Below, in pieces: positions 1 to 64,000 of a stretch of DNA of 64,000 bases. The DNA is from Pseudodesulfovibrio cashew (GTDB lineage: Bacteria > Desulfobacterota > Desulfovibrionia > Desulfovibrionales > Desulfovibrionaceae). The notes beneath the pieces are model-generated. The model was given only the letters and a program-made list of their open reading frames with translations, was not told where the DNA came from and made no database searches. Position 1 is the first letter of the stretch; each line of letters starts with the position of its first letter. The stretch spans positions 1,279,501-1,343,500 of the forward strand of contig NZ_CP046400.1 in NCBI RefSeq assembly GCF_009762795.1, given 5' to 3'. A program made the translations under genes and the position numbers.

Positions 1-2
1 TA

Positions 3-134
3 GCCGACAAGCTTTCATTGCAACTTCTGGTCATTAGCCACCACCCCCTTGATCTTTTCGCCGGTGCCGCCGATCGGATTTTCGAGCTGAAGCCGGACCG
101 GGAGCGCGGAGCGGTGGTTACCCGCGTGAAGTAG
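3..134 (+). CDS. ABC transporter ATP-binding protein, C-terminal end (partial)
   Basis: An open frame enters from the left edge and ends at a TAG at 132-134. The 43 visible residues include LLVISHHPLDLF, which resembles the H-switch region near the end of ABC ATPase domains (strand-ISH-x-x-x-D-L), then ADRIFEL, matching the usual 'ADRI..L' strand that follows. The Walker A, signature and Walker B parts lie outside the window, so substrate and direction of transport cannot be stated. The assignment rests on this short tail only. Confidence 0.55.
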   Translation, partial: ADKLSLQLLVISHHPLDLFAGAADRIFELKPDRERGAVVTRVK

Positions 135-303
135 CGACCGTCGGTGCGAAACCAGACCAATGTTGCCCTGCTTTGTGCGGGGATGCTTTTATTTCCACTA
201 TATCATGATACGGTGACGCGTCCCCGTAGACGGAAAACCTTTTGGCGCAATCCGCGCCGTTGCGTTTTGCCGCCGGGGTAGTCGGGCATACAAGGAGAAA
301 ATT

Positions 304-834
304 ATGAAACGAGCGAGTTTGTTTCTGTTGGCGGTATTGGTTTTGGGCGCTACGTGCGCCTACGCAGGGGATCCCTTCCCCGACCTCGCGCTCGGCGGCA
401 AGCTGGACGAGGATCAGCGGGCGTATCTCGGGGTCGCCTCCGATTCCTTCAAGTTGAGCGACATTCGGGCCGAGTACCTCTTTATCGAAGCCTATTCCAT
501 GTACTGTCCCATCTGCCAGCGGGACGCGCCCCACGTGAACGAGGCGTTTGAGGCGATTGCCGCGGCCGACAAAGCGGGCCGGATTCGCTTCCTTGGGCTG
601 GCTCTGGGCAACACGCCTTTCGAGGTGGAGTTCTACAGGAAGAAGTACGCGGTCCAGTTTCCCCTGTTCGGCGATGAGGACTACGTCATCCACAAGGCCC
701 TGGGCGAAGTTCCCACGCCGGCCTTTTATGTCGTCAAGCTCGGTCCGGAGCCGGAAATCCTTTTCAAGAAGGTGGGAGAAGCCGAGGGCACTGAGGCGCT
801 GTTACAGGCCATCAAGGAGCATACTGGGATATAA
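304..834 (+). CDS. Exported thioredoxin-fold (TlpA/redoxin-like) protein
   Basis: A 176-residue protein with a clear signal peptide (about residues 1-21, ending AYA), so it probably acts in the periplasm. A thioredoxin-type CxxC motif, C68-P-I-C71, follows a predicted beta strand (YLFIEAYS). A T-P-A segment near residue 139 fits the cis-proline loop of the fold. It has a good ribosome site (AAGGAGA) six bases before the ATG. The next gene, a peroxiredoxin-like exported protein, starts 14 bases after its stop, so the two are probably co-transcribed and may act together in periplasmic thiol or peroxide chemistry. The reductant is unknown. Assignment to TlpA versus AhpC/TSA subfamilies is uncertain. 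Confidence 0.8.
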   Translation: MKRASLFLLAVLVLGATCAYAGDPFPDLALGGKLDEDQRAYLGVASDSFKLSDIRAEYLFIEAYSMYCPICQRDAPHVNEAFEAIAAADKAGRIRFLGLALGNTPFEVEFYRKKYAVQFPLFGDEDYVIHKALGEVPTPAFYVVKLGPEPEILFKKVGEAEGTEALLQAIKEHTGI

Positions 835-848
835 GTTGAGGTGATAAT

Positions 849-1424
849 ATGCTGAAAAAGATAGTTTTCACGATTATCGTAGGGTTATTGGCAACTGCCT
901 CTTATGCGGATAAGCTGACCATCTACCAACTTCCGGAGCTCAAGCCGCGCGACAGTGTCCTCAAGGTCAAGGTGGGCAACCCGGCGCCGGACTTCGAGCT
1001 GCCGTCCATAACGGGAGAGCGGGTGCGCCTGAGCAGCTTCAAGGGGAAGAGCAATGTGGTTCTCTCCTTTGTCCCGGCCGCCTGGACGCCTGTGTGCTCG
1101 GACCAGTGGCCGGGCTACAACATCGCGTTGTCCCTGTTCGAGCAGCACGACGCTGTCCTGCTCGGCATCAGCGAGGACAACACGCCGTCCCAGTACGCCT
1201 GGTCCGAGGCCATGGGGACGCTCAAGTTTCCGGTTCTCTCGGATTTCTGGCCTCACGGCGCGGCAGCGTCCAGCTACGGGGTGCTGCGTTCGGACGGGAC
1301 CAGTGAGCGGGCCCTTTTCGTCATCGACCGGCAGGGAATCATCCGCTACATCGACGTACATGATATCAACAGGCGTCCCGATCTGGGGGTGCTCATTCAG
1401 GAGCTGTGCAAGCTCAAGAAGTGA
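849..1424 (+). CDS. Exported peroxiredoxin-like protein (AhpC/TSA family)
   Basis: 191 residues with an N-terminal signal peptide (to about residue 20) and a redoxin domain starting at VGNPAPDFELPS. The peroxidatic motif P76-A-A-W-T80-P-V-C83 matches the PxxxTxxC signature of peroxiredoxins, with C83 as the likely peroxidatic cysteine. A second cysteine lies five residues from the C-terminus (C187), which could act as a resolving cysteine or leave the enzyme a 1-Cys type. Family function is reduction of hydroperoxides using thiols. It is the second gene of a pair with the upstream CxxC protein, the plausible electron donor (inference). A strong terminator follows. Confidence 0.82.
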   Translation: MLKKIVFTIIVGLLATASYADKLTIYQLPELKPRDSVLKVKVGNPAPDFELPSITGERVRLSSFKGKSNVVLSFVPAAWTPVCSDQWPGYNIALSLFEQHDAVLLGISEDNTPSQYAWSEAMGTLKFPVLSDFWPHGAAASSYGVLRSDGTSERALFVIDRQGIIRYIDVHDINRRPDLGVLIQELCKLKK

Positions 1425-1438
1425 GCCTGGCTTTTCGA

Positions 1439-1478
1439 CGAAAAAGGCGCGGCCCTTCCGGGGCCGCGCCTTTTTCGT
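1439..1478. terminator. Bidirectional Rho-independent terminator
   Basis: A GC-rich perfect stem (GGCGCGGCCC / GGGCCGCGCC) with a four-base loop, flanked by A-run and T-run. It sits between the convergent peroxiredoxin gene and the response-regulator gene and can serve both. Confidence 0.85.
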
Positions 1479-1496
1479 TCAACAGATTCAGACGGA

Positions 1497-2213
1497 CTAT
1501 TGCAGGGCTTCTTCTGCGCTTTCGTACATGCTGGCGAGCTTGGTGATGCCGACCATGTCGAATACGGTCTTGAAATTGGGGGAGAGGCCGGCAAGGGCCA
1601 CCTGGATGCCCTCGTCGCGGTGGGTTTGCAGAAGCCGGGTCAGGCCGGTGATGCCCGCGCCGTTGATGGAGGCGTTGTCCTCGAAATGGATCAGGATGAG
1701 TCCCTTGCCAAGTCCTTTTGCAGTGCGGAAGGCTGCGTCCAGATGGGGCACCGTGTGCCCGGAGATGTTGCCGCGCACGGCGATGACCGCAGCTTCGGGC
1801 CGCTCCCGGACGCTGATCTGGCCCTCCTCGTTGCGGGTGATGGCCAGCCGTTCCGAGGCACGGTTTAGGGCCTGCTCCAGCGCTTCCCGCTGCAACGGCT
1901 TGTTGATGAAATCCGTGGCGTCGAGGTTGAGGGCCTGGATGGCCAGGTCCATGTCGCCGTGACCGGTGATGACGATAACCTCCGCGTGGGGATCGATCCG
2001 CTTGATTTCCTTGAGCGCTTCGATGCCGTCCATGACCGGCATCTTGATGTCCGTGAGCACCAGGTTGGGCCGTTCCGCCTTGAACAGCTCCACGCCCTCA
2101 TGGCCATTCTCCGCTGTAAGGATGTCGTACCCGTAGGCTGAGAGCAGCAGGGAGAACATTCTCAGGGTCGGTTTTTCATCGTCGATGACCAGTACTTTTT
2201 CCTTGTCCGTCAT
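1497..2213 (-). CDS. Response regulator with REC and STAS domains
   Basis: 238 residues. The receiver domain (about 5-122) has the acidic pair D11/D12, phosphoacceptor D55 in VLTDIKMP, and the conserved lysine in FINKPL. Residues about 135-235 form a STAS-like domain (beta strand AVIAVRGN, later DNASINGAGITGL, which resembles the anti-sigma-factor-antagonist loop D-x-S-x-I-x-S-x-G). There is no DNA-binding domain, so the output is probably protein-protein interaction, as in partner-switching pathways. The start overlaps the stop of the upstream histidine kinase gene by four bases, which makes it the cognate regulator. The target of the STAS domain is not visible here. Confidence 0.87.
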   Translation of the reverse strand: MTDKEKVLVIDDEKPTLRMFSLLLSAYGYDILTAENGHEGVELFKAERPNLVLTDIKMPVMDGIEALKEIKRIDPHAEVIVITGHGDMDLAIQALNLDATDFINKPLQREALEQALNRASERLAITRNEEGQISVRERPEAAVIAVRGNISGHTVPHLDAAFRTAKGLGKGLILIHFEDNASINGAGITGLTRLLQTHRDEGIQVALAGLSPNFKTVFDMVGITKLASMYESAEEALQ

Positions 2214-4222
2214 ATGGAGGGTCCTCCTCGCGTGTTTGCCGCCGGAAACTGCATGCGGAACACGGTTCCTTTTTTATTATCGCTGTTGATGCGGATATCT
2301 CCGCCGTAGTCCTTGACGATGCCATAAGTGATGGCCAGGCCCAGCCCCATTCCTTGACCTGCTTCCTTGGTGGTGAAAAAGGGCTCGAAAATTTTGTGCT
2401 GGTCCTCTTCGCGGATGCCCGCTCCGGTGTCCTCAATCTCGGTATAGATTTTCCCCTCGGATTTACCTGTGCGGATGGTGATCCTTCGGTCGCAGACTGC
2501 GTCCATGGGCGACGAACAGTCGTTGATGGCGTCTCGGGCGTTGGTGACCAGGTTGAAGATAACCTGCTGAAGCCGGTTGGAGTGCGCCGAGACTTTGGGA
2601 AGTCCCTCGGTGAGGTCGAGTTCGAAGCGGATGTTGTCGAGTTCGAACTGGCGGCGGACCATGGAGAGCACGGCCCGGACAGGCTGGTTGATGTCGACCA
2701 GTTCTTCGATGAGATCGGATTTGCGTCCGAAGGAGCGCAGGGTGTCGATGATCTCGGCGGCGCGGTCCACCTGGGCGGAGATCTCGGCCACGACCTGGAG
2801 GAAGTCCTCCTTGGATACGGCGAGGTCCTGCTCCTGCATCATGGCCAGGTACTCGCTGCCCATCTTGATGGCATTGAGCGGCTGGTTGATCTCATGGGCC
2901 ACGCCGGCGCTCATCTCGCCCAGGGATTTCATCTTGCCCGCCTGGATGAGCTGGGCGTCCTTTTCAATCATCTCGGTGATGTCCGTGACCGCGACAATGA
3001 TGGCGTGGCGGCCCCGGTAGGAGATGGGACAGGCGTGCATGTTGACGAAAAACGGCTCATTGCCTTTCTTGTAGTGGAGCACCTTGGGGAAGTAGACGCA
3101 GCCGCCTCCGCCTTCGCTGAAGTAGTTGAGACACTCGGCGTTATGTTCCGGCCCCAGGTTCAGGAATTTCAGCGCGAGCAGCTCCTCCTTGGCGTAGCCG
3201 TAGAGCTCCTCGGTGCGGGGGTTGGCGTCGCGGATGTCGCCTGTGGCGCAGTCGACGACGAAGATGGGGTCCGGTCCGGAATCGAAGAGGGAGCGGTACT
3301 TTTCCTCGGACTCGCGCAGGCGGCGGCGGTACAGTTTGATCGACCAGACCATGTTGCGGAAGGAGTCCGAGAGCTGGACGACCTCGTCGCCCTCGTGCTT
3401 TCGGTAGAAGGCGCACTTGGCGCACTTGCGGTGCTCTTCACCGGGAGCCTCGCCGCTGCGTGACTCGTCGAAGTGCCAGCAGGGCAGGTCCGTATTGGTG
3501 AAGGCCGGACAGTTGGCCGTGTCCCAGTCCTCGTCCGGACCGAGCTTGAGCGGTATGTCGAAATTGCCCCGGCTTATTTCATCCGAGAGACGTGTCAGGT
3601 CCGTGATCGGCTTGGTAATGTAGCGGGTCAGCCAGGAGGAGAGGAATATCGTGATCAACACCACCAGTGAGATGAAGCCGAGAAAGGCGACCCGTAATTT
3701 GCCCACGAGCGTGTCGATGTGTTCCTTGTTCAGGCCCACGTGCACGGTGCCGATCCGGTAGAGGCCCTCATTGATGGCGGCGGCCACGTCGTAGATGTGT
3801 TCGCCTTCCACGTTCAACAGCTTGATGGCGTCATGCTTGCCTTGTGGAAGTTTATTGGAGAGCAGTACGTCCGGCAGCCGTTTGGTCATGGTATGGGCCA
3901 GGAGCTTGCCGTTGACGTCTTCAATAAAGATGTAGGAAAGCAGATGCTTGCGCTGGTGAAGCTTGGCCTCGTCAAAGATCAGGACCAGAAGTTGCGGTAT
4001 GTCGTTGTCCAGGATGTAAGACCCGCCGCGTTCGGCCACCGAATGGGCGATGGCCTCGCCGCGCATCTCAAGCTCCTGGTTCAGGGAGCTGAGCAGAATG
4101 TAGCGCGCGATAAAGGCGATGGCCACGGAGATGAACAATACGGCCACGAGCATGGAAAAGAGCAGCTTTTCCCTCAGCCCGGCGTGGTGGAAGCGGTGAA
4201 TGAGCTGTTCCTTGAGCTTCAC
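2210..4222 (-). CDS. Membrane sensor histidine kinase with Cys-containing insert after HAMP
   Basis: 670 residues: TM1 at about 19-44, an extracytoplasmic sensor region (45-178), TM2 at about 179-197, HAMP (198-230), PAS (305-420), dimerisation domain with H443 in GVAHEINQPLN, and an HATPase domain (N-box NLVTNARDAI, DTGAGI, GMGLGLAI). Between HAMP and PAS lies a segment with C238, C248, C267 and C270, ending CAKC, which looks like a metal or Fe-S site. It overlaps both its neighbours by four bases: a periplasmic-binding-type lipoprotein upstream and a REC-STAS regulator downstream. The lipoprotein probably presents ligand to the sensor region (inference). Confidence 0.9.
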   Translation of the reverse strand: MKLKEQLIHRFHHAGLREKLLFSMLVAVLFISVAIAFIARYILLSSLNQELEMRGEAIAHSVAERGGSYILDNDIPQLLVLIFDEAKLHQRKHLLSYIFIEDVNGKLLAHTMTKRLPDVLLSNKLPQGKHDAIKLLNVEGEHIYDVAAAINEGLYRIGTVHVGLNKEHIDTLVGKLRVAFLGFISLVVLITIFLSSWLTRYITKPITDLTRLSDEISRGNFDIPLKLGPDEDWDTANCPAFTNTDLPCWHFDESRSGEAPGEEHRKCAKCAFYRKHEGDEVVQLSDSFRNMVWSIKLYRRRLRESEEKYRSLFDSGPDPIFVVDCATGDIRDANPRTEELYGYAKEELLALKFLNLGPEHNAECLNYFSEGGGGCVYFPKVLHYKKGNEPFFVNMHACPISYRGRHAIIVAVTDITEMIEKDAQLIQAGKMKSLGEMSAGVAHEINQPLNAIKMGSEYLAMMQEQDLAVSKEDFLQVVAEISAQVDRAAEIIDTLRSFGRKSDLIEELVDINQPVRAVLSMVRRQFELDNIRFELDLTEGLPKVSAHSNRLQQVIFNLVTNARDAINDCSSPMDAVCDRRITIRTGKSEGKIYTEIEDTGAGIREEDQHKIFEPFFTTKEAGQGMGLGLAITYGIVKDYGGDIRINSDNKKGTVFRMQFPAANTRGGPSI

Positions 4223-5442
4223 CGGGCCTCCCTCTGTTGCCGGATGACATTCCAGTCCGTGAACGGAATGAACCGCCCGTTTACCAGCCTGGTGAAGTGG
4301 ACGTCCTCAAGACCCTGCCGGTCGTGCTTGCCGTAGGTGACGGTCATGCCCGAGCCCAGTTCGTAGTTGTGGAGCGAGGCTATGGCGTCAATGAATTTCT
4401 CCCGGGTCAGGTCCGGCCCGGCCCGCCTGAGCCCCTCGACCAGGATGCGGGCGTTGAGGAAGCCCTCCAGACCCACGAAGCTCGGGGTTTCGCCCGGGTA
4501 GAAGCGCTCGAGCAGGGTGACGTACTGTACGGCGGCATCGTCCGGGTCCCCCAGCTCCTTGGGCTGTGGCACGACCTGGGACATGAGCACCGGCGGCGCG
4601 CCAGGGCCGATGCGCCTAGCCAGCTCCTCGGCGCCGACGAAGGAGACGTTGTAGAAGATGGGGGAGAACTCGTGCCGTTTGGCCAGCCGGATGAACCGGG
4701 CGCAGGCCCCGTAGGTGCCGACCATGACCACGGCCTCGGCTCCAGAGGCTGCGATCTTGTTGAATCCCTCGGTGACGTCCTGCGTCCCCCTGATGTACGA
4801 GCCGCGCGCCACCGGTTCCAGGTGAAATTCCTTGAGGGCCAGCTCCGTGCCGACCAGTCCGTCGAAGCCGTAGGCGTCGTACTGGTAGAAGACCGCGATT
4901 TTCTTGATGCCTAGGTCCTGGACCAGGTGCCGGACGGCGGCTCCGGTTTCCTGGTAGTAGGAGGCGCGTATGTTCACCACGTAGCGGTTGAAGGGTTCGC
5001 GCAGGCCGTTGGCTCCGGTGAACATGCCGATGAGCGGAATCCTTGCCTCTTCAACCATGGGCAGGACTTTGACCGTGGTCGGGGTGCCCACATAGCAGAA
5101 CAGGGCGAAGACGTTGTTGTCGATGATGAAGTGCTGGGTGTTGGCCAGGCAGCGGGGCGGGTCGTAGGAGTCGTCTTCGGCCTTGATGGTGATTTTGCGG
5201 CCGTAAATGCCTCCGGCCTCATTGACCCATCGAAGATACGCCAGTGCTCCGCGCAGGGTCTGGGTGCCGAGGTAGCCGGCATGGCCCGTGAGCGCCAGGG
5301 AGGAGCCGAGCCGGATTTCCGTGTCCGTGACCCCGGGCACGCCCTTTTTCCCGATAGTGTCTTCGCTTGTGGCGTTGCAGCCGCCCAGGACTAAGGCCAG
5401 GGCCAGGCAGACTACGATGAGGGTCAACACGGTACGGCTCAC
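4219..5442 (-). CDS. ABC-type branched-chain amino acid binding-like lipoprotein
   Basis: 407 residues with a lipoprotein signal sequence, lipobox LGGC with C22 as the acylated residue. The body matches type I periplasmic binding proteins of the LivJ class (IRLGSSLALTG near the start, then ED..DP and an ATP..NV-like strand order). No ABC permease or ATPase genes are nearby. Instead it overlaps a histidine kinase gene by four bases, so it is probably a ligand receptor for signalling rather than for uptake. This arrangement of binding protein, kinase and regulator is seen in several deltaproteobacteria. The ligand is unknown; amino acids or short acids are the usual ligands of the family. Confidence 0.86.
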   Translation of the reverse strand: MSRTVLTLIVVCLALALVLGGCNATSEDTIGKKGVPGVTDTEIRLGSSLALTGHAGYLGTQTLRGALAYLRWVNEAGGIYGRKITIKAEDDSYDPPRCLANTQHFIIDNNVFALFCYVGTPTTVKVLPMVEEARIPLIGMFTGANGLREPFNRYVVNIRASYYQETGAAVRHLVQDLGIKKIAVFYQYDAYGFDGLVGTELALKEFHLEPVARGSYIRGTQDVTEGFNKIAASGAEAVVMVGTYGACARFIRLAKRHEFSPIFYNVSFVGAEELARRIGPGAPPVLMSQVVPQPKELGDPDDAAVQYVTLLERFYPGETPSFVGLEGFLNARILVEGLRRAGPDLTREKFIDAIASLHNYELGSGMTVTYGKHDRQGLEDVHFTRLVNGRFIPFTDWNVIRQQREAR

Positions 5443-5694
5443 GGGTTGGCTCCATGGGTTGCGGGACGGTAATCGTGCGGGAGGGCACGTCTCATCTCAC
5501 TACTTCCCCGAAAGGAAAAACACAAGAGACCTCATTTTCCCCACGGTTACGACCCGCGCCGGGGGCTTTCTTCCGAAAGCGGCGCCGGATTCAACGTCAA
5601 GACTAGCCAAAACACACGGTTGCGGATATGGGTATGATGAAGACTATTGAACGCAACCCGTTCATCAAACAGGATTTCACCAGGAGGAACCCAT

Positions 5695-6369
5695 ATGTTG
5701 GTAGAGAATTGGATGTCCAAGGACGTGGTGACGCTCACCGCCGATCGTTCCATGATGAAGGCGTCGAAGCTGATGAAGGACAAGAACATCAGCAGCCTGC
5801 CCATCGTCGACGATGACGGCAAGCTCTTAGGCATCCTGTCCGACCGGGATATCAAGGAGGCTTCGCCGTCCAAGGCTACCACGCTGGACATGCACGAGCT
5901 GTACTATCTGCTTTCGGAGATCAGGATCAAGGATATCATGACCAAGAAGGTCGTGACCATCCGTCCCGATGAAACCGTGGAAAAGGCGGCGGTCCTCATG
6001 CTGGAAGGCCGGTTCGGCAGCCTCCCCGTAGTCGACGAGGACGGCAGGGTGGTCGGCATCCTCACCGACACCGACGTGTTCAAGGTGCTGGTGGAGATCT
6101 CCGGCATCTACGAGGGCGGCATCCAGGTGGGCCTGCAGGTGTCCAACGAGCCCGGCTCCCTGGCTCCGGTCCTGGATTACCTCAAGCAGGGCGGCGCGCG
6201 CATCATGTGCATCATGACCCACAATGCCCCGGAGACCGAAGGCATGAAGGACGTCTACATCCGCTTCCGCGACATGGAGAAGCCGGACCTCAAGCGGCTC
6301 AAGGCAGGTATGGAGGAGCGGTTCCCGGTGAAGTACTGGGCCGTCGACCCGGTTCACCGCGTGGTTTAA
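5695..6369 (+). CDS. CBS-domain pair with C-terminal ACT domain (AcuB-like)
   Basis: 224 residues. Two CBS domains (about 1-60 and 75-135) each begin with a W-M-S/IMTK-x-V-x-T/x-V-T-I pattern and contain SLPIVD or SLPVVD and a GILTDTD-type ending. Residues 145-224 look like an ACT domain. CBS pairs usually bind adenine nucleotides and ACT domains bind small ligands such as amino acids, so this is likely a cytosolic energy or metabolite sensor. The ATG at 5695 is preferred because AGGAGG lies six bases before it; an upstream in-frame ATG at 5647 lacks this. It is similar to AcuB of acetoin/acetate metabolism, but no acetoin genes are adjacent. Confidence 0.85.
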   Translation: MLVENWMSKDVVTLTADRSMMKASKLMKDKNISSLPIVDDDGKLLGILSDRDIKEASPSKATTLDMHELYYLLSEIRIKDIMTKKVVTIRPDETVEKAAVLMLEGRFGSLPVVDEDGRVVGILTDTDVFKVLVEISGIYEGGIQVGLQVSNEPGSLAPVLDYLKQGGARIMCIMTHNAPETEGMKDVYIRFRDMEKPDLKRLKAGMEERFPVKYWAVDPVHRVV

Positions 6370-6416
6370 TCGGGTACTTGGGCGGTTTTTCCCGCCCGCG
6401 CCAATCAGGCATTCAG

Positions 6417-6447
6417 GGCGTTCTCCCCCAGGGAGGACGCCTTTTTT
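6417..6447 (+). terminator. Rho-independent terminator
   Basis: The stem GGCGTTCTCC / GGAGGACGCC (one mismatch) has a short loop and a TTTTTT tail. It lies 48 bases after the CBS-ACT gene. Confidence 0.8.
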
Positions 6448-6529
6448 CATCCCGTCGGAAGCAAATTTTTACCTTAAGCTTTCGTCGAAACCAGCCGAAA
6501 AGATGGCTACCACAGGAGAAGGAGCCGTC

Positions 6530-6916
6530 ATGGGGAGCGTTGTCGCACTGGATCAGTACCGGGAACTACTCGGCAAAAATAAGGAAAAGCGGGTTCGTCC
6601 GCCTCGTCCGAAAATTTCGGGCGGGGAGGTCTGGGGCCGCGATTACCGGGAGACCGAAGCAGTCGTCTACGCACTGCTCACGGTGCGGGCCATGGCCGCC
6701 CACCATTCGGGTGGGCACGACCACGGGTTTGACGCCCTCTGCATGGAGGCCCTGGACGCCGCCTACCACATCGAGGAGCGCGGTCACGTCCGGCTGAAAG
6801 GAGCGATCAAGCCTCTCAAGGAGTGGCTCCTTGGGGACATGACCGAGGACAACAAGCGGGATTTGTCCTGGTGTCTGGTCCTGCTCGACCTTATTGAAAA
6901 GTCGCCTGTTAAATAA
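6530..6916 (+). CDS. Conserved hypothetical cytosolic protein
   Basis: 128 residues, not recognised. There is no signal peptide or membrane segment. The middle has an alpha-helical look with a His-rich stretch (AAHHSGGHDHGFD) that could bind metal but may be chance. The start at 6530 is chosen because AGGAGAAGGAG lies just upstream; a longer frame from 6503 has no ribosome site. It stands alone between a terminator and a 238-base intergenic region containing a possible structured RNA. Function unknown. Confidence 0.65.
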   Translation: MGSVVALDQYRELLGKNKEKRVRPPRPKISGGEVWGRDYRETEAVVYALLTVRAMAAHHSGGHDHGFDALCMEALDAAYHIEERGHVRLKGAIKPLKEWLLGDMTEDNKRDLSWCLVLLDLIEKSPVK

Positions 6917-6961
6917 CTTTTCGATAACTTTACCTACTTTATCTTCCTTTATAACAACTAG

Positions 6962-7086
6962 TTGAGAGTTGCCGATCTGGGAGCATCACTCTGGGTTGGC
7001 TCGTTGTCGCCTGGAGCTCGCGCCGATGAACCCAGCTCCGGAGCCGGTGGGCCGACAGACGCTCCCCGCGGTCCGGCGCGCCGTTC
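6962..7086 (+). ncRNA. Possible structured RNA or 5' leader
   Basis: The 238-base gap between two genes contains nested complementary segments: GGGAGC (from about 6979) with GCTCCC (about 7060), GTTGGCTC with GAGCCGGT (G-U pairs allowed), and GGAGCT with AGCTCC innermost. A -10-like TATAAC lies at 6950-6955 with a weak -35. There is no clear terminator before the next gene at 7155, so it may be a leader of that gene rather than a free RNA. It does not match the riboswitch consensus sequences I know. Confidence 0.3.
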
Positions 7087-7154
7087 ACCGGGCCGTTTGC
7101 GCCCTTCCCCGAAATTAGGGTGGCGGTTGCGGTCCGGCAGGGTATGCAGGGAGT

Positions 7155-7964
7155 ATGGAAAGTCCTGATCGCGACCAGGCCGGTCCCCGCATCCTGCTAT
7201 CGGCAGGCTGTCTTTTCCATCTTCCGCTGGAACGCATCGCGCGTATCGGGCGGGACGCGGGTTTCGACGGCATGGAACTGATCATGAATTCGCCGGACCT
7301 CGTTCCCGGGACAGGCCTGGAGCGGATCAGCGAAGTGCTGCCCATCCGCAGCCTGCACGCGCCGTTTCGCGGCTGGGCGGCCTGGGGCGGGCACCTAGCC
7401 TCCTGGAAGATGACCACCGCCCTGGCCAACTCCCTTGGGCCGGCGGACCACATCACCATGCACCCACCCGGTTCCCGGCTGGCCAACATGATCTCCAACC
7501 GCTGGTTCGAGAAGGCCTATGACCTGCCGCTTCTCCTGGACGCCAAGGGGCGCATTCGCTTCTCCCTGGAAAATATGCCCTGGGCAGAAGGGTCTCCATT
7601 CGGCAGGGATCCGCTGGACAAGCTCATGGATCAGTGTCGCGACAAGAACGTCGGGCTCACTTTCGATGTCTGCCACATGGGTGTTTCCGGGCGCGACGTC
7701 ATGGCGGCAATCCGTAAGGTGCCCCTGGATCTCCTCTACAACGTTCACTTTTCCGATGCGGTTGGCTACACCGAGCACCTCACGCCAGGAGCCGGAGCTC
7801 TGCCCCTGGGAGAGTTTCTCGCGCATCTTGGCAAGGTCGGCTACTCCCGTTACATTACCCTCGAACTGGAGCCAGGCGCCTTTCCGGACGACGAGGACGC
7901 GACCGTCGCGTTTCTCATTTCGCTCAGGGAACGCATGCAGCGCCAACTCGCAAGCCAGGACTGA
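7155..7964 (+). CDS. Sugar phosphate isomerase/epimerase-like TIM barrel
   Basis: 269 residues with features of the xylose-isomerase-like/AP-endonuclease-2 TIM barrel: strand-end motifs SLHAPF, SLENMPW, FDVCHMG, YNVHFSD and TLELEPG spaced as successive beta strands carrying metal-binding H, E, D and H residues. Members isomerise sugars or related compounds or cleave DNA at abasic sites; the substrate cannot be told from sequence. A thioesterase gene begins four bases after its stop, so the two are co-transcribed. No signal peptide, so cytosolic. Confidence 0.78.
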   Translation: MESPDRDQAGPRILLSAGCLFHLPLERIARIGRDAGFDGMELIMNSPDLVPGTGLERISEVLPIRSLHAPFRGWAAWGGHLASWKMTTALANSLGPADHITMHPPGSRLANMISNRWFEKAYDLPLLLDAKGRIRFSLENMPWAEGSPFGRDPLDKLMDQCRDKNVGLTFDVCHMGVSGRDVMAAIRKVPLDLLYNVHFSDAVGYTEHLTPGAGALPLGEFLAHLGKVGYSRYITLELEPGAFPDDEDATVAFLISLRERMQRQLASQD

Positions 7965-7967
7965 GTC

Positions 7968-8375
7968 ATGCCGGAAAATTATCTTGCCGAGGTTCGCAAA
8001 CCCGGCCAGCAGGTCAATCCCCTCTTCGCCTTTCTCGGTGTGGAGATCCTCGAAATCGTCCCTGACCGAGCCGCCCTGCGCCTGCCGGTCGTCCCTGGCC
8101 TGATCCAGGGGGGCGGGAAACTCGCGGGCGGCATCCTCGCCACATTGCTCGACGAGGCCATGGCCCATGCCGCCCTCGGCGGCAACGCCCCTGGCCGTTT
8201 CACCACCACCGTGGACCTCAACGTCAGCTACTTCCGGCCCGCAGGCCTCGGCGACGTGCTCGAGTGCGAGGCCAAAGTGGTCAAGCGGGGTGGACGCGTC
8301 CTCTTCACCGAAGCCCTTGTTACCCGTGGCGAAAAAGAGATAGCCCGGGCCACCGCCTCGTTTTTGGTTGTCTGA
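7968..8375 (+). CDS. PaaI-type hotdog thioesterase
   Basis: 135 residues with the hotdog-fold pattern of the PaaI/YbgC group: a long helix segment GGKLAGGILATLLDEAMAHAA, with D/E in LLDEA as the likely catalytic acid region, then TTVDLNVSYFRPA and LECEAKVVKRG. These enzymes hydrolyse acyl-CoA or aryl-CoA thioesters. It follows the TIM-barrel gene by four bases and faces a CoA-ligase family gene in convergent orientation. The acyl substrate is unknown. Confidence 0.85.
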   Translation: MPENYLAEVRKPGQQVNPLFAFLGVEILEIVPDRAALRLPVVPGLIQGGGKLAGGILATLLDEAMAHAALGGNAPGRFTTTVDLNVSYFRPAGLGDVLECEAKVVKRGGRVLFTEALVTRGEKEIARATASFLVV

Positions 8376-8404
8376 AGCATCGAAATATTTCTGCCCGCAA
8401 CAAT

Positions 8405-8436
8405 GAAAACGGCCAGCACCTGAGTGGTGCTGGCCG
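8405..8436. terminator. Convergent terminator
   Basis: A perfect stem CGGCCAGCACC / GGTGCTGGCCG has a five-base loop. The A-run on the left side gives the T-run needed to end the minus-strand CoA-ligase gene; it also lies 35 bases after the thioesterase stop. Confidence 0.75.
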
Positions 8437-8467
8437 TGTGATTGGCAGGTTGTGCCGCGCGCCGGGG

Positions 8468-9733
8468 TTAGTCCCAGGTACGCTTGTCTTCGATGGGCCG
8501 GATCTGCGGGGGCAGGGTGCCGGGAGCCAGGACCTTGAGGATGGGGCGCAGCTTGATCTTCTCGCGGAAGAGGTGGAGCAGCTCGTCCTCCTGGTTGAAC
8601 TGGCCGGCCTCGATGGAGAGAACCATCTCGTCGATGCCGCCGGGGTTGGTGACCTCGATCTGCCAGCGCTTGACCTCCTCGAAGCGGGCCATGACCTGTT
8701 CGACCTGGTGCGGGTAGACGAACATGCCCTTGATGCGGGCGGTGGTGTCCACGCGGCCGACGATGCCGCCGAGGCGCGGAGAGGTACGTCCGCAGGCGCA
8801 GGGGGAGCGGTCAAGGTAGCCGAGGTCGCCGGTGGCCAGGCGGATGAGGGGGTAGGTCTTGTTGAAGGCGGTGACCACGATTTCGCCGACTTCGCCGTCC
8901 TTGAGCGGGATGCCGGTGTCGGGGTGGCAGATTTCAACGTAGGCGCGGTTGGAGAGGTGCAGTCCGTCCTTGTGGAAGCACTCGTAGCCGATGCAGCCGA
9001 CGTCGGCGGTGCCGTAGCCCTGGCGCATGATGCAGTCGAATTTCTTTTCCAGGGTGGAGCGCATCTTTTCGGAGAACTTCTCGCCGGTGACGAAGGCCAC
9101 TTCCAGGAAGAGGTCCTTGCGCAGGGAGAGGCCCATTTCCTCGGCCTTCTGGGCGAGATGCATGAGGTAGCTGGGGGTGCCGACGTAGCCGGTCACGCGC
9201 AGCTTCTGCATGATCTCGATCTGGGAGTTGGTGTTGCCGGGTCCGGCCGGGACAACGGCGCAGGCGAGGTTGCGCAGGGGCTCCTCGAACATGAGGCCTG
9301 CAGGGGCGAGGTGGTAGTTGAAGGTGATCTGCGCCAGGTCGCCGGAGCGGAAGCCTGCGGCGTAGAAGCCTTCGGTCCAGCCCCAGTAGTCCTCGGTGCG
9401 GTCTTCGGGGTCGAAGATCGGGCCGGGGGAGAGGAACACGCGCTGGAGTTCGCCCAGATCCTTGGTCAGCAGCCCGCCCAGGCGGGGGCCCATGGATTGG
9501 AGGAAGATGAGTTCCTTTTTCTTGATAATGGGGATATGCTTGAGGTCGTTGAGGGTGCGGAATTTCTCCACGTTGAACTGGGCGCGGTCAAAGCGCTTCT
9601 TGACGTCCTCGGAGTAGCGGTAGGCGTATGAGAGCAGCTCTTTGAGCTGGAGCTGGCAATATTGCCTGCGCTCGGACTCGTCGAGGACTTCGCGGCGGGA
9701 GTAGATACCCTCTGTTCTGTCTTTTCTGGTCAT
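8468..9733 (-). CDS. Phenylacetate-CoA ligase family protein (AMP-forming)
   Basis: 421 residues of the PaaK-like adenylate-forming family: the YGTADVG adenylate-binding motif, a GEIVVT strand, the hinge region RLATGDLG and a C-terminal PaaK-type lid domain beginning at RIKGMFVYPHQVE. Such enzymes activate aromatic or other carboxylates to CoA thioesters using ATP. The start at 9733 is set by AAGGAG eight bases upstream; a longer frame to 9901 reaches back into a poorly conserved stretch. Paralogues without known substrate are common in sulfate reducers, so the substrate is left open. Confidence 0.85.
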   Translation of the reverse strand: MTRKDRTEGIYSRREVLDESERRQYCQLQLKELLSYAYRYSEDVKKRFDRAQFNVEKFRTLNDLKHIPIIKKKELIFLQSMGPRLGGLLTKDLGELQRVFLSPGPIFDPEDRTEDYWGWTEGFYAAGFRSGDLAQITFNYHLAPAGLMFEEPLRNLACAVVPAGPGNTNSQIEIMQKLRVTGYVGTPSYLMHLAQKAEEMGLSLRKDLFLEVAFVTGEKFSEKMRSTLEKKFDCIMRQGYGTADVGCIGYECFHKDGLHLSNRAYVEICHPDTGIPLKDGEVGEIVVTAFNKTYPLIRLATGDLGYLDRSPCACGRTSPRLGGIVGRVDTTARIKGMFVYPHQVEQVMARFEEVKRWQIEVTNPGGIDEMVLSIEAGQFNQEDELLHLFREKIKLRPILKVLAPGTLPPQIRPIEDKRTWD

Positions 9734-9929
9734 ATGTATGCTCCTTGAAGGGGGATTTGTCGCAAACGGACAGGGGCGGGAGTATATCATCTGAGAACTT
9801 TTTTGCAAGAAAAAAATTAAATTGACAGTGATGCCGAATGGTTGTAGACAAAATTCAACGCACGGCAAGAGCACAGATTCTGCTTGACACGGCAAAGCCA
9901 AATGGCATAGAGATACCTTCCCTGAGCGC

Positions 9930-10005
9930 GGGTCGTTAACTCAGTTGGTAGAGTATCTGCCTTTTAAGCAGAGAGTCACTGGTTCGAGCCCAGTACGACC
10001 CACCA
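9930..10005 (+). tRNA. tRNA-Lys (anticodon TTT)
   Basis: A full cloverleaf: acceptor GGGTCGT / ACGACCC, D-arm with GTTGGTAGAG, anticodon loop CTTTTAA giving anticodon TTT, and T-arm GGTTCGAGCC. The CCA end is encoded. Confidence 0.96.
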
Positions 10006-10012
10006 TATATGC

Positions 10013-10088
10013 GTCCCCATCGTCTAGTGGCCTAGGACTCCGGCCTCTCACGCCGGCAACAGGGGTTCAAACCCCCTTGGGGACGCCA
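10013..10088 (+). tRNA. tRNA-Glu (anticodon CTC)
   Basis: Acceptor GTCCCCA / TGGGGAC, anticodon stem CCGGC/GCCGG around loop CTCTCAC (anticodon CTC), T-arm GGGGTTCAAACCCC, encoded CCA. Its last 35 bases recur almost unchanged at 12679-12713 and more weakly at 14360-14372, so the gene has served as an integration site. Confidence 0.96.
10054..10088 (+). repeat. tRNA-Glu 3' end: attachment-site copy 1
   Basis: The 35-base 3' part of the tRNA (anticodon stem 3' side to CCA) is the intact copy of a direct repeat found again at 12679-12713 with one mismatch. Integrative elements commonly use tRNA 3' ends and restore the gene on one side. Confidence 0.8.
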
Positions 10089-10098
10089 TAAGAAAAAC

Positions 10099-10132
10099 AG
10101 GCACTTACGAATCAATTCGTGAGTGCCTTTTT
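10099..10132 (+). terminator. Rho-independent terminator after the tRNA pair
   Basis: The stem AGGCACT(TACGAAT) / (ATTCGT)GAGTGCCT is followed by TTTTT, just after tRNA-Glu. Confidence 0.8.
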
Positions 10133-10349
10133 CGTTTTCGATACACAGGACAGTACATGTTTTAGACACAAAATATGTGTAAGGCTAATGAAGGGACGTT
10201 GAAATACTTCACTTCTTGAATCCTGTTACGGGCCTGTAGGGCCGGTCCCTTATCCTCTTGGATGTGAGATTCAACAAAGTGAGTCCGCTTTAAAAGACCT
10301 GTGCCAACAAAGATTGGATGAAGAAGGCACTTTACCAGCCCAGTATAAT
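10133..10349. other. Intergenic, no gene seen
   Basis: 217 bases between two terminators with no supportable reading frame. It contains TTTAGACACAAA near 10160, a short sequence that appears again near 12560 inside the same island region. Confidence 0.5.
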
Positions 10350-10382
10350 GAAAAGCCCCGGTCTGATTGCCGGGGCTTTCTC
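10350..10382 (-). terminator. Terminator of the SulP gene
   Basis: AAAGCCCCGG / CCGGGGCTTT stem with an eight-base loop lies just after the minus-strand transporter gene. Confidence 0.8.
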
Positions 10383-10410
10383 CTGTCTGGTGGTGTGCGT
10401 ATGGTTTCAG

Positions 10411-12126
10411 CTACACGGAATGTGCTGCCTTGCCCATCACGACTTTGACCGAAGTATCGTCCTCAGTAAGGAAGGGGAGGTTCTCCGAAACTGCCGTGGA
10501 GAAGTCGGTGAAGATATTGTTGCTACCGACGATTTGATCCGTTCCCATCCGTTTCATAACCTTCATGATGGTGGGATGCACGCCGGACAGGATGACCCGT
10601 ATGCCCTGTTGTTGGCTTCGGCGAATAACGGTTTCCAACCCTTCCAGCCCTGTGGCGTCAATAGTCGGTACTTGGCGCATGCACAAGACGAGTATTTCCG
10701 GTTTCTTTCGGGTAAAGCGCATGACGTCGAGGAACCGATGGGTCATACCGAAGAACAAAGGACCGGAAATTTCATACACAACCATTCGGGGGTGACCGGT
10801 TCGGCGACTGATGATCGCCTCTTCGGGCAATCCGGTGTCCAAACTGTGGATATCCACCAATTCACTCATGCGTTTCATGAACAGGATGGCGGACAGGACT
10901 ACGCCGATTTCCACGGCTGTGGTCAGCCCTATAAATACGGTCAGACCAAAGGCACTCAGCATGACCATGGAGTCGGACATGGGGGCGCGCAACAATCGTT
11001 TTATACGGTGGGGTTCGCTCATGTCCCAAGCCACGACCATGAGCACGGCAGCCAGACTGGACAAGGGGATAAGCGAGGCCACCGGTGACAGGAATTTGAT
11101 GAACATCACTAGGGTCAGGGCATGAATCACCCCGGCAAAGGGGGAAAAGGCCCCGGCCCGGATGTTGGTGGCGGTGCGGGCGATGGCCCCGGTTGCAGGC
11201 AGGCCGCCAAACAGGGAAGAGGCGATGTTGGCGGCTCCCTGAGCCACCAATTCCGTGGATGAATTGTGTCGGTCGCCACTCATGCCGTCAGCCACGGTGG
11301 CGCTTAAGAGGGATTCTATGCCCGCGAGCACGGCGATGGAAAGGGCGTCGGGGAGCACATTGCGGATATCGGCCAGAGTGACCCCCGCGACAGGCATGAA
11401 TTTTGGCAAGGTCGCCGGGATGCCTCCGAATCGACTGCCGATGGTCTCCACGTCCAAGCCCAGAGCCCAAGCCGCAATGCTCCCGATAAGGATTCCGGCA
11501 AACGGGGCAGGAATGCGCGGGATGAACCGGCGAACCATCAGCATGACCGCCAAGGTCAGCGTGCCGATGCAGAATGTTGCGAGGGCAAACGAAGGCATGG
11601 CCTGAGCACAGGCCACAACCTGACTGGCAAATGCAGATGGCATCTGACTGATCTGAAGCCCGAAAAAGTCCTTGAGTTGCGAAGTGAAGATGAGCAGGCC
11701 GATGCCTGAGGTAAACCCGGCTGTGACCGGGTAAGGGATGTATTGCAACAGCCGTCCCATGCCAAAGATCCCCATGAGGATGAGCAGCAGGCCTGCCAAA
11801 ATGGTGGCCAGAACAAGACCTTCGTATCCATTCCGACCGATGACTCCGGCAATGATGATTACGAATGCGCCTGTTGGGCCGCCAATCTGGAAGCGGGTGC
11901 CGCCCAAAATCGAGATGATGAATCCGGCGACCACCGCAGTATATAATCCCGCCTGCGGACCGGCTCCCGAGGCAATGGCAAAGGCCATGGCGAGGGGCAG
12001 GGCCACAATGCCGACAGTGACTCCGGCCCCGAGGTCACGCTGCAGCGCATTTAAGGAATAACTTTTCAAATACGTAAAGCTTTTGGGAGCGAGCGAAGCG
12101 GCTCGCGCACGCAGAGAGAATGCCAT
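10411..12126 (-). CDS. SulP family anion transporter with C-terminal STAS domain
   Basis: 571 residues. About 10-12 hydrophobic segments, with the SulP opening GVTVGIVALPLAMAFAIASG near residue 40 and GGTRFQIGGPTGAF after it, then a cytoplasmic STAS domain from about 440 (VLCMRQVPTIDATGLEGLE). SulP proteins carry sulfate, bicarbonate or other anions across the inner membrane. Which one is not predictable, although sulfate and bicarbonate both make sense in a sulfate-reducing lineage (inference). The ATG at 12126 has AAGG seven bases upstream and begins just before the transmembrane core. It lies between two copies of the tRNA-Glu 3' end and may be island cargo. Confidence 0.92.
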   Translation of the reverse strand: MAFSLRARAASLAPKSFTYLKSYSLNALQRDLGAGVTVGIVALPLAMAFAIASGAGPQAGLYTAVVAGFIISILGGTRFQIGGPTGAFVIIIAGVIGRNGYEGLVLATILAGLLLILMGIFGMGRLLQYIPYPVTAGFTSGIGLLIFTSQLKDFFGLQISQMPSAFASQVVACAQAMPSFALATFCIGTLTLAVMLMVRRFIPRIPAPFAGILIGSIAAWALGLDVETIGSRFGGIPATLPKFMPVAGVTLADIRNVLPDALSIAVLAGIESLLSATVADGMSGDRHNSSTELVAQGAANIASSLFGGLPATGAIARTATNIRAGAFSPFAGVIHALTLVMFIKFLSPVASLIPLSSLAAVLMVVAWDMSEPHRIKRLLRAPMSDSMVMLSAFGLTVFIGLTTAVEIGVVLSAILFMKRMSELVDIHSLDTGLPEEAIISRRTGHPRMVVYEISGPLFFGMTHRFLDVMRFTRKKPEILVLCMRQVPTIDATGLEGLETVIRRSQQQGIRVILSGVHPTIMKVMKRMGTDQIVGSNNIFTDFSTAVSENLPFLTEDDTSVKVVMGKAAHSV

Positions 12127-12249
12127 TGAGATACCTTGTTTAAATGGTTCTCCGTGGATCACAGTCGGTGGTCTGTTTCTATGAGGGCCAAAGGCTGGAG
12201 GGTCACGCGGGAAAATGGGTAATAAAATCCCAAGCCCATTTCGAGTCAA

Positions 12250-12678
12250 GTGTTATTAATTTCACATAACTGAGAGAAACGATGGGATGCCAGGCCATGC
12301 TGAATCGCAGACCATGAGCCCTTGGCGTGCTTTCCTTTGTTCGGCTCAGTTATAGCCAACATTCAAAAAAATAGCCGATCAATTTGGGGACACTTTCAAG
12401 TCGTGGCTTAAGAATCGGCTGACCACAGCACCGTCATTGACGACGGGTTGCTTTAGACACCCGGGGGTGTGGACCTGCGTTCCAGCTTGCTTCGGGAGAT
12501 AAAATCATCCAGCCGCTTGCCTTTGAAGTCGTATTTTCATGTTCGACTGAAATCGAACGTTTAGACACAAATCCAGACACAAAACCTGGGGCATTTGTGA
12601 CAATTCTCTGGCACCTGCGGAATATTGTAACATATTAATTTGCTTTAATTACTGAACGAAGGCCGGGGCCTCCCTCGT
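12250..12678. other. Intergenic remnant region with no intact gene
   Basis: No supportable gene. The stretch from about 12350 to 12600 has short open frames without start or ribosome signals and repeats TTTAGACACAAA (about 12561) and CAGACACAAAACC, also seen in variant form near 10160. It may be what remains of an integrase or other island gene, but I could not match it to a family. Confidence 0.4.
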
Positions 12679-12713
12679 CGGCAACAGAGGTTCAAACCCC
12701 CTTGGGGACGCCA
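12679..12713 (+). repeat. tRNA-Glu 3' end: attachment-site copy 2
   Basis: 34 of 35 bases match the 3' end of tRNA-Glu at 10054-10088 (one change, GGGG to GAGG), including the CCA. The 5' half of the tRNA is absent, so this is a displaced fragment, as left by site-specific integration into the tRNA gene. Confidence 0.85.
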
Positions 12714-12723
12714 AGACAAATCA

Positions 12724-12757
12724 ACGGGTTGCATCAAAAGATGTAACCCGGTTTTTG
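12724..12757 (+). terminator. Terminator after attachment-site copy 2
   Basis: CGGGTTGCA / TGTAACCCG stem (one G-U) is followed by GTTTTTG. A related hairpin (CGGGTTACAG / CTGTAACCCG) follows the third tRNA fragment at 14383, so fragment and terminator moved or duplicated together. Confidence 0.7.
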
Positions 12758-12865
12758 TTTGCATTAAAAATGGTGAAAACACCCGGCAGTATTCGGGGCG
12801 AAATAAAATCTTAGGAAACAGCTTGAGGCCTTGGTCGCCGTCGGGGGCAGCCGTTTTGTCGCGCC

Positions 12866-12937
12866 GGGGAAGCTTGGGTCCCTTCGGCTCCGCCACTCTT
12901 CTGGGAGGAGATCAATCGTTTAGAGTGATCTCCTTTT
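12866..12937 (+). other. Possible remnant of another tRNA 3' end plus terminator
   Basis: GCTTGGGTCCCTTCGGCTCCGCCA resembles a tRNA T-arm and acceptor 3' side with the central TTCGAAT partly deleted; no 5' half is present. A clean terminator, GGAGATCA / TGATCTCC plus TTTTTT, follows at 12907-12937. This reading is tentative. The rest of 12758-13276 shows no gene. Confidence 0.3.
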
Positions 12938-13279
12938 TTGTGGGGTGGAAAATTTACCGGACACATCCATCGGATACTATGTTTGTTTTAGATAGTAATA
13001 TCGAAAGGTTGAAATAACCGTGTGCTCACATCTTTGGGTTGATCGCTTTCTTTGCTGAATATGTTTTCAAAGCGTATTGTGCCAATATGGGCATAACTCT
13101 TTGTGGGCTAAACTTGGAATCGTTCTTCAACGTGACCTGTGTGCGTTCTTGGTATTTCTACTGCTCGGAAAGGACACGGGGCAACGATGACCAGCAAATG
13201 CAGCTAGTTTTTTCAGAGCGACTGACTGGTGGGAACAGGGCAAGGCAAATTTTTACCCGCTTGGCATACGGAGTGAATG

Positions 13280-14338
13280 ATGGACACGACAATAGCTGAC
13301 TTAATAAGATTTAATGAGTTCCTGGATTCGACAGTAGATCCTAAGAATTTGGATGAGGAATTTATTACATTAAGACAAGTCGAGCTAGAGGGCATATCAA
13401 GGAATTCCGATGCTACATATTATCCTGTTATTGCCTTGAGCTATGCGAAATTAATGGAGTTGACCGTATTCTTGGCCGGGACGTATTCTGATAATTGCCA
13501 AATCGCTGATTTTGGGGATCTTCTGGTAAACCCCAGGCACATAGACGTTTGCGTCCTCAATATCAGATTGATTAAAGAGGATTATGGCATAACTGACAGT
13601 ATTCCGCTTTGGTTCAAAAGACAGGTGCGTGAGCGTACTGGTGGCCAATACTCTGAAGATCTGGGAAGAATGGTTGTAGACCCATCCTTGCTGTCACATT
13701 TTATTGAAAAAGGTCTGCTGCTGAGGATAGTAAAAAAAGAAAGACATGGAAGATTAAGCGATCAGTTCCGGGATTGCATTCCAGGTGATCCCCAGTTGGC
13801 ATTTCCCAAATATGTTGGGGCTATTACACCTGTCACACACAACCCGGTAAAGGTGCTTGGTTGCGGCTGCGGATGGGTTGAGTGTTACGACGTTGCATCC
13901 TGGCTTGCCAGCAGCACAGTATTAAATATCGTTAAAGGCACCTTGAAAACCGATCTTATGGATGTGTTGCGTGAAGTTATATCAGATGATTATATGAAAT
14001 CAATTAACAAAAGATTTAAAAAGGCATTTGATTCTCTACACTATGTAAGCATGGGGATGAAAAATATTGTGAATTTCCCATATGGTGATGAGGTGCGAAT
14101 AGAAGAGTGGGATGAGATAAATAACACTCTGTGCTATTTTACCCTTGATGGTTATGCTGTAATTCAGTCTGAATTAGATAAGATTCTTTCCAATCCATAC
14201 TACAGAAGTCCCTTTCTAAAGAGGGTGGTGTACAACATGCCAAGAAAACTGGACACGAATGGTCAGAAATATCATGCGATGTATCAGCATCATCTGACAT
14301 GCTCCAGTCAATCATGGAGAACTAGCCAATTGAATTAA
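13280..14338 (+). CDS. AT-rich orphan protein (island cargo)
   Basis: 352 residues, not recognised. There is no signal peptide and no membrane segment. Features are mixed alpha/beta with a Gly/Cys cluster VLGCGCGWVECYD in the middle (about residue 195) and basic C-terminal helices. Codon use is clearly AT-richer than all neighbours, a sign of recent transfer. GGAG lies six bases before the ATG at 13280; an ATG three bases earlier is also possible. It is the only gene in the 1.66-kb segment between tRNA-Glu fragments 2 and 3. Single-gene tRNA islands often carry defence or conflict genes, but nothing in the protein itself shows that. Confidence 0.7.
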   Translation: MDTTIADLIRFNEFLDSTVDPKNLDEEFITLRQVELEGISRNSDATYYPVIALSYAKLMELTVFLAGTYSDNCQIADFGDLLVNPRHIDVCVLNIRLIKEDYGITDSIPLWFKRQVRERTGGQYSEDLGRMVVDPSLLSHFIEKGLLLRIVKKERHGRLSDQFRDCIPGDPQLAFPKYVGAITPVTHNPVKVLGCGCGWVECYDVASWLASSTVLNIVKGTLKTDLMDVLREVISDDYMKSINKRFKKAFDSLHYVSMGMKNIVNFPYGDEVRIEEWDEINNTLCYFTLDGYAVIQSELDKILSNPYYRSPFLKRVVYNMPRKLDTNGQKYHAMYQHHLTCSSQSWRTSQLN

Positions 14339-14359
14339 TTAACCTTGTCGGCGAACATT

Positions 14360-14389
14360 CTTGGCGACGCCAGAACAAATCAACGGGTT
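14360..14389 (+). repeat. Attachment-site copy 3
   Basis: 27 of 30 bases match 12701-12730, covering the last 13 bases of the tRNA-Glu 3' end (with one change) and the 17 bases after it. This marks the right border of the segment that carries the orphan gene. Confidence 0.7.
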
Positions 14390-14415
14390 ACAGCATATTG
14401 CTGTAACCCGTCTTT
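14383..14415 (+). terminator. Rho-independent terminator
   Basis: CGGGTTACAG / CTGTAACCCG perfect stem followed by TCTTTTG, probably the original terminator downstream of the ancestral tRNA-Glu locus. Confidence 0.75.
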
Positions 14416-14524
14416 TGTGTGGCTCATCCCTTTGCTGCGGCGTCGTCTCCAGCTCTTAAATAACGAAGCCGATCACAGAGAAAGCCTGTAAATGATGTTG
14501 GTTGGGTTGGGGATGGGAACTCCT

Positions 14525-15127
14525 TTACACTTCACCCGTGTACGGTGGGGCCGGGTCGTACTGAAGTATTTTTCTGACCATGCGGGCGTGGTCAGGGGTG
14601 TGGATTTCTCCGACGAGCCACAGGGCCATGTCTATGCCGGCGGAAATACCTTGAGAGGTGACGATGTTGCCATCGCGGACATAGCGAAGGTCCGGTAATT
14701 CCGTGACTTCAGGGTCTTTGGCCAATGATTCCATAAGCATCCAGTGGGTGGTAGCCTTGCGCCCTTTGAGCAAGCCCGCCTTTTGCAGGAGAAGTCCACC
14801 CGTGCAGACGCCTGTCATCCAATCCACTTTGTTGTACTGGTCTCGCACCCAGTCGATGGCCTTGTCGTTGCCAAGTGCATATTCACTGATTTCCGCTGTA
14901 CCTGGCAGAAGCAGGACGTCCAGTTTTGGAGCGTTTTCGAAGCTGTAGTCAGGCACTATCTGCAAGCCGCCCACTCCGCGCAGGGGGTGTGTGTCCTGCC
15001 CGATGGTCACGACCTGTCCGCTTTGTAGTAGCTGGTTTGATACGCCGAAAACCTGGAGCGGGCCGACGAAGTCCAGTTCGGCGACCTGTTCATAAATGAA
15101 TATCCCGTATGTAAGACCCTTGGTCAT
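14525..15127 (-). CDS. DJ-1/PfpI family protein (isonitrile hydratase-like)
   Basis: 200 residues with the class I glutamine amidotransferase-like DJ-1/PfpI fold. Nucleophile elbow G-V-C108-T-G-G marks the likely active cysteine. The N-terminal FIYEQVAELDFVGPLQVF and the GRKATTHW segment match the subgroup that includes isonitrile hydratase and the sensory half of GlxA regulators. It is preceded by AAAGGAGAA and its start overlaps the end of the upstream AraC-type gene by 38 bases, so the pair is translationally linked. The substrate is not known. Confidence 0.85.
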   Translation of the reverse strand: MTKGLTYGIFIYEQVAELDFVGPLQVFGVSNQLLQSGQVVTIGQDTHPLRGVGGLQIVPDYSFENAPKLDVLLLPGTAEISEYALGNDKAIDWVRDQYNKVDWMTGVCTGGLLLQKAGLLKGRKATTHWMLMESLAKDPEVTELPDLRYVRDGNIVTSQGISAGIDMALWLVGEIHTPDHARMVRKILQYDPAPPYTGEV

Positions 15128-16100
15128 GTTGTTCTCCTTTCATAAAATGGGCTCGATATTGAGCCGGACTGATGCCGAGCCTTCTCTGGAAGGCGCGGCG
15201 CAACCGCTCCTCGCGACCGAAGCCGGATTCACGTGCAATCTGTTCAAGCCCTTCGACACCGGATTCGAGCAATTCGCGCGCGCGATCGATCCGCAGCTGC
15301 TCAATAAATCGGCCAGGGCTCATGCCGGTTTCCGACGGAAAAATTCGTGCAAAAGTGCGGGAGCTCATGTGGGCTTTCTCGGCCAACTGGTCCACTGTGA
15401 GCTTTTGATCAAGATGGGCTTCGGCCCAATCGAAAAGAGGCTTGAAGCGCTTGCCCACCTTCGCTTGCAGAGCAAGTGTCGTGCTGAATTGGCTCTGATT
15501 GCCCGGTCTTCTGCGGTACAGCAGAAGCAGTCTCGCCACCTCGATGGCCAAGGAAGGGCCGTAATCCTCTTCAACCAGCGCAAGGGCCAGATCTATCCCG
15601 GCGGTCACGCCTGCACTGGTGTATGTATTGCCGTCCTGCACGTAGATGGAGTCCTGTTCCAAGTGAACAGCCGGATAAAGTTGTGCCAGACGGTCGGCTA
15701 CCATCCAATGAGTGGTCGCCTTTCGACCATCAAGGAGGCCTGCTGCAGCCAGGAGGAAGGCGCCGCTACACACCGAAACGACCCGTCTCGCTTTTTGTGC
15801 CGCCATTTGTATGTTCAGACTGTTTGTCGAGTCCGTGGAAGCCGTTTCTGCGATCATCCCGCCTGGTACCAATAGCGTGTCAATTTTTTTCATTCCGGGA
15901 CGGGCATCTGCATGAAGGCACAGGCCGGATGAAGTGGATACCGGTCCGGGGGCGTTGGCGGAAAAAGTCAGTTCGTATCCCCCCTTCCCTTTGCCATTTC
16001 GCGAGAGCAATTCGTTGGCAGCTTGAAAGACGTCGAGGGGACCGGTGACATCAAGTGCCAGCATGCCTTGGTAGAAATAGAACTCCATGCGTTTCTTCAT
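15090..16100 (-). CDS. GlxA-type transcriptional regulator (DJ-1 domain plus AraC HTH)
   Basis: 336 residues. The N-terminal DJ-1-like domain (about 1-190) has a VCSGAFLL elbow and a GRKATTHW segment very like the neighbouring DJ-1 enzyme. The C-terminal AraC/XylS double helix-turn-helix (about 215-320) includes AEKAHMSSRTFARIF and LEQIARESGFGREERLRRAF. It probably controls the downstream DJ-1 gene, perhaps in response to a related small ligand (inference). No convincing ribosome site precedes the chosen ATG at 16100, and an ATG at 16088 or a frame extension to 16175 cannot be excluded. Confidence 0.85.
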   Translation of the reverse strand: MKKRMEFYFYQGMLALDVTGPLDVFQAANELLSRNGKGKGGYELTFSANAPGPVSTSSGLCLHADARPGMKKIDTLLVPGGMIAETASTDSTNSLNIQMAAQKARRVVSVCSGAFLLAAAGLLDGRKATTHWMVADRLAQLYPAVHLEQDSIYVQDGNTYTSAGVTAGIDLALALVEEDYGPSLAIEVARLLLLYRRRPGNQSQFSTTLALQAKVGKRFKPLFDWAEAHLDQKLTVDQLAEKAHMSSRTFARIFPSETGMSPGRFIEQLRIDRARELLESGVEGLEQIARESGFGREERLRRAFQRRLGISPAQYRAHFMKGEQHDQGSYIRDIHL

Positions 16101-16255
16101 GGAAACAAGATAGGGAGGACGGGGAGTGGCGGCAATGACAAAAAACACGCATTTTCTGCCAATATTGAGCAGCACGCTGCAAGAGAGACGATCCGAGCCG
16201 GAGCTTCATTTGATCGGCTCAGGCCCTCCTCAGTGCCTTTGGGTTCTCGCCGATG

Positions 16256-16297
16256 CCTTGTCGCCCAGCGGATCTGGCGCGGTCCAGCGGCTGGTGA
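16256..16297 (-). pseudogene. Fragment of RHS core sequence
   Basis: 41 of 42 bases match 17301-17342, within the core of the adjacent RHS gene. In the same minus-strand frame it reads TSRWTAPDPLGDK and then runs into a stop after eight further residues. It is a leftover of an earlier RHS core or alternative tip, produced by recombination. Confidence 0.75.
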
Positions 16298-16417
16298 CGT
16301 ACGGGTAGCTTTTCCTTATGATTAACCAGCAAAAGATCAAAGTGACCAAAGGGATGATAAGGACAATGACCAACAGCTAAAAGTATTAATCCCAAATATT
16401 AAGTTGGGGGAAATAGG

Positions 16418-16466
16418 AATGCACCAAAGCAACAAGGCTATGGTATATGCTGCTTTGGTGCATTTT
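16418..16466. terminator. Terminator beyond the RHS immunity gene
   Basis: AATGCACCAAAGCA / TGCTTTGGTGCATT, a 14-base perfect stem with T-run and A-run flanks, 24 bases after the stop of the small membrane protein gene. Confidence 0.75.
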
Positions 16467-16489
16467 ACGTTTGACATTTTACTTGTGGG

Positions 16490-16813
16490 CTAGGGAGCGA
16501 ATCCACCTGTTCCCCAACAGAGGAAGACCAAGCCATCAACAGCAAGTAGCGGAAGGCATAGGAACGCTGAGCTCAAGCCCCACCAGTAGCGACGAAGCGG
16601 TTTGGTTTTGTAATAAATAAGAAACCCCAGCAGAACAAACCAAGGGATAGTCGGAAGAACTATGATCGACAGAAAGGAATCAAACATGCCTCCCCATCGC
16701 CATATGTTTATTATCCATGGGAACACGGAAGAAACACAGAGCAACATCGATATGATCTCTGCAGTACGATCAGCATTTGTATTATCTTTGTCTGCCTTCA
16801 TTTGAACCACCAT
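16490..16813 (-). CDS. Small membrane protein, likely RHS immunity protein
   Basis: 107 residues with three predicted membrane helices (about 22-40, 45-67, 77-99) and a short charged N-terminus. There is no family match that I recognise. It overlaps the 3' end of the RHS gene by 16 bases and is transcribed with it, the usual place for the cognate immunity gene. A membrane location suits protection against a phospholipase toxin. GC content is lower than the RHS core, as is typical for swapped tip/immunity modules. The immunity role is inferred from position only. Confidence 0.65.
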   Translation of the reverse strand: MVVQMKADKDNTNADRTAEIISMLLCVSSVFPWIINIWRWGGMFDSFLSIIVLPTIPWFVLLGFLIYYKTKPLRRYWWGLSSAFLCLPLLAVDGLVFLCWGTGGFAP

Positions 16814-18135
16814 TCCGCTTTGTCCTTAAACCAGCTAGCAGTTTTTTCAGTTCCAACAGGAGGAGGGCTTGGCCAATTTCGAGGGTCGCTATCCAACTCA
16901 TTCAAGCCGTTAACCAAATTTTTGTCTGCCATTTTAATCATTTCACGCTGAGCCTTTTTAACATCTCCCAACACCGGAGTATTTTTGGCCTTCTCGTAAG
17001 CAAGATCATGCTGTTTATACAATACATCCGAGCTGTCAATCGGCCCCGCATCACCAACTTCTCCGCCGGTTTTGCCTCCGCTATAGTTCTTGCCACCCCA
17101 ATTGCCATACATAGGGCCATCAGATATGGGAGCACGTCCGTTTCCGCCCCACTTAACATTCTTCATAATTTCATAAGTCTTTGCCGCTTCATTGGCAGCA
17201 CCTTTGGCTAAGAGTTGCGATAGCCAAGCAAATAGCCCCAGCGGGTCTACCCCATTGACCGGATCATCCAGACAGTACCCATACCAGTCCGGGTCACCGC
17301 CCTTGTCGCCCAGCGGATCGGGCGCGGTCCAGCGGCTGGTGAAGGTGTCGTAATCTCGCCAGCCGAAGCGGACGAAGCCGAGATCCCTGTCGTGCAACCC
17401 GCCCGCGAAGCCGATGGGGACTCGCAAACCCGGGTTGGTGTCTTCGATGATGCCGCCGAAGGGGTCGTACAGGATTTCCTTTATCACGTTACCGGACCCA
17501 TCGGCAACCACGCGCAGGGAGCCAACCTGGTCGTAGTACAGGTAGGCCACGGCGCCGTCTTCCCGCTGCATGGCATAGGGCGTGCGCTCGTCGCCGTCGT
17601 AAGCGAAACGGTAGCCGGCCTCGCCGTCATGGAATCCGGCTAGGCGCAGGAAGTCGAGCCACGTATAGGCCTCGACCAGCTCGCCGTTGCGGTATTTCAC
17701 CTCGCGCCGGCCGTTTTCGTCGTGCGTGAACTCGAAGACAATGCCCGCGTCCTCCTGTTCCGCCCGCAAGAGGCGGTAGTCCGGAGCGTACCGGTAGGTG
17801 GTGTATTGCCCCTCATGGTTCCAGATGGACCGGAACCCGTTTTTGTCGTGGGTGAACCGGTTGTTCCCCGCCGAGGCCAGCCGGTTGTCCATGCGGTAGC
17901 TGTAGTTGCGGATGTCCTTGCCGTGCGTCCTGGGAAAGTAATCCTGCTGGCGTCGGCCTTCCCGGTCGTAATGGCACTGGCAGACCAGCCGATTGCCCAG
18001 GTGTGCCTCGAAGAGCCGTCCTTCCTTGTCGTAGGCGTAGGTCCACTTCATGGCCTTGCCCTGGACGGTCTCGACTTTCTCCACGATGCGGCCATTCCGG
18101 TCGTGCTTCAACTCGCAAGTATATACGTTGCTCAT
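16798..18135 (-). CDS. Truncated RHS protein with phospholipase A2-like C-terminal toxin domain
   Basis: 445 residues. Residues 1-310 are YD/RHS repeats ending in the RHS core hallmark (RYDTFTSRW-type, here DYDTFTSRWTAPDPLGDKGG, then GYCLDDPVNGVDPLG), after which sequence diverges, as expected for the polymorphic tip. The tip holds a GNWGGKNYSGG glycine loop, a PIDSSD segment and HDLAY, then a helix with KMADKNLV. Together these fit the calcium loop and His-Asp pair of phospholipase A2-like toxin domains, although the usual cysteines are replaced. There is no N-terminal PAAR, signal or delivery domain, so this is a short orphan form. A small membrane protein gene overlaps its end. Confidence 0.85.
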   Translation of the reverse strand: MSNVYTCELKHDRNGRIVEKVETVQGKAMKWTYAYDKEGRLFEAHLGNRLVCQCHYDREGRRQQDYFPRTHGKDIRNYSYRMDNRLASAGNNRFTHDKNGFRSIWNHEGQYTTYRYAPDYRLLRAEQEDAGIVFEFTHDENGRREVKYRNGELVEAYTWLDFLRLAGFHDGEAGYRFAYDGDERTPYAMQREDGAVAYLYYDQVGSLRVVADGSGNVIKEILYDPFGGIIEDTNPGLRVPIGFAGGLHDRDLGFVRFGWRDYDTFTSRWTAPDPLGDKGGDPDWYGYCLDDPVNGVDPLGLFAWLSQLLAKGAANEAAKTYEIMKNVKWGGNGRAPISDGPMYGNWGGKNYSGGKTGGEVGDAGPIDSSDVLYKQHDLAYEKAKNTPVLGDVKKAQREMIKMADKNLVNGLNELDSDPRNWPSPPPVGTEKTASWFKDKAEWWFK

Positions 18136-18208
18136 GGGTAACCTCCGTGAGCTTTTCGTCCCCGAACACCATTGCCGGGAATCCGAAAAAACGTACCACG
18201 GGTTTTCG

Positions 18209-18262
18209 GCCCAGGATAAGAACGGGCGTCAGAGGGATGAAAACGGGCGAAAATGGCATAAC
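18209..18262 (-). promoter_or_regulatory. Phased direct repeats upstream of the RHS gene
   Basis: AACGGGCG occurs at 18221 and 18242, exactly 21 bases apart, each preceded by GGATAAG or GGGATGAA and with a further GGCATAA at 18255. The same arrangement, with the shared lead-in TTTTCGGCC and AGGAT, is found at 49041-49105 upstream of the capsid gene. The spacing of two helical turns suggests a protein-binding array. Confidence 0.5.
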
Positions 18263-18390
18263 ATTTCCTCTTGACGGGATTGACGACCGGATCGGATTAC
18301 AGGGGCGACATCCCTTCATGAGCGTCACCGCTTTTCCTATTGCCTTGCGGGGTGAAGTGGTTATGTAGGGGGAAACGTGGAGAAAACAGC

Positions 18391-18825
18391 ATGAATACAC
18401 AGACGCGAAATATAGTGTGCCCGCATTGCCGGGCGATCAATCGGGTTCAGGCGGGGCGCGAGGCCGAGGCCACCTGCGGCAAGTGCCGGGGCAGGGTGTT
18501 CGAGGCCAAGCCGCTGGAGTTGGTGGGCAGCACGTTCGAGCGGCATGTGACCAAGTCGGATGTGCCCGTGCTGGTGGATTTCTACTCGCCTTCCTGCGGG
18601 CCGTGCCTGATGATGGGGCCGCAGTTCGAGGAGGCGGCCAAGCTGCTGCACCCCCGGGTACGGCTGGCCAAGGTGGACACTTCCGCCGAGGTCGGCATCG
18701 CCGGGCATTTCGGCATCCGGTCCGTGCCCACGCTGATGCTCTTCCGGGGCGGTCGGCAGGTGGCGTCCCAGGCCGGGGCCATGAACGCCAGGGACATCGT
18801 GGCCTGGACCAACCAATATCTGTAG
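18391..18825 (+). CDS. trxC: Thioredoxin 2
   Basis: 144 residues with the two parts of thioredoxin 2: an N-terminal zinc ribbon (CPHC near residue 10 and CGKC near 30) and a thioredoxin domain with active site C-G-P-C (SPSCGPC, about residues 70-73), then the cis-proline in SVPTLMLF. It is a cytosolic disulfide reductase that can be redox-tuned through its zinc site. The start at 18391 removes a 17-residue extension that lacks a ribosome site; GGAG lies upstream of this ATG. The next gene follows after 19 bases. Confidence 0.92.
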   Translation: MNTQTRNIVCPHCRAINRVQAGREAEATCGKCRGRVFEAKPLELVGSTFERHVTKSDVPVLVDFYSPSCGPCLMMGPQFEEAAKLLHPRVRLAKVDTSAEVGIAGHFGIRSVPTLMLFRGGRQVASQAGAMNARDIVAWTNQYL

Positions 18826-18844
18826 GAACGACGGGCTCTGCCGG

Positions 18845-19807
18845 ATGAACAAAGACGAAATCAAGAAGATCCTGCTGCTGCGGGCCGACCGCATCGGCGA
18901 CATGTTCTGCACCACACCGGCCCTGCGCGCCATGCGGCAGGGATTCCCGGATGCGCGCATCGACCTGATCGCCAGCGAGGGCAACCGCTCCGTGGCCGAG
19001 GGCAACCCCCACATCGACAACCTGTACGTGTTTCCGGCCAAGAAGCCCTGGAAGTGGCCGTATCATTTTCTGCGCCACCGGCTGACGGGCTATGACCTGG
19101 TGGTCAACTTCAACGGCGAGTCCGGCACCACCTCCCGGCTGGCCCGGTTTCTGGGCGCGCGCCGGTTGGTGGGCACCTGGGCGCGCAAGACCGAGGGGTA
19201 TTATCCCGAGACCGTGCGCATGGTGAAGGGTGACCACACCATCGACTTCATGCTCCGGGTCACGGCCCACCTGGGTGCGCCGTCCGAGGACAGGAGCATG
19301 GTCTACCCCCTGCCGGAAGAGGTGCTGGAGCGCCAGCGAAAGCGGTTCCCCCGGCGCGAAGGGAAGAAGCGGGTGGCCGTGTTCATCGGCAACGCCAAGA
19401 AGGTGGACACCCGCTGGCCCGAGGACCGCTTCGTGGCCCTGACCGATCGGCTGCTGGAGCGGGAAGACGTGGAGATTTACATCGTGGCCGGACCGGGCGA
19501 CGAGGGGCTGCTCGAGGGCTTCACCTGGTCGGAGGACCGGGTGCTCTATCCCGGCGGCAGCCTGCGCGAGCTCGGAGCGTTTCTCAAGACCTGCGACCTG
19601 TTCGTGACCAGCTCCACCGGCCCCATGCACCTGGCCGCCGCCGTGGACGCGCCCATGGTCGCCATCCTGGCCGACTTCACCTATGAGTGCTGGCGGCCCC
19701 TGGCCGATATCCACGCCATTGTCCAGTCCGGCCAGTCCGGCGTGCAGGTGGGCACGGTCACGGTGGATGAAGTCCTCAAGGCCGTGAACCGGAAGCTCGG
19801 GAGCTGA
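18845..19807 (+). CDS. Glycosyltransferase family 9 (heptosyltransferase-like)
   Basis: 320 residues with GT9 features: LLLRADRIGDMFCTTPALRAM at the N-terminus, the fold break with IGNAKKVDTRWP in the middle and the donor-site motif SSTGPMHLAAA near 260. GT9 enzymes transfer heptose from ADP-heptose to lipopolysaccharide inner core on the cytosolic face of the inner membrane. It is close downstream of trxC but a functional link is not evident. The exact acceptor is unknown. Confidence 0.87.
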   Translation: MNKDEIKKILLLRADRIGDMFCTTPALRAMRQGFPDARIDLIASEGNRSVAEGNPHIDNLYVFPAKKPWKWPYHFLRHRLTGYDLVVNFNGESGTTSRLARFLGARRLVGTWARKTEGYYPETVRMVKGDHTIDFMLRVTAHLGAPSEDRSMVYPLPEEVLERQRKRFPRREGKKRVAVFIGNAKKVDTRWPEDRFVALTDRLLEREDVEIYIVAGPGDEGLLEGFTWSEDRVLYPGGSLRELGAFLKTCDLFVTSSTGPMHLAAAVDAPMVAILADFTYECWRPLADIHAIVQSGQSGVQVGTVTVDEVLKAVNRKLGS

Positions 19808-20030
19808 ACCGTGAAGGCACAAACTCGAAGGGCGCAAGGCAAAGAATAACAATAGTCCTTTTGATTATGGAAAAATCCACTTTGCGTATGACGCCGCGCC
19901 CGAGGCGTGAAAACGGGGATGCAAGGGGCTCAACCCCTTGCCCGCCGGAGGCGAAGTCTCGCGATAATCGCCGCCGCACGGCGGCTTCAGCTTTTGTTTT
20001 TGGATGAAAGGGGTATTGATTCAATCGACG
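19808..20030. other. Intergenic with several short palindromes
   Basis: No gene is visible. It contains small inverted repeats (CAAGGGG..CCCCTTG near 19921 and GCCGCCG..CGGCGGC near 19970) of the kind common between genes in this genome. Confidence 0.5.
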
Positions 20031-20065
20031 AAAATCCCGGTGGAATGTCCGCCGGGATTTTTTTT
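20031..20065 (+). terminator. Rho-independent terminator
   Basis: AATCCCGG / CCGGGATT stem with an eight-base interior/loop region and a run of eight T. It lies 224 bases after the glycosyltransferase gene. Confidence 0.75.
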
Positions 20066-20141
20066 GTCAACCGGCTCAGGGCAGTGGCGTTGAAAGGGGT
20101 GTGACGACGCACTCGGGCATGCAACCCAAGGAGCTACAGAC

Positions 20142-20519
20142 ATGAAGACTCGCATTCTTATCGCACTGACCCTGATCCTGGCCCTGTCCGCCACAGCGGC
20201 TTTTGCCGGTGACCGTGGCCGTCTCGCCCGCCAACTGGACCGGGAGGGCGACCGCATCGCCCAAGAGTACGACGCCAGGGGCGACCGCATCAACGAACAC
20301 TATGATCTCATGGCCCTGAACGCGGCCCTGCACGGCGACTTCGGTACCGCGCTCATGCTCGACGCCAAGGGCGACCGCATCAACGCCAGGCTCGATGCCA
20401 AGGGTGCCCGCATCAACCGGGCCCTTGATCGCAAGAGCGCAGCCATCGCCCGCCACGCCCGGTACGAGAATAAGCACCGCAAGGTCGCATACCGACATCA
20501 CTACCGTCATGGCCGTTAA
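20142..20519 (+). CDS. Small secreted repeat protein
   Basis: 125 residues, exported (signal peptide to about residue 22, AFA-G). The mature part consists of imperfect repeats of about 10-11 residues around D-x-x-G-D/A-R-I-N (for example DREGDRIAQ, DARGDRINE, DAKGDRINA, DAKGARINR) and a His/Arg-rich tail. It probably forms an extended alpha-helical or coiled-coil chain. Function is unknown. It is a single gene with its own terminator, upstream of another repetitive secreted protein. Confidence 0.75.
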   Translation: MKTRILIALTLILALSATAAFAGDRGRLARQLDREGDRIAQEYDARGDRINEHYDLMALNAALHGDFGTALMLDAKGDRINARLDAKGARINRALDRKSAAIARHARYENKHRKVAYRHHYRHGR

Positions 20520-20614
20520 CATGGCTTTCCCGTCCGCAATGCGGCGCGGGAATTGAAACAGGCAGCTTGGAGGCGCACGCCTCCTTCCCAACCCCAGGGC
20601 TTCACCCGGCCCGT

Positions 20615-20650
20615 CCGCCCCGTGCCTCCCCACGGGGCGGTTTCTTTTTT
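20615..20650 (+). terminator. Rho-independent terminator
   Basis: CCGCCCCGTG / CACGGGGCGG perfect 10-base stem with a T-rich tail. Confidence 0.85.
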
Positions 20651-20723
20651 GTCAACCGACGGGCGAGATACCCGTTCTATTTGATATCAGCGCGCACAAC
20701 GGACTGACTATTGGAGAAGTACC

Positions 20724-21506
20724 ATGACCAAATCATTATTGATGATTGCATTCCTCGGATTGATCCTGCTGGCCACGTCGGCCCGCGCCGCCTCTTCCGA
20801 TTTGGCGGAGGAAACCTACGGCGAGAGCACGACGAGCGTGGAAAGCGGCTACAACACCCGAAGTGATGGCGGCACTGGCTATCGTTCGGATTCCGGACGG
20901 AGCTATTCCGGGGAAATCTCGGACAGGACATCGGCAAGCGGCGTCAGCAACGGTGGCGGGACCGCTGATACCAGGGTCGACCGGAGTGGCCAAAGCGGCT
21001 ACACTGACGGCACCCGGAGCCGTTCCTTTCGTGGCGATGGGGCTAACACCGGCAGGAGCCGATACGGCCAAGGCCAGAACAACGGAGGTTCCCGCTACGG
21101 CAGCCAGGACCGGAATAACGCACGGCAACGCTACGGCAATCAGGGGCGTGACAACGGGCGGCGCAGCTACGGCCAGAACAGCCGCAATGCGCAGCATCGC
21201 TTCGGCCAGGGTAGCAACAACGGCTACAGCCGCGGCGCGAACAATGGACGGCGCAGCTACGGCCAGGGCGGCAGCAGCGGATACGGCCACTACAGTCGGG
21301 GCGCGAACAGCGGCAGGCAGCAGTGGAACAACCGCAACGGCTACGCGAACCAACACCGTTTCAACCAGAGCGGCAGGAGCGCGTGGAACAACTCCGGCCG
21401 AGGATCCGGCAGCGGCGGGTTCAACCAGGCATACGGCGGAAACCGACAGGGTATCAGCCGGGGTTCTGGTGATTCTTATGGCGCTCGGCGCTTCGGCCGC
21501 CGATAG
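20724..21506 (+). CDS. Secreted Gly/Ser/Asn/Arg-rich low-complexity protein
   Basis: 260 residues: signal peptide to about residue 23 (ARA-A), then a low-complexity region dominated by G, S, R, N, Q and Y with many repeats of RRSYGQ, RYGQ or SRGAN type. Such sequence is intrinsically disordered and resembles matrix or RNA-binding-like RGG/YG-rich proteins. There are no cysteines and no anchor. The following gene is a sigma factor 74 bases downstream. Function unknown. Confidence 0.72.
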   Translation: MTKSLLMIAFLGLILLATSARAASSDLAEETYGESTTSVESGYNTRSDGGTGYRSDSGRSYSGEISDRTSASGVSNGGGTADTRVDRSGQSGYTDGTRSRSFRGDGANTGRSRYGQGQNNGGSRYGSQDRNNARQRYGNQGRDNGRRSYGQNSRNAQHRFGQGSNNGYSRGANNGRRSYGQGGSSGYGHYSRGANSGRQQWNNRNGYANQHRFNQSGRSAWNNSGRGSGSGGFNQAYGGNRQGISRGSGDSYGARRFGRR

Positions 21507-21580
21507 ATGAACAAACTACCGGGAGCCCGTCCGGACGGGCTCCCACATGACGGCATGCAATCGACGCATCGGACCAGCGC

Positions 21581-22102
21581 ATGGAAGCGTTTCTGAAATC
21601 CATTGAGGCCAAGGCCTACCGCATGGCGCTGGTCGGTTGCAGCGATCCGGATGACGCACTGGATCTGGTGCAGGATTCCATGTGCCGCTTTGTCGACAAG
21701 TACGCCTCCAAGCCGCGCGATCAATGGAGGCCGCTGTTCTACACGATTCTGAACAACCGTATCAAGGATCTGTATCGCAAGCGGACCGTGCGGAACAAAT
21801 GGCGGATGTGGTTCAGCCCGGACCAGGACCGGAACCAGGGCGACCCCATCCAGGCCATGCCGGACCACAAGGCAGAGGACCCCGAACACGCCGCCAAGGT
21901 GGGCGACGCCTTCGGACAACTGGAAACCGCGCTGAAAACCCTTCCGCACAGGCAGCGGCAGGTCTTCCTGCTCCGCACCTGGGAGGAAATGAGTGTGAAG
22001 GAGACGGCCCTGGCCATGGGCTGCTCCGAGGGATCGGTGAAGACCCATTACTCCCGGGCGGTACACGCCCTCCGGGACAAATTGGGGGACCATTGGCCAT
22101 GA
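21581..22102 (+). CDS. ECF-type RNA polymerase sigma factor
   Basis: 173 residues. Region 2 is recognisable by DDALDLVQDSMCRFV and WRPLFYTILNNRIKDLYRKR. Region 4 has LPHRQRQVFLLRTWEEMSVKETALAMGCSEGSVKTHY, a typical sigma helix-turn-helix. There is no region 3. The stop overlaps the next start (ATGA), which is a membrane protein in the position of an anti-sigma factor. It belongs to a conserved set: sigma factor, small membrane protein, small exported protein, DUF3106 protein. Confidence 0.92.
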   Translation: MEAFLKSIEAKAYRMALVGCSDPDDALDLVQDSMCRFVDKYASKPRDQWRPLFYTILNNRIKDLYRKRTVRNKWRMWFSPDQDRNQGDPIQAMPDHKAEDPEHAAKVGDAFGQLETALKTLPHRQRQVFLLRTWEEMSVKETALAMGCSEGSVKTHYSRAVHALRDKLGDHWP

Positions 22103-22572
22103 CGGATAGAGACCGGGAATTTTTGGAAAAGGCCAGGTTTGTCCTGGATGAATCGGTGGACGGCCTGGACGGCGTCACCCGCGCGGGACTGGCGCGGGCA
22201 AGGAACGCCGCCCTGGATACCGCAGGACGCGGCCGGGCGCGGCGGCGAAGGCAGTGGTTGGCCTGGGGCACGCCTGCCGTGGGACTGGCCGCCGCCTTGC
22301 TGGTGGGGCTGTTCCTCTTCAACGGAACCACGCCCCCGACTGCGGGCGAGTACGTGACCGATCTGGACATCCTGACCAGCGGGGAGTCGCTGGATTTTTA
22401 CGAGGAGATGGAGTTCCTCGAATGGTTGGCGGAGGAAGCTGCACATGACGAGGTTTCTCGCGGCGGGAATTATTACCGTCCTGCTGGTTACCATGCCCGC
22501 TCACGCGGCGGATGGCACCGGAAAAGCGGACGCTCCGGACATGGATATGCTGGAGTTTCTGGCCGAGTTTGA
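22099..22572 (+). CDS. Membrane protein in anti-sigma-factor position (DUF3619-like)
   Basis: 157 residues: an N-terminal helical part (MTDRDREFLEKARFVLDESVDGLD), a basic stretch, one membrane helix at about 56-76 (GLAAALLVGLFLF) and an acidic periplasmic part (DLDILTSGESLDFYEEMEFLEWLAEEA). It overlaps the sigma factor gene by four bases and likely controls or senses for it. The last 43 residues, from 22445 on, are read out of frame with the next gene and are Arg/Gly-rich and unlike a natural ending, so the true gene may end near 22444 or contain a frameshift there. Confidence 0.7.
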   Translation: MTDRDREFLEKARFVLDESVDGLDGVTRAGLARARNAALDTAGRGRARRRRQWLAWGTPAVGLAAALLVGLFLFNGTTPPTAGEYVTDLDILTSGESLDFYEEMEFLEWLAEEAAHDEVSRGGNYYRPAGYHARSRGGWHRKSGRSGHGYAGVSGRV

Positions 22573-22678
22573 GGATGACGACGCCGGATGGGTAGACCCC
22601 GGCGTGCTGACGGATACCATGCAAAGTGGAGAAGAGGACAATGCGACGGCGCAGGAGGGCAATGATGAAGGACAGTAA
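22445..22678 (+). CDS. Small exported acidic protein
   Basis: 77 residues with a signal peptide (MTRFLAAGIITVLLVTMPAHA-A) and an acidic mature part (DMDMLEFLAEFEDDD). It overlaps the end of the preceding gene by 128 bases in another frame and the DUF3106 gene by 14. Its DMLEFLAEFE resembles EMEFLEWLAEE in the preceding membrane protein. Signal peptide and codon use favour this frame as real. Confidence 0.65.
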   Translation: MTRFLAAGIITVLLVTMPAHAADGTGKADAPDMDMLEFLAEFEDDDAGWVDPGVLTDTMQSGEEDNATAQEGNDEGQ

Positions 22679-23357
22679 GCGTTTCGTGCGCGGGCTGGCC
22701 CGTGCCCTGTGCGGCCTGGCGGCCTGGGTGCTCGTCCTGGCGCTGTGCTCCCCGGCTTTGGCCGGGCGGTTCGAGGACCTGACTCCCGATCAGCAGAAGG
22801 TGCTCGCCCCGTACCGCGACCGCTGGGACGGCCTCGGCGCGGACCGGCAGGAGCGGCTGACGCGTGGGGCCGACCGGTGGATGAAGATGTCCCCCAAGGA
22901 GCGGACCCAGGCCCGGGAGCGCCTCCAGCAGTGGAAGGCCATGACCCCGGAGCAGCGGGAGCAGGTGCGCGAGCGGTTCCAGCGCTTCAAGCAGCTGAGT
23001 CCGGAGCGGAAGGAACAGCTTCAGCGGGCCCGCGAACAGTATCAAAAGATGACCCCGGAACAGCGTGAACGCGTCCGGGAGCAGTGGCGCAACACCCGAC
23101 CCCAGCGGCAGGATGGCATGCGCGGCCAAGGCTCAGGGAACAGCCAGGGCCGGAGTCCGAACCGCCAGTGGCAAAATGGTCCGTCCCAACAGGGCCGGAG
23201 CGGGAGCCAGGGCTGGCAGCAGCCCGATTACCAGCGTCGGGGCAACGGGCAGGGACAGCCGTCCCGGCAGCAGCCGAACTGGCGGCAATCCCCGTCCGGC
23301 GGGGGACAGTCTCCCGGTCGGGGCCAACAGCCCGGCCAGGGCCGTGGCCGCTGGTGA
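22665..23357 (+). CDS. DUF3106 family exported protein
   Basis: 230 residues. The signal peptide runs to about residue 33 (SPALA-G), followed by four to five repeats of the DUF3106 type, L-x-P-E-x-R-x-x-x-x-x-x-R/W (for example MSPKERTQARERLQQW, MTPEQREQVRERFQRF). The C-terminal third is a Gln/Gly/Pro/Arg-rich disordered tail. The ATG at 22665 is chosen since AGGAGG lies six bases upstream. It is the last gene of the sigma-factor operon. The family is periplasmic with unknown role; the heptad-like repeats suggest an extended helix. Confidence 0.85.
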   Translation: MKDSKRFVRGLARALCGLAAWVLVLALCSPALAGRFEDLTPDQQKVLAPYRDRWDGLGADRQERLTRGADRWMKMSPKERTQARERLQQWKAMTPEQREQVRERFQRFKQLSPERKEQLQRAREQYQKMTPEQRERVREQWRNTRPQRQDGMRGQGSGNSQGRSPNRQWQNGPSQQGRSGSQGWQQPDYQRRGNGQGQPSRQQPNWRQSPSGGGQSPGRGQQPGQGRGRW

Positions 23358-23377
23358 TATTCAGAGAGTAAAAGCAA

Positions 23378-23410
23378 CAAGGCCCGCTTCGTGGAAGCGG
23401 GCCTTGTCAT
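23378..23410. terminator. Convergent terminator
   Basis: CAAGGCCCGCTTC / GAAGCGGGCCTTG, a 13-base perfect stem between the DUF3106 gene and the minus-strand methyltransferase gene. Confidence 0.8.
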
Positions 23411-24283
23411 TTATTCGTCGTCGGGACTGGTTTCGTCTTCATCCCCGGGGAGTTCTTCCGGGGCGGGCGCGGGTGTCTCCGCCGGTTCAGGCGCGAGTTC
23501 GGGCGCAGGGGCGGCCTTGGGCGGCTCCATGTAGCGGGCGAAGACCAGGAAGCCGGTGTGGGCCACCATGCGGTCGTCCGGGCGCAGTCGGTCGGCCACG
23601 GGCTTCCAGCGGCGGACCAGGATTTCCAGGACTTCCAGGTCGGCAAAGGGGCCGTCTTCCAGGCCGCGCAGCAGGTCGGATACCTGGTTGACCGTGGGCA
23701 GCAGGAAGCCGCACATGGCACCAGGGATGACCGCATCCGGTATGGAGTGGAGATATTCCCACGGGGTGCGCACGTCCAGGAAGAGGGCGTCCGCGCCAGA
23801 GTGCAGGAAGCCGTCCTCGATATTCTGGTTGACCTGCTCCACGCGGTGGGCGAGGCCCACGCGCTCCAGGTTCTTGCCCGCGAGCTTGAAGAAATCGGCG
23901 CGGCGTTCGTAGGTGATGACCTTGCCGGTGTCGCCCACGAACCAGGCCAGGGCCGTGGTCAGGCCGCCTGAGCCCGTACCGGACTCGATGACAGTGGAGC
24001 CGGGGCCGATGCCCAGCTTCATCATCAGGTAGCCGATCTCCTTGGGGTACATGATCTGGGTCTGGCGCTTCACGCCCTTGATCAGGTCGTGCAGGGTGGG
24101 CTTGAGGATCAGGTACGGACGGCCCAGGTGGGTCTTGACGTACTGGCCGAAGCCCGCCTCGGCCACCTCGTCCATGAGGAGCTTCCCGTCATGGGTGTGA
24201 ACCTCGCCGCCCGCCTCCAGCTTGCGCAGGTAACGTTTGCCTTTGTGGCTTATCAGTAAAATGAGTTGTCCGGGTTCGATCAT
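23411..24283 (-). CDS. trmI: tRNA (adenine-58-N1)-methyltransferase
   Basis: 290 residues. The N-terminal beta barrel (1-70) and Rossmann methyltransferase domain with the SAM motif ESGTGSGGLT (near 105) and the LFLDVRTPWEYL acceptor-side motif match TrmI-type m1A58 methyltransferases. The C-terminal about 45 residues are Pro/Ala/Glu-rich and probably disordered, an extension not usual for TrmI. The enzyme modifies the T-loop adenine in tRNA. It is a single gene on the minus strand with a long upstream non-coding region. Confidence 0.88.
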   Translation of the reverse strand: MIEPGQLILLISHKGKRYLRKLEAGGEVHTHDGKLLMDEVAEAGFGQYVKTHLGRPYLILKPTLHDLIKGVKRQTQIMYPKEIGYLMMKLGIGPGSTVIESGTGSGGLTTALAWFVGDTGKVITYERRADFFKLAGKNLERVGLAHRVEQVNQNIEDGFLHSGADALFLDVRTPWEYLHSIPDAVIPGAMCGFLLPTVNQVSDLLRGLEDGPFADLEVLEILVRRWKPVADRLRPDDRMVAHTGFLVFARYMEPPKAAPAPELAPEPAETPAPAPEELPGDEDETSPDDE

Positions 24284-25306
24284 GCGTTTCCCCCCTCCTG
24301 TGAATTATGGCCTTCGGTACGGTGGGTGGGGCCGGAAGTCAAGGGATAAGGGGGTAGGGGGGATGTGGGGAGGATGGAAGGAGGATGAAGAGGAAAAGGA
24401 GGCCGCCTTTCAGGCGGCGATAATTGTTTTGAGGATTTCGTCCCTCCGGGCCGACTTCCTTTTTGGCTGGGCCGCTCCAAAAAGGAAGCAAAAAGATCGG
24501 CTTTTTTGTGCTGCAGCGCGATCTCGTGGCCAAGAGCCGCTAACACGGCTTCCGCTGCCCGGAAATCGAAAGCCTGCCATGCAGTCGCGCTTCGGGCTAC
24601 ACTTCAGCCGTGCCAAGCGGCTCTATGCCCCGAGCTCGATTACCGCTTGTTGCCGGGTAGTTGGTAACTTGCTGTGGGCGGCAATTGCCCTTCACCCACC
24701 AAGTCGCGCTAGCACCTCTGTTTGAATTTGAAAGATCTATTCGGCGCTTCGCCTATCCATCCAGAGGTACGCAGTCAGCTCCTTGCTCACGGGCCTAGAA
24801 GCTCACCAAACCGGGCGGCGGCTCTTGTGCCGGGACCCGCACGGAGTTGGACGGCCTCCGAATGGTAAAGCTGGCAGAGCGTCCCACTCAACGAAGTCCG
24901 GAGCCGACCGGGTTGGATGAGATTCTCGCCAGGGAGCACTGGGGCGGGGATGATGCTCCAAGCGCCTTTTCTTTCGTCTATTTCTTTTGGCGCAGCAAAA
25001 GAAATGGACCCCGCCGGGAGGGCATGGAGGGCTTTTGGGGGCGCAGCCCCCAAACCCGGCTCTCGCGCGCTGCAAGCGCGATTCCCGGAGGTGGAGGAGC
25101 GGAACGCTCCAACATCGGCTCTCCTCCCCGCGCCTGCACCCACAATCTCCACCCCTGTCAACGTCCAATTTCACCCTTTTCGCGCGGATTATCCATGGCC
25201 TCTTCGCAGGCATAGGAGCGTCCCCGATTCCATAAGCGACGCCGCCTGGCATTAATCCTGATCCCTTCATTGCCAACCGCAACCGATTGGCCTACGCTCG
25301 CAGGCC
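24284..25306. other. 1-kb non-coding region with hairpin repeats
   Basis: No convincing gene. It holds several strong inverted repeats: CTTCCTTTTTGG / CCAAAAAGGAAG (24455-24488), TTTCTTTTG / CAAAAGAAA (24981-25004) and TTTGGGGGC / GCCCCCAAA (about 25034-25053). The last two share a GCGCAGC-like loop. Such blocks are probably REP-like intergenic elements. Open frames here are low-complexity and lack ribosome sites. Confidence 0.5.
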
Positions 25307-27526
25307 ATGCCCGCTCCCCAGGATACTTCTTCGGTCTCGCCTCACTCCCTGTTGCGTTCAGTGTTCGGCTTCGACGGCTTTATCGGCCTGCAGGAGCCGA
25401 TCATCAACCGCGTCATGGCGGGCGGGGACGCCCTGGTGCTCATGCCGACAGGCGGGGGTAAGTCTCTCTGCTACCAGATTCCGGCCATGCTCCGGCCCGG
25501 CGTAGGGGTCTGCATTTCGCCGCTCATTGCCCTGATGCAGGACCAGGTGCGCGGCCTGACCCAGATGGGCGTGCGCGCGGCCTGCCTGAACTCCTCCCTT
25601 GACCCCTACGAGGCCAGCGATGTGGAGCAGCGCCTGGAGACCGGGCAGCTCGACCTGCTCTACGTGGCCCCGGAGCGGCTCTTCAAGCCCGGCTTCATGG
25701 ATTTCCTGGCACGGTGCAATCCGTGCCTCTTCGCCATTGACGAGGCCCACTGCGTCTCCCAGTGGGGTCACGATTTCCGGCCCGAATACATGCAGCTTTC
25801 CGTGCTGCACGACCGCTTCCCCGGCGTGCCCCGCCTGGCCCTGACGGCCACGGCGGACGCGCCCACCCAGCGGGACATCGTGGCCAACCTCCGGCTGGAG
25901 CGGGCCGAGGTGTTCGCCACCGGCTTCGACCGGCCCAACATTACCTACGCGGTGCAGCCCAAGAACAACGGGCGGAAGATGCTGTTGCGCTTCATTCGGG
26001 ACAACCACCCCGGCGAAGCGGGCATCGTCTACCGCATCTCGCGCAAGAAGGTGGAGAAGACCGCCCAGTTTCTGGTGGATAACGGCATCACGGCCCTGCC
26101 GTATCACGCCGGGCTCCCCCAGGCCGAGCGCTACGCCAACCAGGAGCGGTTCATGCGCGAGGAGGGCGTGGTCATGGTCGCCACCGTGGCCTTCGGCATG
26201 GGCGTGAACAAGCCCAACGTCCGCTTTGTGGCCCATCTGGAGCCGCCCAAGTCCCTGGAAGCCTACCACCAGGAGACTGGACGCGCCGGGCGCGACGGCC
26301 TGCCCGCCTCGGCCTGGATGTGCTTCGGCATGCAGGACATCGCCATCCTCCGCTCCATGATCGACTCGGGCGAGGCTGCGGACACGCGCAAGCGGGTGGA
26401 GGCCGCCAAGCTCGGGTCCATGTTCGCCTTTCTGGAGACCGCCGGGTGCCGCCGCCAGGCGTTGCTGGCCTATTTCGGCGAGGACATCGAGCCGTGCGGC
26501 AACTGCGATAACTGCCTGAGCCCGGTGGAAACCTGGGACGGCACCGTGGCCGCACAGAAGGCGCTCTCCAATATTTTTCGCACCGAGCAGCGCTTCGGGG
26601 TCAACTACCTGGCCCAGGTGCTGGCCGGAAAACGGACCGACCGCATCGTGAGCTTCGGACACGATCAGGTGTCCACCTTCGGCATCGGCACCGAGCTGAG
26701 CCAGGAGCAGTGGAAGTCCGTCTACCGTCAATTGCTGGCCAACGGCCTCTGTTCAGTGGACCTGGAACGGTTCAACGCCCTGACCCTCAACGAGCGTTCC
26801 TGGCCAGTGCTCAAGGGCGAGCGACCGGTCCGCTTCCGCACCGACCCTGCCGCGCCCAAGCGGCTGAAGAAAAAGGCGCGCCTGCGGTTGAATGCGGACG
26901 ATGTCCTGAACACTCAAGAGGCCGAGGCCCTGTTCGAGGCCCTGCGCGGGGTGCGCCTGTCCGTGGCCGAGGAGCAGTCCGTGCCGCCCTATGCCATCTT
27001 CCCGGACAAAACCCTGCTGGAGCTGGTCCGCTACCGGCCTTGCGATACGGCCTCCATGGGTTGCATTTCCGGTGTGGGCGCGGTCAAGCTGGAACACTAC
27101 GGGCAGGTCTTTCTGGAGGCCCTCCAGGCGCACGAGGCCGAGCATGGGCGCCCCGAGAGTGTGCCCGAAATTCCCCTGGAGCGCCGGGAGCAGCGGGAAA
27201 AGCAGCAGAGCAAACAACGCGAATTTTCGCCAACGGCGCAGGAGTCCCTGGAGCTTTTCCTCAATCTGCGGGACATCGACGCCGTGGCCGTGCGGCGCGC
27301 TCTCAAGCCCGCATCCATCTGGCGGCATCTGACACAGGCAGTCCAGTGGGGCAAGATCGATTACCGCGACGTGCTCGGCCTGCCCGAGAAGGAGTTGCTG
27401 GCAATCCGCGACACCCTGGCCGACTTCCGCAACAAAGGTATTACGGCTTTGGGGCCGGTTTTCGAGAGTCTGGAGGGGCGGCATTCCTACGAGGTGATCC
27501 GTATGGTGCGGGCAGGAAGGGACTGA
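25307..27526 (+). CDS. recQ: ATP-dependent DNA helicase RecQ
   Basis: 739 residues: Walker [13 protein letters not shown] (about 47-58), DEAH box [18 protein letters not shown], motif [12 protein letters not shown], zinc-binding cysteines [26 protein letters not shown] winged helix and an HRDC domain (about 560-640). A further 100-residue C-terminal region is present. It unwinds DNA 3' to 5' in recombination and fork repair. The ATG has only a weak ribosome site. A VOC-protein gene follows after 11 bases. Confidence 0.95.
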
Positions 27527-27537
27527 CGGGAGAAAAA

Positions 27538-27987
27538 ATGAGCATCAAATACGTTCACACCAACCTGATCGCCCGCGACTGGAAGCGGCTGGCCGAGTTT
27601 TATGAGCAGGTCTTCGGGTGCAAGCCCCTGTCCGCCAGGGATTTATCCGGTAGGTGGCTGGACGGGGTTACCGGCCTGGACGATGCGCATATCACGGGCA
27701 TGCACATGAGCCTGCCCGGCTTCGGCGAGGGCGGCCCGACTCTGGAACTTTTCCAATACGACGCCATGCCGGATCATCCGGACGTCCGTCCGAACACGCC
27801 GGGCTTTTCCCACATCGCCTTTCTGGTGGATGACGTGGCCGCCGTTGCCGAGGCGGTCATCGCCAACGGCGGCAGGGCCGTGGGGGAACTGACTTCCCAG
27901 GAGGTCCCGGGAGTGGGTGTCCTGACGGTGCAGTATCTCTACGATCCCGAGGGGAACATCGTCGAAGTCCAGAACTGGGACGCCTGA
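27538..27987 (+). CDS. VOC (glyoxalase/dioxygenase-fold) protein
   Basis: 149 residues with the paired beta-alpha-beta-beta-beta modules of the VOC superfamily (HTNLIARDWKRLAEFYEQVFG in the first half; HIAFLVDDVAAVAEAVIANGG and YLYDPEGNIVEV in the second). Metal ligands of the fold would be H in KYVHTNL and HIAF and E in LELFQ and NIVEVQ. Substrate is unknown. It starts 11 bases after recQ and is preceded by GGGAGA. Confidence 0.87.
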   Translation: MSIKYVHTNLIARDWKRLAEFYEQVFGCKPLSARDLSGRWLDGVTGLDDAHITGMHMSLPGFGEGGPTLELFQYDAMPDHPDVRPNTPGFSHIAFLVDDVAAVAEAVIANGGRAVGELTSQEVPGVGVLTVQYLYDPEGNIVEVQNWDA

Positions 27988-28222
27988 TTTGACGGTATCT
28001 CCCACTGGGGGCATCCGGCGAGTTTTCGCGAAATTGGGCTTGCCTGCGCCGATGGCTGCGCATAACCCGCCGCCATCACGCTAACCCTCGCTCCTTTTAT
28101 GGGCCTCACGTCGAAAAACCGTTTTCTGCGTTTCCTTCGGCGACAGGTGTTGAATAAGCCTTTTTTGTTCTTCGCCAAACCGTCACTTGCGCCGGTTCGC
28201 AACTGCGCGTAAGGGGAGAGAT

Positions 28223-29497
28223 ATGCAAGTACGTTCTCCCAAGCCCCTTCCTCCGGCGAGGCGGGTGGCGCTTGAAGCACTTTACCGTTGCCTGTTTTCC
28301 AAACAGGACATTCAGGCCGCCCTGGACACGGCCCTCTCCCATGACGCGGTCGATCCGCGCGACGCGGGGTTGGCCACGGAGTTGTCCTACGGCTACCTCC
28401 GGCTCAAGGGCCGCCTCAACTACGTCCTCTCCCGGTTTCTCAAGGACCCCGGCAAGCTGCCTCCCAAGATGCACCTTGCCATGGGCGTGGCCGCTTACGA
28501 GATCCTCTTTCTCGACAAGGTGCCGACCTACGCCTCGGTGGACTGGGCCGTGGAGTTTTCCAAATCCAAGCCCGGCTCCCGGTTCTCGGGTCTGTTCAAC
28601 GCCGTGCTGCGGCGTGTGGGCGAGCTGGGCGACACCGCCCATGATCCCGACTACTATCGCAAGGACGCCTCCCTGCCCGAGTTTCTGACCCGTTGGTATT
28701 CCTGCCCGCAGTGGCTCTCCGACCTCTGGTGGCGGGCCTACGGGGAAGAGCAGGCCACGCGCTACCTGGAGGCTCAGCTCAAGCCGCCTGCCGTGGGCAT
28801 CAATCTGTACGGGCATCCCTACGCGGACGAGATTTTTTCCGAACTGGCCTCGGCTCCGGAGGTCATCGACATCGAAGGGTTTTCGTTTGCCCTTCCGCCA
28901 GGCATGCAGATCGACGGCGTGCCCGGCCCGCCCCTGGCCCGGCAGTCGTTCGCCGCGCGCCAGGCACTGGAGGCGCTACGGCCCGACACCTGGGGCGACC
29001 CGGTCTGGGACGCCTGCGCCGGACGCGGCGGCAAGACGCGAATTCTCCGGGAAAAGGGGCGCAAGGTCTTTGCCTCGGACCCGCACTCCGGGCGGTTGTC
29101 AGCCCTGCATCGCGAGTTGCCGGACGTGGAGACCTTCGAGGCCAACGCGGCCACGGCGGTCCCGCCTCACAAGCCCGCGACCATACTCCTCGATCTTCCC
29201 TGCTCCGGCCTGGGCGTGCTCTCCCGGCGGCCCGACACCAAGTGGAAGCGCAAGACACGGGATCTGGACGATCTGGTGAAGCTCCAGACCGAGATTCTGG
29301 ACAACGCGGCCCAGCGGGTGAAGCGCGGCGGACTGATCGCAGTGGTCACCTGCACGCTTAACCCTGATGAAAACGAGGGACTTATCCGCGACTTTCTGGA
29401 AGCCCAGCCCGGCGCGGTGTTGGAGACCGAGTGGTCCACTCCGTCCGATTCCCCTCTGAACGAGTTCTTTTACGGAGCGTTGCTGCGTATCCGCTAA
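28223..29497 (+). CDS. RsmB/NOP family RNA cytosine-C5 methyltransferase
   Basis: 424 residues. The N-terminal NusB-like helical domain (1-150) and C-terminal methyltransferase domain carry motif IV PCSGLGVLSRRPD and motif VI TCTLNPDENE, the two cysteine-containing motifs of RNA m5C methyltransferases. The SAM-binding segment DACAGRGGKT is clear. Length and order fit RsmB, which modifies 16S rRNA C967. An extended frame from 28187 is less likely because AAGGGGAGAG lies right before 28223. Confidence 0.9.
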   Translation: MQVRSPKPLPPARRVALEALYRCLFSKQDIQAALDTALSHDAVDPRDAGLATELSYGYLRLKGRLNYVLSRFLKDPGKLPPKMHLAMGVAAYEILFLDKVPTYASVDWAVEFSKSKPGSRFSGLFNAVLRRVGELGDTAHDPDYYRKDASLPEFLTRWYSCPQWLSDLWWRAYGEEQATRYLEAQLKPPAVGINLYGHPYADEIFSELASAPEVIDIEGFSFALPPGMQIDGVPGPPLARQSFAARQALEALRPDTWGDPVWDACAGRGGKTRILREKGRKVFASDPHSGRLSALHRELPDVETFEANAATAVPPHKPATILLDLPCSGLGVLSRRPDTKWKRKTRDLDDLVKLQTEILDNAAQRVKRGGLIAVVTCTLNPDENEGLIRDFLEAQPGAVLETEWSTPSDSPLNEFFYGALLRIR

Positions 29498-29522
29498 CAG
29501 GCTTTCCGACGGCTCTTTCATG

Positions 29523-29564
29523 AAAACAAACGCCCGCGCCATTATGGCGCGGGCGTTTGTTTTA
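29523..29564. terminator. Convergent terminator
   Basis: AAACAAACGCCCGCGCC / GGCGCGGGCGTTTGTTT, a long perfect stem with flanking A and T runs between the RsmB-like and RNase E/G genes. Confidence 0.88.
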
Positions 29565-29587
29565 TTGCTTCTAGTGCGGTCCGGCGA

Positions 29588-31057
29588 CTATTCGTCGTAC
29601 TCGTATTCGATGTCGATGTGCACGCTCTTGCCGAAGGATTCCTCCAGTTCGGCCAGGATCTTGCGCTTGTTGTTGAGCAGGTAGATGGCCAGTTCCTCCT
29701 CGCAGGTGTAGTCCACCACGTCCACGGTGGGCTTGCGGATGTCCCGGTGGATCTCCTTGAGGGCCTGGAGGGCCTGCCATTCCATGTTACGGCGGATGCC
29801 GGTGCCCTTGCAGCAGGGGCAGGGCTCGGTGGAGATGGCGATTGCCGATGACCCCAGGCGCTGGCGGACCAGCTCCATGAGTCCGAAGGAGGAGATGCGG
29901 CTCACGTCAGTGCGGGCGCGGTCGTTTTTCATCTCGGCGCGCATGACTTTCTCTACCTCGCGGCAGTCCTTGGCGCTCTTCATCTCGATGAAGTCGATGA
30001 CCACCTGGCCTCCGATGTCGCGCAGCCTGAGCTGGCGTGCGATCTCTCGCGCGGCCTCCACGTTGGTCTTGAGCGCCATCTTCTGGAAATTCCGTTCGCC
30101 GCCGATTTTGCCGGAGTTGATGTCCACGGCGGTCAGGGCCTCGGTGGCGTCGAACACGAGCCGCCCGCCCGAAGGCATGGACGCCTCGCGGGAGTATATT
30201 TCCTGCACCTGTTTGACCAGGTTGAACCGCTCCAGCAGCGAGAGGTCGGTGTCCTCGTGGAGCTTGGCCAGGTTGTTCTTGCGCGGGAAGGCGAGCTTGA
30301 CGAACTGCTGGACCTGCTCGAAGGTCTCGGCGTCGTCCACCCAGATTTCGGTCACGTCGCTGGTCAGGTAGTCGCGCACGGCGCGGGCGGCCAGGCCCAG
30401 CTCCTGATAGACCATGGCCGGAGCCTTTTCCTTTTGGGCGTTGGCCCGGATGTCGGTCCAGAGGCGGTTGAGATACTTGAAGTCGCGCTCCAGGGCGGCC
30501 TTTGACTGGCCCACGGCGGCGGTGCGGGCGATGAGCCCCACGCCCTCGGTGGTCTCAAAGGATTCGAGGACCTTTTTCAGGCGGACCCGTTCCTTTTCAT
30601 TTTCAATCTTGCGGGAGACGCCCATCTGCGAGCGGCCCACGGTGTAGACGAAGGAGCGGCCGGGCAGGGAGAGATAGGAGGTCATGAAGGCGCCCTTCTT
30701 CCCGGTGGGTTCCTTGACCACCTGAACCAGGATCTCCTGGCCGGGCTTGAGCACCTTCTGCATCAGCGGGAAGCGCTGCCCCTTCTTGGTGGCCGGGCTG
30801 CCTATGTAGTATTCCGGGTGGACCTCGTCGATCTGGAGAAATCCGTTGCGTTCGGCGCCGTAATTGATGAACGCGGCCTGGAGGCCGTTGTCGATGTTGT
30901 GGATGTAGCCTTTGTAGATGTTACCCTTGGTCTTTGCCTGGTGGACCATTTCAACGTAATACTCGTTGACCTTGCCCTCTTCGGCGATGACTACTTCAAC
31001 CTGTTCTCCCGGCAGCACGGAGATGAACATCTTCTGCCGTTTCTTCTTTGCGGTCAT
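29588..31057 (-). CDS. Ribonuclease E/G family endoribonuclease
   Basis: 489 residues: S1 RNA-binding domain (about 35-130, KGYIHNIDNGLQAAFINYG), the catalytic DNase I-like domain with metal ligands in LVFDATEALTAVDINSGK and IGGQVVIDFIEM, and the zinc-link CPCC near 420. The length, without a long disordered scaffold, fits RNase G or a short RNase E. It processes rRNA and starts mRNA decay. Acidic end EYEYDE. Starts 37 bases after the radical SAM gene boundary on the same strand. Confidence 0.92.
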   Translation of the reverse strand: MTAKKKRQKMFISVLPGEQVEVVIAEEGKVNEYYVEMVHQAKTKGNIYKGYIHNIDNGLQAAFINYGAERNGFLQIDEVHPEYYIGSPATKKGQRFPLMQKVLKPGQEILVQVVKEPTGKKGAFMTSYLSLPGRSFVYTVGRSQMGVSRKIENEKERVRLKKVLESFETTEGVGLIARTAAVGQSKAALERDFKYLNRLWTDIRANAQKEKAPAMVYQELGLAARAVRDYLTSDVTEIWVDDAETFEQVQQFVKLAFPRKNNLAKLHEDTDLSLLERFNLVKQVQEIYSREASMPSGGRLVFDATEALTAVDINSGKIGGERNFQKMALKTNVEAAREIARQLRLRDIGGQVVIDFIEMKSAKDCREVEKVMRAEMKNDRARTDVSRISSFGLMELVRQRLGSSAIAISTEPCPCCKGTGIRRNMEWQALQALKEIHRDIRKPTVDVVDYTCEEELAIYLLNNKRKILAELEESFGKSVHIDIEYEYDE

Positions 31058-31094
31058 GAATAACCTCGTGATAAAAAAGTTGTTTCATGGAGCG

Positions 31095-32048
31095 CTATTC
31101 CTCCAGGACGTGGCCTGTGCCGTGGTAGAAGGTCTCACCCCGGTCTTCCCGGGAGACGACGTCGCCCCCGCATACGAGAGCTTCCACAGCCCGGCGGATC
31201 AGTTTCTGATCCGCGTTCAGGGCCTTTGCCATTTGGGGAACTGTCTGCGGTCTGCGGAGCAGGGAGGCCTTGACCAGGGCAACCAGGTGTTCCTGGGGCA
31301 TGACCTCGCAATCCGCAACTTCGGCTGGGCAGGTTGCACACTTGCCCATTTCCAGTTCAGCGCGCCAGCGGCTGAGAGTGTCCCGTTCCACGGGACGTGT
31401 TCCCTTGACCGTTCCGGGGCGGGTTGTGGTCACCACGTCCACCCGGTCGGGCTTGAGCCGCTTGCAAAAATCCGTCAGCAAGCCGAGGTTTTCGTCAGAG
31501 TCGTTGACTCCCTCGACAAGCAAAATTTCCAAAAATATCTTCCCGCTGAATTCCTTTCTGAATTTCAGCAGTCCCTGGGCCACGGCTTCGGGCGAAACCT
31601 CCCCGCAGGGACGGTTCACGCAGCAAAATTCCATTTCCACCAGGGAGTCCATGCTCGGCAGGACAATGTCCGCCAGGGCCAGTTCCGCCCGTACCTCGGG
31701 GTCGGTCATCAGGGTCGCGTTGGTCAGCACCGCGATGTCCGTGCCGGGAAAGAGGGTCCTTGCCCCGGCGATGACGTCCGCCATCTCCGAGTTAAGGCAT
31801 GGCTCGCCCAGTCCTCCCAGCGTCACCACGTCCGGCGGGGTCAGTCCCTCCGCCTTCCAGGCCGCCAGTTCAATAAGGATGTCCGCCGCCGAAACATACG
31901 GTTTGCGTTCGAAGGTCAGGTTCCTGGTCGCCCCGACCTCGCAATAAATACAATTCATGGAACAGATGCGGTCACCCAGCAGGTCCAGCCCCAGGGAGCG
32001 GCCCAGCCGCCCGCTCAGTACGGGCCCGAAGACGTATTTGTATGCCAT
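31095..32048 (-). CDS. Radical SAM protein with C-terminal winged-helix-like region
   Basis: 317 residues. The cluster motif C-S-M-N-C-I-Y-C (CxxxCxxC) lies near residue 30, then GGLGEPCLN (SAM 'GGE'-type region) and a TIM-barrel core. The C-terminal third has CATCPAEVADC, a further Cys group, then a helical RRPQTVPQMAKALNADQKLIRRAVEALV that looks like a winged helix. It is similar to radical SAM proteins annotated as wyosine or Fe-S assembly related, but the reaction is unknown. The start at 32048 lies before the conserved YKYVFGPVLSGRLGRSLG. Confidence 0.82.
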   Translation of the reverse strand: MAYKYVFGPVLSGRLGRSLGLDLLGDRICSMNCIYCEVGATRNLTFERKPYVSAADILIELAAWKAEGLTPPDVVTLGGLGEPCLNSEMADVIAGARTLFPGTDIAVLTNATLMTDPEVRAELALADIVLPSMDSLVEMEFCCVNRPCGEVSPEAVAQGLLKFRKEFSGKIFLEILLVEGVNDSDENLGLLTDFCKRLKPDRVDVVTTTRPGTVKGTRPVERDTLSRWRAELEMGKCATCPAEVADCEVMPQEHLVALVKASLLRRPQTVPQMAKALNADQKLIRRAVEALVCGGDVVSREDRGETFYHGTGHVLEE

Positions 32049-32185
32049 GGATTTTCTTCTCTCGCGGTCGGCGTCCACCCTTTGCGGCGGGCGAAGCAAT
32101 CATCACAGGTTATTAAGGACCGGAGCGCGCATGTCAAGAGCGGAGTGGCGTAAAGGGTATTTCCTGGTTCGGTGTCGGAACGGCG

Positions 32186-33436
32186 TCACTCCTCCGCCGT
32201 TTCCCCTGCGAAGAAGGTGTCCGCCCAGGAAAAGGCGTGCTGGTAGCTGACCGCGACGGTGCCGGGCAGAAGGTTGAGGGCCTTGGCCTTGATGCCGACT
32301 TCGTCCCAGTCGGAGTTCTCAATGGCCCGCACGAGCTCAAGCCAGAGGCTGTAACGGTTGCTCTTTCCGCAGAGGGCGGCCTTGACCTGGTCATCCACGG
32401 GCAGGTGCTCGACGATGGACTCCATGCGGGTGTCGAGCATGGCGTCCAGCAGGGAGAAGAGACCGAGCATGAAGAGCTTGTCGGACTCCTCCTCGTAGCC
32501 TCCACCCAGGGCCGCTGTTTCAAATAGCTTGGCCCGGTGTGCGGAGATGTACGAGAGCTCCTTGCTCTTTTCCGTGGGCGTCATGTCCGTGAGGATGATC
32601 AGCCGCAGCCAGTTGCGGATGGGCTTCCAGCCTGCCAGGACCACGGCCTGGCGGATGGAGGTGACCTTGGTGGCGAAGCTGAAATTGGCGGAATTGAGGA
32701 AATTGAGCAGCCTGTAGGAAATGGACACGTCCGCCTCGATGGCCGTGGCCAGCGCGTCGAAGTCGGGCTCGTCCCGCTCGATGATCTTGAACAGCTTGAG
32801 GCGGGTGGCCTCGGCGGAAGTGATCTTGCGCCCGGACTCGGTGGAGGGGGACTTGAAAAAGTAACCGTGGAAGAGGTTGAAGCCGGCCTTCTTGGCCCGC
32901 TCGAGCTCTTCGGCGTCCTCAACGCGCTTGGCGAGGACCTGAGGCGAGCCGAGCTTCATGGCCATGCCTGCGATGGCGACAAGGGCCGCATCCTTTTTGC
33001 CGTGTATGTCGACGATGAGGATGTCTGCGGCCTCTGCCAGGGATTCGCACCCTGACCTGCCTTCAAAGTTGTTGATGGCGATTTCGTAGCCGGATTTCTT
33101 GAGATCCACGATGGCCGTCATCAGCTCCGGGCCGGCTTCGGCGGTCTCCTCCAGGATGATGACCGTGTTGGCCCAGGGGATGGCGTTGTGAACGCCTCTG
33201 ATGACATCATCCGGGGTGAAGTGAATCATCAGGCGGGCACGATCGCCGCCCAGGCCGCCGCAGAGGGGCAGGTTGGCCACCAGGTTCATGGTCGCCTCGG
33301 AGTCGTCGGTGAAGACGGCCCGGTCCGCGTTGTCGGAGTCGCGGAAAAGCAGCATGTAGCCCCATGTTTCGTTGCGTTCATCGAAAATGGGCTGCCTGGC
33401 CACAAATATGGATTCGTATGCTCTTTCTTCGGTCAT
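32186..33436 (-). CDS. EAL-HDOD signalling protein (YuxH type)
   Basis: 416 residues. Residues 1-200 form a degenerate EAL-like domain opening with VARQPIFDERNETWGYMLLFR; the EAL motif and most catalytic acids are missing, so c-di-GMP hydrolysis is unlikely. Residues 205-400 are an HDOD domain (FDALATAIEADVSISYRLLNFLNSA, IRQAVVLAGWKPIRNWLRL). YuxH-type proteins are thought to act as signalling adaptors. GAGGG precedes the ATG at 33436. It stands alone, divergent from the ADH synthase gene. Confidence 0.88.
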   Translation of the reverse strand: MTEERAYESIFVARQPIFDERNETWGYMLLFRDSDNADRAVFTDDSEATMNLVANLPLCGGLGGDRARLMIHFTPDDVIRGVHNAIPWANTVIILEETAEAGPELMTAIVDLKKSGYEIAINNFEGRSGCESLAEAADILIVDIHGKKDAALVAIAGMAMKLGSPQVLAKRVEDAEELERAKKAGFNLFHGYFFKSPSTESGRKITSAEATRLKLFKIIERDEPDFDALATAIEADVSISYRLLNFLNSANFSFATKVTSIRQAVVLAGWKPIRNWLRLIILTDMTPTEKSKELSYISAHRAKLFETAALGGGYEEESDKLFMLGLFSLLDAMLDTRMESIVEHLPVDDQVKAALCGKSNRYSLWLELVRAIENSDWDEVGIKAKALNLLPGTVAVSYQHAFSWADTFFAGETAEE

Positions 33437-33658
33437 TCTACCCTCAATGCCGGACGAAGTCCGCCTATTGGACGGACCTTCCCATATTTCTCCCGTAGGA
33501 GTCAATAAATTGCGCCCGGAAGTCCCCGGCGGGAGCAAACCGCCCCCGGCGGCCCGATTGGACTTTCTTCTTTCGGGCGAGTGTATTATGTGATGTGCCA
33601 TCAAACGAAGCATTTGTCATTACGGACAGACAAACCCGCCACGTCAAAGAGGTTCAGG

Positions 33659-34462
33659 ATGCATATCGGCAAAGCCATACGTCTGGAGAGGATTTTCAAC
33701 CGGAACACCGGAAAAACCATCATCGTGCCCATGGACCACGGCGTGACCGTCGGGCCCATCGCAGGGCTTGAGAAAATGCGCGACACGGTGACCAACCTTG
33801 TGGCCGGAGGCGCCAACGCCGGCTTGGTCCACAAAGGCCAGGTCAAGCTCGGCCACCGCATGCAGGGCCGGGACTTCGGGTGCATCGTCCACCTGTCCGC
33901 CGGAACCTGCCTGTCGCCGTTTCCCAACGTCAAGCGGCTGGTGACCACCGTTGAGGAGGCCATCCGCCTTGGAGCGGACGGTGTCTCCGTGCACGTCAAC
34001 CTGGGCGACGAGACCGAAGGGCAGATGCTCAGCGACCTGGGCAGCGTGGCCGCTTCCGCCTCGGAATGGGGCATCCCGCTTCTGGCCATGGTCTATGCGC
34101 GCGGTCCCAAGGTCGAGGACGAATATGATCCCGAGGTCGTGGCCCACTGCGCCCGCGTCGGGGCCGAACTGGGAGCGGACGTGGTCAAGGTCAATTACAC
34201 CGGCGACGCCGAAACCTTCGCCCACGTGGTGGACTGCGCCTGCGTGCCCGTTGTTATTGCCGGAGGGGCGAAGCTCGATTCCACCCGTGATTTCCTGGAT
34301 ATGGTCCGGGTTTCCATTGACGCGGGCGGGGCAGGGCTCTCCGTGGGACGCAACGTCTTCCAGCACGCCGATCCCACTCGGCTGGTGGAGGTCCTCAACC
34401 GGATCGTGCACCAGGGCATGGATGTGGACTCGGCGATTGAGGGATACGAAGACATTCTTTAA
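33659..34462 (+). CDS. 2-amino-3,7-dideoxy-D-threo-hept-6-ulosonate (ADH) synthase / FbaB-DeoC aldolase family
   Basis: 267 residues, class I aldolase of the DhnA/DeoC type: [17 protein letters not shown] (loop with D and H), VKVNYTGD with the Schiff-base lysine, and VVIAGGAKL and [14 protein letters not shown] at the phosphate site. This pattern matches archaeal ADH synthase, which starts the alternative route to 3-dehydroquinate in methanogens and also occurs in Desulfovibrio relatives. A fructose-bisphosphate aldolase role is the alternative. The start at 33659 follows GAGGT; an upstream extension is poorly conserved. No dehydroquinate synthase II gene is within the window. Confidence 0.82.
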
Positions 34463-34498
34463 GTCTCCCTGCGCGTCAGGCAAGCGACGTCTTTACAA

Positions 34499-34538
34499 CC
34501 GCCCCCCGCCGGATTCGTTCCGCAGGGGGCGGTTTTTT
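34499..34538 (+). terminator. Rho-independent terminator
   Basis: CCGCCCCC / GGGGGCGG stem followed by seven T, 36 bases after the aldolase gene. Confidence 0.8.
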
Positions 34539-34540
34539 TC

Positions 34541-34840
34541 GTGCGACCAGCCGAGTCTGCCGGGGGAAGTTGTGTCCCCCCGGGGGCCACGGCTTCCGAG
34601 AGGTGGAATCCGGCATTGCGGAGGGCCCTGGCCGACGGCAATGGTTTGTCGCCCTTGCGTATCAAAATCATGGCTTGTTGCACTATGCTCCCGCATGGTG
34701 GCCCAAAGGTGCACTGCTGCATTGCCCGGCCGCCATGGTTTAGTTGTTTCTATAAATATCGTAAAAGCGATTTATAAATAAGGAAGACGGGGGTAAAAGT
34801 CCAGCTGATATTGCCAATTTTAGTACGTAATCACCTATTT
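34541..34840. other. Intergenic, no gene seen
   Basis: No supportable coding region. It turns abruptly AT-rich after about 34740, leading into the promoter of the predicted small RNA. Confidence 0.5.
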
Positions 34841-34843
34841 TAC

Positions 34844-34872
34844 TTTGATTTTTTATTTTTTTATTCTATAAT
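34844..34872 (+). promoter_or_regulatory. Sigma-70-type promoter for a predicted small RNA
   Basis: TTTGAT at 34844-34849 and a perfect TATAAT at 34867-34872 are separated by 17 bases, in an AT-rich tract. The predicted transcription start is about 34879. Confidence 0.6.
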
Positions 34873-34878
34873 ATTTTG

Positions 34879-35023
34879 CCGCTGACATGGTGTTGCATGT
34901 ACTTGTGATGCAAAAAGCGGAGCCTGTATTGTTGTAGTGCCGGGTAATATATTGTTTTAATGGAATGCTGTAGTCGAACGGCAAAAAGGCGCCCCATACA
35001 ATTCAGTATGGGGCGCCTTTTTG
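34879..35023 (+). ncRNA. Predicted intergenic small RNA (about 145 nt)
   Basis: It begins at the start predicted from a consensus promoter and ends in a strong terminator. The 5' part folds as CCGCT (34879) with AGCGG (34916) enclosing TTGCAT / ATGCAA. No reading frame with a ribosome site lies inside. It has no resemblance to known riboswitch families that I can confirm; the GCGGAGCC..GCCGGGT part is only faintly like a GEMM element and lacks its 5' half. Confidence 0.45.
34983..35023. terminator. Bidirectional terminator
   Basis: AAAAAGGCGCCCCATAC / GTATGGGGCGCCTTTTT, a 17-base perfect stem with a six-base loop. It ends the predicted small RNA on the plus strand and the gene at 35040 on the minus strand. 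Confidence 0.9.
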
Positions 35024-35039
35024 CGAGTTGGAACGATTC

Positions 35040-35438
35040 TTACGCGTTTTCCGTCTTGAACACGAAAAGAGGCAGCTCCGCCAGAGTGTTCCATGCGTCA
35101 CCTTCCTTGACCGCCACCCCCAGGGTGTGGCGGCCTTCCCTGTCCACCTGGAGGCCGGGGAGCTGGAAGTTCATTTTGTGCAGCACGGTCTGTCCGGGCG
35201 TGATCTCCTGGATGCCGAGCAGGGTGGGCTCGCCTTCCGGCGGAGTGAGGGTCAGGGAGACGGTGAACGGGGTTCCCTGGCCGTCCATCTCCCAGAGGCT
35301 GGCAAAGTACACCGGGGGGAGCATGGCCGGCAGTTCCGGGACCACGGCGTGCTCGATGGTCCTGATGAAGGACGTGGAGCTGGAGTCCTTGTCGATGATC
35401 AGGTCCGAGCAGATGAGAGAATAGATAAGGTTGGGCAT
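35040..35438 (-). CDS. Conserved hypothetical protein (DUF6941-like)
   Basis: 132 residues, beta-rich, cytosolic. The opening IYSLICSDLIIDKDSSSTSFIRTIEHAVVPELP and later TPGQTVLHKMNFQLPGLQVDREGRHTLGVAV fit the DUF6941-type beta-sandwich proteins. Function is unknown. It is the last gene of a minus-strand run starting with a LexA-like repressor and a HEAT-repeat protein; the gap to the preceding gene is eight bases. Confidence 0.6.
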   Translation of the reverse strand: MPNLIYSLICSDLIIDKDSSSTSFIRTIEHAVVPELPAMLPPVYFASLWEMDGQGTPFTVSLTLTPPEGEPTLLGIQEITPGQTVLHKMNFQLPGLQVDREGRHTLGVAVKEGDAWNTLAELPLFVFKTENA

Positions 35439-35446
35439 GTGTCTCC

Positions 35447-36442
35447 TTACGGTTTGGTGTGGTGCTTGACCCCTTGCAGGGCCGAGAGCACTTTTTCGGG
35501 TAACGCGCCGACCACGTTCGGGTCAATCTCCACTAGCAGCAGCGCCGCCGCTACCTGCTGGCCGAAGGAGCCCTGCCCGATTGCCCGGCGCAGGGCAGGG
35601 GCAGCAGGAGCGCCGATGTCGGCCAGAGCCTTGAAGGCGAACTGGGCGAGCGGCGTTCCGGGACGGGAGAGCAGGCGCACCAGTACGGGTGCGGCCTTGC
35701 TGCCTATGCGTCCCGGTACGCAGGAGCCTGTCGCGCCGATGAGGGGCAGGTGGTGCAGGGCCACGGCCGGGTCCGGCCCGATAAGATCAACGGCCTCGGC
35801 GATGACGTGCATGGCCCGTTCGTCCTCGGTATCGAGGGCCCGAATCAATGCCGGGATCGCTCGCGATGCCTCCGGGCCTATGGTTCCGAGGAGCCAGGCG
35901 GCCTTGGCCCTGGCAAAGGTGTCTCCGGAGGCGAGGACGTGGCTCAGCGCATCCACTGCTCCCGCGCCCATCAGCCTGAGACCGAAGGCGGCAGCGTTGC
36001 GTACCCGGAAGTCGCTGCTCTCCAACCTTGCCGCAAGCCACGGAGCAGCGTTGCTCCCCAGGATGGCAAGGCCGTGCGCGGCCATGGATCTGGTCGACGG
36101 GTCAGGGTCGCCCAGGGCGCTGAGCAGGGTGTCCGAAGCCAGGCCGGGGTATGGCAGCAGGGCCAGGCCGATGACCGCGCCGCGTCGTTGTGCGGTGGTT
36201 CCTTTCCGGTACAGGGCGGTGAGCGGGGCTTGTGCCTCCTGTCCGTATAGTCTCAACTCCAGAGCGGCTTCGGTGCGTACGGAGCGGTCTTGCGGGTCGG
36301 CCAGCCTGAGCGCGAGGTCCTCCATGTCGGGTAGGGCCGGATGCCCGGCCGAGGCGCTGGCGGCTCCGGTAAGGGAGAGCAAGAGAATTGTACAAAGGAT
36401 CGCGGATTGGCTTAAAGACAAAGTTTGTTTTTTGTCTATCAT
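35447..36442 (-). CDS. Exported HEAT-repeat protein
   Basis: 331 residues. A signal peptide-like N-terminus (about 12-32, ending ASA-G) is followed by HEAT/PBS-lyase-type helical repeats of about 30 residues (for example TRSMAAHGLAILGSNAAPWLAARLESSDFRVRNAAAFGLRLMG-type units, cut here). Such repeats form a solenoid for protein binding. GGAG lies upstream of the ATG. It is 26 bases downstream of the LexA-like gene and eight bases upstream of a DUF6941-like gene. Ligand unknown. Confidence 0.78.
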   Translation of the reverse strand: MIDKKQTLSLSQSAILCTILLLSLTGAASASAGHPALPDMEDLALRLADPQDRSVRTEAALELRLYGQEAQAPLTALYRKGTTAQRRGAVIGLALLPYPGLASDTLLSALGDPDPSTRSMAAHGLAILGSNAAPWLAARLESSDFRVRNAAAFGLRLMGAGAVDALSHVLASGDTFARAKAAWLLGTIGPEASRAIPALIRALDTEDERAMHVIAEAVDLIGPDPAVALHHLPLIGATGSCVPGRIGSKAAPVLVRLLSRPGTPLAQFAFKALADIGAPAAPALRRAIGQGSFGQQVAAALLLVEIDPNVVGALPEKVLSALQGVKHHTKP

Positions 36443-36468
36443 AAAAAGCTCCGGTAAATGCTGATTGG

Positions 36469-37215
36469 CTATTTGCGGCTCATGTCGCTCCAGGCCCAGA
36501 CGACGTTGCCGCCGATGGCCCGGGAAATGTCGCCGTTGTAATCTCGCTCCAGCCGATAGGTGGCGGGGGGGAACTCACGGCTGTTGTCCGAGTAGAAGAC
36601 CAGCTCCAGGTCGTTGTCCAGCCGCTTGGTGCAGACCCGGCGGAGCAAGGTTGCGCCGTTTTCTCCAGGCTCGCGCACGAGCATGATCCTGCCGGCCGGG
36701 GCGGGGTCGCGGTCGTTGCGGTCCACCAGCGCTATGTCCCCCGGTTGCAGGGCGGGCGCCATGGCCTGCTCGCTCCTGTCCACCTCCACGGCCACCAGGT
36801 TGGAGCGGAAGCGGAGCGACTCCTGGTGTCGCCAGACCAGAACCCATCCACCGATTCGTTCCTCCGGGATCAGGCCCGGGTCCGCCGCCACGGCTGCTGC
36901 CGTCAGGGGGACGGCCATGTAGTCCTCGGGTTCCAGGACGGGGGAGTTGCCGTTGTCCCGTCCTTCCGGGGGGCTTTGGAAGCAGACCTCTCTGGCCGCG
37001 TCCCCGGGTTCGTCCCCGAAGGAGACGGTCGCGCCGAGGCGGTCGAGGATATGGCCCAGGGAGTCCGTGTTCAGTCCTCGTTCCTTTTTCAGGAACCGGT
37101 TGAGCTGAGAGGGGTCGATGCCGAGGTCGTCGGCCATGCGCTTGTTGTTGGGGTAGCGCTTTCCCTTGCCGATGCGGCTGTTGAGCGCGTCGCGTACGTC
37201 GTCAGTGAAGCCCAT
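36469..37215 (-). CDS. LexA-like (S24) phage-type repressor with inactive catalytic pair
   Basis: 248 residues: N-terminal helix-turn-helix (NNKRMADDLGIDPSQLNRFLKKERG, about 23-47) and C-terminal S24/LexA-like domain (about 138-245). In LexA the self-cleavage serine sits in G-D-S-M-E-P; here the matching stretch is E-Q-A151-M-A-P, so serine is alanine. The lysine of the V-K-R motif aligns with R192 in TLLRRV. Self-cleavage therefore looks impossible. A likely operator palindrome lies just upstream. It is divergent from two small phage-type genes and probably represses them and itself (inference). Confidence 0.82.
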   Translation of the reverse strand: MGFTDDVRDALNSRIGKGKRYPNNKRMADDLGIDPSQLNRFLKKERGLNTDSLGHILDRLGATVSFGDEPGDAAREVCFQSPPEGRDNGNSPVLEPEDYMAVPLTAAAVAADPGLIPEERIGGWVLVWRHQESLRFRSNLVAVEVDRSEQAMAPALQPGDIALVDRNDRDPAPAGRIMLVREPGENGATLLRRVCTKRLDNDLELVFYSDNSREFPPATYRLERDYNGDISRAIGGNVVWAWSDMSRK

Positions 37216-37297
37216 GCTAGTCTCCGTTGAATGGTGCGGATTTCCACCTGGTTATACACTTTATTGGGCAGATGTCTAAAGATATTTGTCAAAATTT

Positions 37298-37319
37298 GTT
37301 GACTTTTAAATAGTCAAAC
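37298..37319. promoter_or_regulatory. Likely operator palindrome in the divergent promoter region
   Basis: GTTGACT / AGTCAAAC arms around a seven-base AT spacer, lying between the divergent LexA-like gene and the DUF5675 gene. Position and symmetry suit the repressor's own binding site. Confidence 0.45.
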
Positions 37320-37365
37320 GTCTATTAAGGGCGTGTCCAGATCGGGAACTCAGGAGGAAAATAGA

Positions 37366-37779
37366 ATGAAATCATTGGACTTACTTCGAATAGAGCAAGG
37401 CGAAGACGGCACCTTCGGCGTGCTGCGGCTTGACGGCAAGGCCTGGTGCGTAACCCTGGAGCCTCAGGACCTGGGAAACGCCGAGAATGTCTCCTGCATT
37501 CCGGCCGGGCGCTACGTGTGCCGTCGCGTGCATTCACCTCATTTCGGGGAGACATTCCAGATTGCCGATGTGCCGGGCCGCTCGCACATTCTGTTGCATG
37601 CCGGCAATGTGGCCGGAGATACTCGCGGGTGTGTGCTTCTGGGGAGGCGATTCGGTTCCCTGGAGGGGTGTCGCGCCGTGCTCGACTCCGGACGGACCGT
37701 TGCCGAGTTCATGGCAGAACTGGCTGGAGAGGACGAGTTCTCCCTTGTCGTCAGGGATGTCTCCAGGGAGGCGGCGTGA
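37366..37779 (+). CDS. DUF5675 family protein (phage-type)
   Basis: 137 residues with the DUF5675 pattern: short TLE-like strand (CVTLEPQD), SCIPAGRYVCRRV, GRSHILLHAGNVAGDTRGCVLLG. The conserved H, G-N and G-C residues suggest an enzyme-like pocket. The family is common in prophages and some integrative elements; function unknown. AGGAGG precedes the ATG. Its stop overlaps the GTG start of the next gene. Confidence 0.8.
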   Translation: MKSLDLLRIEQGEDGTFGVLRLDGKAWCVTLEPQDLGNAENVSCIPAGRYVCRRVHSPHFGETFQIADVPGRSHILLHAGNVAGDTRGCVLLGRRFGSLEGCRAVLDSGRTVAEFMAELAGEDEFSLVVRDVSREAA

Positions 37780-38024
37780 ACGACTTCTGTCTCAAGGGGG
37801 CCCGCGAAATATGTGATGCCGTGGGCGAAAACCCCAAGAACATCCATGACCTGGTCAAGGAACACGGCCTCCCTGCCTGGAAGCGTGGGGCAAAGGGTAC
37901 CTGGCGCGCCCTGCCGGACGACCTGCGCCGCTGGATACGGGAGCAGCGAGACCGCAACATCGGCCATTTCGTCTATGGCTCCGGATGCGACGAGGACCGC
38001 CTAGCCGGGAGAGACGAATTGTAG
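37776..38024 (+). CDS. Small helix-turn-helix protein (phage-type)
   Basis: 82 residues starting at GTG, which overlaps the previous stop (GTGA) with GGGAGG upstream. The sequence REICDAVGENPKNIHDLVKEHGLPAWKRGAKGTWRALPDDLRRWIREQ has the look of an excisionase or phage DNA-binding wHTH (helix, 'LPAWK' wing, 'W.A...DL..W'). Its 3' end overlaps the convergent lipoprotein gene by 24 bases. It forms a two-gene unit with the DUF5675 gene, opposite the LexA-like repressor. Confidence 0.7.
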   Translation: MNDFCLKGAREICDAVGENPKNIHDLVKEHGLPAWKRGAKGTWRALPDDLRRWIREQRDRNIGHFVYGSGCDEDRLAGRDEL

Positions 38025-38765
38025 GGAACCGTCGCGAGGGATGTTTACCCCTTGCGCGGAAACGGGGAATGTCCAGTTGACCGGATGCCGGATGGACCAG
38101 GAGCCGCTGACTTCGGTTCCGGTTTGTCCGGCATCCCTATGTCCGGCGGAGCAGCGGACCCCTGTCTCGGGCGAGGCCATGGCGATGCGTTCGGCCTCGG
38201 CCAGTCCCTGCTCCAGGCGATCCAGTCGGGAGCGCAGGGGGTCGGGACGGTGCGACACATAGGTGAAATGCGGTTCGGGCCGAGATTTTGCCACTCTGGT
38301 GGGGCGTGGAACCCGCGGTGCGGCCTTTGGCGTAGTGCGCGGCATGGCCCTGACGGCGATTGTTTTCGCCGGGGACGGCAGGGGAGTGCGTTCCTTACGG
38401 ACGATCGGCGGCGGGAGCGTTTCGGCCAGGATTACAGGTCCGGGAACCTCAGCCTCTGCCGCAAGGGGTGGGAGAGAGGGCAGGGCAACTTCCGTCGCGC
38501 CCGCCGTCAGCGTGGGAGCAGGCCTTGCCGGGGGCTCCTCTTCCCCGAACAGGAACTCGACCTTTGCCTCCAGCACCTCATCCGGCGTCCTGCCGTTGAC
38601 CGCGTATTCATAGGAGTATTCCGCCACGGTGTAGGCGGTCCCGGCGTACTGGAGGGGGCCTGTGGTGACCAGGCCGATGCCGCCCAGCAGGCCGCTGATC
38701 AGCAGGCAGCCGGACAGGGCCGGGAGAACGGCGGTGACGAGTATGGCCGGGACGAGACGTTTCAT
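38001..38765 (-). CDS. Pro-rich lipoprotein
   Basis: 254 residues, lipobox LSGC with the acyl cysteine at about residue 20, then a hydrophobic loop (LLISGLLGGIGLVTTGPLQYAGTAYTVAEYSYEYAVNGRTP) that resembles small DUF3568-like lipoproteins. The middle 120 residues are Pro/Ala/Arg-rich and probably span periplasmic space. The C-terminus has a coiled-coil-like LRSRLDRLEQGLAEAERIA. Function unknown. It ends in convergent overlap with the small HTH gene. Confidence 0.65.
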   Translation of the reverse strand: MKRLVPAILVTAVLPALSGCLLISGLLGGIGLVTTGPLQYAGTAYTVAEYSYEYAVNGRTPDEVLEAKVEFLFGEEEPPARPAPTLTAGATEVALPSLPPLAAEAEVPGPVILAETLPPPIVRKERTPLPSPAKTIAVRAMPRTTPKAAPRVPRPTRVAKSRPEPHFTYVSHRPDPLRSRLDRLEQGLAEAERIAMASPETGVRCSAGHRDAGQTGTEVSGSWSIRHPVNWTFPVSAQGVNIPRDGSLQFVSPG

Positions 38766-38882
38766 GCCTCGAAATCTGCATACCGCGTGCCTTTTCCTGG
38801 AAATCCTGCAAAACCGGTCCTGGAAGCGGACGCGTTCGGGACCATGTCCCTCGAAAGGGGCCCTTTCGTCAAAAAACGGGCG

Positions 38883-39260
38883 TCATGGAGCGAGGCTGAA
38901 TTCGTCCTCACCGATGACCAGGCCGGTCACCCTCCGGTGGGCCACGGTTCTGTTCGTGGCCTCCATGTCGAAGTAGCGGATGGTGACGGTCTGTCCGTGG
39001 GCGTCGGCAAGCCGCTCGTACACGGCCTCTTTCATCCTTCCGGGAACCTCGGGGCCGATGACGTAAGCGCCGTCTTCGGTGTCGAGGGCCAGGATGCCTT
39101 CCCCGGCATACTGATCCATGCCGGTGATTCGGGTGGTGACGGAGAGCTCGGGCGTGTCGTGGGGGACGAGAGGCGGGGCCTCCTCGTGGGCGGTCCGCGC
39201 CGCACAGCCTCCGGCCAGCAGCAGGAGGGAGAGCAGGAAAGGCGCGGCGTGCCTGGTCAC
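38883..39260 (-). CDS. Small lipoprotein
   Basis: 125 residues with lipobox LAGGC (C19). The mature part is beta-rich and not recognised. Its start overlaps the stop of the preceding NlpC/P60 gene by four bases, so the two are translated together and may work together in the envelope. Confidence 0.72.
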   Translation of the reverse strand: MTRHAAPFLLSLLLLAGGCAARTAHEEAPPLVPHDTPELSVTTRITGMDQYAGEGILALDTEDGAYVIGPEVPGRMKEAVYERLADAHGQTVTIRYFDMEATNRTVAHRRVTGLVIGEDEFSLAP

Positions 39261-40594
39261 GGCCTGATCTCCGGGCCGGGCAGGGTGGTCATCCCCGAAA
39301 CGGCTTCGATGTAGAGGCCGTCAGGCCGAGCCAGGTCCGGCAGTTCGATGCCCGGCTCCAGGGTGGTGATGACCGCGCGGCCTATGACCTTACGTCCATA
39401 GAGGCCGCTTCGTTTGGTTTTCAGGCCCCAGGCCGCGTGAAGCACCACGGGATCACCGTCCTGCTGCCCGATGTAAAGCATGATGTGTCCCGGCTTGCGG
39501 ATGAGGGACAGGAACGGGGTGGCCGTGGCCGCGATGAACCGTTTCTTGTCCTTTCTCGGCATGCCATCGAGCGGGACGTAGGTCCCTTTTTTGACCTGCT
39601 GGCTGGAGTTGCGCGGCAGGTAAATGCCGAAGGCGGCCATCAGGTCCATGGTCAGTGCCGAGCAGTCCCGGTTTTCATAAAGCCCGCCCCAGCCGTACTG
39701 CCTGCCGAGCATGACGTTTGCCACCTTGGCAAAGTTGGCCGGAGTGGCGGGCAGGGGCCACGGTCGGACCGATTGATCCGACAGTATGGCCTCTTCCAGC
39801 ACGGCGTTGCCCTGTCGGTCCCGCACCGGGATCAGGCAGATGTTCACCTCGCCCTCGCGCCGGGCTACCGGCAGGAGGGTGCCCACGTAGCCGGTGAATC
39901 GATAGAGGCCCTCACGATCCAGGATGGAGAGACCGTCCCGGACCACGGCGGCATAGGCGCCGCTGCGGAATGCGTCCATGACGGTCTTGTCCACCCAGGC
40001 GACATCCCGCACAGGGACCCAGCCGAAGGCGAAACGGGATTCCACCAGCACCCAGGCGCGGTCCGCGCTCAGGTGGGTGGCGTGAAGCGGCGTTCCGGCC
40101 AGGACCAGGGAATTCTGCATGTAGTCGAAGGGATAGCCTTCGCCCGCCAGGCTGAAATCAAAGAACGCGGGGTGGGCCGTGGGCAGGACCCGCATGGCGG
40201 TGTTGGCCACGGCTATGGCCCGCCGGTTCAGGGACGGGTATTCGTCCACGCGGCACTGGCGACGCATCTCGTCCAGCCAGGCCGTCGAGCGGCGCAAGGT
40301 GTTCTCTCCGTACAGGTCCTTGTTCGCATAGGTGGTCAGCCCCCAAAACGCTTCACTCGCCGGATAGCCCGGCTCGTTCCGTTCCCAGGGGGCGAAGTGG
40401 GCGGTCAGGAATCGTTTCGCAGCCGCCTGCTGGACCTTCACTGTCAGCAGCGGCACGTCCGGCGCGAGGCCGTGATACGCCCCGGCGTCCTGAACCAGTC
40501 GGGTCAGGTCGGCCACGGGAGGGCTGACTGTCCGGGGTGAACAACCGACCAGCACCAGGAGCGCGAGGAGGAGGAAACCGAACGTGCGCCGCAT
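39257..40594 (-). CDS. NlpC/P60 family lipoprotein with N-terminal SH3-type domains
   Basis: 445 residues. Lipobox LVGC (C18), an N-terminal stabilising helical region, two SH3-like segments (about 150-270) and a C-terminal NlpC/P60 domain with catalytic C in NRDCSALTMDLM, H in KPGHIMLYIG and a third H in VLHAAWG. The layout matches a gamma-D-glutamyl-diamino acid endopeptidase type known from Desulfovibrio, which trims peptidoglycan stem peptides. The start at 40594 is given by the signal sequence. Overlaps the small lipoprotein gene downstream by four bases. Confidence 0.88.
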   Translation of the reverse strand: MRRTFGFLLLALLVLVGCSPRTVSPPVADLTRLVQDAGAYHGLAPDVPLLTVKVQQAAAKRFLTAHFAPWERNEPGYPASEAFWGLTTYANKDLYGENTLRRSTAWLDEMRRQCRVDEYPSLNRRAIAVANTAMRVLPTAHPAFFDFSLAGEGYPFDYMQNSLVLAGTPLHATHLSADRAWVLVESRFAFGWVPVRDVAWVDKTVMDAFRSGAYAAVVRDGLSILDREGLYRFTGYVGTLLPVARREGEVNICLIPVRDRQGNAVLEEAILSDQSVRPWPLPATPANFAKVANVMLGRQYGWGGLYENRDCSALTMDLMAAFGIYLPRNSSQQVKKGTYVPLDGMPRKDKKRFIAATATPFLSLIRKPGHIMLYIGQQDGDPVVLHAAWGLKTKRSGLYGRKVIGRAVITTLEPGIELPDLARPDGLYIEAVSGMTTLPGPEIRP

Positions 40595-40602
40595 GACCGG
40601 GC

Positions 40603-41178
40603 CTAGTCCTTGAGGTATTTCCTGCCGATGTCGAATCCCTTGCCCACACGTCGGCCCACGGTGTGGTAGTCGCGGGCGCCCGGGGAAAAGATGAGCGGCA
40701 GAATTTTTTCCACGTCGGGGTGCTTGCCGTCGATGAGTTTGTCCTCGTCGCACTTCACGTCCTTGATTTCGCCGATGAGCATGGTGTGGACCCCCACCTC
40801 ATGGGTTTCCAGGAGGGTGCACTCGATGACCAGCGGGAATTCGTCGATGTAGGGGGCGTTGACCACGTCGCTTTTCACGGCGGTCAGTCCGGCTCTGGCG
40901 AGCTTGTCCTCATTCTTGCCGGAGGCCATGCCGAGGTAGTCGGCCTCTGCGGCCATGGCCTCATTGCAGATCGAGATGGTGAACGCCTTGTGTTTCATGA
41001 TGCCCGCATAAGTGTGGCGGGACGGGCGCACCGACACGGTCATGGCGGGAGGCTGGGATGAGGCGATGCCGCCCCAGGCCGCGATCATGGCGTTGGGTTT
41101 GCCGTCCTCGTCGAATGCGCCCACAGCCCAGACGGGAGTGGGTTGGGCCAGGGTTTTGGCTCCGAGTGATTTTTTCAT
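40603..41178 (-). CDS. Flavin reductase-like FMN-binding protein
   Basis: 191 residues of the flavin reductase-like family (split barrel): TPVWAVGAFDEDGKPNAMIAAWGGIAS, TVSVRPSRHTYAGIMKHKAFTISI and the EIKDV strand. Members bind FMN and act as flavin reductases or flavoredoxins; flavoredoxin is known in sulfate reducers. It sits eight bases upstream of the NlpC/P60 gene start on the same strand but has its own ribosome site. Confidence 0.87.
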   Translation of the reverse strand: MKKSLGAKTLAQPTPVWAVGAFDEDGKPNAMIAAWGGIASSQPPAMTVSVRPSRHTYAGIMKHKAFTISICNEAMAAEADYLGMASGKNEDKLARAGLTAVKSDVVNAPYIDEFPLVIECTLLETHEVGVHTMLIGEIKDVKCDEDKLIDGKHPDVEKILPLIFSPGARDYHTVGRRVGKGFDIGRKYLKD

Positions 41179-41329
41179 ATGTCGTTGCTCCTTTTGGTCT
41201 TGAAAGTGACTCCATACCCCATTGCCGGGGGTTTGAACACCGCCTTTAGAGGAAAATGCTTCCTCTCACGGCGCGGATAGTGCCTGACACGCGGATTTAG
41301 TGACCTTCTTGCGGGAATTCCGGGACAGA

Positions 41330-42412
41330 TCAGCGTCTGGAAGGCTTGTCGGACAACTCGCTGAGATGCGGCAGCTTCGGTTCCTTCCGACATATGAGAG
41401 AGTCTGCCAGTGATGCGCACCATCCGCAAGCGCGGCATGCTCCGGAACATTGCGCCGTCTTCTCGAAGAATTCAAGGGGTATCGATGCGTTGGGCAGGTC
41501 GATGCGGTCGGCCAGGTCGCCCATGGCGTCCATGAGGTCCAGCAGGTTGCCGGGATAGTGCCCCTCCAGGTAGGCGTCCACCGCGCGGCCAAGAAAATCA
41601 GCGCCCCTGGTCCTGCCGCAGAGCTTGATTCCGTCCACAATGTCGCAATAGCGTCCCATGTCCTCTGGCCGGATGAAGGGCGAGGCCAGGAGCAGGCCGG
41701 GATCGTCGAGGAAGCGCCGGATGCAGCCCAGGTCGTGGTTTATGGCGAAGGTCCGATCCCGGCACAATCCGGCCACGGACATGGCCAAATGCGCGTCGTG
41801 TGCGGGCTTGTACGGACAGGCGGGCAGGCATCCCTCATTGGCCATGAGCAGGAAGCGCATGCCGGAATAGAGTTTCCGGATTTCACGAACCGTGTCCCGC
41901 AACCGGTTGAAGTCGCGATTCAGGGAGCGGTCCAGGACCAGCCTGGAGGGTTGGCGAAAGGCGGTCCCCGCGATCATGTCCAACATGGCGAATATTCGCC
42001 GGGGAGAGTCGGGCATGGCATTGATGGAGATGACGGCCTCCAGCTTTTCGGCCACGCCGGGATGGGCGTCCGACAAGGCCTGGAGGTAATACGGGTCCGC
42101 GAAGATCAGCCCCTGGATACCGGCCTCGTCCGCCAGGTAGTCGAGCCGTGCGGCGGCGGCAGCCAGGACTTCGGCGGAAAAATAGGCCTCGGGCCGGTGC
42201 AGCCGGGTGTTGAGCAGGACGAACTTGGGAACTCCGTCCAGGGGTTTGAGAGCCCGGGCCAGGTCTTCGGGCGCGTGGCGTTCCATGCGCGGCCTGGCGT
42301 CTGCCAGGGCCGGGTCGAAGAGGCTGAAGTGGACCGAGGCGAGCCGTCCGGTCCGTTCGGCCAGAAACTCCGCGTAGCCGGAGTCCGGCAGGAAGGGTAC
42401 GTCCAGTTGCAT
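41330..42412 (-). CDS. U32-like TIM-barrel protein with C-terminal Cys cluster
   Basis: 360 residues, resembling peptidase family U32/UbiU-UbiV-type TIM-barrel proteins. Clues are a barrel-like first half (FVLLNTRLHRPEAYFSAEVL, GIQGLIFADPYYLQAL), the Cys-containing NEGCLPACPYKPAHD near 230 and C-terminal CSGACRACGWC plus another C, which would fit a 4Fe-4S cluster. U32 members take part in hydroxylation of ubiquinone or RNA and in collagenase-like activity. The start follows GGGAGGA. It overlaps the next upstream gene by one base. Function uncertain. Confidence 0.6.
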   Translation of the reverse strand: MQLDVPFLPDSGYAEFLAERTGRLASVHFSLFDPALADARPRMERHAPEDLARALKPLDGVPKFVLLNTRLHRPEAYFSAEVLAAAAARLDYLADEAGIQGLIFADPYYLQALSDAHPGVAEKLEAVISINAMPDSPRRIFAMLDMIAGTAFRQPSRLVLDRSLNRDFNRLRDTVREIRKLYSGMRFLLMANEGCLPACPYKPAHDAHLAMSVAGLCRDRTFAINHDLGCIRRFLDDPGLLLASPFIRPEDMGRYCDIVDGIKLCGRTRGADFLGRAVDAYLEGHYPGNLLDLMDAMGDLADRIDLPNASIPLEFFEKTAQCSGACRACGWCASLADSLICRKEPKLPHLSELSDKPSRR

Positions 42413-43095
42413 CAGCGTCCTCCCTTGGCAAAGATGGCCGTTGGCTGAATCCATTCGGGCCGGGGTTGGTAGAAGAGACCGTGCCCCTTGTTGGATTTGA
42501 TCCGGGTTTCCCGGAAGGTCAACCCCTTTCCCGATGATTGCGCCGTGGCCTGGCGGCATGACCCTGCGACCATGTCGCTTCCGGCATAGATCGAGTAGAG
42601 GCGGCCCTTGAGCCGTGCCCCCCGCTTCCGCTTCAGGAATTGGTCGAACAGGTAGCCTCCCTGGCCGTGACCGCAGCCTGCCATGATCACGAAGCCCACG
42701 GCGGGGTCGCCAAGGGAGGAGGCGATGAGCAGCGCGATGTGTCCGCCTTTGGAGAACCCGGCAACGGTAATGTTGTCGGGCGGAACGCCGGCAGCCTTGA
42801 GGCGACGGATCTGCCCGATGATTCTGTCAGCGTATCGGTAGGGATTGACCCTGCCCCGCACCTCTTCGATAACCACCAGTCCCCGGTCCTCGTATTCCTT
42901 GACGATATTGTCGTAGAGATAAGGGCCGTAGCGTGGGCTGACGCCATTTTTCCCTGTTTCCTCCAGAATGGCTCCGTGGAGGTAGAAAAGGTATTTGTCC
43001 GTTGTATTGGCCGTCTTGAGTACGGTCTCGAAAGGAGCGGCAAATCCGCTGGCGGCGGTCAGGAGGACCAGAACGAGAGGAACGAGGCGGTGCAT
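42412..43095 (-). CDS. Exported alpha/beta hydrolase-like protein
   Basis: 227 residues: signal peptide to about residue 20 (GFAA-P), the strand YLFYLHGAILE, then nucleophile elbow G-F-S-K-G-G and a final GHGLFYQP with the likely catalytic His. The fold fits esterase/PHB-depolymerase-like hydrolases, but the lid and acid residue are not certain. The ATG at 43095 has GGAG upstream; the ATG at 43107 does not. It abuts the U32-like gene. Substrate unknown. Confidence 0.7.
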   Translation of the reverse strand: MHRLVPLVLVLLTAASGFAAPFETVLKTANTTDKYLFYLHGAILEETGKNGVSPRYGPYLYDNIVKEYEDRGLVVIEEVRGRVNPYRYADRIIGQIRRLKAAGVPPDNITVAGFSKGGHIALLIASSLGDPAVGFVIMAGCGHGQGGYLFDQFLKRKRGARLKGRLYSIYAGSDMVAGSCRQATAQSSGKGLTFRETRIKSNKGHGLFYQPRPEWIQPTAIFAKGGR

Positions 43096-43144
43096 GACAG
43101 GCTCCATGGGCCGGAACGTGGACCCGGCCCGCCGCTTTTAACGA

Positions 43145-43179
43145 GGAAAGGGGTGTGCCCCGTCGACACACCCCTTTCC
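43145..43179. terminator. Rho-independent terminator
   Basis: GGAAAGGGGTGTG / CACACCCCTTTCC perfect stem between the MCP and hydrolase genes. Confidence 0.75.
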
Positions 43180-43200
43180 GGTTAAAGTGGAAAGGAGGGA

Positions 43201-45219
43201 TTAAAACGCTTCGAAATCCTCATCGTCCGTTCCCCGGTACCCTCCGCCCGAAAGCGGGGTTGCTTGCGCCCGGGGCAGCCCTTGCGCCGGAATGTCACGA
43301 CTTTTCACCACGACGCTTCGGGTGCGAGGGGCATCCTGTTTGTCGGTGGTGAAAAAGGTCATGGACTGAGCCAGCATCTGGGCCTGGGCCGAGAGTTCCT
43401 CGGAGGTGGAAGCCATCTCCTCGGAAGCCGATGCGTTGTTTTGGACAATGGTGTCTAACTGCCCTATTGCGGCACTTATCTCCGTGACGCCCTTGTCCTG
43501 CTCCAGACAACTGGAAGCAATTTCCTTCACCAGTTCGGCGGTTTTGCCGATCTGGGGTACTAAATCCTGTAGCATGCTTCCGGCTCTGTCCGCAACTCCC
43601 ATGGAGGTATCCGAGAGCTCGCCGATCTCCTCCGCAGCCTTGCCGGAACGCTCTGCCAGCTTGCGCACTTCCGCGGCAACCACGGCGAATCCCTTGCCGT
43701 GTTCGCCCGCCCGCGCGGCCTCGATGGCGGCGTTGAGGGCCAGCAGATTGGTCTGTCTGGCGATCTCCTGGATGATGGTGATCCGTTCGGCAATGGCCTT
43801 GAGGGCATCCATGGCCTCGCTGACCGCTTCGCCCGATTCCTTGGCCCCTGTTGCCGCTCCGGAGGCGATGGCCTCCGTTTCCCTGGCGTTGTCCGCATTG
43901 GAGCGGACTCCGGCGCTCATCTGTTCCATGGAGGCCGACACCTGCTCGATGGACGCTGCCTGCTCGGTCACCGATTGGGATAGGGCCTGTGCCGTGGCCG
44001 ACAACTCCTCGCTGCCCGAAGAGACGCTGTCGGTGGCACTGTTGACCTCGCCCACCACATGGTTGAGTTGGGCGGCCATGCCGGACAGGGAATCGGCCAA
44101 CTGGCCGATCTCGTCCTTCTGGGAAATGTCCACCTTGGCGCGGAGGTCTCCGCTGGAAACAACCTTGGCGAAATCGATGCCCTTTTGCAGAGGGCCGATG
44201 ATGCCCTTGGCAATAATCCAGGCGAGGAATATGCCGAGCAGGACCGAGGCCACGCCGAAAATCATGACGCCGGTCAGGGTCCGGTCGGCTTCGTCGAGCA
44301 TCTCCTTGTCCGTCATGATGTTGTCGGCAATGGTGGCCGTCGCCTTGTTGAGGATTTCCTGCACCGAGTTCAGAGCGGGCACCGTGACCGTGGCGTAGAT
44401 GTCTTTGGCCTTGTCATACCCTTCCTGCCGCCGGTCGTTGAGGGCGATGACGCCATCGATGGCCCCGAGCGTGGCCTCGGCCAGGCTTGAAGTCCTGTTG
44501 CGGAAGAAATCCTGGGCTCCGATCCTGTCTCCCTCGTCCAGCATTGCGTCGATATCCTTGGCCGATTCGTGCAAGGCCATGTGAGGCTTGAAAATATGCT
44601 TGACCAGCGCGCCGAACTCCGCGTCCTCCTGCATCCACCTGGTTACTTTATCTGAGTAAAGCCATTTGCCGAGGGCGCAGTTATGCGGGTCGGTCATTAC
44701 GTCGGTGGAGTGGGCATCGGGGTTGATGAGGGCATCCTTGATCCGGCCCATCCACTTGAGGTGGTCGAGCTTCTTGTCCCGCAGGAATGAGCCCAGCTCG
44801 ACGTCCGCCGGCGCATAGGCTTCGCCGATGGCTACGGCTGATTGGTGGAGCTTGTTGTGGTAGGCCTCGATGGAGGCCATGAGCGGCTTGATGGCGGGCA
44901 CCAGCTCTTCAGCCTTGGTGCGGGCATCGCTGTAGTACCACTTGCCGAAGGCGCACTTGTGCGGATCTGTCTGGACTTCGAGCTTGTTGATATTGGAGTC
45001 CGTCAACAGAGCGTTGACTTTTTCCGACCATTTCAAATGGTCCACGACCCGTTGGGTGAAATTCCCTCGTAGCTCGTTTCCGGCGATGACCTCTTCGGCG
45101 TTTCCGACGATGCCTTCGATGCCGAACACGGCCCATCCGCCAAGGGATACAAGAAGCAACAGTATGATGCCGAATCCCATGGCGAATTTAAGGCAGAGTT
45201 TGCAGTCTTTCCAATTCAT
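43201..45219 (-). CDS. Methyl-accepting chemotaxis protein with two extracytoplasmic CZB motifs
   Basis: 672 residues: TM1 (about 14-34), a 270-residue sensor region, TM2 (about 320-340), HAMP and the signalling domain with the hairpin tip [36 protein letters not shown]. The sensor region has two tandem CZB-type units, H61-L-K-W with H87-K-C89-A-F-G-K-W and H153-L-K-W with H179-N-C181-A-L-G-K-W, plus later HxxxH. CZB domains bind zinc and are usually cytosolic at the C-terminus, so two in the periplasmic loop are unusual. GGGAGG precedes the ATG. Confidence 0.92.
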
Positions 45220-45501
45220 GACCATCCTCCCGTACGTCATCTGGAAATCAAACAGCTATTTTAACGCGTCCCCCCCAGTCCGCGATAGTACTGCTCTGGC
45301 ACCATGTATGGAATTAAGCAATTATAATGGAAGGGATAATGCATTGGAAGGTGGATAAATGTTGTCAACACCCGATTTCATGCCATTTTCGCCCTAAGAT
45401 GCCCTTTTTTTGCCCGATTTTATCCGCAGGAAAAAGCGCATGCTATGCTTTCCGCGTCCCGAATTCGAGGAGGTGAGCTGAAAGGAAAAGAGGAAAGAAT
45501 C

Positions 45502-46086
45502 ATGGCAACTAGCATCATTGAAATCTGTAATAACGCGCTGCTGGACCTGGGCGAAGACTCCATCATGTCCCTTGGCGACGAGTCCAAGGCCGCCGGGCTG
45601 TGCAACCACCGCTGGCCCGCCGTGCGCGACGCGGTCCTGCGCACCCATCCCTGGAACTGCGCCATGACCCAGGCCGAGCTGGCCGCGGCAACGGCGGCTC
45701 CCCTGTGGAAATGTGAATACAAATACACCCTGCCCACCGACTTCCTGCGCATCGTCCGCATCGTCGGCCAGGACTCCACTCCGGTCATGGACTGGGAGAT
45801 CCAGGGCGGCATCATCCTCTGCAACGAGGAGGCTCCCATCTACATCTCCTACGTGCGGCGCGAGACCGACCCAAGGCAATATGACGCCCTTCTGGCCGAG
45901 ACGTTCTCCGCGCGCCTGGCCGCCACTCTGGCCTATCCGCTGTCAGGATCGACCTCTCTGGCTCAGGCCTGCTGGAGGACCTACCAGGACAAGCTGTCCG
46001 AGGCCCGGGGGGTGGATGCCCGCGAGGGCGTGCCCGAATCCGTGGTCCCCACCGGCTGGCTCGGGGCCAAGGGAGGGAGGCTGTAG
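45502..46086 (+). CDS. Phage tail tubular protein-like gene
   Basis: 194 residues. The helical opening ATSIIEICNNALLDLGEDSIMSLGDESKAAGLCNHRWPAVRDAVLRTHPWNCAM (given here in parts) resembles tail tubular protein A of T7-like phages, a ring protein below the portal. The gene is isolated, plus strand, with a good ribosome site and its own terminator. No other tail genes follow. It may be a remnant of the same prophage as the capsid gene 3 kb away. Confidence 0.7.
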   Translation: MATSIIEICNNALLDLGEDSIMSLGDESKAAGLCNHRWPAVRDAVLRTHPWNCAMTQAELAAATAAPLWKCEYKYTLPTDFLRIVRIVGQDSTPVMDWEIQGGIILCNEEAPIYISYVRRETDPRQYDALLAETFSARLAATLAYPLSGSTSLAQACWRTYQDKLSEARGVDAREGVPESVVPTGWLGAKGGRL

Positions 46087-46095
46087 AAGGAAAAA

Positions 46096-46121
46096 CAAAG
46101 GGGGCATCCGCCCCCTTTTTC
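46096..46121 (+). terminator. Rho-independent terminator
   Basis: AAAGGGGGC / GCCCCCTTT stem with a four-base loop and T-run, right after the tail-like gene. Confidence 0.8.
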
Positions 46122-46142
46122 ATTGCCGTGACTCCGGCCTCG

Positions 46143-46658
46143 TCATCGTCTCCTGTGTCGCTTGCGCCACTGGTAGGGCGTTTCTTTCAGTCCGCCCCGT
46201 CTCCAGAATCCCCTTTTTTTCTCTTTGGCCATCTCCTGGGCGCGGGCGAGCGTGTCGCTGTGTCGGGTGTTGGGCGGATATTCCGTGGCCAGGGCAAGCC
46301 CGGCACCGACAATGGCCTCGTTGAGCATCCGGTCGCCGAGGTATGCGTAGGCGAGCATGCGGCCGTAGCGGTCCTTGCGTTCCTTGTCGAACTCCAGGGT
46401 CAGGGTCTGTCCGAAGCAGAACTTGAGAGTGAAGGCCTTGGCCTGCGTGCCGTACTCCTGGCCCCATTCCGGTGCGTCGATGCCAATGAGCCGGAGTTCT
46501 CGCGTCCGGCCATGATATTCGATGCGCAGGGAGTCGCCGTCGATGACTGAGAGAAAACGGGCGGTCTCCGCGGCAGGGGAGGGCGCGGACCACCCGCAGA
46601 GGACGAACAGGAGGCAGAAGACGCGAAGGAAAGGGAGAAAGGCGTTGCGGGAAGGCAT
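46143..46658 (-). CDS. Exported thermonuclease-like protein (SNase family)
   Basis: 171 residues. Hydrophobic signal segment (about 8-30), then the staphylococcal nuclease pattern: VIDGDSLRIEYHGRTRELRLIGIDAPE, KERKDRYGRMLAYAYLGDRMLNEAIVGAGLA, with conserved D, R and E of the active site. The family cleaves DNA and RNA in a calcium-dependent way outside the cytosol. No strong ribosome site precedes the ATG. Upstream it is divergent from a metallo-hydrolase gene. Confidence 0.85.
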   Translation of the reverse strand: MPSRNAFLPFLRVFCLLFVLCGWSAPSPAAETARFLSVIDGDSLRIEYHGRTRELRLIGIDAPEWGQEYGTQAKAFTLKFCFGQTLTLEFDKERKDRYGRMLAYAYLGDRMLNEAIVGAGLALATEYPPNTRHSDTLARAQEMAKEKKRGFWRRGGLKETPYQWRKRHRRR

Positions 46659-46715
46659 GGGGAGCGTGTAAACCGGATTGAAAATCAATACCAGCCCCAA
46701 TAAAGGACGGTCCCC

Positions 46716-47552
46716 ATGAAACTGACGTTCCTGGTCGAGAACAACTCCCTGGTCGGCAACTACCTTCTCTCCGAATCCGGCCTGTCCATCCTCATCGAGG
46801 ACAGGGAAAGCCGCATACTCCTGGATACCGGCTATTCCGATGCCTTCCTGCGCAACGCCCTCAGTCTGAATGCGGACCTGTTGCATCTGGACTGGCTGGT
46901 CCTGTCCCACGGTCATTATGACCACACCTGGGGCCTGGAGGCGCTCATCCGCCACTATTTCGAGGCCGCCTCCCTGAAGCGGGATGTTTCCCGGCCCAAG
47001 CTCCTGGCCCATCCGCAGGCTTTTCTTTCCCGGGTCAACAAGAAGGGGCTGGAGACCGGCATCCTGCTCGGCGAGGAGAAGCTGCGCCGTCAGTTCGAGG
47101 TCATGAGCGAGGCCGGACCGGTCTGGCTCAATGATCGGCTGGTGGCTCTGGGCGGCATCGAGCGGGTCTTCGATTTCGAGCGGGCCAAGCCCCTGGGCAA
47201 GCGGCTGGAGCCGGAAGGGCCGGTGGACGACCATATCCCCGACGACACTTCCCTGGCCTATGTTGCCGACGACGGCCTTGTGGTCATCGCCGGCTGCGCC
47301 CACGCAGGCATCTGCAACACCGTGGAGCAGGCAAAGCGGATAACCGGTGTGGACAACGTCCGCGTCGTGCTCGGCGGCTTCCATCTCCAGAAGGCCAAGC
47401 CCGAGCGCCTGGACTCGACCACCGATTACCTTGCCGAATTGGAGCTGGAGAGCCTGTACGCCTGCCACTGCACGGATCTGGCGGCCAAGCTCGCCTTGGC
47501 CCGGCGCTGCCCCTTGCGCGAGGCCGGGACCGGGCTCGTGCTGGAGTTCTGA
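46716..47552 (+). CDS. MBL-fold metallo-hydrolase
   Basis: 278 residues with LVLSHGHYDHTWGLEAL (HxHxDH zinc motif near residue 65-70), a later GCAHAGICNTV (His in metal loop) and GGFHLQKA. It resembles the group annotated as 7,8-dihydropterin-6-methyl-4-(beta-D-ribofuranosyl)aminobenzene-5'-phosphate synthase-like proteins. The true reaction is unknown. It is cytosolic, single, on the plus strand. Confidence 0.87.
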   Translation: MKLTFLVENNSLVGNYLLSESGLSILIEDRESRILLDTGYSDAFLRNALSLNADLLHLDWLVLSHGHYDHTWGLEALIRHYFEAASLKRDVSRPKLLAHPQAFLSRVNKKGLETGILLGEEKLRRQFEVMSEAGPVWLNDRLVALGGIERVFDFERAKPLGKRLEPEGPVDDHIPDDTSLAYVADDGLVVIAGCAHAGICNTVEQAKRITGVDNVRVVLGGFHLQKAKPERLDSTTDYLAELELESLYACHCTDLAAKLALARRCPLREAGTGLVLEF

Positions 47553-47672
47553 TTCCTTTCACCGACGAGCCTGAACACAGAGGGCTGTCGGGTCTTCCCC
47601 TGCTTGCCACTGTTTCGTGACGTGGCTGGAGGAGCTCAGGGCCTCCCCCAATGACTCTCCCGAACAAGAAAA

Positions 47673-47698
47673 GGGGGACCGCTCATGAGCGGTCCCCC
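47673..47698. terminator. Convergent terminator
   Basis: GGGGGACCGCTC / GAGCGGTCCCCC perfect stem between the metallo-hydrolase and the small phage-type gene. Confidence 0.82.
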
Positions 47699-47745
47699 GT
47701 GTCCGAACCGGGAGGGTTGTTCTGTTTTTACAGTATGAAGGTGTT

Positions 47746-47994
47746 CTAGCTTCCGTTGACCACCGTGACGGTGCCTGCGGTGTTGGTGGCTACCAAAAGA
47801 TCGACAGCGTCGGCCTTGGTTGCCCCGGTGCAGGCGATGACGATGTCGCCGGTGTCCAGATTGTAGTCTTCCACCGCCTCGTCGAAGTAGCCGGAGGCCG
47901 TGATGTCGGCCGTCAGGTCCTCGGTGCGGTAGATGAACAGCTGCTGGCCGGGAACGCCGCCCATCAGCCGCATGTCTTCACTGATATAAGCCAT
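47746..47994 (-). CDS. Small phage-type structural protein
   Basis: 82 residues. Beta-rich, acidic; N-terminal [25 protein letters not shown] followed by [24 protein letters not shown]. It sits 51 bases downstream of a phage capsid gene in the same direction and resembles small head-decoration or capsid-associated proteins encoded after capsid genes. Ribosome site AAGGAAG. Confidence 0.62.
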
Positions 47995-48045
47995 GATTGT
48001 TCTTCCTTAAGGGGCGGAGAGGGGCATTCCCCTCTCCGGTTGGGG

Positions 48046-48876
48046 TTAGAGGATGACCGCGTCGTCGTCGCACTGGATTTCGATGACGCCGTCCGGGTCG
48101 ATGAGGCACGCGCCCGCGCTGAGCATGTGGTCCACCAGGTGGGCGGCCTTTTCCGGCACCCAGTCCACGTAGGCCTTGACGTCCTGGCCTTCGGCCAGTC
48201 CCAGGGCGTTGCGGTGGTAGATGAAGCAGGAGCGGGTGCCGGTATCCAGGGGCAGCCCGGTGTGGAACATCCAGGTGATGCCGAGCCAGGTGCGGGATTC
48301 GGTGCCCTTGAGCCAGGGGTACTGCTCGCCGGAGAAGTCGCTTGACTTGAACTCCTGGATGTTGAGCAGTTCGTTCCACTGGTGGGGGCCCACCAGGGCG
48401 AAGCGGTGGCCGTCGTCGGCCACATCGTTGGCGTTAAGGGTTCCGAAAGCCTGGAGGATCTTGTCCTTGGTCAGGCCGGAGGTGGCCTCGGCCACCACGT
48501 TGGTGGCGCCGATCATCTTGGAGATGACCAGCTCGTCGATCTTGCGGCCCAGGGCCCAGGCCCCGGCGTCGGCGGCCACCTTCTGCTCGTCCTGCTTGTC
48601 CTTGAGTTCGTCGAGCTTGTCGACGTACTCGGCGGCGTACCAGTCGGACAGGGTGCAGGATACCGAGGTGTGGTTGAGGTTCATGAGCGGCACGTTGCCG
48701 TGGCGGGTCTTCTTGCCCGCGGTGCCCTTGCCGACTTTCTGGAAGACGCATTTGGAGCCCTCGACCTTGGTCTGCAGGCGCACGGTGTTCCTGATTTTGG
48801 AACCGCGCTGCTGGTAGGACTGGTGCACCATGTCCGCGTATTCGGTGACGAACGAATTGGCGATGGTTGTGGACAT
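48046..48876 (-). CDS. Phage major capsid protein-like gene
   Basis: 276 residues. MSTTIANSFVTEYADMVHQSYQQRGSKIRNTVRLQ and later KGTAGKKTRHGNVPLMNLNHTSVSCTLSDWYAAEYVDKLDELK (given in parts) match capsid proteins of podovirus-like prophages (Phage_capsid_2-like). A complete frame with AAGGAG upstream. No terminase, portal, protease or scaffold genes are nearby, so it stands as an isolated structural gene with one small partner downstream. Upstream lies a phased-repeat block shared with the RHS gene. Confidence 0.78.
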   Translation of the reverse strand: MSTTIANSFVTEYADMVHQSYQQRGSKIRNTVRLQTKVEGSKCVFQKVGKGTAGKKTRHGNVPLMNLNHTSVSCTLSDWYAAEYVDKLDELKDKQDEQKVAADAGAWALGRKIDELVISKMIGATNVVAEATSGLTKDKILQAFGTLNANDVADDGHRFALVGPHQWNELLNIQEFKSSDFSGEQYPWLKGTESRTWLGITWMFHTGLPLDTGTRSCFIYHRNALGLAEGQDVKAYVDWVPEKAAHLVDHMLSAGACLIDPDGVIEIQCDDDAVIL

Positions 48877-49040
48877 TGCCGTTTTTCTCCTTGTTGGGTT
48901 GGGGTTTCTTGACGATCCGGGTGTCCGTGAAACGGCGCATGCCTCGGGTGTCCTCCAAAGTGGGACGGAACCGCTCCGTCCCGCTCCGGCGGGCCTTGGC
49001 GCAGGCCATCGGGCCGGATGCGAAACCCTACCCCCGACTT

Positions 49041-49105
49041 TTCGGCCAGGATGAAAACGGGTGAGAATGGCATGAGAACGGGCGAAAAAGGGATAAGAAA
49101 AGGTG
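49041..49105 (-). promoter_or_regulatory. Phased direct repeats upstream of the capsid gene
   Basis: AACGGGTG at 49056, AACGGGCG at 49077 and a weaker AAAAGGTG at 49098 are exactly 21 bases apart, each led by ATGA(A/G) or GGATAAG. The lead-in TTTTCGGCC and AGGAT is also shared with the block at 18209-18262 upstream of the RHS gene. Confidence 0.5.
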
Positions 49106-49361
49106 TTGACAGGTTTTCGAGAAGGCCTGTTTTACGATGAAAAGAGACAATGAAACCCGAAAGGAAAGACTGTCCGAAGAAACGCCCTCCGCCGTATTCT
49201 GCAAACATTACCCAACTCGAGCGATAAAGGACTTTGAGCGAAGCGAGCGACAAAAAGTTTAGGAGGGTCTTGGGAACCCTTCCCAAAGGGTTCCCGAGCC
49301 GTCGGAGACGCCTCCCCGGCGAGGGGCCGCCAGAGGCTCACTCAACCAAAGCTCGGCCAAA
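49106..49361. other. Intergenic, no gene seen
   Basis: Low-information intergenic sequence with several short inverted repeats (for example AACCC..GGGTT near 49280, GCCTC..GAGGC near 49320). No gene can be supported. Confidence 0.5.
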
Positions 49362-49392
49362 GAAAAACCCCCGGCGAATTGCCGAGGGTTAG
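49362..49392 (-). terminator. Terminator of the asparaginase gene
   Basis: AACCCCCGGC / GCCGAGGGTT stem with an AATT-centred loop and a T-run on the minus strand, 29 bases after the stop. Confidence 0.7.
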
Positions 49393-49420
49393 GGGAGTGT
49401 TCCTTTATAAAGAAAAGTCA

Positions 49421-50425
49421 CTAGACGTCTTCGAACATATCTCGGATCTCTTCCATACTGCTGGTCAGACCCAGCGCGCACATAAGCCGGATGCGCGCCT
49501 TGGGGCCGCCGAGCCGTCCGCAGAGGATGATGCCCTTGTCCTGGAGGTCGGCTCCGCCGCCGGGGTAGCCGTAGATGGGCCAGACTCCGCCCTCGATGCA
49601 GCGGGTTGCCAGGACCACCGGAATATTGTCCGCAAGGCATGCCTCCAGGGCTGGTACCGCACCGGGCGGCACGTTGCCAGCACCGAAGCCCTCAATGACA
49701 ATACCCTTGTTTCCCACGCTTTTTGCATGATCGATAAGCGATCGATCCATTCCCGTATATGCGGTGAGCAGGGCGACCTTGGGCTCGATGGCCGCAGGGG
49801 AAATCTTACGCCTGGGGGCGTGGTGCAGGGGGCAGCCGGCCAGGATCACGGACTCTCCCGCCACGTAGCCGACGATGCCTGCTTCGCGGGATTCGAAGGC
49901 GTCCACGTTCAGGGAGTTGACCTTGACCGCCTCCCGCGCCGCGAAGATGCGGTCGGTCATCAGCAGGCACGCGCCCGTGCCCGGCGGAATGGGCAGCAGG
50001 ATGGCCCGCACGGCGTTGATCAGGTTACGGATGCCGTCGTAGCCGGACTCGGAGTAGTAGCGCATGGACCCGGTCAGGATCACGGGCTTGTCCGAGTCGA
50101 TGACCAGGTCGCAGAGGTAGGCGGTCTCGGCCAGCACGTCGGTTCCGTGGAGTATGACCGCGCCCAGTACCGAGGGGGCGGCCAGTCCTTCCTCGACCTC
50201 GCGGGCCAGCCGGAACATGTCCTCCGGGGTCATGTGCGGGCTCGGCTTGTCCGACCACAGGACGGGCTTCAGACGGACGTTCTCGTCCTGGGGGGCCAGC
50301 TGGTTGAGGAGCTTCTCGAAGTTGCCTCCAGGCGCTACGCCGTGGACTCCTTCCGACGGCGACATGCCGATGGTTCCGCCAGTAAAGAAAATCAATATTT
50401 CAGAGTGTTGCTTCTGTGTAGGCAT
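49421..50425 (-). CDS. L-asparaginase
   Basis: 334 residues. The two asparaginase active-site threonine motifs are present: FFTGGTIGM (first Thr) and HGTDVLAETA (second Thr with Asp), as are the KPVILTGSMR strand and YTGMD. There is no signal peptide, so it is probably the cytosolic type I enzyme, which deaminates asparagine to aspartate and ammonia. It is the downstream neighbour of the selenoprotein gene on the same strand, 64 bases away. Confidence 0.92.
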   Translation of the reverse strand: MPTQKQHSEILIFFTGGTIGMSPSEGVHGVAPGGNFEKLLNQLAPQDENVRLKPVLWSDKPSPHMTPEDMFRLAREVEEGLAAPSVLGAVILHGTDVLAETAYLCDLVIDSDKPVILTGSMRYYSESGYDGIRNLINAVRAILLPIPPGTGACLLMTDRIFAAREAVKVNSLNVDAFESREAGIVGYVAGESVILAGCPLHHAPRRKISPAAIEPKVALLTAYTGMDRSLIDHAKSVGNKGIVIEGFGAGNVPPGAVPALEACLADNIPVVLATRCIEGGVWPIYGYPGGGADLQDKGIILCGRLGGPKARIRLMCALGLTSSMEEIRDMFEDV

Positions 50426-50489
50426 TGTATTGCAGTTTGTTGCGGTTATTTGTGGTCAATGGCTTGCAGTCTCGCAGTCTGTTCCTGCG

Positions 50490-51092
50490 TCACAGGTCCG
50501 AAAGCGACCTTAACACCTCGCGGAAACGGTCTTCGGAAACCGCCCCGGTGATGGTCGGGCCACCCTCGAAGAAGAAGGCTGGGATGGCGGTGACACCGCG
50601 CGCCTTGGCCTCTTCGCTGCCCTCTGTCACGCGCTTGGCGAAGCGAGCCTCGGCCAGGGCTCGGTGCAGCCTGTCCGCATCCAGGGAGCACTGCCGGGCC
50701 ACGTCGAGCAGCACGGTCATATCTCCTATGTTCCGGCCTTCGGTAAAGTAGGCCCGGAAGACCGCCCGGTGAAAGTCGTGGTAACGCCCCTCGTCGCGGG
50801 CGAACTCGGCGGCCTCCAGGGCGAGGTGGGTGTTGCTCAGGGTGTGCATGTCCGCAAACTCGAGGCCGTAGGGCTCTCCCCGCTGGCGACAGGTCATGGT
50901 CACCTGGTCGATGTCGAACCGGGGGAAAAGATCGGTCATGGGCCTCCCTTCCTTGGGTGTTTCCGGGTGGATTTCGTGGGGCAGCCAGATATCGTCGATG
51001 GCGAATTCCATTTTCAGCGCGTCGACAATTCCCGTGCCGACATAGCAAAATGGTCACACAAAGTCCGAAAATATATAAATGGTTATGGACAT
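50490..51092 (-). CDS. FrnE/DsbA-type oxidoreductase, selenoprotein with U-P-F-C motif
   Basis: 200 residues when an in-frame TGA at 51054-51056 (codon 13) is read as selenocysteine: MSITIYIFSDFV-U-PFCYVGTG. DsbA/FrnE-family proteins have FDFVCPWCYVG here, so the TGA takes the place of the first active-site cysteine. The rest of the protein fits the family: LPHEIHPETPKEG, the DMHTLSNTHLAL helix and cis-proline in VTAIPAFFFEGG. The ATG at 51092 has GGAG at a good distance; the alternative ATG at 51011 would remove the entire first strand and active site. A hairpin follows the TGA. Probably cytosolic, substrate unknown. Confidence 0.85.
51008..51053 (-). promoter_or_regulatory. SECIS-like hairpin directly after the UGA
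   Basis: CCATTTT immediately after the UGA pairs with AAAATGG 32 bases further on (7 perfect pairs), with an inner GTCG / CGAC stem and a G-containing apical loop of about 13 bases. Size and position fit a bacterial SECIS element recognised by SelB. Confidence 0.65.
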
Positions 51093-51158
51093 CGATAAGT
51101 CTCCGGAAACTTTCTTTTCACGCACTTGGGCGTGTCGTCAAAAAAGACATCTCTTCGG

Positions 51159-51602
51159 CTATTCCACAAAATGAAGCTGGGGGACCCCGCCCTTGTCCAG
51201 GATGCGAACGATGGCCTGCCACCGCTCGTAGCAACCAGTATGTTGGTCGTCCGGCGGCTCCATGTCGTTTCGGTCAAAGGGAATCTCGGCCACTACATAA
51301 TAGGATTTGGTGAAGACCAGAGCCCAGTGTTTTCCGTCGTCCCACTTGAATCGGTAAGGGAGTTTGCCCCGGGTTTTGAAGTCTCCCCCGGCACCGGGCC
51401 GGACAACACAGACCGCATCCCAGTCGTAGTATTCCAGGAAGGCGTCCAGGGAAAAAGGTTGCTGGTGATCATATTGGCCCGACTTGAGCGCCTTGTTGAA
51501 ACGCTTGGCCACATACGTGTCCGTGTAGTCGAAGTTGACGGCAATCAGGATGGCCCCGGCCAGGACCACAAATACGATGATGGCGCTCTTCAGCCTCGTC
51601 AT
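51159..51602 (-). CDS. Hypothetical membrane-anchored protein
   Basis: 147 residues with an N-terminal membrane helix (about 7-23), then a soluble part rich in aromatic and charged residues (DYTDTYVAKRFNKALK, DAVCVVRPGAGGDF). Not recognised. A pair of cysteines is present (in DAVCVV and HTGCYERW). It lies upstream of the selenoprotein gene on the same strand with a 66-base gap. Confidence 0.6.
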   Translation of the reverse strand: MTRLKSAIIVFVVLAGAILIAVNFDYTDTYVAKRFNKALKSGQYDHQQPFSLDAFLEYYDWDAVCVVRPGAGGDFKTRGKLPYRFKWDDGKHWALVFTKSYYVVAEIPFDRNDMEPPDDQHTGCYERWQAIVRILDKGGVPQLHFVE

Positions 51603-51828
51603 GCACGCTCCTTACGGGTTTGACGGCGGATATGTCCCGGGGACGATACGCGTCCCCACTCGGCGGGTCAATCGGCAGCGCCACGCTGAAGGATGGGGGC
51701 ACCTGACGAATGCAGATATGTAATTTTTGCCTTTTACAAAATTGGAAAAAAAAATCAAATTTTTGCAGAATTGTAAATCGATTTTAATTCAAAATTGTAG
51801 AAATGGCTAAACCACGGGGGTTGTCGGC

Positions 51829-51844
51829 TGGCCTCTCTTTTGCA
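51829..51844 (+). promoter_or_regulatory. Sigma-54 promoter of amtB
   Basis: TGGC-N7-TTGCA with exact -24/-12 spacing, 26 bases before the amtB start and in the right direction. Nitrogen-regulated amtB genes are classic sigma-54 targets. Confidence 0.75.
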
Positions 51845-51870
51845 TATAGGGCCGCCGGAGGTATGAAAGT

Positions 51871-53073
51871 ATGAATCCCACTGACAACGCATTCATTTTG
51901 ATCTGCGCGGCCCTGGTCATGTTCATGACCCCGGGCCTGGCCCTGTTCTACGGCGGATTGGTCCGCTCCAAAAACGTCCTGTCCACCATCATGCATTCCT
52001 TCATGATGCTGGGCCTGGTCTCGGTCCTGTGGGCCGTGATCGGCTACACCCTGTCCTTTGGCTCCGACATCGGCGGCCTCATCGGCGGGTTGGACTTTGC
52101 TTTTCTGCAAGGCGTCGGCATGGACAACGCCGGATCCCCGGCCGACAACCTGCCCCACCTGACCTTCATGATCTTCCAGTGCATGTTCGCCGTGATCACG
52201 CCCGCCCTCATTTCGGGTGCGTTCGCCGAGCGCATGAAGTTCGGCGGGTTCATGGTCTTTTCGACCCTGTGGCTGATCCTGGTCTACGCCCCCATGTGCC
52301 ATTGGGTCTGGGGCGGCGGCTGGATGGGCGAGATGGGCGCGCTGGACTTTGCGGGCGGTGCGGTCGTCCACATGAGCTCCGGCGCTGCGGCCCTGTGCTG
52401 CGCCATCCTCATGGGCAAGCGCAAGGGGCACGGCTCCACCGCCTTCATCCCGCATAACCTGCCCATGACCATTCTGGGGGCGGGCATCCTCTGGTTCGGC
52501 TGGTTCGGTTTCAACGCCGGAAGCGCCCTGGCCGCTGATGGAGTGGCTGCCAACGCCTTCGTGACCACCCACATGGCCACCGCCGCCGCAGCCCTGTCCT
52601 GGATCGTTGCGGAATGGTTCCACGGCGGCAAGGCCACTACCCTTGGCGCGGCCTCGGGCGCAGTGGCCGGACTGGTCGCCATCACCCCTGCCGCCGGTTT
52701 CGTTACCCCCATGTGGGCCATCGTCATCGGCCTGTGCGCGGGCGTCATCTGCTACGGCGGCATCATGCTCAAGAACAAGTTTGGCTACGACGACGCCCTT
52801 GACGTTGTCGGCATCCACGGCGTTGGCGGCACCTTCGGGGCGCTGGCCACCGGCGTGTTCGCCACCGTGGGTGCGGATGGCCTGATCAACGGCAACGCCC
52901 ATCAGCTTTGGGTCCAGTTCGTCTCGGTCGTCGCCACCTGGGCCTTCTGCTTCGTCATGACCTTTGTTATCTTCAAGGTGGTGGACGCCACTGTCGGCAT
53001 GAAGGCCAACGACGAAGAGCAGGACAAGGGTATGGATATCGCGGAACACTCCGAAACGGGGTATCAGTGGTAG
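51871..53073 (+). CDS. amtB: Ammonium transporter
   Basis: 400 residues, about 11 membrane helices, with the Amt hallmark FYGGLVRSKNVLS, the pore motif region DFAGGAVVHMSSG and the twin-histidine region (GGIHGVGGTFGALATG, here as GIHGVGG). It conducts ammonium into the cell. GGAGG precedes the ATG. GlnK is encoded 78 bases downstream, the usual arrangement in which GlnK plugs AmtB when nitrogen is abundant. A sigma-54 promoter lies directly upstream. Confidence 0.95.
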   Translation: MNPTDNAFILICAALVMFMTPGLALFYGGLVRSKNVLSTIMHSFMMLGLVSVLWAVIGYTLSFGSDIGGLIGGLDFAFLQGVGMDNAGSPADNLPHLTFMIFQCMFAVITPALISGAFAERMKFGGFMVFSTLWLILVYAPMCHWVWGGGWMGEMGALDFAGGAVVHMSSGAAALCCAILMGKRKGHGSTAFIPHNLPMTILGAGILWFGWFGFNAGSALAADGVAANAFVTTHMATAAAALSWIVAEWFHGGKATTLGAASGAVAGLVAITPAAGFVTPMWAIVIGLCAGVICYGGIMLKNKFGYDDALDVVGIHGVGGTFGALATGVFATVGADGLINGNAHQLWVQFVSVVATWAFCFVMTFVIFKVVDATVGMKANDEEQDKGMDIAEHSETGYQW

Positions 53074-53490
<417 letters not shown>

Positions 53491-53500
53491 TCAGGCCCCC

Positions 53501-53533
53501 AGTCCCGCCCGGCAGCGTTCCGGGCGGGATTTG
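53501..53533 (+). terminator. Terminator between glnK and glnD
   Basis: TCCCGCCCGG / CCGGGCGGGA perfect stem with an eight-base loop but only a weak T-run. It may lower, not block, read-through to glnD. Confidence 0.6.
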
Positions 53534-53689
53534 CCGAAGCCCTCGGTCCGAGAGTCCCGATAGGCTTCCCTTCACCTCGCCGGCCTCTTCGGAGGCTCGG
53601 CTGAACCGCCGGGGCGTACCGACCAGCGCCCCGGCGGTTCAACCCCATCCCGGCTTGCCGCCGCACTCCTCAACCGCTAGGCTATCCGC

Positions 53690-56296
53690 ATGCAGCCAGA
53701 CGCCCATCTCCCCGAATCCGCCAAGCGCCTCAAGCAGGCCAGGAGCGACCTCTGGGCGCGGGCGAAAAATGGCTCGGTGGGTGGCTTTGCCTGGGAGTAT
53801 TCCCATCTGGTCGACCAGTATTTCGAAGACCGCATCCTGGAGGCGGGCGGCCAGCGCTTCGCCTTCACCCTCGTGGCCGTGGGCGGTTACGGACGCGGTC
53901 GCCTCTGTCCCGGCTCCGACGTGGACGTGCTGCTCCTGTTCAAGCGGAGAATCCCCTCGGGTGCCGCTGCCTTCGTCAAGAAGCTCCTGTTCCCCTTGTG
54001 GGACCTCAATTTCGATCTCGGCCACGGCGTACGCACCGTCGCCGACTGCCTGGCCCTGGCCAAGAAGGACTTTCAGGTCCTGGCCTCGCTCCTGGACGCC
54101 CGGCCCCTGGCTGGTGACGCCGATGTCTTCCAGGCCTTCCGCGCCGCCTTCGACGCCAAGGTGCTCAGGCGCAAGGGCAAGGTGTTCGCCGAAAGCCTGC
54201 GTGAGCACAATCGGACGCGGGCCGCCCAGTACGGCGACGCCACGGGACGGTTGGAGCCCGAACTGAAGAACGGTCTGGGCGGCCTGCGCGACGGGCAGCA
54301 GGTCCTCTGGCTCTCCCGGGTGCTGGAGGCAATGGGCGGGAAACCCCTCTTCCTGCCCGAGGAGCTCGCCCGGCTGCGCGAGGACCAGGCTTTTGTCAAC
54401 CGCGCCCGCACCGCTCTGCACCTGGCCGCCGGGCGCAAGAACGATACGCTCTTTTTCGACCTCCAGCCGCCCACCGCCCGGTTGCTGGGCTTCGCTCCGC
54501 AGGACGGCAGCCCCGAGTCCATGGGCCGCGCCGTGGAGTTCTTTCTTTCCCGGCTGCATCAGGCCATGACCCGTATCAAGGCCATGCGCCAGGCCCTGTA
54601 TCAGGAGGGATTCCCGCGTCCGTTGGAAAGGGTCCCGGTCCTCTCGGTACGCAACCTCGGAGCCGGACCGCAGGGCATCTATTTCAAGTCCCAGGCCGCA
54701 GCCACGCCCGAGAATGTGCTCGACGCCTTCCTGGAGTCCTCGCGCACGGGTCTGCCCCTGACCTGGGGGGCGCGCAGGCTCATCCGGCGCGACCCCGGCA
54801 GGATTGCGGCCCGGCTGATCGACAAGCGGCAGACCCTATCCATCCTGGTGGAGATATTCCTGTCGCCCAGGGCCGAGGCCGCCTGCGACGGCTTGCTGGA
54901 GACACGGTTGCTCCCGGCCATCTTCCCCGAGTTTGGCGACGTGGAGCACCTCATCCAGTTCAATGACTACCACGTTCACCCCGTGGGGCGGCACACCATG
55001 GCCGTCATTGCCAGGCTCGCCGCCTTTCGGGACGGTGAACCGGCTTGGGCAGGCGAGATTTTCGCCCGGATAAGCGATCCCAAGCGGCTCATCCTGGCCG
55101 GTTTCTTTCATGACCTCGGCAAGGGACAGCCGAGCCATTCCAAGGCCGGGGCACGCATGGCCCGCGATGTCCTGGCTCGCTATGGAAGGGACGGGGAGAC
55201 CATCGAGGACGTGGCCTTTCTGGTGCAGCACCACCTGCTCATCCCCAAGGCCGCCACCCGCCACGACCTCTCCGACGAGCGAGTGGTCCTGGACGTGGCC
55301 GCCACCATCGGGACCCCGGAGCGGCTGGAGATGCTCTACCTGCTCTCCGTGGCTGACTCCACGGCCACAGGGCCCCGGGCGTGGAACAACTGGACCCGCT
55401 CGCTCCTTTCCGAGCTGTATTTCAAGGTGAAGCACCTGCTGGACCACGGCCCGCTCTCCGGGCCGGACGCGGCCAAACGGCTGGCCGGTGTCAGGGAAGA
55501 GGTCCTGTCCGCCAGCCGGGACAAGGACCCGGAGTTCATCAAGGCGGCCATGGACGCCATGCCTCCGCGCGCCTTTCTCGCCTTTGACGCACCAGTGCTG
55601 GCCCGGCAGATCGCCCAGGTGGAGCGGTTCTGGAAGGCTCTTGCCGAGGACCGAATCCGCAAGCCCTCCCGCATCGCGGGCAAGGGTGTGAACCTGGTCG
55701 AGGCGGAGCCGGGCCGGGCCAAGGGCACCTACCGGCTGACCATCACGGCCCTGGACCGCACCGGCCTCTTCTCCACCCTGGCCGGGGCCATCGCCCTGCA
55801 CGGCATGTCCATTCTGGCCGCCGATCTTTTCATTTGGAAGGACGGCACCGCCGTGGACGTGTTTACGGTCAGCGACCCGCCGGAGAATCTCTATCTGGAA
55901 GAAGTCTGGGCCCGTATTTCCCGTTCCATCAGCTACGCCCTGCTGGGCAAGCTCGACCTTGCGGCCCGGCTGGAGGAGAGGCGGAGGTCGCCCCTGACCC
56001 GGGATCGGTCCAAACCCCGACTCAGGCCGTTGGTCACCGTGAACAACGATCTGAGCGATTTCTATACGATCATAGAGGTGGCGGCCACGGACCGCACCGG
56101 CTTCCTGTTCGATATGGCGCGGGTTCTGGCCGAGCACCATCTCTCAATTCATCTTGCCAAGATAACGACCATCAAGGGCCGGGCAGCCGACATCTTCCAC
56201 GTGCGGGACGAGGACGGCCAGAAGGTGCTGGACGAAGGCCGCATCGAGGTCATTCGCACTGCGCTGCTCACCGCCTCGGGCGGCCCGGAGAGTTGA
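53690..56296 (+). CDS. glnD: [Protein-PII] uridylyltransferase / uridylyl-removing enzyme
   Basis: 868 residues in the GlnD order: nucleotidyltransferase (VGGYGRGRLCPGSDVDVLLLF, metal site G-G...D-x-D, about 62-83), a helical bundle, an HD phosphohydrolase domain (HVHPVGRHTM.., FHDLGKG, about 415-500) and two C-terminal ACT domains (about 690-770 and 790-860) that sense glutamine. It adds and removes UMP on PII. Placed after amtB-glnK, it completes a nitrogen-sensing unit. The ATG at 53690 has only a weak ribosome site. Confidence 0.94.
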   Translation: MQPDAHLPESAKRLKQARSDLWARAKNGSVGGFAWEYSHLVDQYFEDRILEAGGQRFAFTLVAVGGYGRGRLCPGSDVDVLLLFKRRIPSGAAAFVKKLLFPLWDLNFDLGHGVRTVADCLALAKKDFQVLASLLDARPLAGDADVFQAFRAAFDAKVLRRKGKVFAESLREHNRTRAAQYGDATGRLEPELKNGLGGLRDGQQVLWLSRVLEAMGGKPLFLPEELARLREDQAFVNRARTALHLAAGRKNDTLFFDLQPPTARLLGFAPQDGSPESMGRAVEFFLSRLHQAMTRIKAMRQALYQEGFPRPLERVPVLSVRNLGAGPQGIYFKSQAAATPENVLDAFLESSRTGLPLTWGARRLIRRDPGRIAARLIDKRQTLSILVEIFLSPRAEAACDGLLETRLLPAIFPEFGDVEHLIQFNDYHVHPVGRHTMAVIARLAAFRDGEPAWAGEIFARISDPKRLILAGFFHDLGKGQPSHSKAGARMARDVLARYGRDGETIEDVAFLVQHHLLIPKAATRHDLSDERVVLDVAATIGTPERLEMLYLLSVADSTATGPRAWNNWTRSLLSELYFKVKHLLDHGPLSGPDAAKRLAGVREEVLSASRDKDPEFIKAAMDAMPPRAFLAFDAPVLARQIAQVERFWKALAEDRIRKPSRIAGKGVNLVEAEPGRAKGTYRLTITALDRTGLFSTLAGAIALHGMSILAADLFIWKDGTAVDVFTVSDPPENLYLEEVWARISRSISYALLGKLDLAARLEERRRSPLTRDRSKPRLRPLVTVNNDLSDFYTIIEVAATDRTGFLFDMARVLAEHHLSIHLAKITTIKGRAADIFHVRDEDGQKVLDEGRIEVIRTALLTASGGPES

Positions 56297-56375
56297 TAAA
56301 GTCCATTCCGGCAGACTGTGGAGTGCCGGGGCACGCCTGTCCTTCATATGTATGGGGCAGAGTAGGGGGTGGGGC

Positions 56376-57467
56376 TTAGTCGGCCTGTTTCCGGTAGAGC
56401 TTCAGGTAATCCGCCGCCATCCGTTCGGCGGTGAAGCGTTTCTTCCCGGCGGCAAATGCGGCCTGGCCCAGTTCGCGGCAGGCGGAGCCACTGGTCAGCA
56501 GGGTTGTGGCGGCCTGGATAAAGGCGTGTTCGTTCCCTGGCTCCACAAGGATGCCGGTCGCTTGGTCCGTGATCTGCTCGGGCACGCCGCCCACGCCGTA
56601 GGCCACGGCTGGCAGGGCCTGGGCCATGGCCTCCAGCAGGACGAGCGAGTGGTTGTCCGCCTTGGTCGGGTAGAGGAGCAGGTCCGAGGCGGCCATGATC
56701 AGGGCCAGTTGTTCGCGCCTCACATAGGGCCAGACCACCAGATCGCCGTCGCGGCCGGCGGTATCACCTCCCACAGTGAAGCAAAGGGCCTCGGGCACGT
56801 TGGCCTTGAGCGCACTCCAGATGGATTTCCAGCGGTTGCCTGACTTGTATGCTGCGTCAGTGGCGCCGTGAGCTGTGAACAGGACCACTCGCGCTGCCGG
56901 ATTGATTCCGAGTCGGCTCCGGGCCTCTCGTTTGCTTGTCGGCCGCTCAGGCCAGGGGATGCCGTTGGGGATAACGGTCACGGGCCGGAAAAGGTGGGTT
57001 TTGGCCAGCCGGGCCAGCCATCGGGATGGAGCGGCAAGCGCCGGTTCGAGGCGATGAATCTGGCGAAGCTTTTCCTTTCGCAGGTCCGCGGCCCCCGGAA
57101 ACTTGCGCGGGCAGGCCGGGACGCACCCCGCGTTCAACTCCGGACAATCCAGCGGGTAGGGGCAGCCGCCGGTGAACAACTCGCAGTCGTGCAGGGTTAT
57201 GACGGTCCGGCGGCCGGGCGGAATGGCCTCCAGCAGCGCGGGCCAGTCTCCGGTGCAGTGGACATGGGCCACGGCCCCCCTGGGCAGGTATCTTCCGAAA
57301 TCGCCGGGCAGGATCGCGGCGGAATCAGGGCCCTCCCCCAACTCGAAGCTGAGGTTGGCCTCAATGCCCGCCTCGGCCTGGGCTTCCATGAGCAGTCTGG
57401 CCACGCGCGTGGCTCCACCGGAAGATTCCAGACCCGTATGGTGGTAGACCGAAACCGGTTCCGTCAT
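56376..57467 (-). CDS. Glycosyltransferase family 4-like protein
   Basis: 363 residues. A GT-B fold: N-terminal half with SSGGATRVARLLMEAQ and Cys-rich TGGCPYPLDCPELNAGCVPACPR, C-terminal half with the family 4 donor site PTKADNHSLVLLEAMAQALPAVAYGVGGVPE. The CPYPLDC..GCVPACP insert is typical of a subset of sugar transferases and may bind a metal. It sits directly downstream of the PatZ-like gene on the same strand (stop codon overlapping a possible TTG start at 57473). Acceptor unknown. Confidence 0.83.
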   Translation of the reverse strand: MTEPVSVYHHTGLESSGGATRVARLLMEAQAEAGIEANLSFELGEGPDSAAILPGDFGRYLPRGAVAHVHCTGDWPALLEAIPPGRRTVITLHDCELFTGGCPYPLDCPELNAGCVPACPRKFPGAADLRKEKLRQIHRLEPALAAPSRWLARLAKTHLFRPVTVIPNGIPWPERPTSKREARSRLGINPAARVVLFTAHGATDAAYKSGNRWKSIWSALKANVPEALCFTVGGDTAGRDGDLVVWPYVRREQLALIMAASDLLLYPTKADNHSLVLLEAMAQALPAVAYGVGGVPEQITDQATGILVEPGNEHAFIQAATTLLTSGSACRELGQAAFAAGKKRFTAERMAADYLKLYRKQAD

Positions 57468-57469
57468 GC

Positions 57470-60175
57470 TCAACCGTCCGCCTTCTCCATGTCCAGAACC
57501 ATGTCGACCAGGTCCTCGTCATGCGGATCGGGCATGATCTTGAAGCCGAACTTCTTGGACAGTCCCTGCATGGCTTTGTTTTCTACCATGGTTTGCCCGG
57601 TGAGCTGTTTGGTGCCGCGATCCTGGGTGTAGCGGATACCCTTGTGGAAGAGTACGGAGCCCAGCCCCGCACCTTTCTGGTCGGAGCGGACCACAATGGC
57701 GAATTCCGCCTCGGAGTTGTCGGGCCGGGTGTTGGTGCGCATGACGCCCAGAGTTTCGGGTTCGCCGTTTTCGTTCATGGACGTGGCGATAAAGGCCATC
57801 TCCCGGTCATAGTCGATCTGGGTGAAGCGGGCTATGTCCTTGTGGTCGAAGTCGCGCTGGACCACGCCGAAGAAGCGCAGCCGGAGGTCTTCGTCCGAGA
57901 GCTGAGCCAGGAAGGCGCGGTGGGTGTCTTCGTCCTCGGGCCGGATGGGCCGTATGGTCACCTTGCGGCCGTTCTTGAGGATCACGCACTCCTCCAGTTC
58001 GCGGGGGTAGGGCCGGATGGCCAGCCGTTTCTCCCCGTGCCCCTCGAACGGGGCGATGGCGATCTTGCCGCCCAGGGCGAGCACACCTTCGCTGTCCGCG
58101 TAGAACGGGTTGATGTCGATGGACGTGATCTGGGGCACGTCGATGAAGAGCTGGGAAATCTGGATGAGGGTCAGGCAGATGTCGTCGATGTCCACCGGGG
58201 GCTGCGAGGGCGTGCCCTTCAGCAGCGTGGCGATGCGCGTACGCCCGACCAGTTCCTTGGCCAGGGACATGGACAGCGGGGGCAGGGTCAGGGCCTTGTC
58301 CTGAATCATTTCGCGGGCCATGCCGCCGTGGCCGAAGGCCAGGACCGGGCCGAAGACCGGGTCCACGTTGGCGGAGATGAACAACTCGTGCGCACCCGGC
58401 CTGCGCCCCATCTTCTGGACCGTGAAGCCCTCGATGTAGGCATCCGGCCTCTCTCGCGTGCAGCGGGCAAGGATGGAAGCCGCGCCTTCCCAGACGCGTT
58501 CGGGTGTTTCTAGGTCGAGGAGCACGCCGCCCACGTCATAGGGTTGGGGGACCTGGGGACTGCGTAGCTTGATGGCCACGGGGTAGCCGAGCTTGTCTGC
58601 CGCGATGACCGCTTCCTTGGCCGAGACCGCGATGCGTGTCTCCACCACGGGCACGCCGTAGGAGGCCAGGATATCTTTGGCCTCGGGTTCGGTCAGGGAT
58701 TCCCGTCCCTGTTCGAGCGCTTTGCTGACGATCTCCCGCGCCGTATTGGTGTCCGGGAAGAAATCCGACGGCAGCGAGTCCGGAGTCTCGATCAGCAGCT
58801 CCTGGTTGCGCAGGTATTCGGCCATGTACAGGAACGCGCGGACCGCCTGGGTGGGGGAGTCGTAGGTGGGGATGTCCGCTCGGCGGAATGTCTCGCGTGC
58901 CTCCTCGGCCGTGCCCGAGCCGAGCCAGGCAGTCAGGACCATGCGCTTGACTCGCTTGAGCGCATCGCGAAGCGCTTCCGCCACTTCCACGTCCGGCTGG
59001 GCGGTCCAGGGCACGTGCATGACCAGAATGCCGTTGGAGTTCTTGTCCTTGAGCAGCAGCTTGAGCACCTGGGCGTAGTCCTTGCCGTCTGCATTGAACG
59101 GAATATCCACGGGGTTGGAGCGCGACCAGTTGTCCTCGCCGAGCACTTCGCTGATGGCATTGATGGTCGTTTCGTCCAGTTTGGCCAGCTCGCCGCCGCC
59201 GGCGAGGAGTCGGTCGGCAGCCAGGATGCCCGCGCTGGTCCCGTTGGTCAGGATGGCCAGCTTCTTGCCGAACACGTGCTTGGGCGTACCCAGGGTCTGG
59301 GCCGCGTCAAACAGGCCATCAATGTTTTCCACGCGGAGCATGCCCGCCCGGCGGAAGGCCACGTCGTAGACCGCGTCCACCAGCCGGTGGTCTCCGGTTT
59401 CCCGGAGCTTGAGGTCGCCGAGCACCGTGTCCAGGGCCTGTCCGGGCCGGATGACCAGCACGGGCTTGTTGCGCGATGCTGCCCGAGCCGCGGACATGAA
59501 CTCGCGGGCGTCCTTGATGGACTCGACATAGAGCATGATGGACCGGGTCAGAGGGTCGGAGCCGAGGTAGTCCAGGATGTCGGAAAAGGAGACATCGATG
59601 CGGCTGCCCAGTGCGATCATGTGCGAAAAACCGATGCCTTTGGCGCGCGCCCAGTCAAGGACCGTGGCAAACAGGGAGTCGGACTGGGAGATGAAGGCCA
59701 CCTTGCCGGGAGCCACGTCCGAGTGCGCCAGAGAGGCGTTCAGGTTCAGTGAGGGAACCATGAATCCCAGTGACTTTGGGCCGATGATCCTGATATCGGG
59801 CGGATTGGCGATGGACAGGATGGTTTCCTTGATGTCCTGTCGTTCCTCCCGGTTCATGGCGGCGAATCCCGCACCCATGAGCACCGCGCCACGGGTGCCT
59901 CGCTCCTTAAGAGAGTGAATGATCTCGGGCACTTCATCCAGCGGGGAGCAGACGATGGCCAGGTCCGGTGTCTTGGGCAGGTGCTTGACCGACGGATGGG
60001 TCAGAACCCCGGCGATGGCCTCGGCCTCGCTGGACACGGGCATGACCGGGCCCATGAAGCCGCCCGCCATGATGTTTCGCATGACAATGTTGCCTGCGTT
60101 GCGCGGGTCGTTGGTGGCGCCGATGACTGCGACGGATCGTGGCTTGAACAGGTATTGGAGATTGGTGACGCTCAT
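57470..60175 (-). CDS. PatZ-like protein acetyltransferase (NDP-forming acyl-CoA synthetase domain plus GNAT)
   Basis: 901 residues: CoA-binding Rossmann domain (1-140), succinyl-CoA ligase-like domains, ATP-grasp (about 490-690) and a C-terminal GNAT domain (about 735-895). True ADP-forming acetyl-CoA synthetases carry the phospho-histidine in SHTGA; here the aligned stretch is R-E259-T-G, with Glu in place of His. This is the pattern of Pat/PatZ acetyltransferases, which acetylate lysines of proteins such as Acs. The ATG at 60175 follows GAGGA. An AMP-forming Acs is encoded 1.7 kb away. Confidence 0.86.
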   Translation of the reverse strand: MSVTNLQYLFKPRSVAVIGATNDPRNAGNIVMRNIMAGGFMGPVMPVSSEAEAIAGVLTHPSVKHLPKTPDLAIVCSPLDEVPEIIHSLKERGTRGAVLMGAGFAAMNREERQDIKETILSIANPPDIRIIGPKSLGFMVPSLNLNASLAHSDVAPGKVAFISQSDSLFATVLDWARAKGIGFSHMIALGSRIDVSFSDILDYLGSDPLTRSIMLYVESIKDAREFMSAARAASRNKPVLVIRPGQALDTVLGDLKLRETGDHRLVDAVYDVAFRRAGMLRVENIDGLFDAAQTLGTPKHVFGKKLAILTNGTSAGILAADRLLAGGGELAKLDETTINAISEVLGEDNWSRSNPVDIPFNADGKDYAQVLKLLLKDKNSNGILVMHVPWTAQPDVEVAEALRDALKRVKRMVLTAWLGSGTAEEARETFRRADIPTYDSPTQAVRAFLYMAEYLRNQELLIETPDSLPSDFFPDTNTAREIVSKALEQGRESLTEPEAKDILASYGVPVVETRIAVSAKEAVIAADKLGYPVAIKLRSPQVPQPYDVGGVLLDLETPERVWEGAASILARCTRERPDAYIEGFTVQKMGRRPGAHELFISANVDPVFGPVLAFGHGGMAREMIQDKALTLPPLSMSLAKELVGRTRIATLLKGTPSQPPVDIDDICLTLIQISQLFIDVPQITSIDINPFYADSEGVLALGGKIAIAPFEGHGEKRLAIRPYPRELEECVILKNGRKVTIRPIRPEDEDTHRAFLAQLSDEDLRLRFFGVVQRDFDHKDIARFTQIDYDREMAFIATSMNENGEPETLGVMRTNTRPDNSEAEFAIVVRSDQKGAGLGSVLFHKGIRYTQDRGTKQLTGQTMVENKAMQGLSKKFGFKIMPDPHDEDLVDMVLDMEKADG

Positions 60176-60451
60176 GGATTCCTCATGATTGGGTTGGTGC
60201 TTTGCCACGTTACCTTTTTTTGTTGCCGCCGTGCAACAGCATGTTTCTTGAGGCAATTGAAGAATTCGTTCCCCTCCCTCGCCCCTGTTTGGGCTGCCGT
60301 CAGGGCTAAAAAAAGGGAGAATCAGGTGTAATTGTCAAAAATCAGCAGAAAATCGTAGAAAATAAAATTCATCATGTGGAAAACTTTTTGCTGTGAGAAG
60401 AGATAGCTCTTATTCCGCAATGCTTTTCGGCTGAAGGGCGTGGTTGTTTAA

Positions 60452-60465
60452 AACTGTTAACAGTT
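60452..60465. promoter_or_regulatory. Perfect 14-base palindrome upstream of a sigma-54 promoter
   Basis: AACTGTTAACAGTT, a perfect palindrome about 70 bases upstream of the sigma-54 site at 60536, the normal place for an enhancer-binding protein. Which protein binds is unknown. Confidence 0.45.
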
Positions 60466-60535
60466 GGAGAAAATCTGTCGAGGCTCTTTACAATTCTTTA
60501 GATTGCGATTCCGTAACCTGTTGAAATGGTGTGGT

Positions 60536-60551
60536 TGGCCTATTGTTTGCT
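60536..60551 (+). promoter_or_regulatory. Sigma-54 promoter of the PEP-CTERM gene
   Basis: TGGC-N7-TTGCT with exact -24/-12 spacing, 51 bases before the start codon. PEP-CTERM/exosortase systems often use sigma-54 regulators (PrsR type). Confidence 0.7.
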
Positions 60552-60601
60552 ATCGAGATCGTCACTCGTAGCGATACAAAAATTAAAAGGTGCGAAACGC
60601 A

Positions 60602-61429
60602 ATGAAGAAAATGATATTGATCGCCGCAGTGGCGGCTCTGGGCATCCTGATATGCAGCGGACCGGCCCTGGCCCATTTTTTCCCTTCTTATCCGTATACG
60701 TCATGGCCCTGGCCCACCCAACCGGTGCCCGAGCCCGATCCCACTCCCGAGTACCCCGAATTGACCGTGGAGTATATCCGCACCGCCACCGGAGCGGAGG
60801 CGAGCGTGAGCACCGCTCCCGGTTACACCCAGGTTTCTCATACCACCGACTATTGGCAGCGCCTGGGCAACCAGTGGCTGGTCAACGACGGGGTGGACTG
60901 GTCCGTTGACGGCGGCGCCTCCTGGGGACACGATGTGATGCATTGGGGGCACTCCGTGATTTTCCGTTTTGATTTCCAGCGCACCGACGATGGGCTGCAC
61001 GAGTACGATCAGCTCAAGAGCTGGATCGACTGGAACGGCGATAAGGATTGGGACGACGCGGGAGAGCAGCTCATCGCCGAGAAATGGTACCAGTGGGACC
61101 CGAGCGAAGAAAAGCCCTTCTATTTCGACAACTACAGGTTGGACAACGGCCTGCCGGTCAACCTGATCCAGCAGTATTTCTTTGCCGAAGTGGTCGTCCC
61201 GGACTATGCCGTCCTCGGCGAGACCTGGCTGCGGGCCCGGGTGCACTGCACCGAAACGCCTTTTGAAGATTTCAGCTGGGATAACAACGTGACGCAGGGT
61301 GAGGTTGAGGACTATGCCGTGATCATCGCTTCGCCCGAGCCGTCCACGTTCCTCCTGCTCGGCGCGGGGCTGCTCGCGCTGCTCTGGGCCGGAGCCCGGC
61401 GGAACCGTGAGGCCAAGGTCCGAGCCTGA
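60602..61429 (+). CDS. PEP-CTERM protein with GEVED domain
   Basis: 275 residues: signal peptide (to about 24, ALA-H), a proline-rich start, a soluble domain with D-x-D-x-D acidic loops (DWNGDKDWDDAG) and QGEVEDYAV typical of GEVED domains, and a C-terminal PEP-CTERM signal (SPEPSTFLLLGAGLLALL, then RRNREAK). PEP-CTERM proteins are cut and exported by an exosortase, often with extracellular polysaccharide; no exosortase is in this window. A sigma-54 promoter and a palindromic site precede it, suggesting specific activation. Confidence 0.9.
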   Translation: MKKMILIAAVAALGILICSGPALAHFFPSYPYTSWPWPTQPVPEPDPTPEYPELTVEYIRTATGAEASVSTAPGYTQVSHTTDYWQRLGNQWLVNDGVDWSVDGGASWGHDVMHWGHSVIFRFDFQRTDDGLHEYDQLKSWIDWNGDKDWDDAGEQLIAEKWYQWDPSEEKPFYFDNYRLDNGLPVNLIQQYFFAEVVVPDYAVLGETWLRARVHCTETPFEDFSWDNNVTQGEVEDYAVIIASPEPSTFLLLGAGLLALLWAGARRNREAKVRA

Positions 61430-61454
61430 TTCCGCTTCTTTTACCAGAATGCGA

Positions 61455-61489
61455 AACGCGCGGCAGGATTTCCTGCCGCGCGTTTTTTT
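61455..61489 (+). terminator. Rho-independent terminator
   Basis: AAACGCGCGGCAGG / CCTGCCGCGCGTTT stem followed by seven T, just after the PEP-CTERM gene. Confidence 0.88.
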
Positions 61490-61865
61490 GCGTCTGCCGA
61501 TACCGATCGGCAAAGGGGCGTGCAAAAGGATTTCCCACGACTCTCCAAACAGGGTAGCATTGCCATGCCCCGCTTGCTCGCAGGACAGGAGGCGGTGAAA
61601 AGCCCTTTATGAAGGGGCTGCCGTTTATGGGGCGAGGATGCCATTTACCTGGAGAAACAGGACCGCTGTGACCTTCGGTGCCGTTCACCGGGCGATTTGG
61701 AACCGTTCACCTAAAATTGGTCCCGCAAGCGTAATTCTTTCTTTAAATGAGAATGACGGCGACGCGGTTCTCCCGCCCGCCCATCGAGAGAGTCACGAGA
61801 GGTGCGGTCCGCTGGAAGCGGATTCCTCATGGAAAGCATATCAACGAAGCCAGGAGTGTAATGAC
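61490..61865. other. Upstream region of acs, no gene seen
   Basis: 376 bases with no supportable gene. A reading frame open from 61638 is continuous with acs but lacks a ribosome site and codon bias. It probably holds the acs promoter and leader; no sigma-54 site is present. Confidence 0.5.
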
Positions 61866-63848
61866 ATGAGCGACGAGAAGAAAATCGAGAGCATGCAGAA
61901 GGATGGGCAGGTGTTCCAGCCCGACGAGTCCATGCAGGGACAGGCGTGGATCAAGTCCATGGCCGACTACGAGGCCGAACACGAGCGCGCGATGAACGAC
62001 CCGGAAGGCTACTGGGGCGAGCGGGCCAAGGATCTCCTTTCCTGGTTCTCCGATTTCGACAAGGTCCTGGAGGCGGACTATGACAAGCCCGAGTTCAAGT
62101 GGTTCGCGGGCGGCAAGACCAACGTCTCCTATAACTGCCTGGACCGTCACCTGACCAACGGCCGTCGCAACAAGGCCGCGCTCATCTGGCAGGGCGAGCC
62201 CGAGGAGGACACCCGAGTCTACTCCTACCAGATGCTGCACACCGAGGTCTGCCGCTTCGCCAACGTGCTCAAGAAGAAAGGCGTGAAGCGCGGCGACCGC
62301 GTGGCCCTGTACATGCCCATGATTCCGGAGCTGGCCATCGCCATGCTCGCATGCACCCGCCTGGGCGCACCGCACTCCATCGTTTTTGCCGGGTTCTCCT
62401 CCATCGCGCTCCAGTCCCGCATCGAGGACAGCGAAGCCCGTGTCCTGATCACCGCCGACGCCGTCCTGCGCGCCGGCAAGACCATCCCCCTCAAGCCCAA
62501 TGCGGACGAGGCCCTGAAGGACTGCCCCAGCGTGGAGCAGTGCATCGTGGTCAAACGTGGCGGCAACGACGTGGACATGGTCGAAGGCCGCGACTGCTGG
62601 TGGCACGACGAGATCAACGCCGAGGACATCACCTCCGACTGCCCCTGTGAGGAAATGGACGCGGAAGATCCCCTGTTCATCCTGTACACCTCCGGCTCCA
62701 CGGGCAAGCCCAAGGGCGTGCTCCACACCACAGGCGGCTATCTGACCTACGCCGCCCACACCACCCAGTACGTCTTCGACGTCAAGGATGACGACGTCTA
62801 CTGGTGTACCGCCGATGTCGGCTGGATCACCGGCCACTCCTACATCGTGTACGGTCCGCTGGCCCTGGGCGCCACCTCGGTCATGTTCGAGGGCGTGCCC
62901 AGCTTCCCCAAGCCGGACCGCTACTGGCAGATCGTGGACAAGTTCAAGGTCAACATTTTCTACACCGCTCCCACCGTCATCCGCGCCCTGATGCGCGAGG
63001 GCGAGGAGTGGACCAAGCACTACGATCTCTCCTCCCTGCGCCTGCTCGGCTCCGTGGGCGAGCCCATCAACCCCGAGGCCTGGCTCTGGTACCACAAGAA
63101 TATCGGCGGCGGCAGGCTGCCCATCGTGGACACCTGGTGGCAGACCGAGACCGGCGGGATCATGATCTCCGCCCTTCCGTACGCCACCCCGCTCAAGCCC
63201 GGTTCCGCCACGCGCCCGCTGCCCGGCATCGCGGCCAAGATCGTCCGCCGCGACGGTTCCCCGGCCGACCCCAACGAGGGCGGTCACCTCATCATAGACA
63301 AGCCTTGGCCCGGCATGCTGCGTAACGTCTGGGGCGACTCCGAGCGCTACAAGACTACCTATTTCGCCGGGTTCCCCGGAGCCTACGAATCCGGTGACGG
63401 CGCACGGTACGACGATGACGGCTACTTCTGGATCATGGGTCGCCTGGATGACGTCATCAACGTGTCCGGCCACCGCATGGGCACAGCGGAGATCGAATCC
63501 GCCCTGGTGGCCCACGAGGACGTGACCGAGGCCGCCGTTGTCGGCATGCCCCACGAAGTCAAGGGCGAGACCATCTACGCCTACGTGACCCTGAAGGCCG
63601 GCGTGGAACCTGATGATGACATGGTGAAGAACCTCAAGATCTGGGTGCGCAAGGAGATCGGCCCCATCGCCACTCCCGAGTTCATCCAGTTCGCCGACGG
63701 CCTGCCCAAGACCCGCTCCGGCAAGATCATGCGCCGCGTCCTGCGCAAGATCGTCGAGGGTTCCGGCGACTTCGGCGACACCTCCACCCTGGCCGATCCG
63801 TCCGTGGTCACCGACCTGGTGGAAGGCAACAAGGACCTGGTCGGCTAG
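61866..63848 (+). CDS. acs: Acetyl-CoA synthetase (AMP-forming)
   Basis: 660 residues, normal length for Acs. Motifs: ATP-binding [12 protein letters not shown] (about 275-286), DTWWQTETG, the hinge [18 protein letters not shown] and the C-terminal [10 protein letters not shown] with the lysine that is acetylated in other bacteria. It converts acetate, ATP and CoA into acetyl-CoA. AGGAG lies before the ATG at 61866; the frame extends upstream but without a start signal. The nearby PatZ-like gene could encode its acetylating regulator. Confidence 0.95.
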
Positions 63849-63871
63849 CCGGTCCCGCGTTTAGTAGAATC

Positions 63872-63908
63872 AACGCCCTCGCACCATCCGGTGCGGGGGC
63901 GTTTCTTT
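63872..63908 (+). terminator. Terminator of acs
   Basis: ACGCCCTCGCACC / GGTGCGGGGGCGT stem with TTTCTTT. No further gene is visible to the right edge of the window. Confidence 0.8.
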
Positions 63909-64000
63909 ATTGCTGCTGACCTTTTTCCTGCTTTGAGCGGTAACCGAAAAGTGCCTTCTTCCCCGTATCGGTCAGTCATGGCAACATGGAGCGTTATTTC

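Follow-up and report, generated by a model that had tools for sequence, protein, structure and literature searches.

Three described systems stand closest to the gene reported here: the DsbA-like selenoproteins, entered under COG2761, which we take to be the FrnE group, a DsbA-like TGA gene of Desulfovibrio desulfuricans, and the FrnE protein of Deinococcus radiodurans (DR_0659). DsbA-like selenoproteins with a UxxC active site have been in print since 2005, when they were described among Sargasso Sea sequences under COG2761 (PMC1088965). They were also recorded in ocean metagenomes (PMC2398784), listed as a family in a 2022 review (PMC9312934) and named 'DsbA-like protein form 1' (PF01323, UxxC) in a 2026 review (PMC13188914). 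The family has in common with our gene the PF01323 fold, the selenocysteine (Sec) in the first position of UxxC and a downstream bacterial SECIS element (PMC1088965, PMC13188914); in the comparison, which follows the description of the 2005 sequences, no difference of kind was seen. The case of 'Dde_1263 + upstream' from Desulfovibrio desulfuricans, published in 2007, is likewise similar by its published description, having an in-frame TGA and a start 5' of the called gene (PMC1914089), and the same species is also listed with DSBA-like in another source (PMC1794560). The Deinococcus FrnE belongs to the same family and shares the active-site position, but it has Cys where our protein has the predicted Sec. 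Furthermore, its chain of 260 residues carries a C-terminal CXXXXC that helps to regenerate the active site (PMC8945050), both features being unlike the 200-residue protein described below. In searches of open-licence papers no selenoprotein FrnE from the genus studied here was found.

The gene is located in a stretch of 64,000 nucleotides of Pseudodesulfovibrio cashew (contig NZ_CP046400.1), called the window in the following. Judged from its sequence, it is an addition to this already known selenoprotein family, with strong comparative evidence, and the earlier note on this DNA was right in not regarding the family as new. It occupies 50490..51092 on the minus strand and encodes a predicted frnE-type selenoprotein of 200 residues, including Sec13, with a DSBA-like thioredoxin fold. 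The ATG at 51092 is preceded at a distance of 8 nt by GGAG (51101..51104, minus strand), which we take to be a Shine-Dalgarno-like motif. From this start, which the earlier note had already proposed, the frame reads MSITIYIFSDFV-TGA-PFCYVGTGIVDALK, beginning with PFCYVG after the TGA, and terminates at the TGA 50492-50490. Codon 13 (TGA, 51054..51056, minus strand) is the sole break in the whole frame of 51092-50490; it is the predicted selenocysteine in the first position of UxxC.

When the TGA is read as a residue, the translation matches Pfam DSBA (PF01323) with 90.2 bits against a curated cut-off of 25.6, over profile positions 1-190 of 191. The best solved relatives by sequence are the FrnE protein chains 5cnw and 5cp1 (E 5.2e-18), presumably the Deinococcus protein, and the putative DsbA oxidoreductase SCO1869 was also matched; the FrnE/DsbA-type assignment made earlier was thus confirmed. 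U13-P-F-C16 was aligned with the CPWC of the solved FrnE chains, giving a CxxC-type N-terminal active site in the form of UxxC, where Cys16 (51045..51047, minus strand) is the predicted resolving cysteine. The family motif had been stated as CPWCY; this has to be corrected, since the genus loci read CPFC[Y/F], and CPWCY is common in more distant relatives. The conserved proline loop is also present: Pro171 (50580..50582, minus strand, in VTAIP) is invariant in an alignment of six rows, and it is a candidate for the cis-proline of the thioredoxin fold. The C-terminal CXXXXC motif of many FrnE proteins was absent from the 200-residue window protein when its sequence was inspected. Some accepted FrnE proteins also lack this motif, hence it is not a required feature (PMC8945050). 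The translated chain begins directly at the first strand, and because of this beginning we infer a cytoplasmic place for the product, which is also the place predicted for FrnE proteins in the same source (PMC8945050).

As the earlier note had claimed, ordinary gene calling yields only a truncated open reading frame (50490..51011, minus strand) that lacks the active site; the product of the ATG at 51011, with 173 aa, is found both in the ORF list and, identically, in the protein collection. Truncated products also exist in the protein collection for three relatives, namely P0039 (169 aa), P0062 (140 aa) and P0066 (153 aa), which correspond to the loci L027 (genome G019), L024 (G031) and L043 (G015), respectively; all three loci are TGA forms, and in all four truncated products, the window gene included, the start lies 3' of the active site. 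The presence of the truncated product in both collections could be taken to mean that the TGA is a true stop, due to a pseudogene or a sequencing error, and that the cell makes at most the 173-aa product starting at 51011. However, the codon of this start is ATG in the window genome and in 0 of the 17 other TGA-form loci of the genus, while the residues encoded 5' of the TGA align across the genus.

The alignment of homologues speaks further against a true stop. Within the genus a match was obtained in 27 of 36 genomes, 25 of them full-length, and the aligned codon is TGA in 18/25 and Cys (TGC or TGT) in 7/25 of the full-length loci. The partial loci L048 and L049, 29% identical, stand outside the genus count and outside the total given below; in the any-residue alignment L049 proves to be a different DsbA-type protein with Cys at the codon, and the site is outside the extent of L048. 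At the family level 39 of 247 genomes gave a match, and the 14 matches beyond the genus comprise 6 TGA and 8 Cys forms; at the phylum level 84 matches were detected in 83 of 395 genomes (67 TGA, 16 Cys, 1 other). The genus, family and phylum searches together provided 121 loci, with TGA in 90, Cys in 30 and Ser in one. The 90 TGA and 30 Cys forms were first read by a motif script restricted to U or C at the site; an any-residue alignment agreed on all 120 of these loci and added the Ser of L217. Since the aligned codon is TGA in 90 of 121 loci by the script and by the unbiased alignment as well, the position of the TGA is not a matter of chance, and the suggestion that it replaces the first catalytic cysteine is supported. 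The same TGA in 17 other loci of the genus and in 90 of the 121 loci overall, together with the covariation of the hairpin described below, leaves the true stop with a very slight probability.

The serine locus L217 has SPYG in place of CxxC and so carries no Cys at either active-site position; its genome (G281) also contains a TGA-form gene, L219. In a separate scan of named genome contigs 10 of 80 kept loci have TGA at the site, a proportion biased to Cys forms by the use of a single peptide pattern that contained the Cys. These ten come from one Tumebacillus, two Nitrospirae, one Selenomonadales and six Chloroflexi records; the first of them (L050) is a TGA-form FrnE gene in a Tumebacillus lacus record, in whose genome selB is present.

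The complete machinery for selenocysteine is encoded in the genome of the window, where the search recommended by the earlier note recovered selA (608.5 bits), selB (387.5 bits) and selD (338.5 bits) by their profile scores, as well as a tRNA-Sec with 80.8 bits, above the Rfam cut-off, for which ARAGORN gave the anticodon TCA. The selD gene (L019, 1501-2427) itself carries an in-frame TGA within KAAGUAAK, the motif of its active site. Low-level UGA readthrough occurs in bacteria. The UGA of frnE could therefore be passed by a near-cognate tRNA, for instance as Trp, or by a frameshift, in either case without selenium. Against this stands the full Sec machinery, and also the identity of the sense alternative, which in the any-residue alignment is Cys in 30 of 31 loci and Ser in the remaining one, whereas Trp does not occur; moreover, a SECIS-like hairpin follows the UGA and is mostly lost in the Cys genes. 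We consider readthrough without selenium highly improbable.

In the window gene the minimum-free-energy fold of the predicted SECIS region (51008..51053, minus strand) has -16.1 kcal/mol and contains an outer stem, CCATTTT/AAAATGG, in which positions 1-7 after the UGA pair with 40-46, and an inner stem of 8 pairs, UGUCGGCA/UGUCGACG. Among 200 dinucleotide shuffles 2 folded as well, and the z relative to them is -2.33. The loop CGGGAAU starts after 19 nt from the UGA, and the hairpin lies within the limits stated in the 2026 review: a loop of 3-9 nt with G in its first two positions, a distance of 16-37 nt from the UGA and MFE <= -7.5 (PMC13188914). The fold after the TGA is accordingly SECIS-like, as had been anticipated. 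Scanning 50400-51500 against Rfam returned no SECIS family; a viral pseudoknot model on the plus strand (51326-51361) stayed below the gathering score and was taken as chance.

Comparison of the sequences following the UGA revealed which part of this structure is conserved. All 90 TGA sequences could be aligned without gaps over the UGA and 50 nt. Positions 14-20 after the UGA pair with 26-32, and among the 87 distinct TGA sequences 91.5% of the cells are paired, compared with 23.3-49.9% in a control in which the partner was slid by 1 to 3 columns. Two-sided changes occur in six of the seven pairs, with 110 cells changed on both sides, a value reached in 0 of 500 shuffles; as kinship among the sequences inflates the shuffle control, more weight is due to the contrasts with the slid control and with the Cys genes. 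Among the distinct sequences the pair 16-30 is GC in 47, AU in 30 and UA in 5, and 18-28 is CG in 45 and UA in 37; within the genus A19-U27 is exchanged for G19-C27 in L040 and L041. The Cys genes provided a sharp distinction: when synonymous codons were resampled, the SECIS-type stem score had a mean z of 2.62 in the 90 TGA genes vs 0.03 in the 30 Cys genes (Mann-Whitney p 1.4e-10), and a run of 4 or more contiguous pairs, starting at 19-27 and counted downwards, was present in 67/90 TGA and 2/30 Cys genes. The contiguous core stem is shorter than 4 pairs in this register in 23/90 TGA genes. Codon choice is also restricted: among TGA-form genus rows that share the majority residue, a single synonymous codon is used at residues 18 (14/14), 19 (18/18), 20 (12/12) and 23 (18/18), while at residue 22 two of the 18 genus TGA forms differ in codon by a compensated change, and the codon of the loop residue 21 varies.

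Plain folding energy discriminates poorly. MFE <= -7.5 is reached by 87/90 TGA genes but also by 25/30 Cys genes, which makes it a weak test; the mean MFE z is -1.02 in the TGA and -0.26 in the Cys genes (p 0.009), and when each gene is set against 100 resampled sequences, only 25 of the 90 TGA genes match the folding of the lowest 5. The 7-pair outer stem was rejected as a conserved part of the SECIS: 73.2% of its cells are paired in the 16 distinct genus sequences, and the two-stem model gave 7 two-sided cells in the genus vs 8 in the +1 slid control. RNAalifold kept the inner helix alone on the genus set. Hence the earlier proposal of a 7-pair stem with four inner pairs holds as far as its presence in the fold of the window gene is concerned, but the inner stem has 8 pairs, and the inner, not the outer, stem is conserved. 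The inner hairpin, with its conserved core UCGGCA, loop CGGGAAU and UGUCGA at 51022..51040 (minus strand) according to covariation and RNAalifold, is the predicted SECIS element, and the outer stem is weakly conserved.

On these comparisons we conclude with high confidence that the gene encodes a predicted cytoplasmic FrnE-type thiol-disulfide oxidoreductase of the DsbA family, in which the first active-site residue is selenocysteine (U13-P-F-C16), and very probably a full-length redox enzyme with this active-site selenocysteine is made from it. In the proposed mechanism SelB with Sec-tRNA-Sec would recognise the hairpin just 3' of the UGA at 51054-51056, and Sec would be inserted at this codon. 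The selenolate of U13 would attack substrate disulfides, C16 would resolve the mixed selenenylsulfide, and the net result may be that disulfides are reduced or isomerised in the cytoplasm.

Directly downstream of frnE, after a gap of 64 bases, there is an L-asparaginase gene on the same strand (49421..50425, minus; Pfam PF00710 and PF17763, tblastn). It adjoins frnE in 24 of the 25 genus loci, irrespective of whether they are Sec or Cys forms, and only the divergent L047 departs from this; a search of the flanks fetched for 21 loci from outside the genus (L130-L150) did not find it. The two genes possibly constitute a conserved operon. This arrangement, together with the location of the UGA as early as codon 13, would fit a codon acting mainly as a selenium-responsive switch, with the full enzyme made in the presence of selenium and, in its absence, a stop after 12 residues with polarity on the downstream asparaginase. 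Nevertheless, all 7 Cys-form genes of the genus also keep the asparaginase neighbour, which means that the pairing of the two genes does not need the UGA. We regard such a switch as unlikely, and it would add to, rather than replace, the interpretation of the gene as a selenocysteine-containing FrnE.

Other genes were also observed around the locus. Phage-type genes lie nearby, one for a tail protein at 45445-46086 (phrog_394) and one for a major capsid protein at 48046-48876 on the minus strand (PF19821), which suggests that 45445-48876 holds prophage remains. Genes for an ammonium transporter, a P-II protein and a GlnD-type uridylyltransferase stand in a row at 51871-56296 on the plus strand. 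Before frnE, at 51159-51602 on the minus strand, a 147-residue protein with no Pfam match is encoded; relatives of it occur at 6 other genus loci, within the stretches fetched, and vary there in place and direction.

The history of the Sec and Cys forms was followed on protein trees. The larger tree, with 111 of the 120 rows, excluded nine distant ones (L215, L216, L218 and L220-L225, where L218 is a TGA form), and its well-supported branches force a minimum of 11 changes between the Sec and Cys labels. On a tree of 48 rows rooted on L142, parsimony with equal costs gave a Sec root with 8 Sec-to-Cys changes and no change from Cys to Sec. Four of these eight changes belong to the genus, one each in L046, L037 and L034 and one in the clade of L026, L028, L030 and L036. 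If Cys-to-Sec changes are given half cost, the root becomes Cys at a cost of 15 vs 16, and the tree then takes 13 gains and one loss; the Sec root is held to be more likely, since 13 gains would need a similar hairpin to arise many times. In the 11 Cys genes of this tree all six core pairs are kept in L037 and L134, and the other nine show one to three mismatches; L037 keeps the G19-C27 pair of its sister.

The distribution of selB was compared with these forms. It is present in all 7 Cys-form genomes of the genus (G004, G005, G006, G020, G022, G026, G030). In the phylum, selB was detected at E 1e-70 in 63 of the 67 TGA-form genomes (tally by eye); at this threshold it was not found in G255, G356 and G566 (85, 76 and 76% complete) nor in G438, a genome rated 100% complete whose TGA-form gene is L199. 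Among the phylum genomes with the Cys form alone 13 of 16 have selB. As selB occurs in 353 of the 395 genomes of the phylum sample, its presence there is consistent with the Sec forms but not diagnostic. Nine of the ten TGA-form genomes of the named-contig scan also have it at E 1e-40, with G628 giving no match at that level.

Reading codon 13 as selenocysteine repairs an annotation in which an enzyme is left without its active site, both in this genome and in no fewer than three related ones. According to a published view, Sec-to-Cys changes are few and mostly concern formate dehydrogenase and selenophosphate synthetase (PMC1794560). We think it somewhat more likely than not that frnE of this genus is a natural Sec/Cys switch series, in which at least 4 separate changes from Sec to Cys took place beside the same asparaginase neighbour, with selB retained and the SECIS decaying stepwise from intact (L037) to broken. 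What may be new to a specialist is the repeated Sec/Cys change within a single genus. The genus offers a closely spaced set in which the same enzyme occurs with Sec or with Cys among relatives retaining selB, and such natural pairs let one test why lineages keep or drop selenocysteine.
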